Positions 1-30,182 of a stretch of 30,182 nucleotides of DNA are shown here, in pieces; within the stretch, counting starts at the first letter, position 1, and each line of letters starts with the position of its first letter. The position numbers were made by a program, and so were the translations under genes. Origin of the DNA: a virus. The notes under the pieces are model-generated. The model made no database searches. It saw nothing but the letters and a program-made list of their open reading frames with translations, and was not told where the DNA came from. Location of the stretch: positions 1-30,182 of IMG/VR virus record IMGVR_UViG_3300036717_000098. One strand, written 5' to 3'.

Positions 1-60
1 GCGGCGGCGGCGTCGGCGGCGGCGGCGTCGGCGGCGGCGGCGGCGGCGGCGTCGGCGGTG
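1..60. repeat. GCG/GTC trinucleotide repeat
   Basis: The first 60 bases are almost entirely GGC and GTC triplets on the plus strand. They encode the Ala/Asp repeat tail of the minus-strand gene. The tract continues past the window edge and is a place where length variation or assembly error is likely. Confidence 0.9.
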
Positions 61-512
61 TAGGCGTTACGCGCTTTACGTAATTTATCAAAGTTGATAG
101 GAACTTTTCGCATTTCCGAAAGTATGTTATCGATGTAAATTAGTTTGTTTGGAAACTTTTTATGATCGAAATGTTCGCGCGCTGATTCGACAATAAAGAT
201 AAGCATTGGTATTTTTATTTTTTCTAAATCTTGTCCTGGCGTAATGGCTTCCAGAAACTCACGCGGCCATTCTTTTGATCTAGCCATTGGAAGACCTTCA
301 AAGATTCTATCTTCCAGTCGTGCCATCCACTCCGGAATTCCTAATTCCGTTTCATAATCCTTGTGATCAGACCCGTGAATCGTGCACCCGACAGCACAGC
401 CCTTTTTGCCCGTCCAGTATTCGCCCTTGATCAATTCATCAGCTTTTTGATGAGCTATCACTCGGTTCAAATATTTATCTTTAATTTCTTGTTTGTTAAA
501 ATATGCTTCCAT
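1..512 (-). CDS. Phage protein with Ala/Asp repeat tail (partial)
   Basis: The gene runs off the left edge of the window, so its C-terminus is missing. The visible 170 residues start MEAYFNKQEIKDKYL and contain the segment KGCAVGCTIHGSDH, followed by ETELGIPEWMARLEDRIFEG. I recognise this as a recurrent phage/bacterial hypothetical family with a globular N-terminus and a low-complexity Ala tail. From about residue 151 the protein becomes ADAAAAAADAAAA, encoded by almost pure GCC/GAC triplets. The start at 512 was chosen because the upstream small gene ends in TAATG overlapping this ATG and GGAGAAGGTG lies just before it. An in-frame ATG 45 nt upstream (557) is an alternative but would overlap the upstream gene. 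Function is unknown; the Cys and His residues in the conserved segment could bind metal, which is inference. Confidence 0.75.
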   Translation of the reverse strand, partial: MEAYFNKQEIKDKYLNRVIAHQKADELIKGEYWTGKKGCAVGCTIHGSDHKDYETELGIPEWMARLEDRIFEGLPMARSKEWPREFLEAITPGQDLEKIKIPMLIFIVESAREHFDHKKFPNKLIYIDNILSEMRKVPINFDKLRKARNAYTADAAAAAAADAAAADAAA

Positions 513-604
513 TATGCCACCTTCTCCAATCGTTCTGCTAAATAAGGTCTTTGCCATGAGCCCTTCCAAATCTCACTCACTTTCTTTTCGTCTGAGTCGC
601 TCAC
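512..604 (-). CDS. 30-residue small protein, GTG start
   Basis: A 30-residue reading frame begins with GTG inside a GTGA overlap with the stop of the upstream gene and ends in TAATG overlapping the next start. Both junctions are the translational-coupling types used throughout this arm. AGGTGG sits a few bases upstream of the start. The peptide begins MSDSDEKKVSEIWKG and ends YLAERLEKVA; it is charged and probably helical. No family is recognised. The frame remains open upstream of the GTG, so a longer form cannot be excluded, but the coupled start is the best choice. Confidence 0.55.
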   Translation of the reverse strand: MSDSDEKKVSEIWKGSWQRPYLAERLEKVA

Positions 605-930
605 TTCCCACCTTGCTTGTTTAGGAGTTTGCGAGCTCTGATCATAAAATCCGACCACACTTGAAAATTTAGAGCGCTGTGTTTTGTCATTTCTTCGAGT
701 AGACCTACAGCATTATCTTCGACTTCGATAGGCTCGATCATGATTAGTCTGGCTTGGTGGGTGTCGATCTGTTTTTCCTCTTTGGTGCACCAAGAGTTTA
801 GCCCGTGCGCTTGTGCGCCATAAACAACCTTACTCCGCTCGAGGATGAGTCCGTTTAGGAAGTCATATTTCTCTAGCCTACCCATTCCGTAGGTGCGCGC
901 AATATCATCTTCAGTAAAGAAGTCACTCAT
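601..930 (-). CDS. Hypothetical phage protein, 109 aa
   Basis: This 109-residue soluble protein begins MSDFFTEDDIARTYGMGRLE and ends in a basic RARKLLNKQGGK. There is no signal peptide or membrane segment, and no family is recognised. The start overlaps the upstream gene's stop by four bases (ATGA type) and the stop overlaps the next gene's GTG. It sits in a run of coupled small genes at the distal end of the early operon, a usual place for host-takeover or anti-defence genes, though that is only a positional inference. Confidence 0.75.
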   Translation of the reverse strand: MSDFFTEDDIARTYGMGRLEKYDFLNGLILERSKVVYGAQAHGLNSWCTKEEKQIDTHQARLIMIEPIEVEDNAVGLLEEMTKHSALNFQVWSDFMIRARKLLNKQGGK

Positions 931-1196
931 AGGCTGGCCGTTTCGAGCACTGCCGCGAACGTTTCTTCGTAAGCTTTTCTCATTTCAAGGGCCACTTGTG
1001 CGAGCTTTTTAATTGCAGCCAAATTCGCCGATGCCTTTATATAAAGTGTCGGGTCAACGATTGGTGCTACTGTCTCAGCATTTGAAATGCATTTTAGAAA
1101 CGCTTCAAGGTCAAGAGAGTTCGCAATCTTGCCCATTTCGATGATTCGCATTTGTGTTGTAATATAGGTCTTACCGTCCATAACGTGTTCTTTCAT
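927..1196 (-). CDS. Hypothetical helical phage protein, 89 aa
   Basis: The 89-residue product starts MKEHVMDGKTYITTQMRIIE and continues as a mostly helical, Ala-rich sequence ending ETFAAVLETASL. A clean AGGAGG lies about 8 nt before the ATG, which itself overlaps the TGA of the upstream membrane-protein gene. The stop overlaps the downstream start by four bases. No known domain is recognised. The strong ribosome binding site suggests it is translated well relative to its neighbours. Confidence 0.75.
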   Translation of the reverse strand: MKEHVMDGKTYITTQMRIIEMGKIANSLDLEAFLKCISNAETVAPIVDPTLYIKASANLAAIKKLAQVALEMRKAYEETFAAVLETASL

Positions 1197-1357
1197 ATGT
1201 GTAACCTCCTACACGACCATTCAAATAAATCGCACAAGCCCCAAGGAATCAGTATTGGCGATAAGATGATCGCAAACACTAACATGACTGCGCCAATAAA
1301 CAGAAAACTAACTACCACAAAAATGAATGCGAAAAAAGTTAAAAGACGATCAATCAT
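1193..1357 (-). CDS. Small two-helix membrane protein, 54 aa
   Basis: The product starts MIDRLLTFFAFIFVVVSFLF and has two adjoining hydrophobic stretches (about residues 5-22 and 23-39), then an amphipathic, Cys- and Trp-containing tail ending CRRLHI. A longer frame extends upstream to 1627, but that extension lies inside two genes in other frames and reads as low-quality sequence. I therefore start at the ATG that overlaps the upstream TGA (ATGA, 1354-1357). It and the gene before it form a pair of tiny inner-membrane proteins. A holin role is possible, but nothing specific shows it. Confidence 0.6.
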   Translation of the reverse strand: MIDRLLTFFAFIFVVVSFLFIGAVMLVFAIILSPILIPWGLCDLFEWSCRRLHI

Positions 1358-1542
1358 CTTAACCTCACTTTCGGGAAGTGGGGAATCTGTACACCCATAG
1401 CTTGAAGGAGAAAAAGAATCATGTAGACCGCCACAAGTGCCACGATGATACTTCGAAGCGACGGCGGCATCGAGATGCGGTAAGCTAGCTGATAGATGAA
1501 ACCACAAACTCCTACAGTAAACAAAAGCCCAATTAGATTCAC
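1354..1542 (-). CDS. Small two-helix membrane protein, 62 aa
   Basis: This 62-residue protein has an N-terminal hydrophobic helix (MNLIGLLFTVGVCGFIYQLA), a short turn with ISMPPSLRS, a second helix (IIVALVAVYMILFLLQAMGV) and a short basic tail. The layout resembles the very small two-transmembrane proteins common in bacteria and phages (for example Thivi_2564-like proteins), a resemblance by eye only. The start overlaps the upstream stop and the end overlaps the next start, each by four bases. Function is unknown. Confidence 0.65.
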   Translation of the reverse strand: MNLIGLLFTVGVCGFIYQLAYRISMPPSLRSIIVALVAVYMILFLLQAMGVQIPHFPKVRLR

Positions 1543-1817
1543 GACAAAGCCCCTCTTGATTTAATGGCCGCTTCAATCGCGGGCCAAAGTGTTTCGAAAT
1601 CGATTTGCGCAGCCACACAAGCACCAACTTGCGTTTCGAGCACCAAACAAAATGACGGCTTATTATCTATGGACCCGTCTGGAATGACGTGAATTTCAAC
1701 TGGCCTGATTTCTGAGACGACAGGAAGGTAGAGTTCAATTGGTGAGGAGGCCTTCCAAAGATAGGTGGGGCATTCCGGGTGGTCAGAGACGACCGTGCGA
1801 TTATGTGAAGCTTTCAT
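1539..1817 (-). CDS. Hypothetical phage protein, 92 aa
   Basis: A 92-residue soluble protein starting MKASHNRTVVSDHPECPTYL and ending AIKSRGALS. It is predicted to mix beta strands (roughly residues 27-66) with a C-terminal helix. No signal peptide, membrane segment or known motif is seen. The ATG follows one base after the upstream TAA and the stop overlaps the downstream ATG, so it is part of the same coupled transcript. Confidence 0.65.
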   Translation of the reverse strand: MKASHNRTVVSDHPECPTYLWKASSPIELYLPVVSEIRPVEIHVIPDGSIDNKPSFCLVLETQVGACVAAQIDFETLWPAIEAAIKSRGALS

Positions 1818-2027
1818 TTAGGCCCTATCTGGAAGCGGAGGCGGCCCGCTCCCTGGTGGCCATGCAGGCCCTGGGTTTTTGTTTCGCTCAGCCATTCCGC
1901 GCCAAAACTCGACGTCCTTTTTAAGGTCGCGAATTTCCCCATCGTGAATAAACCCAGCCCAATCGCGCCCGGCGTACATGCCTAAACAAAATAGAATTAT
2001 GCCGCCCGCGAGCATTGCCAAAATCAT
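1818..2027 (-). CDS. Single-pass membrane protein with Pro-rich tail
   Basis: The protein begins MILAMLAGGIILFCLGMYAG, one transmembrane helix, followed by a charged helical segment (HDGEIRDLKKDVEFWRGMAE) and a Pro/Gly-rich end (PPGSGPPPLPDRA). I chose the ATG at 2027 because it overlaps the upstream gene's TGA (ATGA) and has GGAAGAG about 9 nt upstream. A start 21 bases earlier (2048, MVEETPS) is in frame and also possible. The layout of one membrane helix plus a coiled segment is reminiscent of inner-membrane spanins, but the protein is short and no lysis genes adjoin it, so I do not assign that role. Confidence 0.6.
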   Translation of the reverse strand: MILAMLAGGIILFCLGMYAGRDWAGFIHDGEIRDLKKDVEFWRGMAERNKNPGPAWPPGSGPPPLPDRA

Positions 2028-2158
2028 CGACGGCGTCTCTTCCACCATTTGATGGTGTCGTTTCCGACGTACCCGGCTAAGACTCCTACCAATATTGATT
2101 CAGGTCCGAAGGCCAAAGCCCATGCCTGCCAGATTTTTATCGGACAAATGTTTATCAT
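2024..2158 (-). CDS. 44-residue membrane protein
   Basis: This 44-residue frame starts MINICPIKIWQAWALAFGPE, has one hydrophobic segment through SILVGVLAGYVG and ends in the positive stretch KWWKRRRR. Its ATG overlaps the stop of the DUF3310 gene (ATGA, 2155-2158) and its own TGA overlaps the next ATG (2024-2027). The two coupled junctions and the membrane-anchor composition argue that it is real despite its size. Function is unknown. Confidence 0.6.
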   Translation of the reverse strand: MINICPIKIWQAWALAFGPESILVGVLAGYVGNDTIKWWKRRRR

Positions 2159-2661
2159 TTCTTTCCCATCTCGTTAGGACGGCAAGCCGCCCGGCCCTCT
2201 TTTTCAGCCTTTAGATTTTCAATGTAGCGGAGCAAATACCAAGCCGCTTTGTCTAAGTCCTCTATCAACTTGGCGGGGTCTTTACGGCCTGCGCGGCTTA
2301 GATACTTTACAGTGTTGCCAATATGATAGCCGAGCTTTTGGTCTTCAATAAATTCAATGACTTCGATTTTCCCGAAGTTGTAGTGGGGCGGGTGGTTCAC
2401 TAAATCTTTACTCGGAAACATTTTTTCAAGGTCTTTTTTAGCAACCCCTTCGTAGTTATTATGATCCTTGTCATACGGAAACTTCTCAAAAGTAAGTTTC
2501 CATTCAGGAGGCAAAAATCTAGTAAGATCTATGACCAATTTTTCAGTCGGCGGAGGGTTCATTTCTATCGTTAACACTCTATGAATGATGTCTTCGGTAA
2601 CTCGAAAGCTAGCAATATCATGCTTTTTTAAAATTCGAAGAATGTCCTCTTCTAAACTCAT
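2155..2661 (-). CDS. DUF3310 family protein
   Basis: The C-terminal half carries the DUF3310 signature: VNHPPHYNFGKIEVIEFIED (about residues 88-107), then GNTVKYLSRAGRK and a helix with DLDKAAWYLLRYIE. Members of this family occur in many phages; T7 gp1.7, a nucleotide kinase, is the best studied relative. The N-terminal 80 residues are unassigned. A role in nucleotide metabolism is inferred from the family. The gene starts within the TGA of the upstream membrane coiled-coil gene (four-base overlap) and ends overlapping a 44-residue membrane protein. Confidence 0.8.
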   Translation of the reverse strand: MSLEEDILRILKKHDIASFRVTEDIIHRVLTIEMNPPPTEKLVIDLTRFLPPEWKLTFEKFPYDKDHNNYEGVAKKDLEKMFPSKDLVNHPPHYNFGKIEVIEFIEDQKLGYHIGNTVKYLSRAGRKDPAKLIEDLDKAAWYLLRYIENLKAEKEGRAACRPNEMGKK

Positions 2662-3077
2662 TGGGTCACCTTTGTTGTTCTTCGGGTTGCGTTATAGTTA
2701 GGAGTCTTTGGCTTCAACGGGTCTTTTTGAATCACTACGTTGACCGTTCTCGTTGTCTCGATGATTCGCTTTTCTAAAGTGCGCTGACGAACCACCAACG
2801 TCTCAATCTCTTTATGGAGTTTGTCGTAAACGGCCTCAAGCTGATTTAGTTTTATGCTGTAGTCGGCGAGCTTATTCTTGGTGAATAAAATCTCATTGTC
2901 CTGCCTTTTAATACTCCCGAAGTAATTTTCTGAGGCCTGGAAATATTCCACGGCTCGGTCTCTAACGGTATTCATATCCCTACGTAAAAGTGCGACTCTC
3001 TCATCGTCCCTCAATCCGTAAACAATAAGAGCTAGTGCGATTGAGATGACAACTACCGATAAAATATAGATGATCAT
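2658..3077 (-). CDS. Membrane-anchored coiled-coil protein
   Basis: An N-terminal transmembrane helix (MIIYILSVVVISIALALIVY) is followed by about 90 residues of heptad-like charged/hydrophobic sequence (about 45-107), probably a coiled coil, then a basic Thr-rich tail ending RRTTKVTQ. The protein should sit in the inner membrane with its coiled coil in the cytoplasm or periplasm; orientation is not clear. AAAGGATAAG lies just before the ATG. It is the first protein gene after the tRNA on this strand. No specific family is recognised. Confidence 0.7.
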   Translation of the reverse strand: MIIYILSVVVISIALALIVYGLRDDERVALLRRDMNTVRDRAVEYFQASENYFGSIKRQDNEILFTKNKLADYSIKLNQLEAVYDKLHKEIETLVVRQRTLEKRIIETTRTVNVVIQKDPLKPKTPNYNATRRTTKVTQ

Positions 3078-3093
3078 AACTTATCCTTTCAAA

Positions 3094-3169
3094 TGGCTGG
3101 GTTGGTAGGGCTCGAACCTACGACCACACCGTTAACAGCGGTGGGCTCTTCCAACTGAGCTACAACCCA
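3094..3169 (-). tRNA. tRNA-Asn(GTT)
   Basis: A complete 76-nt cloverleaf is present on the minus strand. The acceptor arms TGGGTTG and CAACCCA pair over 7 bp. The D arm is GCTC-AGTTGGAA-GAGC, the anticodon arm CACCG-CTGTTAA-CGGTG with anticodon GTT, and the T arm GTAGG-TTCGAGC-CCTAC. The discriminator is G and the CCA end is encoded. It lies 17 nt upstream of the coiled-coil gene and only 2 nt downstream of a large inverted-repeat element on the same strand. It would read AAC/AAT codons. Confidence 0.95.
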
Positions 3170-3171
3170 TC

Positions 3172-3282
3172 AGTGATGCGCTAAAAGTAAAGACCGAATT
3201 TCTACTACGTTGCGTGGCCCAGAGTTTTTAGGAACGGGCACGTCGTATCGGTCGGGTAGTGACTCCCTGTTAGCGCATCACT
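3172..3282. ncRNA. Putative 111-nt structured RNA beside the tRNA
   Basis: The ends form a perfect 13-bp inverted repeat (3172-3184 with 3270-3282). Inside it, GACCGA (3192-3197) pairs with TCGGTC (3248-3253). The latter directly adjoins a second stem, TACG-TT-GCGT-G-GCCC (3206-3220) with GGGC-ACGT-CGTA (3236-3247). A third short hairpin, GGG-T-AG-TGA-CT-CCC (3254-3267), completes a three-way junction. No open frame of note occupies the region. On the minus strand it ends 2 nt before the tRNA 5' end, suggesting co-transcription. The one G-U pair used favours the plus strand slightly, so strand is left open. It does not match a ribozyme or riboswitch that I recognise. Confidence 0.5.
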
Positions 3283-3303
3283 CAAAAGTTCAATCGCGTT
3301 CGA

Positions 3304-3357
3304 AAAACTCAAAGCGCGCGCACGCGGAGTGTGTGACGTCCCGGCGCGCACGCTTTG
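3304..3357 (-). terminator. Rho-independent terminator after SSB gene
   Basis: On the minus strand CAAAGCGTGCGCGC pairs with GTGCGCGCGCTTTG (14 bp with two G-U pairs) around an 18-20 nt loop, followed at once by AGTTTTTCG. It lies about 40 nt after the stop of the ssDNA-binding protein gene. The G-U pairs would be mismatches on the other strand and the T tract is only on this side, so it acts on minus-strand transcripts. It would separate the recombination genes from the structured RNA, tRNA and distal genes. Confidence 0.75.
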
Positions 3358-3396
3358 ATGTAAACTAAAAACGCTCAACCACGAACATCTTAGTTT

Positions 3397-3996
3397 TTAA
3401 GCAAAGTCTTCATCAACATCGTCGGCATTATCATCGCTACTCATAGCTCCCGCGTTTACAGGCGAAAATACTTGATCGGCCGATTTCTTACCACCAAATG
3501 ATTTGCCGTCGCGAAGTTTTTGCACATGATCTAAAATAAATCCAACGCCCCTTTTGCCCGCAAACTCCCATACATACGCATAGACGTAAGCACGAGCGTA
3601 GCAACCCGGGTAAAAATCACTCGGCTCTAAAATAGGTTGCACGTTCTCGTCCACTACGCCTGGACGCTGGTCTTCATTCGTTGAAGCCTTAATAGCCCAG
3701 CACCCTTTATAGCCGTCTTTATCGGCGTGCTTTGGGCTATCGCCGTCAACTACGGGCGACTCAAGATCATCCGGCCAACTATCTTTGTCAGCTCCGAACT
3801 TTGCAATCTTGGCCTCTTTGATTGCGTTTTTAATTGGTGATAAATCAGAGTTCTTTGGAAAAAGCATCGTGACTGAAAACTTAGGCTTTCCCCCTTTAAA
3901 CGCGTTCGCCTTAAAGACGTGAGGGTAGCTCACTCTGAATTCAGGTGTTAGTAGTCGTGATTTCTCTTTATCTGCTTTTGGCGCTTTAGCTGCCAT
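3397..3996 (-). CDS. Enc34-type (DUF2815) ssDNA-binding protein
   Basis: The 199-residue protein matches by eye the DUF2815 / Enc34 phage ssDNA-binding family: an early LTPEFRVSYPHVFKANAFKG strand region, then KPKFSVTMLFPK, and a central FYPGCYARAYVYAYVWEFAG segment typical of the OB-like fold. The tail is acidic and ends DDVDEDFA, like the partner-binding tails of SSB proteins. It should coat single-stranded phage DNA in the cytoplasm during replication or recombination. It lies beside a DUF2800 gene, its usual partner in phage genomes. ATG is preceded by a GGGGAGAA ribosome binding site. Confidence 0.85.
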   Translation of the reverse strand: MAAKAPKADKEKSRLLTPEFRVSYPHVFKANAFKGGKPKFSVTMLFPKNSDLSPIKNAIKEAKIAKFGADKDSWPDDLESPVVDGDSPKHADKDGYKGCWAIKASTNEDQRPGVVDENVQPILEPSDFYPGCYARAYVYAYVWEFAGKRGVGFILDHVQKLRDGKSFGGKKSADQVFSPVNAGAMSSDDNADDVDEDFA

Positions 3997-4028
3997 GTTC
4001 TCCCCTTTTTCGGTTTTACCGTTTTTGT

Positions 4029-4322
4029 TTATGCGTTACCAATAGTGTCGTCATCAGTGTCAAACTCTTCGGCATCTTGTTCATAAGCAGGTTCATGCGC
4101 ATCATCGGATGCGTGCACTTCTTCCCCTTGCGTTTCAAGACCGTTATCAATTGCCGAAACAGGCAACTCATCAGTAGAAGTTCCCAACTCCTTTTTTGGA
4201 GCGGCCTTCCCTGGCTTTTTTGCGCCACTCCGCCTCGCTTTTAAGACCTTTTTCTTTGACGAGACTTTCTTCTTGGATTTCGATTTCGCCTTGACTGACG
4301 ATTTTAATTTTTTCTTTGCCAT
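4029..4322 (-). CDS. Lys-rich basic/acidic protein
   Basis: The N-terminal half is extremely Lys/Ser-rich (MAKKKLKSSVKAKSKSKKK and onward), like histone-H1-type or disordered nucleic-acid-binding tails. The C-terminal half is strongly acidic (EEFDTDDDTIGNA). An ATG three bases upstream (4325) is the alternative start; 4322 was preferred because GGGGGA then has a usable spacing. The first 152 nt overlap the end of the DUF2800 gene in another frame, unusually long for this arm. The protein may bind DNA or the neighbouring ssDNA-binding protein; this rests on composition alone. Confidence 0.55.
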   Translation of the reverse strand: MAKKKLKSSVKAKSKSKKKVSSKKKVLKARRSGAKKPGKAAPKKELGTSTDELPVSAIDNGLETQGEEVHASDDAHEPAYEQDAEEFDTDDDTIGNA

Positions 4323-5067
4323 CATTTCCCCCTATAGGATTAGTTTTAAAAATCTCAATTGCTTTCTCAAATTTGGCCTCCCTCTTCAATGGGCAGATTG
4401 ATTTCGCACGGCAAAAATAACACCAAGAACCTTCCTTATATTCCGGCTTGTTCTCAACTCGCCATACGGCATCACGAAAAACTTTAACGTAAGCTTTCAG
4501 TTCGTCAATGGTTATGTCCCAAAAAGTTGGGCCATCGTAACCCTTGATGCGCGGCTGAATAATCCAAAGTCTTACCGTCTGAAAGTTCCACTGGTACTTG
4601 GCTGCGAGGCCAAGCCCGTAGAAAATCATTTGAAGGTTCTCTTTGGCACTCACCGCGTGACCAGCACCATATTTAAAATCGAAGACGTGAAGAGTTCCGA
4701 AGTGGTCGAGCACTGCGCCGTCGAAGGTTCCAAACATTTCAGGATGAATGAAATCTAGATAGACGCGCGTTTCGACCAGGACTTCAGCGTTTAGCTCGGC
4801 CCCTTTTTTAAGCATGAAATGAGCAGCGTCTCTCGCGTGAGTGTACATTTCAGACCTCGGCGCAGAAACAAACGCACCAGCCGTATTGGGACTTAAAAGC
4901 TTAAGCATCATCTCTTCTAACAGCTCGTGGGCCTTAGTCCCCTCTTCGGCCCACACGCTTGTCTTATCGGGCTGCCCTTCCGACGCCTCGACAGAGGCGC
5001 TACATTGCGTCCAACGTTCGGAACCACTCGCCGAGAACTTAGAATGCGCCCTTCCCCCATGCTTCAT
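4171..5067 (-). CDS. DUF2800 family, Cas4/RecB-like protein
   Basis: The start motif SKFSASGSERWTQCSASVEA and the EEGTKAHELLEEM segment (about 41-53) are characteristic of DUF2800 proteins, which are related to RecB/Cas4 nucleases. A nuclease core is suggested by GTFDGAVLDHFGTLHVFDFK (D...DFK, roughly residues 113-132). A Cys cluster follows at CYFCRAKSICPLK (about 217-229), the usual place of an iron-sulfur-binding cluster. The 298 residues are shorter than most relatives I know, and the last 50 codons overlap the Lys-rich gene in another frame. It probably processes DNA ends for recombination with the adjacent ssDNA-binding protein. The ATG overlaps the upstream TAA (TAATG). Confidence 0.8.
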   Translation of the reverse strand: MKHGGRAHSKFSASGSERWTQCSASVEASEGQPDKTSVWAEEGTKAHELLEEMMLKLLSPNTAGAFVSAPRSEMYTHARDAAHFMLKKGAELNAEVLVETRVYLDFIHPEMFGTFDGAVLDHFGTLHVFDFKYGAGHAVSAKENLQMIFYGLGLAAKYQWNFQTVRLWIIQPRIKGYDGPTFWDITIDELKAYVKVFRDAVWRVENKPEYKEGSWCYFCRAKSICPLKREAKFEKAIEIFKTNPIGGNDGKEKIKIVSQGEIEIQEESLVKEKGLKSEAEWRKKAREGRSKKGVGNFY

Positions 5068-5306
5068 TATCCGTCTTCTCTTTCAAATGAGCCAAGCTCC
5101 GCCGGTAGCCTTTGAAGTTGCCCGTCCCGAAGTGCTTTCCCGATCCACATGTAGGCCTCTTCTAACTTTTGAAGCGCCAAGATTTTAGGCGCCCCTGGGT
5201 CAAGGGCCTCAACGTGAATGGTGAGTTCGGTGAACATCGCCTTAAAGCCTTGTTGGGCCGCTAACGCGATGTCGTCGTACTTTACGTAGTCATACCGTCC
5301 GGCCAT
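5067..5306 (-). CDS. Candidate Acb2/Tad1-type cyclic-nucleotide sponge
   Basis: This 79-residue helical protein contains LALQKLEEAYMWIGKALRDG (about residues 43-62). That matches my memory of the Acb2/Tad1 hairpin-domain signature (AL-x-KLEEA-x-MW-x-x-KAI) preceded by a Pro-containing turn, here LDPGAP. Known members bind the cyclic nucleotide signals of CBASS or Thoeris immunity and so stop defence activation; whether this protein does so is inference. The length fits the short Acb2 form. It is coupled on both sides by TAATG overlaps, sitting between an acidic protein gene and DUF2800. The N-terminal residues are MAGRYDYVKYDDIALAAQQG. Confidence 0.65.
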   Translation of the reverse strand: MAGRYDYVKYDDIALAAQQGFKAMFTELTIHVEALDPGAPKILALQKLEEAYMWIGKALRDGQLQRLPAELGSFEREDG

Positions 5307-5773
5307 TAGATAGCCATCGCTTCAATCACGGCAGCGTAATCACCAGGATCGATTTCAGTAATGCTTTCTGTCTTGAACTTCTTTTTCAAGATTGAAAGAA
5401 CCTGTTCGCGACCTTTTTTACCGCCTGCACGTGCTCTTGCTTTACAGGCGTCGTTCACTTCCGAGACCGTAACTTTTTTAGCTTTCTTTGTAGTCACGAA
5501 ATCGTCTTCATTAGTCGTTGTCCCGGTTTCTTCAACTTCAGTTTCTTCGTCTTCATCAAACGTCGCCGCAGCCCTTTTTGTGCCCGTAGCCGTTTTCTTA
5601 GTCTCGAAGTCTTCGCCCGCCTGGTCCGTATTAATTGTCGTTCTTGTTTTTCGAGTGGTCTTCTCTTCGAGCGGCGAGCCGTCTAAGTTATCCGCAAACG
5701 CTCTTAAGTGTTTCACTAGGTCAACGCGGTTCTTACCCGTCACTGATACTGTGATTTGATTTTCCGTTGTCAT
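5306..5773 (-). CDS. Phage protein with acidic linker and C-terminal helical domain
   Basis: The start at 5773 (MTTENQITVSVTGKN) follows AAGGAGAAC at good spacing. An upstream in-frame extension to 5854 overlaps the preceding gene and is rejected. Residues 1-40 form a short beta-rich head, about 41-95 is a Thr/Glu-rich linker, and the last 55 residues (VTVSEVNDACKARARAGGKK to the end) form a small helical domain. I recall this domain as recurring at the C-termini of phage proteins, with the pattern of a gly-x-x-x helix followed by ITEIDPGDYAAVIEAM. Function is not known. It heads a TAATG-coupled set with the Acb2-like gene. Confidence 0.75.
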   Translation of the reverse strand: MTTENQITVSVTGKNRVDLVKHLRAFADNLDGSPLEEKTTRKTRTTINTDQAGEDFETKKTATGTKRAAATFDEDEETEVEETGTTTNEDDFVTTKKAKKVTVSEVNDACKARARAGGKKGREQVLSILKKKFKTESITEIDPGDYAAVIEAMAI

Positions 5774-5804
5774 ATTTGTTCTCCTTGGTTTTGCCTTTCG
5801 GCGG

Positions 5805-6014
5805 TTATTTATATAGTCTCGTTCTTTCTCTCGGGACAAGCCCTGACTCCTCACGCGTTAGCGGCCTTGTAAGCAAAATCTTTTCAACCGGCCAACCTTG
5901 TTTGAAGCGCGTGTAGATGGTTGAGCGATCTAGTTTATAAAGCTTTGCCCACTGGCCAAGACTTTTTGTTTCGCCCTGATAGGCGAAATAGATAACGGGC
6001 CTCGGATTGTTCAT
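5805..6014 (-). CDS. Small HTH-like phage protein
   Basis: The 69-residue product has a core ETKSLGQWAKLYKLDRSTIY followed by TRFKQGWPVEKIL. The pattern L-x-x-WA-x-x-x-x-x-x-x-STI-x-x-R-x-x-x-GW is a helix-turn-helix-like module seen alone in many phages and at the ends of HNH endonucleases. It probably binds DNA, but partner and site are unknown. The ATG at 6014 overlaps a TGA in the alternative frame of the preceding tiny gene. Confidence 0.7.
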   Translation of the reverse strand: MNNPRPVIYFAYQGETKSLGQWAKLYKLDRSTIYTRFKQGWPVEKILLTRPLTREESGLVPRERTRLYK

Positions 6015-6018
6015 TTCT

Positions 6019-6126
6019 TCAAAGCCTTTTTACGGCGTTTTCGTTTAGCTCGGTTTTTCTCTCGGCGTCGACTTCTACATCATAACTTGGCCACGCCAAG
6101 GTTTGTTTCAGCTTCATTGTCCCCAT
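6019..6126 (-). CDS. 35-residue ORF, possible frameshift gene
   Basis: The frame starts in the TAATG overlap with the helicase stop (MGTMKLKQTLAWPSYDVEVD) and ends after 35 residues with NENAVKRL. A second ATG lies 9 nt downstream. At 6054-6058 there is a run of five A on the minus strand; reading in the -1 frame from there gives NRAKRKRRKKALKK and stops at 6011, exactly overlapping the next gene's ATG. The very basic alternative tail and the coupled stop look more gene-like than the zero-frame ending. It could be a slippery site, an indel, or chance. Confidence 0.4.
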   Translation of the reverse strand: MGTMKLKQTLAWPSYDVEVDAERKTELNENAVKRL

Positions 6127-7685
6127 TACCCGATCACCTCTTTCACATTCTTGGCCTTGGTGAAGACCGCGTTTAAAACAGTTTCGTCAATAGAGTTCGG
6201 CACCACAACGTAATCGCAGCGCACAGAATTCTGTGCACTTCCTTTACGCGAAGCTCTTTTCTCGCACTGACGGTTGAGTTCATCAGACCACGAGTACTCG
6301 GCGAAAATAACTCTGTTGGCTCGTTGAAGGTTAACCCCACGCCCCATCGCATGAATGTTGCCGACAATGATTCGAGTAGCTCCGCTTTGAAAAGCGTCAA
6401 GTATCTTTTCTCGTTCTTTTTGAGGGACGCCGCCCATGACCAAGCCGGGTCGGTAAGACTTAAGTCGATTTGCAATTTCCCAACAGACCTCCCGGTGCCA
6501 AGCGAATATAAGTAGAGCTTCATTTTTGTCGTCATGACGTTCCTTTACGTAATTCACCACCCAGTCAATTTTTGATATTCCAATTTGGTGGCGAAGCTTT
6601 GCTAGGTCCCCTTGGCTTTTTTCTTCATTCAAGTCGTTTAGATTTATTCGTGAAACATATTTCTGCTCAAACGCTTTCGTAGTGAGCGCATTTTCATTCA
6701 TAAAGAGTATTGAGCGTAGCCGCTCCGGGTGGTGAAGCTCGTTCTCCCCCACTACGTGCATAAATCTCTCTTGAAGCCTGAGACGTAAGTTAAACTGATT
6801 ACTCGCACCCCGGTAGTCCCAATCAAGTTTGAACTTATCGGCGATGAATCTGCCTGCGCAGTATTTAACTCCGAACTCGTGCATGGTCATACAATCGATC
6901 GCCTCGGGGTCCATTGCGATTGTTGGCGCCCATAACTCCATTGGCCGGTTAGGCATTGGTGAGCCATCGAGTAAGACCGTGTGGCGGGCTTTTCCGATAA
7001 GCCCTGAATATAGACGGGGCCCGTTTTGACCACCAAATAAAGCCTTCGTTCGCTCCGATGCCTGCTCTTTAAACCTCGAAGCCTCGTCAACGGCCAAAAG
7101 CTTGATGGGTAGTAGTTGTAAGTGATCGTAAACCCAGGGCTTCGTAAGCATCGAGTCCGGCACTACTATGAAGTCCGAGCGCCAGTCGACTTCGTTTTGT
7201 TTGTCTGATGTCGGGATGATTGTTATGCTCGGCCAAAAATCAGCCCACTCAGTCCATTTAAGAACTTCGCGGGCCCAGTTAACTGTCAGTGTGGGAGGGA
7301 CGATGAAAACTGTCTGGCCGTGGCCATGGGCCATTAAAGATGCCACTATCGCTTGGGCGGTCTTACCGGCGCCTGGTGCATGAGCGAGGTAAGACCGCCT
7401 GCGAGTCAGTATCCAGTGAACCCCATCTTTTTGGTGAGTGTCTAGAAAAATCGGGAGCTTTTGCGAAGGGGCGTCATACATCCTGTTGAGGGAGCGTTTA
7501 AATACTTTTTTAGCTTTCTCGTCAGCGTTACGCCTGAATCGCAAAGCCCCCTTAAGATCTAGTGTTGTACGTCGAGCGCCAGACTGCTGAAGAATAAAAT
7601 TGCCGTGCTCAAATGTTAGTCTGCTCAATCCCCACCCGCTTACTGTCTTTTCCGCGTCATTTATTTTTACTGTTTGAATTGCCAT
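6126..7685 (-). CDS. SNF2-type DEAD/DEAH helicase
   Basis: The 519-residue protein has both RecA-like lobes of a superfamily 2 helicase. Lobe 1 holds the Walker A loop APGAGKTA (103-110), the DEAS box (200-203) in LAVDEASRFK, and motif III-like LLDGSPMPNRP (238-248). Lobe 2 holds the motif V region HAMGRGVNLQRANRVIFAEY and a motif VI version QCEKRASRKGS (473-483) in place of the more common QxxGRxxRxGQ. The size and layout fit the phage-type SNF2 helicases that accompany DUF2800 and DUF2815 genes. It likely remodels replication or recombination intermediates using ATP. It is the first gene of the leftward operon, divergent from the Cro-like gene. Confidence 0.9.
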   Translation of the reverse strand: MAIQTVKINDAEKTVSGWGLSRLTFEHGNFILQQSGARRTTLDLKGALRFRRNADEKAKKVFKRSLNRMYDAPSQKLPIFLDTHQKDGVHWILTRRRSYLAHAPGAGKTAQAIVASLMAHGHGQTVFIVPPTLTVNWAREVLKWTEWADFWPSITIIPTSDKQNEVDWRSDFIVVPDSMLTKPWVYDHLQLLPIKLLAVDEASRFKEQASERTKALFGGQNGPRLYSGLIGKARHTVLLDGSPMPNRPMELWAPTIAMDPEAIDCMTMHEFGVKYCAGRFIADKFKLDWDYRGASNQFNLRLRLQERFMHVVGENELHHPERLRSILFMNENALTTKAFEQKYVSRINLNDLNEEKSQGDLAKLRHQIGISKIDWVVNYVKERHDDKNEALLIFAWHREVCWEIANRLKSYRPGLVMGGVPQKEREKILDAFQSGATRIIVGNIHAMGRGVNLQRANRVIFAEYSWSDELNRQCEKRASRKGSAQNSVRCDYVVVPNSIDETVLNAVFTKAKNVKEVIG

Positions 7686-7738
7686 AAAACTTTAGTCACT
7701 ATTCATTGTCAAATAAAAATACGGGGGGTCACACAACG
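7686..7738. promoter_or_regulatory. Divergent control region
   Basis: These 53 bases separate the leftward helicase gene from the rightward Cro-like gene, so they should hold both early promoters and repressor operators. On the minus strand TTGACA (7707-7712) lies 17 nt from TTTTAT (7684-7689). That -10 covers the helicase ATG, which casts doubt either on this promoter or on the annotated start. GGGGGG before position 7730 serves as ribosome binding site for the Cro-like gene. Confidence 0.45.
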
Positions 7739-7972
7739 ATGAGTCGAAGACAGAAATCACTCAAGGCTTGGATTGATGAAGTAGGAGTAAACCGCATAGC
7801 TCAAGCTTTTTGCTTGGAGCGGTCAACAGTTAGAAAATGGCGCGAGGGGACACAGATTCCTAAAGCACTACATATGGCTTTGATCGTTAAAGTAAGTCGT
7901 GGTGCAGTGACTTACGATGCGATGATTGAACCTTGGGCAAAGAAATTTCCCATGGATGTTCAGTCGATATGA
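7739..7972 (+). CDS. Cro-like helix-turn-helix regulator
   Basis: The 77-residue protein contains a helix-turn-helix at about residues 15-45 (GVNRIAQAFCLERSTVRKWR, then EGTQIPKALHM), matching small Cro/YdaS-type repressors. The start is the ATG at 7739, preceded by a GGGGGGT ribosome binding site; an upstream TTG at 7706 would add 11 residues. It is the first gene rightward of the divergent region and its stop overlaps the primase start, so it probably controls both units. No CI partner or integrase gene is visible in the window. Confidence 0.8.
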   Translation: MSRRQKSLKAWIDEVGVNRIAQAFCLERSTVRKWREGTQIPKALHMALIVKVSRGAVTYDAMIEPWAKKFPMDVQSI

Positions 7973-10191
7973 GTCAACCTAACATTCTACTCGAGGCTCG
8001 GAGGCTGTATGACCTCGGATTTGCCATAATATGGCTGCACCCAAATGGCAAACGCCCTATTGAAAGCGGTTGGACGACTGGTCCTAGAACACCATGGCAA
8101 GACTTAAAAAAGTCTTACCGCGTAGGAAATAATGTTGGAGTCCGAACGGGGACTGCCTCAAAGATAGGCAAACACTATTTAACCGTAATCGACGTTGACA
8201 TCAAGAAACCTGAATTCGAAGCGAAAGCTTTAGCAAAAGTAAAAGAGTTGGTGGGGTTGGCCCGTTGTCCGGTCGTTTATTCGGGTTCAGGCAATGGCTC
8301 GCGTCACTTTTACTGCTTAAGCCCTAAGCCCTTTAAAATGATCACGGCTCTAAAAGAAGAGGGCGGCGAAGTCTGTATATATAGTGAAGGCCGGCAAATG
8401 GTACTGCCCCCCTCAAAGACCGTAAAGCCCTACAAGTGGGCGTGGCAATTAGATCATGTGGACATGCTCCCCGAGGTCCAGTTTGAAATACCTGCGGCTG
8501 CGCCGAGCGCAAAACCTCTGGCGAATCCCGAAAAAGCGATCGACGTTGTTTTTAAAAGTGTTGACCTTGATTGGCTCCCTATCTCTGACGCTGTTCGTGA
8601 TGCAATTCTTCTAGGCACAAATGTTGAAGACCGCTCAGGATATTTACTCCAAGCGACGACGGCCCTTGAGTCAGCAGGCCTCACACGTGATGAAATCCTA
8701 TCAGTCCTTACAGACCCAAACACCTTTTTAGGGAAATGCGCCTATGACCATGCAAAAACGAAAGATCGGGCGGCGGCGGCGGGATGGCTGTTCAAGTACA
8801 CCGTCGGCAAAGTTCTTAAAGAGAGATCGGCGGAGGCAGCTTTCATCGGAGCGCCAAAACCAACGCCGGGCCGAACGCTTAGCGAGGCGGAAGTCACAAA
8901 GCAGAGTAATGAAATGGCTTCGGACCTTGATTGGCGCAGAGATTTAGTTAGAGGCGGAAAAGAGGGAATGGGCCCACCTATTTCGTCGATTCAAAACGTC
9001 GTTCTTATTTTGACCAACACGGTAGTCCCTGATTTAGTCAAGCACAATGAATTCGCTTTGCGCGACACCTACACAATGAACGTGCCTTGGGGGCCTAAAG
9101 AGGGCGCCCTCGTCGGCGATACCGACGTACCACGCATCATCTACTGGCTCAGCCAACATTGGCGGTTCGAACCGCCTGCAAGAGTCATAGAGGGCGCCTT
9201 AACGGTCATGGCGCTCAAGAACAGTTTTGACCCTGTAAGAGACTGGCTCGACGCTTTACCTAAATGGGACGGCGTTAAACGGCTCAACCGGTGGCTCGTG
9301 AATCACTTCGAAGCTGACGGCGACCCCGTTTACTTGGCCCAAGTGTTTGAGAAATGGATGTCAGCTATGGTGCGGCGGATATATGAGCCAGGCGCCAAAT
9401 TTGACTGGATGCCCATTTTCGAAGGCCCGCAAGGGGCCGGCAAAAGCTCGTTTGGTCGACTGTTGGTTGGTGATCAATACTTCGTCGATTGGCTTCCGAA
9501 TCTTGCCGATAAGGACGCAGGGCTCAGCCTTCAAGGACGTTGGTCGGTCGAAATGGGCGAGCTGTCGAATTTTCGTAGAACTGAGCTTGAGACAATCAAA
9601 GCTTTTCTCACAAGGACGGTTGACAAGTTTAGACCACCTCACGGCAAGAAACTCATCGACAGTGCGAGACGCTGCGTATTTTTCGGAACGACGAACCGTC
9701 AAACCTACTTGATCGATGACACCGGCAATCGCCGGTTTAAGCCGGTCAAGGTCGGAAGTCTTGATTTCGAAGTGCTGCGCGCGGAACGGGAGTTGCTGTT
9801 TGCGGAAGCACTTCACCTTTACCGGACGAAGTACAATACCGATTTGGCGTATGAGCTGACGGGCCAAGCGAAGGTTTTTGAGGCGATCATCCACCAACAA
9901 AAGTTGGTTGAAGACGAGGCCGATGTCATGTATTTGGCCATGCAAGATTTCCTTCAAAAAGTCGACTCCGGAGATGCCCAATTTGACCGTGAAAAGTTCC
10001 GCATTCTAGAGCTTTTTCAGGGTGTGGCCCCCCTGGCAAAATGGCCTCAAACGCAGCGAAATATTATGTTTGCAGGCAAAATGCTCAAAAAATTCGGCGG
10101 CGAAAAAAGGCATATTAAAGGCTATGTTTATTGGCGGATAGCTCAGGGTGATACCTTTTCCACCAAAGAGGTCACCCTTGATTTCTACTAA
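7969..10191 (+). CDS. PrimPol-VapE primase/helicase fusion
   Basis: The first ~170 residues are a bifunctional primase/polymerase (PrimPol) domain: YDLGFAIIWLHPNGKRPIES near the start, the catalytic pair in VIDVD (D75, D77) and the YSGSGNGSRHFY loop with H113. The C-terminal half is a VapE-type superfamily 3-like ATPase: Walker A GPQGAGKSS (486-494), EMGEL (528-532), GTTN sensor (573-576) and GNRRF (586-590). At 740 residues it combines the origin-unwinding and priming activities needed for replication. I start at 7969 because ATG overlaps the regulator's TGA; an upstream ATG at 7933 is disfavoured. It is separated from the next gene by a 183-nt gap with repeats. Confidence 0.92.
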   Translation: MSQPNILLEARRLYDLGFAIIWLHPNGKRPIESGWTTGPRTPWQDLKKSYRVGNNVGVRTGTASKIGKHYLTVIDVDIKKPEFEAKALAKVKELVGLARCPVVYSGSGNGSRHFYCLSPKPFKMITALKEEGGEVCIYSEGRQMVLPPSKTVKPYKWAWQLDHVDMLPEVQFEIPAAAPSAKPLANPEKAIDVVFKSVDLDWLPISDAVRDAILLGTNVEDRSGYLLQATTALESAGLTRDEILSVLTDPNTFLGKCAYDHAKTKDRAAAAGWLFKYTVGKVLKERSAEAAFIGAPKPTPGRTLSEAEVTKQSNEMASDLDWRRDLVRGGKEGMGPPISSIQNVVLILTNTVVPDLVKHNEFALRDTYTMNVPWGPKEGALVGDTDVPRIIYWLSQHWRFEPPARVIEGALTVMALKNSFDPVRDWLDALPKWDGVKRLNRWLVNHFEADGDPVYLAQVFEKWMSAMVRRIYEPGAKFDWMPIFEGPQGAGKSSFGRLLVGDQYFVDWLPNLADKDAGLSLQGRWSVEMGELSNFRRTELETIKAFLTRTVDKFRPPHGKKLIDSARRCVFFGTTNRQTYLIDDTGNRRFKPVKVGSLDFEVLRAERELLFAEALHLYRTKYNTDLAYELTGQAKVFEAIIHQQKLVEDEADVMYLAMQDFLQKVDSGDAQFDREKFRILELFQGVAPLAKWPQTQRNIMFAGKMLKKFGGEKRHIKGYVYWRIAQGDTFSTKEVTLDFY

Positions 10192-10232
10192 ATTACAGGT
10201 ACTTAGGTACTTAGGGTGTAGGGTGATACCTT
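10145..10232. repeat. Iteron-like repeats at the end of the primase gene
   Basis: AGGGTGATACCTT occurs twice in direct orientation (10145-10157 and 10220-10232), with an inverted TCACCCT at 10172-10178. Between them AGGTACTT is repeated in tandem (10197-10212) and runs into AGGGTGTAGGGTGATACC. Part lies in the last codons of the primase and part in the following gap. Repeats of this kind next to a primase gene are candidates for a replication origin or operator. Confidence 0.5.
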
Positions 10233-10374
10233 GTTGTAGTAAACTCTTATCATTAAGTATTATAAGCGAAAACGGAAAAGCGCGCGGCGCCCGCGATGCG
10301 CACGTACTGCGCCCGCGTAAGAATTGGCGATATGGGCCTCACCCCACACCCTGGCCGAAAATGGAGTTTTTAAA
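10192..10374. other. Noncoding gap between primase and HNH genes
   Basis: No credible gene is seen here. The left part carries the repeats described separately. A possible promoter is TTGTAG (10234-10239), 18 nt, then TATTAT (10258-10263). The right part is GC-rich and irregular (GCGCGCGGCGCCCGCG near 10280) and ends in GGAG before the HNH start. Confidence 0.5.
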
Positions 10375-10818
10375 ATGGAGTTAAAGCAGGCGGATTTTAA
10401 GACATTGAAGGCGTTCAACAAAGCGCGCGACAGACAGGTCAAATTGAACGAAAAACGGATTGCTGAAAGGGACGAGTCAAAGCGGCTCGATTTGGCGACA
10501 CCAAACGAAGACGACATCAAGAAAATCAAAAAGGCGTTACGGCAAGTTTGGTCGTGGTCGCATTCGCGCAGGCTCGTTACTAAACGTTGCGACCTTGGTG
10601 AGGGTTACTCACGTTGCGAGAAGTGTAAAAAGAAGTGCCCTAAGATCTTTATCGATCATATTGAGCCAGTGGGGACGTTCGATAAGAACTACATCGACCG
10701 CTTGTTCGTGCCGTCTAAGCGAATGCAGGGACTTTGCGTAAATTGTCACAAAAGTAAGACCAAAACGGACTTGGCCAACATAAAACGGTCCAAGACTGAC
10801 GTAGGCGATTTCTTCTAA
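10375..10818 (+). CDS. HNH endonuclease family protein
   Basis: The C-terminal half holds an HNH fold: CEKCKKKCPKIFIDHIEPVG with paired Cys residues and the DH catalytic start, then LCVNCHKSKTKTD with a second Cys pair and the final His. The N-terminal 70 residues are charged and helical. I start at 10375 (MELKQADFKTLKAF) with GGAG 8 nt upstream; a frame extension to 10324 has no ribosome binding site. HNH proteins of this size lie near phage replication or terminase genes and may cut phage DNA at cos sites or recombination junctions; the exact target here is unknown. Confidence 0.8.
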   Translation: MELKQADFKTLKAFNKARDRQVKLNEKRIAERDESKRLDLATPNEDDIKKIKKALRQVWSWSHSRRLVTKRCDLGEGYSRCEKCKKKCPKIFIDHIEPVGTFDKNYIDRLFVPSKRMQGLCVNCHKSKTKTDLANIKRSKTDVGDFF

Positions 10819-10824
10819 AATAAA

Positions 10825-10848
10825 AGGTATATACAAAAGTATATACCT
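10825..10848. promoter_or_regulatory. Perfect 10-bp palindrome, probable operator
   Basis: AGGTATATAC and GTATATACCT form a perfect inverted repeat around AAAA, between the HNH stop and the promoter of the accessory block. It could be a regulator operator. As an AT-rich hairpin without a T tract it is a weak terminator candidate. Confidence 0.55.
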
Positions 10849-10849
10849 C

Positions 10850-10878
10850 TTGATTTATGTAACGCTCTTTGTTATTCT
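10850..10878 (+). promoter_or_regulatory. Candidate sigma70 promoter
   Basis: TTGATT (10850-10855) and TATTCT (10873-10878) are separated by 17 nt. The expected transcript would start near 10885, and AAAGGACG precedes the ATG at 10907. The promoter would drive the accessory block independently of the replication genes. Confidence 0.55.
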
Positions 10879-10906
10879 ATGTGAGCAGTAACAAAGGACG
10901 AAACAA

Positions 10907-11101
10907 ATGCAAAAGGCTTTAGAAATAGTAATTCAAACGATGGCTGAGTACGAATCAGCGCTAGATGCACTTCGCCTCAAATATGACGAAACTGATTCTA
11001 ACCACCCGATGGTCCAAGTAGTGATTGCTCAAGACATAGCTCTTGTTGCCGCTAAGCTTGATGCGATGAAACATCTCTACAAAATCTTAGGCGGCGTCTA
11101 A
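10907..11101 (+). CDS. Small helical protein, 64 aa
   Basis: The 64-residue product (MQKALEIVIQTMAEYESALD to HLYKILGGV) is predicted to be two helices. It has no membrane segment and no recognised family. AAAGGACG is correctly spaced before the ATG. It is the first gene behind the candidate promoter and is coupled to the lipoprotein gene by a TAATG overlap. Confidence 0.7.
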   Translation: MQKALEIVIQTMAEYESALDALRLKYDETDSNHPMVQVVIAQDIALVAAKLDAMKHLYKILGGV

Positions 11102-11658
11102 TGAAACTACTCATCTTGGTTTCATCGGTTTTAATTTTCGTAGCCTGCGGCTCGTCAGGCGGCAGCGGCGCTTCCGCTTCAAGAGCAGCTCAGCCGTCCA
11201 TTACGCCAAGTTCAACGCCTGCTCCGAGTCCGGCCCCAAGCCCTGCGCCTGCACCGGCTCCAAGTTCAACGCCTGCACCGGCTCCTGCTCCAAGTTCAAC
11301 GCCTGCACCGGCTCCTGCACCGAGTCCGGCCCCAAGCCCTGCACCTGCTCCAACAACGCTTTCTTGCATTGGTGATAATCCAGTTTCGTGCACGGGCGGC
11401 AATCTCGGAAGCTCCACTGTGAATCTTGATCTTGATGCAATCTTTACCGGGAACAATCCACAAGAGGTTTTACAAGCGATTGTAACGGTCAGTAATGTGG
11501 ACGCGAACTCGAATTCGGTTTGCGCTGAACCGTCAGGCTGCTTTGAAAACAGCGTTTGCATATACGCAACGATTTGGATAGTAGGTACATCGGAAACGTT
11601 TAGTGTCGTGAGCTGCGGTAATACCGTTAGCAACGCTCGAACCTTGGTGGACGAATGA
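11101..11658 (+). CDS. Pro-Ala-Ser-rich outer-membrane lipoprotein
   Basis: An N-terminal signal peptide ends in a lipobox (LIFVACGSS, C16), so the mature protein should be a lipid-anchored envelope protein. Residues about 30-85 are a repeat of PAPAPSSTPAPAPAPS type, a flexible extended linker. The last 100 residues form a small Cys-rich domain (C88, C96 and further Cys residues in NSVCAEPSGCFENSVC and VSCGN) likely stabilised by disulfides outside the cytoplasm. Phage-encoded surface lipoproteins often block superinfection; that role is an inference from location and architecture. It sits in an accessory block with its own promoter. Confidence 0.8.
   Translation: MKLLILVSSVLIFVACGSSGGSGASASRAAQPSITPSSTPAPSPAPSPAPAPAPSSTPAPAPAPSSTPAPAPAPSPAPSPAPAPTTLSCIGDNPVSCTGGNLGSSTVNLDLDAIFTGNNPQEVLQAIVTVSNVDANSNSVCAEPSGCFENSVCIYATIWIVGTSETFSVVSCGNTVSNARTLVDE
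11211..11352 (+). repeat. Proline/alanine/serine-coding repeat
   Basis: CCT/CCG-GCT/GCA units and a recurring AAGTTCAACGCCTGC block (three copies from about 11209) encode the PAS-type linker of the lipoprotein. Such repeats expand and contract easily. Confidence 0.75.
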
Positions 11659-11819
11659 CCGACTACTATAAAAAGATTCCGCTTAACGTGTTGACTAGAA
11701 TTCTTTGTCGAAAGTGTATGAGTGATCTATCTGAGGCGATTCATACGGGTAAAGGTTTTCAGCCTTGTCTCGCTTGTATCGGTTCAGCGGCTAAATGGAA
11801 ACGGGAGAGCGAAAAATGA
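11655..11819 (+). CDS. Small zinc-ribbon-like protein, 54 aa
   Basis: This 54-residue frame begins in the ATGA overlap with the lipoprotein stop (MTDYYKKIPLNVLTRILCRK) and ends in an ATGA overlap with the next gene. It contains CRKC (about 18-21) and CLAC (about 38-41), a CxxC-CxxC pair spaced as in small zinc ribbons. The two coupled junctions make it credible. It may bind nucleic acid or a protein partner. Confidence 0.6.
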   Translation: MTDYYKKIPLNVLTRILCRKCMSDLSEAIHTGKGFQPCLACIGSAAKWKRESEK

Positions 11820-12064
11820 TCAAAGACGAATTCTACTTCCAGGCGCTCGAGCATTTAAGCGGCGGAAATTTTATTTATTGTTGCATGAAGCTTCGCACTT
11901 GCGACGGATCGATGCCAACAACGTTTGGAGTTATTAAGCCAGAGAACCCGTGCCGAATTCATTTAATGGTGAGAGATGAGGGCGGCAAGCCGGTTTTCGG
12001 TGAAGAGTTTGTTGAGTTTGGATCGATTGAAGCATTGCTTGAAGCCGGATGGGACGTTGATTGA
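11816..12064 (+). CDS. Hypothetical protein, 82 aa
   Basis: The start at 11816 (MIKDEFYFQALEHLSGGNFI) overlaps the upstream TGA and follows GGGAG; an upstream ATG at 11795 is in frame but lies inside the previous gene. The 82-residue protein is acidic with a Cys pair (YCCMKLRTC) and ends GSIEALLEAGWDVD. No family is recognised. Confidence 0.65.
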   Translation: MIKDEFYFQALEHLSGGNFIYCCMKLRTCDGSMPTTFGVIKPENPCRIHLMVRDEGGKPVFGEEFVEFGSIEALLEAGWDVD

Positions 12065-12306
12065 GAGACATCTTTGAACGCGCAGGCTTTACTAAAAAGA
12101 ATTATGAAGTGACGGCATTGGTGCTTGCGGTTATTGTTACCGTCAGTTCGGATGCGAACACAAAGTTGAAATGTGGTCGCGCTCTTAAGGGCCTTCGAAA
12201 GCTCCGAGCACTTGTGAAAACAAAACCAAAGGGAAAAGTAAAATGGCGAAGAAAGCAAAAGCGCAGGCAGTCAAAAAATCGAAAGCGCGTAAGACGGAAA
12301 TTGTGA
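12061..12306 (+). CDS. Small protein with basic tail, TTG start
   Basis: The frame starts at TTG in a TTGA overlap with the upstream stop (MRDIFERAGFTKKNYEVTAL). A short hydrophobic segment (VTALVLAVIVTV) is followed by RALKGLRKLRAL and a highly basic end (KWRRKQKRRQSKNRKRVRRK). The last 64 nt overlap the next gene in another frame, so the basic end may be partly a by-product of that gene's Lys codons. Function is unknown; the non-ATG start makes it less certain. Confidence 0.45.
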   Translation: MRDIFERAGFTKKNYEVTALVLAVIVTVSSDANTKLKCGRALKGLRKLRALVKTKPKGKVKWRRKQKRRQSKNRKRVRRKL

Positions 12307-12440
12307 ACCTCAAAGTGACTTCTCAAGAGAGGGGAGTTCTTAACGCGCTCGCTAAAAAACATGCTGGGGGAAACATTTCTGCATGGCTGCGTCATTCTGG
12401 ACTCAACTACCGCCCCGGTAAGACCGAAATAGTTCCGTAG
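12243..12440 (+). CDS. Small ribbon-helix-helix-like protein
   Basis: After a Lys-rich head (MAKKAKAQAVKKSKARKTE) the sequence VNLKVTSQERGVLNALAKKH and NISAWLRHSG reads as a strand followed by two helices, like ribbon-helix-helix or MobC-type DNA-binding proteins. AAAGGGAAAAG precedes the ATG. It ends the accessory block and could regulate it or the methyltransferase behind it. The family call is by pattern only. Confidence 0.6.
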   Translation: MAKKAKAQAVKKSKARKTEIVNLKVTSQERGVLNALAKKHAGGNISAWLRHSGLNYRPGKTEIVP

Positions 12441-12451
12441 TCACACCTACA

Positions 12452-12490
12452 GACCTCGAACGGGAAATACCCATGCCCCGTTCGAAGGTC
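12452..12490. promoter_or_regulatory. Hairpin upstream of the methyltransferase gene
   Basis: GACCT-CGAACGGG pairs with CCCGTTCG-A-AGGTC over 13 bp with one bulged A and a 12-nt loop. There is no T tract directly after it. It lies between the accessory block and the methyltransferase start and may be a terminator, an operator or a leader structure. Confidence 0.5.
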
Positions 12491-12566
12491 CTCCTAAACC
12501 GCCCGGTATTTTTTGCCGGTAATATTTTCCTTGTGAGACTGCCCGCGTTATCTCTACCTTCGGGGA

Positions 12567-13844
12567 ATGGCCAAGCTTTCAGACCTAAATCCTAATCCAA
12601 AAAATCCCCGATCCATCACTGAGCCGAAGTTAAAGGCCCTTCAGGCGGCGCTGGTTGAGTTCGGCGACCTTGGTGGGTTTGTATACAACCGAAAGACGAA
12701 ACAACTCGTGGGCGGGCACCAGCGGCTTAAGCTTTTTGACGCGAACGCGCCCATAGTCCTTGAGAAAAAATACAATAAGCCAACCAAAACCGGAACGGTC
12801 GCTGAAGGCTTTATTGAACTTAAAGGCGAGCGTTTCAAGTACCGCGAAGTCTTATGGGATTCCATACGTGAAAAGGCCGCAAACATCGCGGCCAACAAAG
12901 GTGCAGGCGATTGGGATAATAAACTCTTGACCGAATGGTTCAAAGAAATCGACGCGCTCGATTTCAATCTGGATTTGACAATGTTCGACGAAAAGGAACG
13001 TGAGAAATATTTAGGCAAAGAGTCAAAACCGGGGCTGACCGATGACGACGAAATACCTGACGAGGTTAAGCCGCGCGCACAGCTTGGGCAAATATGGCAA
13101 CTTGGCAATCACCGGCTCATGTGTGGGGACAGTACTTCGTTAAGCGATGTTGAACGGCTAATGAAGGGCGAGAAGGCTGAAATGTTGTTTACTGACCCAC
13201 CTTATGGTGACAACCATGCGGCGATGGATTTTGACCCAACTCAGGCGAAGCTTGGTAAATCAGTTGTAACCAAAAAGCACAAAATCGCCTCTGATGAGAA
13301 TTTAGACTTTTTGGGTCCGGCATTGAATAGCGCGTCTACTGCTTTGGCTGATAGCGCCACTAAGATTGTTTTTTTCAAATGGAAAAAATGGATTGAAGTG
13401 CGTGAGGCATCTGAGGTTTTTGGTGAGCCGTCCGCATGTATTGTTTGGGATCGCGATGACATTGCTGCCGCAATTATGCGTTTTAATCCATGCCATGAGT
13501 TTGCTTTCCACTGGGGATCACAGACAGACAAGCACTCAAAATCTAATTTGAGAAACGTTTGGCGTTGTCAGAAGGAATATGAGAACAAGGCTCTGCATCC
13601 AACTGTAAAGCCGATTGAAATATTAGCGCCAGCTATTGAGGTTTGCACTGATGCCGGGGATTTAATCCTCGACCTCTTCGGAGGCTCAGGCTCAACCCTC
13701 ATCGCCTGCGAGAAAACAAACCGCAAGTGCTTTATGATGGAACTAGACCCACACTACTGCGATGTCATTGTCACGCGGTGGGAACAGTTTACGGGCCAAA
13801 AGGCAAAGTTGTTAAACAACAAATTGGCAACTAATGGCAAATAA
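12567..13844 (+). CDS. ParB-domain DNA methyltransferase fusion
   Basis: Residues 1-110 form a ParB/Sulfiredoxin-like nuclease domain with the motif LVGGHQRLKL (47-56). The C-terminal part is an amino-methyltransferase in which DPPYG (210-214) precedes HPTVKP (344-349) and the SAM-binding DLFGGSGS (369-376), the beta-class order. It would methylate adenine N6 or cytosine N4; the target sequence cannot be read from the protein. ParB-methyltransferase fusions are common in phages and are usually without a partner restriction enzyme, as here. They may protect phage DNA from host restriction or mark packaging sites. Its stop lies 11 nt inside the next gene. Confidence 0.9.
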   Translation: MAKLSDLNPNPKNPRSITEPKLKALQAALVEFGDLGGFVYNRKTKQLVGGHQRLKLFDANAPIVLEKKYNKPTKTGTVAEGFIELKGERFKYREVLWDSIREKAANIAANKGAGDWDNKLLTEWFKEIDALDFNLDLTMFDEKEREKYLGKESKPGLTDDDEIPDEVKPRAQLGQIWQLGNHRLMCGDSTSLSDVERLMKGEKAEMLFTDPPYGDNHAAMDFDPTQAKLGKSVVTKKHKIASDENLDFLGPALNSASTALADSATKIVFFKWKKWIEVREASEVFGEPSACIVWDRDDIAAAIMRFNPCHEFAFHWGSQTDKHSKSNLRNVWRCQKEYENKALHPTVKPIEILAPAIEVCTDAGDLILDLFGGSGSTLIACEKTNRKCFMMELDPHYCDVIVTRWEQFTGQKAKLLNNKLATNGK

Positions 13845-14214
13845 GAATATTAAACCACGTTGGAAAAAAGGCCAAAGCGGCAATCCGAAAGGCCGACCAC
13901 CCGATAAACTGGGAAAGGTTATGCGCCAACTTACCGCTGAAGAGTTTGCCGAGATTGCGAACATGATCATCAAAGGCTCGATCAAAGATTTACGCGCGAT
14001 TGCTCAAGACGATTCGCTCCCAGCACTAAAGGTCATGATTGCGGCCACGGCTGTGAAAATCATTTCACGCGGCGATATGAATGCACTCGACACACTCCTC
14101 AATCGATTGGTGGGTAAAGTGAAAGACCATATGCAGGTTTCGGGTATCGCTGAGGGACCGCAAATCATTTTAACGATGGCTTCAAACGGCAAAGAAAAAC
14201 CAAAAGGGGAATAG
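13834..14214 (+). CDS. DUF5681-type protein, probable small terminase
   Basis: The N-terminal WKKGQSGNPKGRPPDKL is the DUF5681 signature found on phage proteins next to large terminases. The rest is helical (residues 30-90) with a short C-terminal tail. By position it is the probable DNA-recognition (small) terminase subunit. The gene overlaps the methyltransferase by 11 nt and is followed directly by the glycosyltransferase ATG. Confidence 0.7.
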   Translation: MANKNIKPRWKKGQSGNPKGRPPDKLGKVMRQLTAEEFAEIANMIIKGSIKDLRAIAQDDSLPALKVMIAATAVKIISRGDMNALDTLLNRLVGKVKDHMQVSGIAEGPQIILTMASNGKEKPKGE

Positions 14215-15231
14215 ATGTCGATCATTCAAAAATCAACGCACGAGCCGCTTAACCCTATCTTAGGCACAGTCACTATTCCGGCAATGGAATCACCGACGTT
14301 TCGTTATCTCTTGGCGCAACAAAATAAAACCACAAAAAATGTTTTGCTCGTAGCCCCTTACGCTTTGGGCGACTGCATTTGTGCCGAGCCTGCGATTCGG
14401 TATGCAGTAAACAATTTCGCTGGATGTAAGGTTTCGCTACTAACGGCGTTCCCCGAACTCTTTCAGCATTTGGAGTTAGAAAAGGTTTATAACTCACGTG
14501 AAGGAAATCCTAATTGGGACGACTACTATGTTCTAAAAGGTTACTACGCGGCTGATGAACTCCAATCCGAATTCACCCACAACTTCAATATGCAAATTGG
14601 TGACTACATCGCGACTTGTCTTTTCAAAGGTCAGATTCCGGTAAAAGATCGCAACATCGTTTTAAAGCCCTCAGTCAATTCGTTATCGGCCCAACAAGTT
14701 GTGGTTCATCCGGGAAAACATTGGGTTTCAAAAACTTACCCTAAGCGTTGGTGGGATGCGATTCTTACAGGGCTTATCGGTCAAGGGGTTACGCCTGTTA
14801 TTATTGGCGCAACCGTTGAAGACGGCAAACGTGGAACGGTTGATGTCGATGCCACTAATTGTTTAGACCTTCGAAATAAACTCTCAGTTATGGAATCAGT
14901 TTCTCTAGTGCAGACTGCGCAAGTGGTTCTCACAAACGATTCAGCACCTCTTCATATGGCGGCGTCAGGGGGTGCGTGGATTGGTTATTTCTCAACCGTC
15001 AGGCACGAAGACTTCACCAAGCATTGGCGTGCCGATGAGTGGGGCATAAATCAATTTGGTCATAGGATGCATAACTTCGCTAAAGGAACTATGTGGCAAA
15101 CGACCGATGTAAGTCCTGCACGTAATGGCGCGAAGTATGATGTCATCGACGAGAAGACTTTAATGTCGTGGCTGCCTGAACCTGTTGATGTCGTCAAATG
15201 GACTTGCGGGTTATTATCTGGGCGCGCCTAA
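14215..15231 (+). CDS. Family 9 glycosyltransferase (heptosyltransferase-like)
   Basis: The 338-residue protein has two Rossmann-type halves. The N-terminal half carries APYALGDCICAEPAIR (47-62, with the conserved GD). The C-terminal half carries VVVHPGKHW (162-170), the PVIIGA strand (195-200) and TNDSAPLHMAASGG (240-253), the nucleotide-sugar site of GT-B family 9 enzymes such as ADP-heptose:LPS heptosyltransferases. It could add a sugar to LPS, to a virion protein or to modified DNA; the substrate is not shown. It lies between small and large terminase genes with no gaps (one base after TerS, overlapping TerL by 44 nt), so it is expressed with the packaging genes. Base composition is like the neighbours. 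Confidence 0.85.
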   Translation: MSIIQKSTHEPLNPILGTVTIPAMESPTFRYLLAQQNKTTKNVLLVAPYALGDCICAEPAIRYAVNNFAGCKVSLLTAFPELFQHLELEKVYNSREGNPNWDDYYVLKGYYAADELQSEFTHNFNMQIGDYIATCLFKGQIPVKDRNIVLKPSVNSLSAQQVVVHPGKHWVSKTYPKRWWDAILTGLIGQGVTPVIIGATVEDGKRGTVDVDATNCLDLRNKLSVMESVSLVQTAQVVLTNDSAPLHMAASGGAWIGYFSTVRHEDFTKHWRADEWGINQFGHRMHNFAKGTMWQTTDVSPARNGAKYDVIDEKTLMSWLPEPVDVVKWTCGLLSGRA

Positions 15232-16603
15232 CCTTGAAAACGTAGTTCGTTTAGGCCCTCAAGAGGGGCCGCAGTCTGCATTCATCGGATGCGAAGCTGA
15301 TATTGCTATCTACGGGGGAGCTGCGGGCGGCGGCAAATCCTTCGGACTTCTACTTGATCCACTTAGACATTGGGATAATGCAGATTTTGGTGGAGTCGTA
15401 TTTCGTAAGACCTCAGTACAGGTGCGTAACGAGGGCGGTCTTTGGGATGAGTCGATGAAACTCTACTCCCTTTTTAAAGCGCGTCCACGTGAGGCGGTCT
15501 TAAGTTGGCAGTTTCCACGCGGCATGAGTATGAGCTTTTCAAACCTCGAGTATGAAAAAGACGTGCTCAACTACCAAGGAGCACAGATACCTTGGATCGG
15601 GTTTGATGAGCTGACGCACTTTTCTGAGAACCAATTCTTTTACATGCTTTCACGTAACCGTTCTACATCAGGGGTGAAGCCTTGTATCAGGGCCACTTGC
15701 AATCCAGATCCAGATTCTTGGGTTAGGAAGTTTATCTCTTGGTGGATTGGGGAAGACGGGCTTCCGATCAAATCTCGTTCGGGTGTGCTTCGCTACTTCA
15801 TTAGAATCAATGATGCGATCGTGTGGGCTGATTCTAAGGAAGAGATTTATAAAGCGTACGGAAGCGGCCCCGAGATACAGCCTAAGTCGGTTACGTTCAT
15901 TGGCGCTAAACTCGAAGACAATAAGATTTTAATGGAGAAAGACCCAGCATACGCAGGCAACTTGTTAGCACTAAACCGTGTTGATCGTGCCCGGCTTAAA
16001 GACGGCAACTGGAATGTCCGGGCTATTGCCGGAATGATGTTTCAACGTGAGTGGTTCACTGTCGTTGATGCAGTGCCTGCGGGTTGGGTACAAGCGATTC
16101 GGTTTTGGGACCGGGCGGCAACTCGTCCAAGCGAGAAGAATAAAGACCCCGATTGGACAAGGGGACTCAAACTTTACAAATATCCGGATGGCCGCTTTTG
16201 TGTCGTCGATATCAAGTCTTTACGTGATACGCCGGGCCAAGTGGAAAAGCTCATCAAAGCAACAGCTTCGCATGATTCCGTTTCAGTAAAGGTAATGTCG
16301 CAACAAGATCCAGGCAGTGCTGGTGTTGCGGAAGCTGAGAACTTTATCAAGATGCTCGCAGGCTACTACGTTCAGGTAATGACGACGTCGAGAGATAAAG
16401 TAACGAGGGCTAAACCTGTTTCGGCGCAGTGCGAAGCAGGCAACATCATGGTGCACAGGGCTTCGTGGAACGATGAGTTTTTCGATGAACTCGAAAATTT
16501 TAGTGATAACGACAAAGAATATGCTCACGATGACATTGTTGACGTTTTATCGGGTGCGTTTAATGAGCTAAGCGGGGGCATGTCGCTAGCTGACGTTTTG
16601 TAA
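15188..16603 (+). CDS. Terminase large subunit
   Basis: The ATPase domain has Walker A YGGAAGGGKS (42-51) and Walker B with catalytic acid in WIGFDELTHF (136-145). The RNase H-like nuclease domain has RFWDRAAT (D308), the QQDPGSAG region (D374) and HDDIVDV (447-453). The protein is the motor and nuclease that cuts concatemers and pumps DNA through the portal. The ATG at 15188 was chosen (MSSNGLAGYYLGAPNLEN); a TTG one codon before is in frame. There is no clear ribosome binding site, so it probably depends on coupling to the glycosyltransferase gene it overlaps. Confidence 0.95.
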   Translation: MSSNGLAGYYLGAPNLENVVRLGPQEGPQSAFIGCEADIAIYGGAAGGGKSFGLLLDPLRHWDNADFGGVVFRKTSVQVRNEGGLWDESMKLYSLFKARPREAVLSWQFPRGMSMSFSNLEYEKDVLNYQGAQIPWIGFDELTHFSENQFFYMLSRNRSTSGVKPCIRATCNPDPDSWVRKFISWWIGEDGLPIKSRSGVLRYFIRINDAIVWADSKEEIYKAYGSGPEIQPKSVTFIGAKLEDNKILMEKDPAYAGNLLALNRVDRARLKDGNWNVRAIAGMMFQREWFTVVDAVPAGWVQAIRFWDRAATRPSEKNKDPDWTRGLKLYKYPDGRFCVVDIKSLRDTPGQVEKLIKATASHDSVSVKVMSQQDPGSAGVAEAENFIKMLAGYYVQVMTTSRDKVTRAKPVSAQCEAGNIMVHRASWNDEFFDELENFSDNDKEYAHDDIVDVLSGAFNELSGGMSLADVL

Positions 16604-16612
16604 GGGGGAGTT

Positions 16613-16804
16613 TTGGAATCAGCATACATCGATGACATTGATGATTTGATAAACAGCGCGAGTGTTCTAATGGACGAAATCAAAGTCTATCTAGATCAAA
16701 GTAACAGAAATAACGATCACACTCAGAGACTCGTTGAAATGGCCGACGAACTTGTTGAACAGCTTTGTGTAGAAAAGGAAGAGGCTCATGAGCAAAAAGT
16801 ATAA
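16613..16804 (+). CDS. Small acidic coiled-coil protein, TTG start
   Basis: GGGGGAG is 3-4 nt before TTG at 16613, giving a 63-residue acidic helical protein (MESAYIDDIDDLINSASVLM to EAHEQKV). It lies between large terminase and portal genes and overlaps the portal start by 17 nt. Function is unknown; a small packaging accessory is plausible from position. Confidence 0.6.
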   Translation: MESAYIDDIDDLINSASVLMDEIKVYLDQSNRNNDHTQRLVEMADELVEQLCVEKEEAHEQKV

Positions 16805-18533
16805 AAAGCCTGGAAGTACAGCGGCAGACGCAGAAATCAAAAACGAGCTGATCGTCATTCCAACTCTCACCAATGGTTTTTCTGAAGCCATCGGCTTTAA
16901 CGGCCCGGGCATCGGAGGCGGCATAAACCCATTTGGTTTCACAGGTAACCAAACCGTATCGGAAACCGATACGGCCTTTGAGAACTTACGTTGGTACTTG
17001 GTTTCGAACTTTCGCCAACTCCTCTCGCAGCTCTTCGTTGAGATTGGTTTAGTTAGAACCATATGCTGCGTACCTGTTGATGACGGTCTTCGCGGCGGCG
17101 TGATGTTTAAATCTAAACAGCTCGACGAACAGCAGATCAAAGAACTGCAAATCAATATGGACCGCGACAATGATCTAAACACTGCGGGCTGGGCGGCCAA
17201 GTGGACAAGAGCATATGGTGGGGGAGGCATTCTTATTTTGGTCGATGATCAAGATCCAGAAATGCCTTTAGACCTCGCCTCGATTGGCCCAGATACCAAG
17301 GTCACATTCCGCGCAGTCGATATGTGGGAGCTGTTTTGGGACAAACAAAACGTTGAAGGCTACGATGCTGAAATTCAGCGCGAGGACTTTGAGTTCTACA
17401 ATTACTATTCAAAAGAAATTCACAAGTCTCGAGTCATGGCCCTTAAAGGCGACGAAGCTCCGAGCTTCATTCGTCCACGGCTTCGTGGCTGGGGCGTTAG
17501 TTGTGTTGAGGTTTTGATCCGTTCGATGAACCAGTACTTAAAAGCTACAGATCTAGGCTTTCAGGTGCTCGACGAATTTAAGCTCGACGTTTATAAAATC
17601 AAAAACTTAGTAAATACGTTGATGTCACCAAACGGCACGAACGCAATCAAAGAGCGCGTTCAAATGGCCAATTGGCAAAAGAATTATCAAAACGCTGTCG
17701 TTATGGACTCAGAAGACGATTTCGATCATAAACAGCTTTCGTTTTCAGGACTCGCCGAAGCAATGGCGGGTATCAGGACGCAAGTTGCGGCAGACATGCG
17801 AATGCCAATTCTAAAGCTTTTCGGGCAAAGCGTTTCAACAGGCATGGGCACCAGTTCAGTTGAAGAGATGGAAAACTACAACTCTATGGTGGAGTCTGAA
17901 GTCCGTAACAAACTCAAGTACCACATTTTAAAAATGGGCGAGATAAAGTGCCAACAGCTCTTTGGTATGATTCCAGACGATCTAGAGTTAGAGTTCAAAC
18001 CGCTTCGTGAGTTATCAGCGATTGATCAAGAGACTGTGAAGACGCAAAAGTTCACACGTCTTAAGGACGCTAAAGCTGCGGGCGAAATCACAACGCTTGA
18101 ATTCAGAGACGCTTGTAACAAAGGAAATCTCTTTGACGTTCAACTCGACACTGCGGAAGACGGCTTGAGCGACGATCCACAACTTGATGAAGTTTTATCA
18201 GGGGAAGCGGCTGATAAGAGTTCAGGTAACGGCGATGACGCTCCAGAAAACGACGAGCAAGGGGCGAACGCTCCTGATTCCGAAAAAGTAAAAAACTACA
18301 CGCCACTCGAAAAGGTCTTACGCGTTTTCAATAGTGCAGCGTTTGATCAAGCGTCTTACGAAGCTGATGGCGGCGATAGTCAAATGCTCGAAGGCCGAAA
18401 AGAATTCTTCATTGAGTCAAATGCTAAAGACGTAGGGCTTTATCAAAAATGCGCGAGTGAAGCGAAAGAACTCGGCAAAGACTGGAAGTTCACAGTTTGG
18501 CTTTATAAGAAACAAGGGGGAAAGTTTAAATGA
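16788..18533 (+). CDS. Portal protein (DUF1073-like)
   Basis: The 581-residue protein reads as a DUF1073-type phage portal. Features are LVRTICCVPVDDGLRGGVMF (about residues 87-106), a Gly-rich ARAYGGGGILILVDDQDPE-like segment near 141-158, and a wing/stem part with MRMPILKLFGQSVSTGMGTS (about 345-364). It forms the dodecameric ring at the capsid vertex through which DNA passes. The last 120 residues are an acidic linker followed by a small extra domain (LYQKCASEAKELGKDWKFTV). ATG follows the small coiled-coil gene with overlap. The order terminase-portal is standard. Confidence 0.88.
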   Translation: MSKKYKKPGSTAADAEIKNELIVIPTLTNGFSEAIGFNGPGIGGGINPFGFTGNQTVSETDTAFENLRWYLVSNFRQLLSQLFVEIGLVRTICCVPVDDGLRGGVMFKSKQLDEQQIKELQINMDRDNDLNTAGWAAKWTRAYGGGGILILVDDQDPEMPLDLASIGPDTKVTFRAVDMWELFWDKQNVEGYDAEIQREDFEFYNYYSKEIHKSRVMALKGDEAPSFIRPRLRGWGVSCVEVLIRSMNQYLKATDLGFQVLDEFKLDVYKIKNLVNTLMSPNGTNAIKERVQMANWQKNYQNAVVMDSEDDFDHKQLSFSGLAEAMAGIRTQVAADMRMPILKLFGQSVSTGMGTSSVEEMENYNSMVESEVRNKLKYHILKMGEIKCQQLFGMIPDDLELEFKPLRELSAIDQETVKTQKFTRLKDAKAAGEITTLEFRDACNKGNLFDVQLDTAEDGLSDDPQLDEVLSGEAADKSSGNGDDAPENDEQGANAPDSEKVKNYTPLEKVLRVFNSAAFDQASYEADGGDSQMLEGRKEFFIESNAKDVGLYQKCASEAKELGKDWKFTVWLYKKQGGKFK

Positions 18534-18952
18534 ATCAACAGGTATTTTGGTCACCAGGAGTAACTCTGGAAATGATCGAAAAGCAGGTCATCTTAAATGC
18601 TTTTCGATTTTATCGCGGAAACAAAACTCAATGCTCAATCTCTTTGGGCATTTCAATTAGAACTTTAGAAAACAAATTGGAGAAGTATGAAGCAGACGGA
18701 ATCGCCCAACGAGACGCAGAAATCAAAGACGAAGCCGAGCGAGCGGAAATCCTTGACCGACACAGAGGCATCATCCCTTCGTCAAAATCCCAAGAAGGCG
18801 GCGCGCGTATTTACGGCGCCAATGCCGGGGTTCACGTACAATCCGCTCCTGAAGTACCCGCGCAACAATCTATGCCCATGCCACAGTCAGAAAAAGTTCA
18901 AAGTGTGTTGCCTAAGCAAGCTCCCGGCGGTCGTCACGATCGAAGACGCTAA
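18530..18952 (+). CDS. Fis-type HTH protein
   Basis: Residues about 14-54 (TLEMIEKQVILNAFRFYRGN, then CSISLGISIRTLENKLEKYE) match the Fis/NtrC C-terminal DNA-binding helix-turn-helix. The remaining ~85 residues are Pro/Gln/Ser-rich with a basic end (PGGRHDRRR). AAGGGGGAAAG precedes the ATG, which overlaps the portal TGA. From 18687 on, 266 nt are shared with the SEC-C gene in another frame. It may control late transcription or bind DNA for packaging; neither is shown. Confidence 0.75.
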   Translation: MNQQVFWSPGVTLEMIEKQVILNAFRFYRGNKTQCSISLGISIRTLENKLEKYEADGIAQRDAEIKDEAERAEILDRHRGIIPSSKSQEGGARIYGANAGVHVQSAPEVPAQQSMPMPQSEKVQSVLPKQAPGGRHDRRR

Positions 18953-19088
18953 GAACTTTGTAAACCAAATGAGACGCCCAAATTTGGCGTTCGTCACCAA
19001 AGAGAACGAGTTAGAGCTTCGAGCGGCCGCTGAGATGCGTAACTACTTCGAAGAACAAGATAGGCTAAAGGCCGAGAAAGAAAAGTAG
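18687..19088 (+). CDS. SEC-C zinc-motif protein
   Basis: The motif YPRNNLCPCHSQKKFKVCC (57-75) is a SEC-C-type zinc-binding site (C63, C65, C74, C75), as at the SecA C-terminus and on many phage proteins behind portals. The N-terminal 45 residues are disordered and basic; the C-terminal 50 are a charged helix. The ATG at 18687 has GGAG 5 nt upstream, but a later ATG at 18822 (MPGFTYNP) would also work and would shorten the overlap with the Fis-type gene. Function is unknown. Confidence 0.75.
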   Translation: MKQTESPNETQKSKTKPSERKSLTDTEASSLRQNPKKAARVFTAPMPGFTYNPLLKYPRNNLCPCHSQKKFKVCCLSKLPAVVTIEDAKNFVNQMRRPNLAFVTKENELELRAAAEMRNYFEEQDRLKAEKEK

Positions 19089-19091
19089 TGT

Positions 19092-22000
19092 ATGGCGATA
19101 GCATCGACATGTGTTTGGGAAGCTAGAGGGGACGCCACAGCTGGGATGCTTAATGGTGGGGGTTTCGTATCTGGCGGAGGCGGCACCGATTACTCTCAAC
19201 AAACTACTGCGCAGTACACTTTTACGGATCTTTCTTCGTCTACAGGTACTAGTACAACACCTGCGGTTCTTTCGGTGTCGCATTCATTTGTTGCGGCCGA
19301 TGTTGGAAACATCATCCACATTACGGCGGGCACAAGTTGGACCGCAGGTTGGTATCAAATCGTTTCGGTCGCGACAGGTGCAGCGACTCTTGATCGTGCT
19401 TGTGGTTCGGTTGCGACTTTAACATCAGGTACTTACTATGTTGGCGGAGCACTTTCATTCGGCTCAACTCAAGATAGCAATTTCTGTGCAACGACGGGGG
19501 TAGTCGGCGGCAATATCGTTTGGGTAAGAAACACGACAACGCCACTCACTCTCGGTATTGCCGTTAGCACTCGTGTCGCTACAACGGCGTTACCAATTAA
19601 GTTTATCGGTTATAACGCAACTCGTGGGGATAACCCATCAACTGTTGCGACGATGCCTGCGTGGAATCAGGGCGCATTCGGTTGGACTCTTGGTCAAAAC
19701 ACTAACTTTTCTTACATCAATTTTACCGGCACGCCTTCGAACATATTCACATGTAACGCCGCAAATAACATTTTCAATACCTGTAAGATCGTAAACACCA
19801 ATGTGAACACGGGAGTTACTGGTATCTCTTCCACTGCGGGAGGCATTGTAGCCCTTAACTGCGAAATTTCCGCTCTTCACGGTATTGGCTTTGCAATGGG
19901 CGGAACCATTCCCGGATGTCAGGTCAACGGATGCTACATCCACAACTGTCAGACCGGGATTTCTATCGTCACGACAGGCGCAGGTAATGTGGTGGCGAAC
20001 AGTATCATTGAAGGGTGCACAACGGCTGCGATTGCTCTTGGGTCCGGCGCACTTCTCAATACCATAATGAACAATACTTTTTATGGCGCGGAAGTCCCCA
20101 ATGGTGCAGGTATCGCGACAACCAATGGCAACGAGTACAACTTTCTTTTTAATAACATTTTTTACGGTCTTACGACTGCTCTTACTGAGAACACAACCGC
20201 ATCAACCATGGTAGCGAACTACAACAATTACTTTAACAACACGACAAATTACACAGGCATATCCGCAGGGGCGAATGACAAGGCCTTACAACCTGGATTT
20301 GTCGGCGTAACCAATTTGACGGGCACTACGGCAACGACTCTCACGGGAAATATCATCAGTGATTCATCTCAAAACTTCTCGAACGTCGTAAACAACCAGG
20401 ACACCATTTTAATTAAATCAGGCACCGGGGTTGTGACCGGTTATTATTTGATCACGTCACATACGACTACGACCGTGACGGTAACACCGGCGATCACTGC
20501 GAATGCGACAGCGGATAAAGCTTACGAGCTTACGCTTGGTCATAACTTTAACGTTGCGATTGCGATGCAGGGCTTAGCGTTCCCTCAAACTCTACCAGGC
20601 GGCTTCACTACTTCTTATGGGGACCTTGGCGGATCACAAAGAAATCCGACAGCAGATTACACTGACCCAGGTGTTGCGAACGTTCAAATCGGAACAACTT
20701 ATCTTTACGCAACGGTTTTAGAAACGGGCACCTACACTGGTGCGAATCGTTGGTCTGACCCGGGAGTCGCAAATGTCATTAGCCCTACCACCTACAATGC
20801 AAACGCTGTTGGAAAAACCGGAACCTATGTCGGCCCCACAACCTCAACTGTTGAGGTCGGCACTACGTATGGAGCTTCGAGCGGTCTTACTGGCACGTAC
20901 AATGGATCTAATTTGTGGTCAGATCCGGGAGTTGCGAACGTCCTTAGCACAGTTTCATATCAAGTAAATTCGGCCACTGCGAATGAAACAGGCACTTATG
21001 TTTCGCCTGCGACATCGATTGTTGAAACCGGAAGTACATATGGGCCGTCGAGCGGTTTGACAGGTATCTATACAGGCGCAAATCGTTGGTCTGACCCAGG
21101 CGCAATGAACGTGAGAAGTGGAACCGTTTATCAGGCGAACTCTCTCACCAATAATGAAATCGGGTCTTACTTACCTGTCGCTTTACCTCAAGTTCTTAAC
21201 TGCGGGCTGGGGCTTGATTCTTCGTACAATCTAAATGGTGCTTTTTGGGCCACGAGCAACTCTGCGATCATTACGTCAGGACTCGGAACGGCGTCTTACG
21301 CAATTCTAAAACCTGATGGTACGAGTGCAGGGGTTAGCCAAAGTAGTATCTCAGCCGCTGGTAGCGGGCTGTTCTTCATTACGCCGGTCAGTGTGACTTC
21401 GCTTATTGGGACTTCGAATTATTTGATTGAGATTACGATCGTGGTTAACTCAGTCAGCTACACTCAATACTTTGAGTTTCCAATTCAAACGGCGGTTCCG
21501 ACGAACCCATTATTAACGACTGATACTCGTCTCAACGATTTGGATGCGGCGATTTCATCAAGGCTTGCAACGTCTGGTTATACAGCGCCTGCAAATTCGA
21601 GTATCGCAACGATTCTTACTGACGTGGCCGCTATTCCGACGAACCCATTGTTAACGACTGATACTCGTCTAAACAATCTCGATGCAGCGGTCTCCTCGAG
21701 GCTTGCGACTTCAGGCTACACAGCGCCTGCGAACGCTAGCATCGCAACGATTTTAACGGACGTTGCGGCGATTCCAACAACACCATTATTGGCGGCAAAC
21801 TATACTGCTCCAAACAATGCGAGCATCGCGGCAATTAAATTACAGACCGACCAACTGGGTTTTACTGGAGGCAACGTGAATGCGAACGCACAAGTCGTAA
21901 GCGATAAGACCGGGTATGATTTAGCGTCAGGCCAGTTCTTTGTGAAAAAGAATGTGGCTTTCGCTAACTTCGGTTTCCCGATGTACGACTCAACTCTTCA

Positions 22001-22208
22001 CCAACCAATCACAGGTCTTACTCCTACGGTTCAAATCTCAATTGATGGTGGAGCTTTCGCAAACAGTACGAACGCGGCCAGTGAAGTGGGAAGCGGGCTT
22101 TATAAGATAAGCTTCGTACAGGCTGAAATGAACGGCACGACCATCAACCTAAAATTTTCCGCAACAGGCGCCGATACAATATTCGCGGAGATTATTACAC
22201 AACCATGA
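19092..22208 (+). CDS. Large beta-helix protein with tail-fibre-like repeats
   Basis: This is the longest gene of the window (1038 aa). Residues ~190-390 are rich in short Asn/Gly/Ile turns (NCEISALHGIGFAMGG, VVANSIIEGCTTAAIALG), typical of right-handed parallel beta-helix repeats. Residues ~525-680 hold four DPGxxNV modules (at 20664, 20757, 20922 and 21093) alternating with TGTY motifs. Residues ~805-896 hold a 46-residue tandem repeat starting NPLLTTDTRLN. The C-terminal domain has Ig-like strands. It is probably a trimeric surface or fibre protein binding glycans or decorating the head; the position within the head genes is odd for a tail spike. No signal peptide or catalytic motif is recognised. 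Confidence 0.7.
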   Translation: MAIASTCVWEARGDATAGMLNGGGFVSGGGGTDYSQQTTAQYTFTDLSSSTGTSTTPAVLSVSHSFVAADVGNIIHITAGTSWTAGWYQIVSVATGAATLDRACGSVATLTSGTYYVGGALSFGSTQDSNFCATTGVVGGNIVWVRNTTTPLTLGIAVSTRVATTALPIKFIGYNATRGDNPSTVATMPAWNQGAFGWTLGQNTNFSYINFTGTPSNIFTCNAANNIFNTCKIVNTNVNTGVTGISSTAGGIVALNCEISALHGIGFAMGGTIPGCQVNGCYIHNCQTGISIVTTGAGNVVANSIIEGCTTAAIALGSGALLNTIMNNTFYGAEVPNGAGIATTNGNEYNFLFNNIFYGLTTALTENTTASTMVANYNNYFNNTTNYTGISAGANDKALQPGFVGVTNLTGTTATTLTGNIISDSSQNFSNVVNNQDTILIKSGTGVVTGYYLITSHTTTTVTVTPAITANATADKAYELTLGHNFNVAIAMQGLAFPQTLPGGFTTSYGDLGGSQRNPTADYTDPGVANVQIGTTYLYATVLETGTYTGANRWSDPGVANVISPTTYNANAVGKTGTYVGPTTSTVEVGTTYGASSGLTGTYNGSNLWSDPGVANVLSTVSYQVNSATANETGTYVSPATSIVETGSTYGPSSGLTGIYTGANRWSDPGAMNVRSGTVYQANSLTNNEIGSYLPVALPQVLNCGLGLDSSYNLNGAFWATSNSAIITSGLGTASYAILKPDGTSAGVSQSSISAAGSGLFFITPVSVTSLIGTSNYLIEITIVVNSVSYTQYFEFPIQTAVPTNPLLTTDTRLNDLDAAISSRLATSGYTAPANSSIATILTDVAAIPTNPLLTTDTRLNNLDAAVSSRLATSGYTAPANASIATILTDVAAIPTTPLLAANYTAPNNASIAAIKLQTDQLGFTGGNVNANAQVVSDKTGYDLASGQFFVKKNVAFANFGFPMYDSTLHQPITGLTPTVQISIDGGAFANSTNAASEVGSGLYKISFVQAEMNGTTINLKFSATGADTIFAEIITQP
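20664..21107 (+). repeat. Four DPGxANV modules in the beta-helix gene
   Basis: The codons for DPGVANV recur at 20664, 20757, 20922 and, as DPGAMNV, at 21093. Each is followed about 20-30 residues later by a TGTY or similar motif. A fifth copy, DPGIANV, lies in the next gene (22259). Confidence 0.7.
21504..21779 (+). repeat. 138-nt tandem repeat (46 aa)
   Basis: Two copies (21504-21641 and 21642-21779) encode NPLLTTDTRLN[D/N]LDAA and the following residues to VAAIPT, with only a few amino-acid changes but many silent base changes. A partial third unit (TPLLAANYTAPNNASIA) follows. This looks like an old duplication in a fibre-type shaft. Confidence 0.85.
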
Positions 22209-22429
22209 TTATTTTTTGGCGTCCTAATTCAGGTGGCGGAGGTGGCGGGGTTTCAACAGACCCCGGCATCGCTAACGTTCTCGTCGGCGTCGCTTACGAA
22301 ATCAATAGTGTTCCGCTCGTTGGAACCCTTGAGCAATATGAAGTGACCAACGTTTTTCAACAAGCAACACTTATTGGGCAAAGCTTACAAGCAATTCTAA
22401 AAGGGGAACTAGATGAGCCAACTGAATAG
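22205..22429 (+). CDS. Small protein sharing the DPGxANV module
   Basis: The 74-residue product starts MIIFWRPNSGGGGGGVSTDP and carries DPGIANVLVGVAYEINSVPL followed by a helical C-terminus ending LDEPTE. The DPGxANV module is the same as in the preceding beta-helix protein, which suggests that it derives from a fragment of that gene or binds alongside it. The ATG overlaps the upstream TGA and the end overlaps the next gene by 17 nt. Confidence 0.65.
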   Translation: MIIFWRPNSGGGGGGVSTDPGIANVLVGVAYEINSVPLVGTLEQYEVTNVFQQATLIGQSLQAILKGELDEPTE

Positions 22430-22754
22430 TATCGTCTTCACACAAAACGACACAGCCGTGTTAACACTCTTCGCAACTGACGGATCAGGCAATCCGATCA
22501 ATCTTACGGCTGCGACTTTCTCAAGTCAGATTCTAGGCCCTGGCGGAGTGCCGCAAGTTTTCGGGAACAGCCAACACGCAATCGTAAGCGCTGCCAATGG
22601 TGAATATACTCTGTCGCTCACTCAAGCAAACACGGCTGCGTGTGGGCTTGGAGCGAATAAAAGTATTTTAACCACCATTACAGTCGGTAGTGCGATCGTA
22701 ACTTATCAAGGCATGGGTATTTTAACTGTGCTCGCAGCGGTTCCACTTCAGTAA
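22413..22754 (+). CDS. BppU/Ig-like structural domain protein
   Basis: The 113-residue protein starts MSQLNSIVFTQNDTAVLTLF and continues with NPINLTAATFSSQI, followed by strands up to VTYQGMGILTVLAA. The alternating-strand layout with the early FTQNDTAVL motif resembles BppU N-terminal or Ig-like domains of phage structural proteins. AAGGGG precedes the ATG. It probably belongs to the beta-helix/fibre group. Confidence 0.6.
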   Translation: MSQLNSIVFTQNDTAVLTLFATDGSGNPINLTAATFSSQILGPGGVPQVFGNSQHAIVSAANGEYTLSLTQANTAACGLGANKSILTTITVGSAIVTYQGMGILTVLAAVPLQ

Positions 22755-23756
22755 ATGGAAATCAAATACTTAAAGCCTATAAAGGAATCGACTGAGGACT
22801 ACGACAAGGTCGAGAGAAAGATCAAAGAGCTTTTCCGTAAAGAGATTTATTTTCCTATCATGCGTGTGCTCGGTCTCGGGCAAAAGACTTTGATGAATGC
22901 GAAGTACGATTTACTCGAGGCAATTAAATATGGACGAATTCAATTTTATCGTGGAGTCTTTAAGGGACGGTTCAACGCTGATATCTCGAAAGAGTTAAAG
23001 GCGTTGGGTGCGCAGTGGGATAATCGCACAGGGACGTGGAAGTTATCTCAGACGTCACTAACTCAAGAAATCAAAGCAGCCATTCAAGCGAGTGAATCTC
23101 GCTTTCAGCATAAGATCGACCTTATCGATAAAAAGCTCACGCAATTTTTGCCGGAAGAAATTGCCGACCGGCTCAAAGTCGATCACATTTTCGACTCAAC
23201 ACTTTGGAAAGTTCAGCGTGAATTTGATAAAACGATTCGGGGCATCACAGTGGCGCCACAACTCACGAAAGAGCAAAGAGCGCGCATTGCCAAAGAGTGG
23301 CAAAACAATCTGAAACTCTACATCAAGGAATGGACTCAAAAAGAAATTGTTGAACTCCGAAAGAGCATGCAACAGTCTGTATTCGCGGGAAATCGTTACG
23401 AAACCGCAGTAAAGACCATCGAAAAATCTTACGACGTTTCTACCAACAAGGCTAAGTTTCTTGCTCGACAAGAGACTGGGTTGTTGATGGCGAAGTTTAA
23501 AGAGACCAGATACCAAGACGCGGGGGTCACTAAATATAAATGGACGTGTGTCGCAGGTACCCCGGCCCATCCGGTAAGACCAGCCCACAAGGCTCTTGAT
23601 GGCAAAGTTTTTAGTTGGGACAATCCTAGAGAACTCGACAAAAATGGACACGTCAATTCGAGCGGAGCACACAAACCAGGTGACAACAAAAACCCTGGTG
23701 AGGACTATAACTGTCGGTGTTACGCAAAACCGATAGTAGAATTTGGAAAAAGATAA
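22755..23756 (+). CDS. Minor head protein (Mu F / SPP1 gp7-like)
   Basis: The N-terminal 200 residues are charged and helical. The C-terminal part has the phage Mu F-like signature: FLARQETGLLMAKFKETRY, KYKWTCVAGTPAHPVRPAHK, a short GKVFSWDNP strand and PGEDYNCRCYAKP at the end. Such proteins associate with portal and capsid during head assembly. The ATG directly follows the previous stop (TAAATG) and ribosome binding is weak, so translation is probably coupled. Confidence 0.88.
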   Translation: MEIKYLKPIKESTEDYDKVERKIKELFRKEIYFPIMRVLGLGQKTLMNAKYDLLEAIKYGRIQFYRGVFKGRFNADISKELKALGAQWDNRTGTWKLSQTSLTQEIKAAIQASESRFQHKIDLIDKKLTQFLPEEIADRLKVDHIFDSTLWKVQREFDKTIRGITVAPQLTKEQRARIAKEWQNNLKLYIKEWTQKEIVELRKSMQQSVFAGNRYETAVKTIEKSYDVSTNKAKFLARQETGLLMAKFKETRYQDAGVTKYKWTCVAGTPAHPVRPAHKALDGKVFSWDNPRELDKNGHVNSSGAHKPGDNKNPGEDYNCRCYAKPIVEFGKR

Positions 23757-23773
23757 TTTTAGGGGGTTTTCTA

Positions 23774-24145
23774 GTGTTTCAACTTTTGTGTTTTCTTGCG
23801 ACTTTTATGATTACGGGTTGCATACCTGCTGATGCCGCCGTCAATACCTCAAACGTTCTCTCATTAAATACATCAACAACGAACGTTACTGCGGGTGCCT
23901 ACATCACCCTTAGCTCTTCTGTTCCGTCTCCCTCGCAGCTCGTTATCGTAAACGGAACCTCTTCAGTTATCAAAATCGCTTACGGAGCATCAGGCTCAGA
24001 GATTGATTTTGTTTCGGTCGCGGCTTCATCAACGGTCGTAGTAGAAAATCTCGCTAAACATATTCCGCCCGGTTCTAGAATCGCTGTCGAGGCCATTAGC
24101 GCTACCGCTTCAAGTGGGTACATTTCAGTGAGTCTTATTCAGTGA
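23774..24145 (+). CDS. Head-module protein with lipobox-like leader
   Basis: I start at GTG 23774 with AGGGGG six bases upstream; a longer frame from 23717 overlaps the minor head gene. The N-terminus MFQLLCFLATFMITGC is hydrophobic and ends in an ITGC lipobox-like site, so the product may be exported and lipidated. The remaining ~105 residues form a beta-rich domain (NTSTTNVTAGAYITLSSSVP to SSGYISVSLIQ). Similar domains occur beside head genes in other phages. Lipoprotein status is inference. Confidence 0.6.
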   Translation: MFQLLCFLATFMITGCIPADAAVNTSNVLSLNTSTTNVTAGAYITLSSSVPSPSQLVIVNGTSSVIKIAYGASGSEIDFVSVAASSTVVVENLAKHIPPGSRIAVEAISATASSGYISVSLIQ

Positions 24146-25284
24146 ATCTTGACGAGGCGATTCGCAATTCTAAAGGCAAAATCTTTTACGGAATGCATTT
24201 CTGTCCGGGTGTAGCTCAATATGACAATGCCGATGGGTCCTTCAAAGTTTTCGTGAACGAAGCCACCATTAGAAAAATGAACCCCTCGTTTGCGGGCCGC
24301 CCAGTCTTCGTAGACCACGTTGAGGAAGTAGACGAGAACATAAACCTACTCCGTAACGAAGCTGATGGCTGGGTGGTTGAGAGTTTCTTTAACCAAGCTG
24401 ACGGCAAGACTTGGGCTAAGTTTATCATGGTGAGCGAACGCGGTTTTCAAGCCATCCGTTTAGGTTACCGTCTTTCAAATGCCTACATTCCGATGCTCGA
24501 CAACACCACTGGTGTTTGGAACGGCGTCACTTATCAAAAAAATGTCATCGACGGCGAGTTCGAACACTTAGCTGTCGTGAAAAGTCCACGCTACGACGAA
24601 TCAGTCATTATGACCCCTGACGAATTCAAAGCGTACAATGAGAACTTAAATGTTGAATTAAAACGACTTGCAAATTCAAATGATAAAAAAGGAGAAAGCA
24701 AAATGAAATTTTTCAAACGAACTAAAGTGGAGAACAGCGCGGTCGATGTATCGACTCTCGTTGAGCTTCCTTTGTCCAAGAAAGAAGTCACTCTTGAGAG
24801 AGTCATCAATGAGTACGACAAAATCTTGAACATGAATGGGTACGCAAACGGCGATCACATGGTGAAAGTCGGCGAGAAAGACGAAATGTCAGTTAACGAT
24901 CTTGTTAAAAAACACATGGACATGTGTAACGAGATGGAAAAACTGAAGTCTGCAAAAGGCGACGAAGGCGGCGAGCCCGGTAAAGGCGAAGACGAAGTCG
25001 GCGATCTTGATGTTGCGAAGAACGCACCAATCGAAGACGAAACGTCTGAGACAAAAATCGATCGTCCTGGTGACAAGTCTTTAGATAATGAAGACGACGA
25101 AGCTATGGAAAACGAAGACGATGAGTCTGAAGAAGACAAAAAGAAAAAAATGAAGAACGAGGCTAAAGCGAAAGCAGCAGCTTTGAAAAACGCTCACCTC
25201 AACGTCCGAGACGAAGAACCCGCAACTATTGATTTGGCTGAAGACCAAGTCGCACGCGGCAAATCTCGTTACGGCTCAAACTAA
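24142..25284 (+). CDS. DUF2213 prohead protease/scaffold
   Basis: Residues ~1-155 match DUF2213, a phage prohead protease domain: FYGMHFCPGVAQYDNADGSF, FAGRPVFVDHVEE with a candidate catalytic His, and DGEFEHLAVVKSPRYDESVI. The C-terminal 190 residues are low-complexity, highly charged and helical, ending ARGKSRYGSN, as in scaffold proteins. The start is GTG overlapping the previous stop. A second, well-placed internal start is listed separately. It should cleave itself and head proteins during maturation. Confidence 0.85.
   Translation: MNLDEAIRNSKGKIFYGMHFCPGVAQYDNADGSFKVFVNEATIRKMNPSFAGRPVFVDHVEEVDENINLLRNEADGWVVESFFNQADGKTWAKFIMVSERGFQAIRLGYRLSNAYIPMLDNTTGVWNGVTYQKNVIDGEFEHLAVVKSPRYDESVIMTPDEFKAYNENLNVELKRLANSNDKKGESKMKFFKRTKVENSAVDVSTLVELPLSKKEVTLERVINEYDKILNMNGYANGDHMVKVGEKDEMSVNDLVKKHMDMCNEMEKLKSAKGDEGGEPGKGEDEVGDLDVAKNAPIEDETSETKIDRPGDKSLDNEDDEAMENEDDESEEDKKKKMKNEAKAKAAALKNAHLNVRDEEPATIDLAEDQVARGKSRYGSN
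24703..25284 (+). CDS. Nested scaffold protein from an internal start
   Basis: Inside the protease gene, AAAAGGAG (ending 24694) stands 8 nt before an in-frame ATG at 24703. Translation from there would give a 193-residue protein starting MKFFKRTKVENSAVDVSTLV without the protease domain, leaving only the scaffold half. Phages such as lambda (C/Nu3) use the same nested arrangement. The strength of the internal site compared with the GTG of the full gene suggests that scaffold is made in excess. Confidence 0.6.
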   Translation: MKFFKRTKVENSAVDVSTLVELPLSKKEVTLERVINEYDKILNMNGYANGDHMVKVGEKDEMSVNDLVKKHMDMCNEMEKLKSAKGDEGGEPGKGEDEVGDLDVAKNAPIEDETSETKIDRPGDKSLDNEDDEAMENEDDESEEDKKKKMKNEAKAKAAALKNAHLNVRDEEPATIDLAEDQVARGKSRYGSN

Positions 25285-25308
25285 ACTTTAAAGGAAAGGA
25301 AATAAATC

Positions 25309-26073
25309 ATGTCAGTTACAGCAGGTTCACTAAGTCAGGTTGCAGTAGCCGCAAATACCGTTAGCCTTTTGGCTTCGGCAGGTAGCGCGGGGGTTGCTCC
25401 TTATTCATACCAATGGTACCGGTCCACCACTTCTGGATTTACTCCAGGCGCGGGCAACAGTATTTCGGGCGCAACAGCTCTTGCACTGAACGATTCCGGT
25501 CTTATCCCAAACACCAAGTACTACTACGAGCAGATCGTTACAGATTCGACCGCGTCAACTGCAAGCTCAAGCCAAATTGCGGTTGTAACAACTGCGGCAA
25601 CTCTGAGCCAAAACCAATTTGCTCAGTCTCCATTCGTTGGCGTTATTGATCTATCAGTTGGATCAACAAACGTTATCGCTGCGCAGATCGATGCAAGTGC
25701 CGGATCACTCCTTTACTACCCAGGTCAGTTTGTAAAGATCGTTGCAAACAACAATGGTGGAGTTCCGAAAGTTATTGGATGTACTACTAAGTCTGACGCT
25801 GCAATTGGAGCGATTCGCTTCAACATTAAGGACATTTCTTACGGCGCGGGTCAAAACTGTGAAATCGCAATGTGGGGTTCGGTTATTTGGCTCTACGCTA
25901 CAGGCGCGATCACTCAGTTTGCAGAGTGCTGTTTAGACATCACTTCAGCAGCCGGTGTTCAAGCATCAGGTAACACAGCTACTTACGTTGGTGTCGCAAT
26001 TGATGGAGCAGCAGCAGCCGCATCATTGATTCGCGTAATGTTGGTCCCTAACCCATCTTACGCAACGGCGTAA
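25309..26073 (+). CDS. Ig-domain head decoration protein
   Basis: Residues ~1-95 form an Ig/Fn3-like domain with APYSYQWYRSTTSGFTPGAG and the later LNDSGLIPNTKYYYEQIVTD. The C-terminal half (from about 100) is beta-rich with PFVGVIDLSVGSTNVIAAQI and ends ASLIRVMLVPNPSYATA, as in trimeric capsid decoration (cement) proteins. It lies directly before the major capsid gene, the usual place for decoration proteins. AAAGGAAAGG precedes the ATG. Confidence 0.75.
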   Translation: MSVTAGSLSQVAVAANTVSLLASAGSAGVAPYSYQWYRSTTSGFTPGAGNSISGATALALNDSGLIPNTKYYYEQIVTDSTASTASSSQIAVVTTAATLSQNQFAQSPFVGVIDLSVGSTNVIAAQIDASAGSLLYYPGQFVKIVANNNGGVPKVIGCTTKSDAAIGAIRFNIKDISYGAGQNCEIAMWGSVIWLYATGAITQFAECCLDITSAAGVQASGNTATYVGVAIDGAAAAASLIRVMLVPNPSYATA

Positions 26074-26098
26074 TTTAGAAAGAAACGGAAGGATATTT

Positions 26099-27172
26099 AT
26101 GAAAAAAGTAAAACAGCCAGTAATCCTAAACAGCGACGGCAAACCAATCTTGCTCAACGAACAAGAGAAGTTCCACGCTGCGTGGACTCAAAAGATCGTA
26201 AACGAGCGCTTCGGAAACTCACTCGGTTACGAAGTACCAATCACCACTTTGACTGCAATTTCTAAGAAAGTTTCGATGATGAAACTTTACGAAATCGCAC
26301 CAGCTGACTACGTACCAATACGCGTAGGTCAAGGAACATGGTCGTCTAACCTGACAACTTACCGTTCTTACGACATCGCTGACGTTTTCGAATCAGGCAT
26401 TATCAACACTGGTGGAAACAATACTCGCGCGAGTGTTGGTGACGCAGGTGTCGATGCGCTGAACATCAAAATCAACAACTGGAATAAAATGTGTGCTTGG
26501 TCGATTTTCGATCTTAAGCAGGCAGCTCAGTCTGGAAACTGGGACCTAGTTACTGCGAAAGAAAAAACTCGCAAAAGAAACTGGGACCTTGGTATTCAGC
26601 GCGTAGCATTCCTTGGTGCTCGTGGACAAAACGCAGCCGGTGGCGCTTGTCTTGGTCTTTTGAACCAAGCTGGTGTTACTTTCAACACCTCGTTGATCAC
26701 CGCTCCGCTGAACGGCCTTACGCCAACTCAGCTTTCGACTTTCCAACAATTGTCGATCGCTGCTTATCGTAAGAATTGTAACTACACTGCATTCCCAACT
26801 CATATGATTGTTCCCGAGTCTGACTACAACGGGTTAGTAGCTCAAGCGAGCCCAACTTATCCAATGAAGTCGATTTTGCAACTTCTTGAAGAGGGTTTCC
26901 AAGTTGTTACCCGCAACAAGAATTTCAAAATCTTGCCGCTCGCTTATGCTGACGTTGCAAACGCAGGTGGAGTTTTGGCTTCAGGTGCGAACACTGCTCA
27001 GTACGCATTCTTGAACTACGACGAAGAGTCGATCCGTATGGATATTCCGCTCGATTACACCAACACGTTGGCGAACTCGATCGATAATTTCATGTTCCAA
27101 AATGCAGGCTACGGCCAGTTCACAGGAGTACTTGCGTACCGCCCTGCTGAATTATTCTACATGGGCTACTAA
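26099..27172 (+). CDS. Major capsid protein (DUF2184-like)
   Basis: The 357-residue protein fits the DUF2184 major-capsid group of the HK97 fold: an N-arm with KKVSMMKLYEIAPADYVPIR, the E-loop-like part with TWSSNLTTYRSYDIADVFES, a conserved LGARGQNAAGGACLGLLNQA segment, and the C-terminal P-domain strand set ending VLAYRPAELFYMGY. GGAAGGATATTT precedes the ATG. It is followed by a strong terminator, consistent with high expression. The decoration protein gene is upstream and the neck genes downstream. Confidence 0.88.
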   Translation: MKKVKQPVILNSDGKPILLNEQEKFHAAWTQKIVNERFGNSLGYEVPITTLTAISKKVSMMKLYEIAPADYVPIRVGQGTWSSNLTTYRSYDIADVFESGIINTGGNNTRASVGDAGVDALNIKINNWNKMCAWSIFDLKQAAQSGNWDLVTAKEKTRKRNWDLGIQRVAFLGARGQNAAGGACLGLLNQAGVTFNTSLITAPLNGLTPTQLSTFQQLSIAAYRKNCNYTAFPTHMIVPESDYNGLVAQASPTYPMKSILQLLEEGFQVVTRNKNFKILPLAYADVANAGGVLASGANTAQYAFLNYDEESIRMDIPLDYTNTLANSIDNFMFQNAGYGQFTGVLAYRPAELFYMGY

Positions 27173-27197
27173 GCTAAAACTTAGGGGCTTAATTATT

Positions 27198-27229
27198 CGC
27201 CCGAGGACCAAAACCCCTCGGGCGTTTTT
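27198..27229 (+). terminator. Rho-independent terminator after the capsid gene
   Basis: CGCCCGAGG pairs perfectly with CCTCGGGCG around a 9-nt loop and is followed by TTTTT. It stands 26 nt after the capsid stop and would reduce transcription of the neck and tail genes relative to capsid. Confidence 0.9.
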
Positions 27230-27243
27230 GCAAGAGGGGACAC

Positions 27244-27678
27244 GTGGCATTTAATAATCCAGCGGTTTCAGATTTCAAAGCGCAGTTCTTTCGGGACTTC
27301 CCTTACGGAACTGACATGAACGTCTCTGTCTTAGATCAAGATATCGCAAACGCATTTCAACAAACAAACGTCTCGATCAACCCCAATTTATGGAGTGATC
27401 AAGGCAGTTACACTCTTGGTTATTTACTTCTCTCAGCTCATTTCATGGTGCTTAGTCTTCGCGCAAGTTCGCAAGGTCTAAACGGCCAATACAATTGGAT
27501 GCAAAACAATAAATCAGTAGCCGGTGTTTCGGAAGGCTTCGAGATTCCACAACGAATCAAAGATAACCCCGATTTCATGGCCTATTACAAAACAAACTAT
27601 GGTGCTCAATACATGAATCTTGTTTTGCCACAGTTGGCAGCACAAATATTCAGCGTTCGAGGGACGACTCGCGCATGA
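27244..27678 (+). CDS. DUF4054-type head-tail adaptor
   Basis: The 144-residue protein starts at GTG (MAFNNPAVSDFKAQFFRDFP) with GAGGGGA upstream. The pattern of N-terminal DFKAQFFRDFPYG, a helix-rich middle (TLGYLLLSAHFMVLSL) and a C-terminal helix matches DUF4054, a phage head-tail connector family. It would bind the portal and form the neck ring. Confidence 0.75.
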   Translation: MAFNNPAVSDFKAQFFRDFPYGTDMNVSVLDQDIANAFQQTNVSINPNLWSDQGSYTLGYLLLSAHFMVLSLRASSQGLNGQYNWMQNNKSVAGVSEGFEIPQRIKDNPDFMAYYKTNYGAQYMNLVLPQLAAQIFSVRGTTRA

Positions 27679-28202
27679 GTGATGAAGCCTTCACCCTCAA
27701 CACTAAGAATCTCGACGGCCTCTTAAAAGCGCTTAAGACGAATATGTCTAAAGCGCGTGTCGGTATTTTAGGTCAAAAGACTGTTCGCGGTCAGGTTGAA
27801 GTCAAAGGCGGAAAATCTGTTAACGCCACCAGTGGTGTAACACCTAAAGGTAAAATTGATGTCACGACGAATGCGGCTGTTGGTGCGCTTCACGAATTCG
27901 GCACTGATAAAATGCCGCAAAGGTCTTTCTTACGTGTTCCGCTCAGTGATCATTTGCAAAAAGAACTCGAAGGCTCGGGAGCTTTTAGTCCGGATGAACT
28001 TAAGAAAGTTGTGAAGGAAGCGTCGATGCTTCCTTGGCTTACGCGAATTTCGATTATCGCTGAAAAGATCGTACAAGGCGCATTCGATAGCGGCGGCTAC
28101 GGCAAATGGCCTGCGTGGAAAAAAGGTTATACAAATAACAGCGGCCAGATTTTAGTTGATACCCAACAACTCCGAAACAGTATCACTTCGGAAGTGAAAT
28201 GA
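27675..28202 (+). CDS. Tail completion / virion morphogenesis protein
   Basis: The 175-residue protein carries VGALHEFGTDKMPQRSFLR, the motif found in HK97 gp10 and Mu gpG-type neck or tail-completion proteins. Near the end is GKWPAWKKGY, followed by GQILVDTQQLRNSITSEV, typical of the same group. It overlaps its neighbours by four bases on both sides. Confidence 0.75.
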   Translation: MSDEAFTLNTKNLDGLLKALKTNMSKARVGILGQKTVRGQVEVKGGKSVNATSGVTPKGKIDVTTNAAVGALHEFGTDKMPQRSFLRVPLSDHLQKELEGSGAFSPDELKKVVKEASMLPWLTRISIIAEKIVQGAFDSGGYGKWPAWKKGYTNNSGQILVDTQQLRNSITSEVK

Positions 28203-28606
28203 TGGGAAACAACTTTACAATCGCAAACGGCGCAAACAAACCGCTCTTCGATAAAGCAGGCGACGCGCCTGACGTAAGTGGCGCACTGCAATCTTACTAT
28301 CAACCGATGGTGTTCGAGCCGGTCGGGAAAGTCATAAACGGTTTTCAAGTTGTTGAGACCGGAAGCCCCATCAATTTTCGGGGCACTGTTCAACCGTTTA
28401 GTGAGCGTGCTTTACTTTTGAAACCGGAAGGCCAACGTGCGTGGTCATGGTTCTTGATTCACGCAGACCCGGTTCTCTCTTTAAATGTCGATGACGTTGT
28501 TCTTTGGAAGGGTATTCAGACCAGGATTATGGCGCGAAAAGATTACGCCCTTTATGGTTACGTTGAATACCACGCAATTCAAGACTGGACGGGGGTCGGC
28601 CCGTGA
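28199..28606 (+). CDS. Probable head-closure/neck protein
   Basis: The 135-residue protein starts MMGNNFTIANGANKPLFDKA and has a beta-rich C-terminal half (RGTVQPFSERALLLKPEGQR, then VLWKGIQTRIMARKDYALYG). The strand layout and position between a gp10-like gene and a tail-terminator-like gene point to the head-closure or stopper group. The family is inferred by position. ATGATG at the start overlaps the previous stop. Confidence 0.6.
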   Translation: MMGNNFTIANGANKPLFDKAGDAPDVSGALQSYYQPMVFEPVGKVINGFQVVETGSPINFRGTVQPFSERALLLKPEGQRAWSWFLIHADPVLSLNVDDVVLWKGIQTRIMARKDYALYGYVEYHAIQDWTGVGP

Positions 28607-29358
28607 GTGCACTTGCCCTCGCTCAAAGCCTTACCGCAATCGGCGTTAACCTCACTTCAAGCTTTGCAGCTTCGGGCGGCACTGCGCCCTATACATATTC
28701 GGTCCGCCCCAATGGTGCTGGTGGAACAATTAATAGTTCAACAGGTCTTTATACTGCGCCGAATGTTGTGCCATCCAACCCGGCGCAGCTTTTTGACACC
28801 ATTCAAGTAACAGATTCAGTGAGCGCAACAGCTAACGCTAAAATCTTGATCGGTGATCCGCTTTTGCTTTTTTGCGACATCATACAAAACCAATTGGGCC
28901 TTACAAGTGACCGCGTTTATATTTGGGACCAAAAGATTATGCAGCCGACTAGTAGCGGGCTTTACGTGGCCGTTTCGGTTTTGTCTTGTAAGGTCTTTGG
29001 AAATACCAACTCACACGTATCAGTTTCGGGCGGCATAAATTCAGGCCAGTCAGTCAACGTGCTCGCGCAACTACAAGTCGATATCATCAGCCGTGATAGC
29101 TCCGCAAGAACTCGTAAAGAAGAGGTCGTCATGGCCTTAGCGAGTGATTACGCGGAAACACAACAAGAGGCTAACAGCTTTTTTATTGGGAAGCTTCCAC
29201 CAGGGGCTTCGTTTACGAATCTGTCAGTGCCCGACGGAGCTGCGATTCCTTACCGATTCGCAATTGGAGTGGCGTTACAATATTTTGCAACCAAGACACA
29301 AGCGGTAAACTACATGAACACGTTTGCGCCTGTATCGATAAATTATTCACAAAGTTAA
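28603..29358 (+). CDS. Ig-domain plus tail-terminator-like neck protein
   Basis: Residues ~1-85 are an Ig-like domain (SFAASGGTAPYTYSVRPNGA). Residues ~86-251 form an alpha/beta domain with LLLFCDIIQNQLGLTSDRVY and a strand-helix set around VSVLSCKVFGN and VLAQLQVDIISRDSSARTRK, like phage tail terminator or tail-completion proteins. A GTG start at 28603 overlaps the previous stop. Position just before the sheath gene supports a neck/tail-end role. The Ig domain is an added surface domain. Confidence 0.65.
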   Translation: MSALALAQSLTAIGVNLTSSFAASGGTAPYTYSVRPNGAGGTINSSTGLYTAPNVVPSNPAQLFDTIQVTDSVSATANAKILIGDPLLLFCDIIQNQLGLTSDRVYIWDQKIMQPTSSGLYVAVSVLSCKVFGNTNSHVSVSGGINSGQSVNVLAQLQVDIISRDSSARTRKEEVVMALASDYAETQQEANSFFIGKLPPGASFTNLSVPDGAAIPYRFAIGVALQYFATKTQAVNYMNTFAPVSINYSQS

Positions 29359-29370
29359 AAAGGAGAAACT

Positions 29371-30182
29371 ATGGCAAATCTAGCAATAACAAACGTCGTC
29401 AACATCTCGGTCGCCACTGCGCAGACTGGTGTTGGGGCTTACAATACAAGCAATATCGCTTTGTTCTCGGATGAAGTTTACGCGAATAGCTTTGGAACTC
29501 TCGGGTACCAGATCTATTTAAGCCCACAACAAGTCGGTGTAGACTTTGGGTCTTCAAGTAAGACGTACCAAATGGCCGTTGCGCTCTTCTCTCAGCAGCC
29601 AAACATTCTAGCAGGCGGCGGCTACTTGGTGGTGATTCCGCTCGGCGTTGCAGTTCAATCATTAGCGTTTTCTGCGGCACCGGCTTCGGGAACATTTGTT
29701 ATTGACCTAGGCGGGGGAGTCCTTTCACCAACAGCTGCGGTCAACTGGAATGATACGGCTGCACAAATCCAAGCCAAAGTGCAAGCGGTTTCAGGTTTTA
29801 GTCAAGTCGTAGTAGGCGGGTCGATTGCAAGTCAAACCCTCACTTTGACAATGTATGGCCTTTACGGAGCAAGAACACTCGTTGCAATCACAAGCAACAC
29901 TCTTAACGCTTCGATTTCGATCACACCTTCAACTACTACTGTCGGACAAACAATCGGCGCAGCGATTTCGGCATCGGTCGGTCTTGTTCAGTTCTTCGGC
30001 ATCATGAGCAATCACTCTGTTGCAGAAATCGGTCAAACGGATATGTTGGCGGCGGCTGCGGTCGTTCAAGCTCTTAACGCCGTTGCGTTTTGGGTTTCCT
30101 ACAACCAAGCGGACATCAACGTTGGTGGGATGCTAGATCTACTTCGCTCAGGCAGCTTTACGCAAAGCCGGGGTCTCTACTA
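29371..30182 (+). CDS. DUF3383 tail sheath-like protein (partial)
   Basis: The gene starts at 29371 with AAAAGGAGAAACT before the ATG and runs off the right edge after 270 codons. The N-terminal sequence MANLAITNVVNISVATAQTG, then VGVDFGSSSKTYQMAVALFSQQPNILAGGG-like elements, match the DUF3383 family. These are contractile tail sheath-like proteins, and so indicate myovirus morphology. The region from ~100 to 200 is a Thr/Ser-rich beta insert. The frame is open from 29371 to 30182. Confidence 0.75.
   Translation, partial: MANLAITNVVNISVATAQTGVGAYNTSNIALFSDEVYANSFGTLGYQIYLSPQQVGVDFGSSSKTYQMAVALFSQQPNILAGGGYLVVIPLGVAVQSLAFSAAPASGTFVIDLGGGVLSPTAAVNWNDTAAQIQAKVQAVSGFSQVVVGGSIASQTLTLTMYGLYGARTLVAITSNTLNASISITPSTTTVGQTIGAAISASVGLVQFFGIMSNHSVAEIGQTDMLAAAAVVQALNAVAFWVSYNQADINVGGMLDLLRSGSFTQSRGLY

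Follow-up and report, generated by a model that had tools for sequence, protein, structure and literature searches.

The window analysed here, a virus record of 30 kb (30,182 nucleotides) from an uncultured phage, carries on its minus strand a small gene that starts with the ATG at 5306, stops at 5069-5067 and encodes a product of 79 aa (MAGRYDYVKYDDIALAAQQGFKAMFTELTIHVEALDPGAPKILALQKLEEAYMWIGKALRDGQLQRLPAELGSFEREDG). Read on the plus strand, positions 5067-5306 contain internal stops. The original prediction gave the coordinates 5067-5306 and the length of 79 aa correctly, leaving unstated the strand, which is minus. It had also placed the gene, coupled, between a DUF2800 gene and a gene for an acidic protein, and this arrangement is seen: both gene junctions are one-base TAATG stop/start overlaps, which makes translational coupling to both neighbours probable. 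The 79-aa reading frame is real and no chance frame. The features of the locus, with residues equated where applicable with those of Vs.4, the Acb2 of phage T4, are as follows.

3397-3996, minus strand: Enc34-type ssDNA-binding protein of the same gene cluster (Pfam, PHROG).
4171-5067, minus strand: downstream coupled gene, DUF2800 / PD-(D/E)XK exonuclease (Pfam, PHROG, TAATG).
5067-5306, minus strand: coding sequence of the 79-aa Acb2/Tad1-hairpin family protein, a candidate cyclic-nucleotide sponge (ORF, Pfam, relatives, AF2, viral fold matches).
5271-5297, minus strand: N-terminal motif R4-Y-D-Y7-V-K-Y10-D11-D12, where Y7 is Vs.4 Y8, Y10 is H11 and D11 is T12, a helix cap (mapping, conservation).
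5208-5273, minus strand: helix 1, residues 12-33, with K22 (codon 5241-5243) as Vs.4 K23, Lys in 71/74 (AF2, mapping).
5187-5195, minus strand: turn G38-A39-P40, with Ala39 here versus Arg in 71/74 (sub-group alignment).
5145-5180, minus strand: family core L43-A-L-Q-K-L-E-E-A-Y-M-W54, with Q46 for the usual Thr, and Y52 in 73/74 (alignment).
5109-5192, minus strand: helix 2, residues 39-66, with K57 as Vs.4 R79 and R60 as Vs.4 F82 (AF2, mapping).
5070-5126, minus strand: C-terminal tail, residues 61-79, sub-group consensus D-D-Q-I-x-R-N-G-x-A-x-L-Q-E-E-R-x-N (alignment).
5306-5854, minus strand: upstream coupled gene for an acidic protein, PHROG_408, likely true start the ATG near 5773 (ORF, PHROG, TAATG).

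The same-strand cluster also encodes a DUF3310 protein and, upstream, an SNF2-like helicase, and a Prim-Pol/VapE protein is encoded in divergent orientation. A tRNA-Asn (GTT) gene at 3094-3169 (minus strand), also found by Rfam, lies within the phage gene cluster. A gene for a 69-aa protein at 5805-6014 (minus strand) runs across the GTG listed as the start of the acidic gene, for which the ATG near 5773 is probably the real start; the 69-aa protein matches a PHROG family of HNH endonucleases in the C-terminal part of that family, and no HNH motif is seen in it by eye. Elsewhere in the window, the plus strand encodes a probable lipoprotein (11101-11658), in which a long stretch of S-P/A-P repeats precedes a cysteine-containing domain, and an N6/N4 DNA methylase (12567-13844) whose N-terminal part is ParB-like by eye. 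A GT9 (heptosyltransferase-type) glycosyltransferase gene (14215-15231, plus strand) stands directly before the large terminase gene and overlaps its listed start, an unusual site for a glycosyltransferase.

Membership of the 79-aa protein in the Acb2/Tad1 hairpin family is supported by Pfam, by its relatives, by the predicted hairpin and by Foldseek matches. The family had been proposed from the helix-2 motif LQKLEEAYMWIGKAL and a Pro-containing turn (LDPGAPK), both of which are found in the protein, and the assignment was correct. In the profile search suggested at the time, the protein matches a single Pfam family, PF24729 (Acb2_Tad1_hairpin), with an E-value of 8.4e-6 and 26.3 bits, 0.7 bits below the gathering cut-off of 27. 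Relatives strengthen this near miss: 29/30 aligned members of its sub-group match PF24729 at E <= 0.01 (best 5.4e-14), and one relative, L002, scores 32.6 bits, above the 27-bit cut-off. The T4 protein Vs.4 matches with an E-value of 7.1e-20. The nearest PHROG is PHROG_1454 (function unknown; E 5e-5), to which the Acb2-like relatives of Paenibacillus and mycobacteriophage type likewise match best, and some phages with relatives carry the annotation 'cyclic nucleotide sequestering protein'. A profile built from other Acb2-like phage proteins, excluding the sub-group and Vs.4, aligns with window residues 1-60 at 41 bits, a match whose E-value is valid for the 4-sequence set only. Among sequence searches of the PDB, profiles alone reached Acb2 and Tad1: with the window protein among its sequences, a broad profile matched 'Acb2 homolog 43' (9ptq) at 1e-8 and Tad1 (7uav) at 5e-5, and a single-sequence phmmer search gave nothing useful (best E 1.4, an unrelated protein). 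NCBIfam offers no model that matches, not even for Vs.4 or Tad1. We would also point out that genes resembling the Acb2-like L066, among them those of Paenibacillus phages Vadim and Scottie (H70, H71), bear the label 'phosphomannomutase' in some phages of Paenibacillus larvae; these are most likely misannotated Acb2-like sponges.

The predicted structure agrees with this placement. The AlphaFold2 (AF2) model, computed from a 30-sequence alignment, has two long antiparallel helices (residues 12-33 and 39-66) that form a confident hairpin, with a mean pLDDT of 84 and values >90 over most of both helices; the model of L002 has helices 11-33 and 41-73 (pLDDT 87). Structure prediction had been named as a check on the hairpin fold, and among viral proteins it is Acb2/Tad1 proteins that lead the fold matches. 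In the viral library, the Foldseek matches at ranks 1-5, each with a probability of 1.00 (best E 0.034), bear the name 'Acb2/Tad1 hairpin domain-containing protein' without exception, and so do nine of the top ten, the tenth being unnamed. In the PDB, rank 1 is Vs.4 with cGAMP (TM 0.61 and 0.56; best E 2.8), and the L002 model retrieves Vs.4 at ranks 2-3 and Acb2 (8h2x) at rank 4. The E-values of the window protein are not significant in either the PDB or the viral library, as is usual for small two-helix hairpins. Since unrelated helical proteins (EsxG and others) also appear among the PDB matches, the fold alone would not decide the identity of the protein.

One relative is 55% identical over residues 3-66. 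A 46-kb contig encodes the same protein unchanged, and since its DNA is 99.9% identical to the window it provides no independent evidence. With one relative as query, 65 loci were found, and scanning viral contigs with a sub-group profile gave 83 relatives, 80 of which were kept. A search of plasmids gave no match to the hairpin protein. The genome collection gave one match only, on a phage-like contig in a Nitrospirota MAG (L074), so that no safe host call can be made from it; this contig, which at 447-3427 repeats the gene order of the window (acidic gene, hairpin gene, DUF2800, ssDNA-binding protein), probably represents a piece of phage or prophage DNA within the MAG. In a sequence tree, a starred branch (96/99) unites the window protein with the sub-group and takes in one other row. 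With its small number of columns and the great length of the branches to Vs.4 and Tad1, the tree was not used for rooting or dating.

An alignment of 74 distinct sub-group sequences, window included, shows which residues are conserved. Near-invariant positions are R4, F5 (Tyr in the window), Y7, Y10, D11, Q18, K22, R39, L48, E49, E50, Y52, M53, W54, G56, K57, R60 (invariant, 74/74), D61, Q63 and R76. Helix 2 is followed by a tail with the consensus RDDQIxRNGxAxLQEERxN, which has no equivalent in Vs.4 and is partly degenerate in the window, with GSF where the sub-group has LQE.

How the conserved residues relate to ligand binding is suggested by comparison with Vs.4, in which Y8 and F82 stack on cGAMP, hydrogen bonds or salt bridges come from Y8, H11, K23 and R79, the substitutions S74N, T12I and A77I are disabling, and the hexamer interface includes L29, A66, A73 and A77 (Jenson et al. 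2023, PMC10097602). Residues were mapped with a broad alignment and checked with the independent profile that is collinear over window residues 1-60. The 74-sequence alignment with Vs.4 added was dropped as a mapping source, as the N-terminal helix of Vs.4 was misplaced there. The direct match to the N-terminus of Vs.4 is weak (-2.6 bits sub-domain), so the equivalences in this part were taken from the broad alignment and from collinearity. The resulting pairs, Vs.4 first, are Y8-Y7, H11-Y10, T12-D11, K23-K22, A66-A44, T68-Q46, A73-A51, S74-Y52, A77-I55, R79-K57 and F82-R60. Ligand residues Y8 and K23 are thus kept, R79 is kept as Lys, and H11, S74 and F82 are replaced by Tyr, Tyr and Arg. All six Vs.4 ligand positions (Y8, H11, K23, S74, R79, F82) fall within the 20 most conserved of the 79 columns, with a hypergeometric p of about 1.4e-4 in what is a rough test, as some columns may be conserved for folding. 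As in Acb2, there is no N-terminal beta domain and the stacking Tyr (Y7) and basic K22 and K57 are present; the second stacking aromatic, Vs.4 F82, is Arg60 here. Since other aligned Acb2-like phage proteins also lack a Phe at this position, F82 defines Vs.4 rather than the family. Packing in any hexamer may differ from that of Vs.4 because the A77 equivalent is an Ile. The N-terminal half had been thought to differ from the best known forms, a view that does not hold, as the R-F/Y-x-Y start and the basic residue 22 are typically Acb2-like; judged by sequence, the real differences are the C-terminal tail and, in the window copy, positions 39 and 46.

We propose that the gene is a candidate phage counter-defence sponge of the Acb2 type, and put the probability of this reading at about 0.72. 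It is based on the family membership, the predicted hairpin, the conserved cGAMP-pocket residues of Vs.4 and the coupled place in a DNA-metabolism cluster. The small helical-hairpin protein would assemble into an oligomer, a hexamer in solved relatives, that would hold cyclic-nucleotide alarm signals of CBASS-like enzymes, and host effectors would then stay untriggered. As the window copy retains Y7, K22 and K57, cyclic dinucleotides would be its likeliest ligands. Counting against a sponge are the Pfam score just under the cut-off, the Foldseek E-values, and the changes of F82 to Arg and of A77 to Ile, the residue that disrupts the hexamer of Vs.4 when placed there.

A bolder suggestion is that the sub-group, of at least 74 distinct sequences, is a third type of sponge beside Acb2 and Tad1, with a re-shaped pocket for a signal that neither binds well. 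Its markers are the near-invariant Y52/K57/R60/D61 and the conserved RDxQIxRNGxAxLQEER tail; an Arg would take the place of the second stacking aromatic, and the tail would perhaps close over the site. We regard this suggestion as tentative and rather doubtful. We found no measured ligand for the sub-group in the literature.

The window copy has an oddity of its own. It lacks Arg39, kept in 71/74 members, and Thr46, kept in 65/74. R39 is absent in three members (the window, L033 and L128), all of which also lack T46, a joint loss with a chance of about 0.001 by simple counting that ignores relatedness. The same Arg and Thr occur at the same spacing in Tad1 (SRENACALT; CRENAMAIT in SBSphiJ7), and Vs.4 keeps the Thr (T68) and has no Arg. 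Acb2 and Tad1 both bind cyclic trinucleotides at the trimer interfaces of the hexamer (reviewed in PMC12043709). The R/T pair may serve the trinucleotide site, and the window copy, missing the pair, may have lost that site and be poor at cyclic trinucleotides; having lost an Arg and a Thr of nearly all relatives, it may have a narrower or altered ligand range.

The same losses could be read as those of a family member that is losing its sponge function, with the fold persisting while key ligand positions decay. The GSF in the tail and the long branch of the window in the tree would fit such decay, and T68M, a natural change at the T46 equivalent in Bas35, a T4-like phage among those resistant to Panoptes, reportedly reduces the affinity for ligand (PMC12657230). 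We consider decay improbable. The gene has an undamaged reading frame that is coupled to the genes on either side, and Y7, K22, Y52, K57, R60, D61, Q63 and R76 are all kept. Since R39 and T46 are missing from L033 and L128 too, where most of the other residues are retained, the loss looks like an alternative form and not like decay.

To about the same degree, we think it improbable that the protein is no sponge but serves the recombination genes beside it, those for the DUF2800 exonuclease and the Enc34-type ssDNA-binding protein (SSB), as an accessory. Its translational coupling to the exonuclease gene would suit such a role, as would the gene order acidic gene, hairpin gene, DUF2800 and SSB, which is common to the window, L074 and L118. 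Most relatives, however, have no DUF2800 or SSB neighbours within the DNA examined. Their genes lie near terminase or portal genes (L002, L022, L144, L152), with that of L002 flanked by TerL and portal, or among unrelated genes. A gene moving between backbones fits counter-defence better than an accessory role, and the conserved columns are those of the cyclic-nucleotide pocket. Varied places on many backbones fit a counter-defence-like pattern, which is no proof.

The other branch of the original prediction, a sponge of Tad1 type that would block Thoeris by sequestering gcADPR, is very unlikely and not supported. In its favour, helix 2 and the C-terminal extension are similar (MWIGKALRDGQ versus MWLGKRTLDRE in 8kbb), and the sub-group has a conserved tail, the part that in Tad1 lines the pocket (PMC12043709). 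Against it, the pocket of Tad1 is built with loops from a beta domain at the N-terminus (PMC12043709), which was not found in the all-helical AF2 model of this 79-aa protein (142 aa in SBSphiJ7 Tad1), and the N-terminal R-F-x-Y motif is Acb2-like.

If the protein is an Acb2-type sponge as we propose, its sub-group matters for two reasons. According to the literature, sponges of the Acb2 type are fairly rare and linked to particular phage groups (PMC11722364). The sub-group is common in uncultured environmental phages and occurs on different phage backbones, and knowing what one of its members binds would tell whether the CBASS signals met by environmental phages are the same or different ones. 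The joint absence of R39 and T46 is also a natural test of the residues that set dinucleotide versus trinucleotide binding.

Among known systems, T4 Vs.4 (Acb2; PDB 7UQ2; PHROG_717) shares with the window protein the PF24729 family, the best PDB fold match, a similar length (79 versus 88 aa) and the equivalents of Y8, K23 and R79. The window protein differs from it in a much shorter inter-helix loop, in Y10 for H11, Y52 for S74, R60 for F82, I55 for A77 and Gln for T68, and in the extra conserved C-terminal tail of its sub-group. Acb2 of Pseudomonas phages (PDB 8H2X), compared here by description and fold, belongs to the same hairpin family and is a weak fold match with L002; it is described as having sites for dinucleotides as well as trinucleotides and one more short helix at the N-terminus (PMC12043709). 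PHROG_1454, with mycobacteriophage and Paenibacillus-type relatives, has the same N-terminal R-F-x-Y, but identity in named phages is ~36% at best and the aligned Acb2-like relatives of this type lack the RDxQIxRNGxAxLQEER tail. Tad1 (SBSphiJ7, PHROG_2428; PDB 7UAV, 8KBB) shares the C-terminal hairpin core of the ALTKLEEA-MW type, whereas its N-terminal beta domain and gcADPR pocket are both absent from the window protein. The family is a known one; what is new is the window protein, an uncharacterised member of it that belongs to a sub-group distinguished by a conserved tail.

Follow-up and report, generated by a model that had tools for sequence, protein, structure and literature searches.

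The window, as the DNA analysed here is called, comprises 30,182 bases and is a virus record of IMG/VR. A contig of 46,280 bases (G001) represents a nearly identical phage of about 46 kb and is apparently near complete. The window contains an intact gene for a glycosyltransferase of family 9 (GT9) between the genes for the small (TerS) and large (TerL) terminase subunits (Table 1), as had been claimed in a reading made from the sequence alone (the sequence-only reading). The GT9 gene was recovered base for base in two other assemblies, G001 and a third contig, and is therefore not an assembly artefact. That reading had placed its start one base after the TerS stop. The two genes are indeed immediately adjacent, the ATG being the very next base after the stop (14214), with zero bases between. 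The Shine-Dalgarno-like site of the GT9 gene, AAAAGGGG, is good (dG -7.8). Upstream, the 5' end of TerS overlaps by 11 nt a gene (12567-13844) for a DNA N6/N4 methyltransferase whose N-terminal part is ParB-like. Downstream, the GT9 gene overlaps TerL by 44 nt, counted from the ATG of TerL at 15188; the only other usable in-frame start is a TTG at 15185. No Shine-Dalgarno-like site was present for TerL in the window (dG -2.9), in line with the earlier remark that this gene lacks a clear ribosome binding site.

Table 1. Features of the window that are discussed in the text
Feature	Position	Strand	Support
Small terminase TerS (DUF5681 type), 126 aa	13834..14214	+	PF18932, E 1.2e-11; related phages have homologs ahead of TerL/GT9
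Shine-Dalgarno-like AAAAGGGG preceding GT9, within the end of TerS	14202..14209	+	
GT9-fold glycosyltransferase, 338 aa, ATG start	14215..15231	+	PF01075; AlphaFold2 model; PDB structure matches
Gly52-Asp53, candidate catalytic base Asp, counterpart of the GD motif	14368..14373	+	Invariant in 32 phage GT9s
Lys173 of the 'SKTFPKxWW' motif (donor-site type)	14731..14733	+	K in 28/32, R in 3/32
N241-D-S-A-P-L-H247, nucleotide/sugar-binding loop, GT9 'NDSGxMH'	14935..14955	+	N, D, S, P, H invariant in 32
Large terminase TerL	15188..16603	+	PF03237/PF17289 (Terminase_6N/6C); phrog_979, E 7e-160
Ser/Thr-rich (24%) fibre-like protein, 1038 aa, candidate sugar acceptor	19092..22208	+	Inferred role
Major capsid protein	26099..27172	+	PF09950

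Some further features of the window were observed. A Fis-type helix-turn-helix gene (18530-18952), with homologs in most phages of the group, directly follows the portal gene and is overlapped by a second ORF (18687-19088). At the left edge, a gene with long Ala/Ser-rich repeats (1-569) contains a run of GCG triplets; a gene with repeats of this kind (SAAESAARSAW type) is also found at L016:2235-2975.

The match of the GT9 protein to PF01075 scored 34.8 bits (gathering threshold 22 bits; E 1.4e-8) and spanned residues 157-252 only. An AlphaFold2 model built with 32 aligned relatives had a pLDDT of 89.3 and a pTM of 0.88; it replaced an earlier, poor model made with five sequences (pLDDT 60). 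The predicted structure shows over the full chain a two-lobed GT-B fold like that of solved GT9 enzymes. The best match among solved structures was 3tov, a GT9 protein from Veillonella (Z 20.9 over 272 residues), with TibC (Z 19.7, 286 residues aligned), WaaF (Z 19.4 over 262 residues) and WaaC (Z 18.4) close behind, Z differences of less than 1 being treated as ties. The alignment with TibC begins at model residue 14, those with WaaC and WaaF at residue 41. The protein thus has a full-length GT9 fold, as supported by the model and the PDB matches.

Both the predicted catalytic Asp in the GD motif of the N-lobe and the NDSxxxH loop of the C-lobe are present in the 32 sequences. Gly52-Asp53 aligns with the GD of 3tov, in a weak local match, and the N241-H247 motif with NDSGLMH of WaaF (1psw). 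Residues G52-D53, H165, W170, D218, R220, N241-D242-S243, P245 and H247 are invariant in the 32 relatives, which bears out the earlier statement that the motifs of the enzyme are intact. A sugar nucleotidyltransferase (PF00483) is absent, so the donor sugar probably comes from the host.

The sequence-only reading had also stated that GT9 enzymes normally act on the LPS core. The window enzyme is itself remote in sequence from these enzymes, as it scored 17.9-22.6 bits with the NCBIfam models for LPS heptosyltransferases I, II and III, whose equivalog cut-offs range from 134.6 to 569 bits. No PHROG family matched the window enzyme at E 0.01 or its relatives L118, L140, L120 and L147 at E 0.001. 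Neither the window enzyme nor its G002 homolog had a relative among annotated phages. A distant member of the subfamily described below gave remote matches (25% identity) in Vibrio phages, adjoining a tail protein gene. No close cellular or prophage relative emerged when 84,980 bacterial and archaeal genomes were scanned twice with narrow peptide patterns, and the plasmids searched contained none.

GT9 genes whose products are 54-58% identical to the window enzyme were found between TerS and TerL in four other phages (G002, locus L013; G003, L016; G004, L017; G005, L018). In a fifth, L188, the GT9 gene directly precedes TerL and the contig begins inside it. In a TerL tree, the window phage and these five divergent phages formed a single clade (support 98/95), whose sister, L022, lacks a GT9 gene at this position and shows no convincing remnant of one in the gap between TerS and TerL. 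The terminase-position GT9s of five of the six phages also formed one clade (100/100). In other TerL relatives TerS adjoins TerL without GT9, and the 43-45 kb relatives G042 and G048 have no GT9 gene. As to the gene order of related phages, which the sequence-only reading had proposed as a check, the arrangement TerS-GT9-TerL is thus kept in one clade, through one insertion followed by retention as judged from the trees, and is not general in the phage group; the wider subfamily occupies other late positions.

Within the clade, TerL has diverged by 18-33%. pN for the GT9 gene (0.22-0.31) is well below pS (0.70-0.87; dS is near or beyond saturation), which shows purifying selection on the protein. 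A Terminase_2 small terminase (PF03592) replaces the DUF5681 type in G004 and G005, so that the link between GT9 and TerL outlasted an exchange of TerS. The tails of these Terminase_2 proteins (L017:327-878 and L018:4524-4946; Q-V-I/V-L-T-M-P-x-N-G) resemble that of the window TerS; apparently, to judge from these sequences, the DNA-binding part was swapped and the C-terminal tail kept. The junction with TerL differs among the six phages. The genes overlap by 14 nt in G002 and L188 and abut in G003; the junction measures 1 nt in G004, and in G005 a gap of 434 nt holds a further ORF, of 165 aa, without a Pfam match. TerL of G002 has a Shine-Dalgarno-like site.

Scans with growing alignments yielded 44 and then 79 loci. 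On sequence grounds, the window gene belongs to a phage-specific GT9 subfamily with about 70 further loci. In most of them the gene directly upstream of GT9 encodes a protein of 440-600 aa. RCC1 beta-propeller repeats (PF25390/PF00415, E 1e-54 to 1e-87) were found in all five upstream proteins tested and in the partner of the L150 enzyme, and the RCC1 gene often overlaps or abuts the GT9 start. With a local RCC1 profile, such a gene was detected near GT9 in 56 of 73 loci, nearly always upstream, at 700 nt or less in 38 and further away in 18; some of these loci come from near-identical contigs, and the known terminase loci were left out. In all ten loci checked from the distant group, the GT9 match makes up the C-terminal portion of an ORF of 531-539 aa, so that the ORF itself begins near the RCC1 gene in most. 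The N-terminal part of a related fusion ORF, L149, is GT8-like according to Pfam. GT8-GT9-type fusion ORFs of about 533 aa adjoin RCC1 genes in L149 and L240-L260.

In several RCC1 loci the next downstream gene is methyltransferase-like, with a score below the Pfam cut-off. Genes of this type encoding about 195 aa directly follow RCC1-GT9 pairs at L122:6999-7586, L131:6965-7567 and L135:7023-7604; their Pfam matches are below cut-off or lacking, and one matches phrog_24975, of unknown function. In four loci a major capsid gene lies upstream of GT9, at 69 to 1506 nt, and in L120 and L132 a GT9 of the same subfamily comes directly behind it. Behind the capsid-linked GT9 of L120 (4931-7482) are genes for a Ser/Thr-rich (29%) protein of 574 aa with a signal-like N-terminus and for a laminin-G/lectin-like protein, both possible acceptors in the capsid-linked branch. 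In the GT9 tree, terminase and capsid-linked copies grouped together among RCC1-linked copies, a grouping that is not firm (89/87). Phage G002 has two GT9 genes, the first at the terminase position and the second overlapping an RCC1 gene at its end.

RCC1 repeats occur in 26 of 41 records with GT9, which differs from the 47 records without GT9 at a Fisher p of 4e-12, kinship not being corrected for. Among 48 records picked by TerL similarity only, a single one had GT9 over the cut-off, and it was the same one, with the two genes adjacent, that had RCC1 (Fisher p 0.02 on these records alone, again uncorrected for kinship). RCC1-matching genes were also observed in the unrelated phages S-SRM01 and Yong-DA, among genes for sulfotransferase, glycosyltransferase, epimerase, sugar transferase and methyltransferase. 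We found no report in the literature consulted pairing phage RCC1 proteins with glycosyltransferases and, as far as this literature shows, the pairing of GT9 with an RCC1 virion protein is undescribed.

The terminase position is restricted to one clade, and the wider subfamily lies mostly behind RCC1 genes and sometimes behind capsid genes. For this reason the packaging operon itself is probably no clue to function, and the packaging genes are probably a mere resting place of one branch of a broader, fibre-linked subfamily.

The window phage (G001) has no RCC1 gene. We therefore considered as a candidate acceptor, on the basis of its sequence, the Ser/Thr-rich fibre-like protein encoded at 19092-22208. 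Homologs were found only in the terminase-GT9 phages G001, G002 and G004 among twelve records compared, and a dedicated scan of viral contigs with narrow patterns disclosed no other phage with a homolog. The gene does not adjoin GT9, and the corresponding site of G003, a phage with GT9, lacks it; the G005 record ends short of the site. The product had no Pfam or PDB match. Repeats seen by eye had hinted at a parallel beta-helix, which neither Pfam nor PDB supported and which was not used as evidence. The gene contains a tandem repeat of 138 bp (21492-21790), and its product carries an extra 46-aa unit compared with the otherwise nearly identical protein of G001 (1038 against 992 aa).

The sequence-only reading had proposed a late function for the enzyme, with a virion protein, modified DNA or LPS as the target. 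The location in a late, packaging operon agrees with this, and sugar addition to the virion is the target that we favour, with moderate confidence. The GT-B enzyme, encoded among virion genes and presumably expressed late, would take as donor a nucleotide sugar of the host, possibly ADP-heptose but possibly a different one, and transfer the sugar in the cytoplasm onto a surface protein of the virion. The sugar would go in most relatives to the RCC1 beta-propeller protein, whose gene lies immediately upstream; further modification may sometimes come from a GT8-type domain fused to the enzyme or from a methyltransferase-like neighbour. The window phage would use a different surface protein as acceptor, the product of 19092-22208 being the most plausible. 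The GT9 gene, inserted once between TerS and TerL in an ancestor of the clade, has been kept since, and the benefit may be altered adsorption, stability or shielding. Weighing against virion glycosylation are the lack in the window phage of the best-linked acceptor, the lack in the enzyme of two elements of TibC (the iron finger and the N-terminal barrel), and the fact that a receptor-altering enzyme would equally adjoin the gene of a receptor-binding protein.

This last point leads to a serious rival, to which we give a rather low probability: late in infection the enzyme would alter a glycan on the host surface, either the LPS core or the O-antigen, which would keep progeny from being trapped on debris and shut out competitors. 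It would travel with the receptor-binding protein since both have to fit the same receptor, and the RCC1-GT9 linkage suits such a pair; the oac gene of phage Sf6 reportedly illustrates that a gene for a receptor-altering enzyme can adjoin a tailspike gene. Characterised GT9 enzymes (Pfam and NCBIfam families) mostly act on LPS. From gene order, receptor modification would account for the linkage almost as well as virion glycosylation. It fits less well with the scores far under every LPS heptosyltransferase cut-off, and the lack of a close cellular relative in the narrow scans makes recent capture of an LPS gene improbable. Furthermore, the GT9 copies at TerS/TerL and at the major capsid gene are not beside the fibre, and the gene is part of a virion-assembly operon, not of an early or lysogeny region. 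Less probable still is that the gene is a moron with a host-directed metabolic or other role, the terminase junction being a tolerated insertion site of the late operon. The gene takes three different positions in a single phage family and is absent from G042 and G048, which would agree with this, but random insertion would not predict the strong, repeated linkage to RCC1, the fused GT8-like domains and the methyltransferase-like neighbours, or retention by one clade throughout its TerL divergence.

The two remaining explanations appear very improbable. The enzyme could be secondary to a translational relay that sets the level of TerL, as the 44-nt overlap and the poor initiation site of TerL would suggest. 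Dependence of TerL on GT9 translation, raised by the sequence-only reading, is possible in the window phage, but the junctions are not conserved in relatives (the initiation site in G002 and the gap in G005 being examples), and invariant active-site residues and purifying selection on the protein argue against a mere relay. Even more remote is glycosylation of a hypermodified base of the phage DNA before packaging, which would explain the location between TerS and TerL; phage DNA glycosyltransferases do exist. However, no gene of the thymidylate synthase/dCMP-hydroxymethylase type (PF00303) was found in nine related records, several of which are fragments, making modified DNA an unlikely target. 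The DNA glycosyltransferase of phage HY126 (9iqz) matched poorly (TM 0.22), the GT9s of relatives sit behind fibre and capsid genes rather than DNA genes, and the phage carries an N6/N4 methyltransferase instead.

More broadly, and more tentatively than for the window enzyme, the loci suggest by analogy with TibC a widespread phage system in which a dedicated GT9, alone, fused to GT8 or with a methyltransferase, glycosylates RCC1 virion proteins or, in derived lineages, other Ser/Thr-rich surface proteins. Virion glycosylation has been demonstrated in few phage systems so far and, as far as we found, the role of RCC1 beta-propellers in phage particles is not established; the recurring RCC1-GT9 (plus GT8 or methyltransferase) pair joins these two questions. 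These small two-gene cassettes are amenable to co-expression and mass spectrometry. If correct, this proposal would be a warning not to label such phage genes LPS heptosyltransferases as a matter of routine.

Known systems share parts of this arrangement. Two of the RCC1 fibres match phrog_4219 (E 1e-33 to 1e-39). According to the relevant sections of the respective reports, mass spectrometry of virions detected phrog_4219 RCC1 proteins for E. coli phage W70 (PMC11370258) and an RCC1-type protein for the Rak2-like phage GAP32 (PMC5259590). These proteins have the RCC1 beta-propeller repeats in common with the GT9 neighbours, whereas the same sections report neither an adjoining glycosyltransferase nor glycosylation. 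In mycobacteriophages Che8 and Rita, virion proteins (capsid and tail tube) are glycosylated and phage glycosyltransferases are thought to be responsible (Freeman et al. 2023, as cited in PMC11256854 and PMC12619734); these are other phage lineages, and the citing passages name neither a GT9 enzyme nor an RCC1 acceptor.

With the GT9 enzymes of LPS synthesis, WaaC, WaaF and WaaQ, the phage enzyme shares the fold, the GD motif and the NDS(G/A)xxH loop. Unlike them, it falls far below the NCBIfam cut-offs, has an extra conserved N-terminal segment (MExPxFR) and has relatives that were seen in virus contigs only, beside virion genes. TibC and Aah, the bacterial autotransporter heptosyltransferases (BAHT; PDB 4rap/4rb4), have the GT9-type GT-B fold in common with the phage enzyme over nearly the whole chain. 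The sequence match with TibC is insignificant (E 0.17). The four-cysteine iron finger in the C-lobe of BAHT is absent from the window protein, whose only C-lobe cysteines are C216 and C331 (the widely kept Cys columns of the phage GT9s being C56 and C216), and in place of the N-terminal beta-barrel of 97 residues the window enzyme has about 40 residues with a helix and no strands. Because both elements are absent, the phage enzymes are not BAHT members. TibC is a protein O-heptosyltransferase with a GT9 fold that acts on autotransporter passengers, which are repetitive protein acceptors (10.7554/eLife.03714). If virion glycosylation is correct, the phage enzymes would likewise use a protein acceptor and, by this analogy, may work like TibC.
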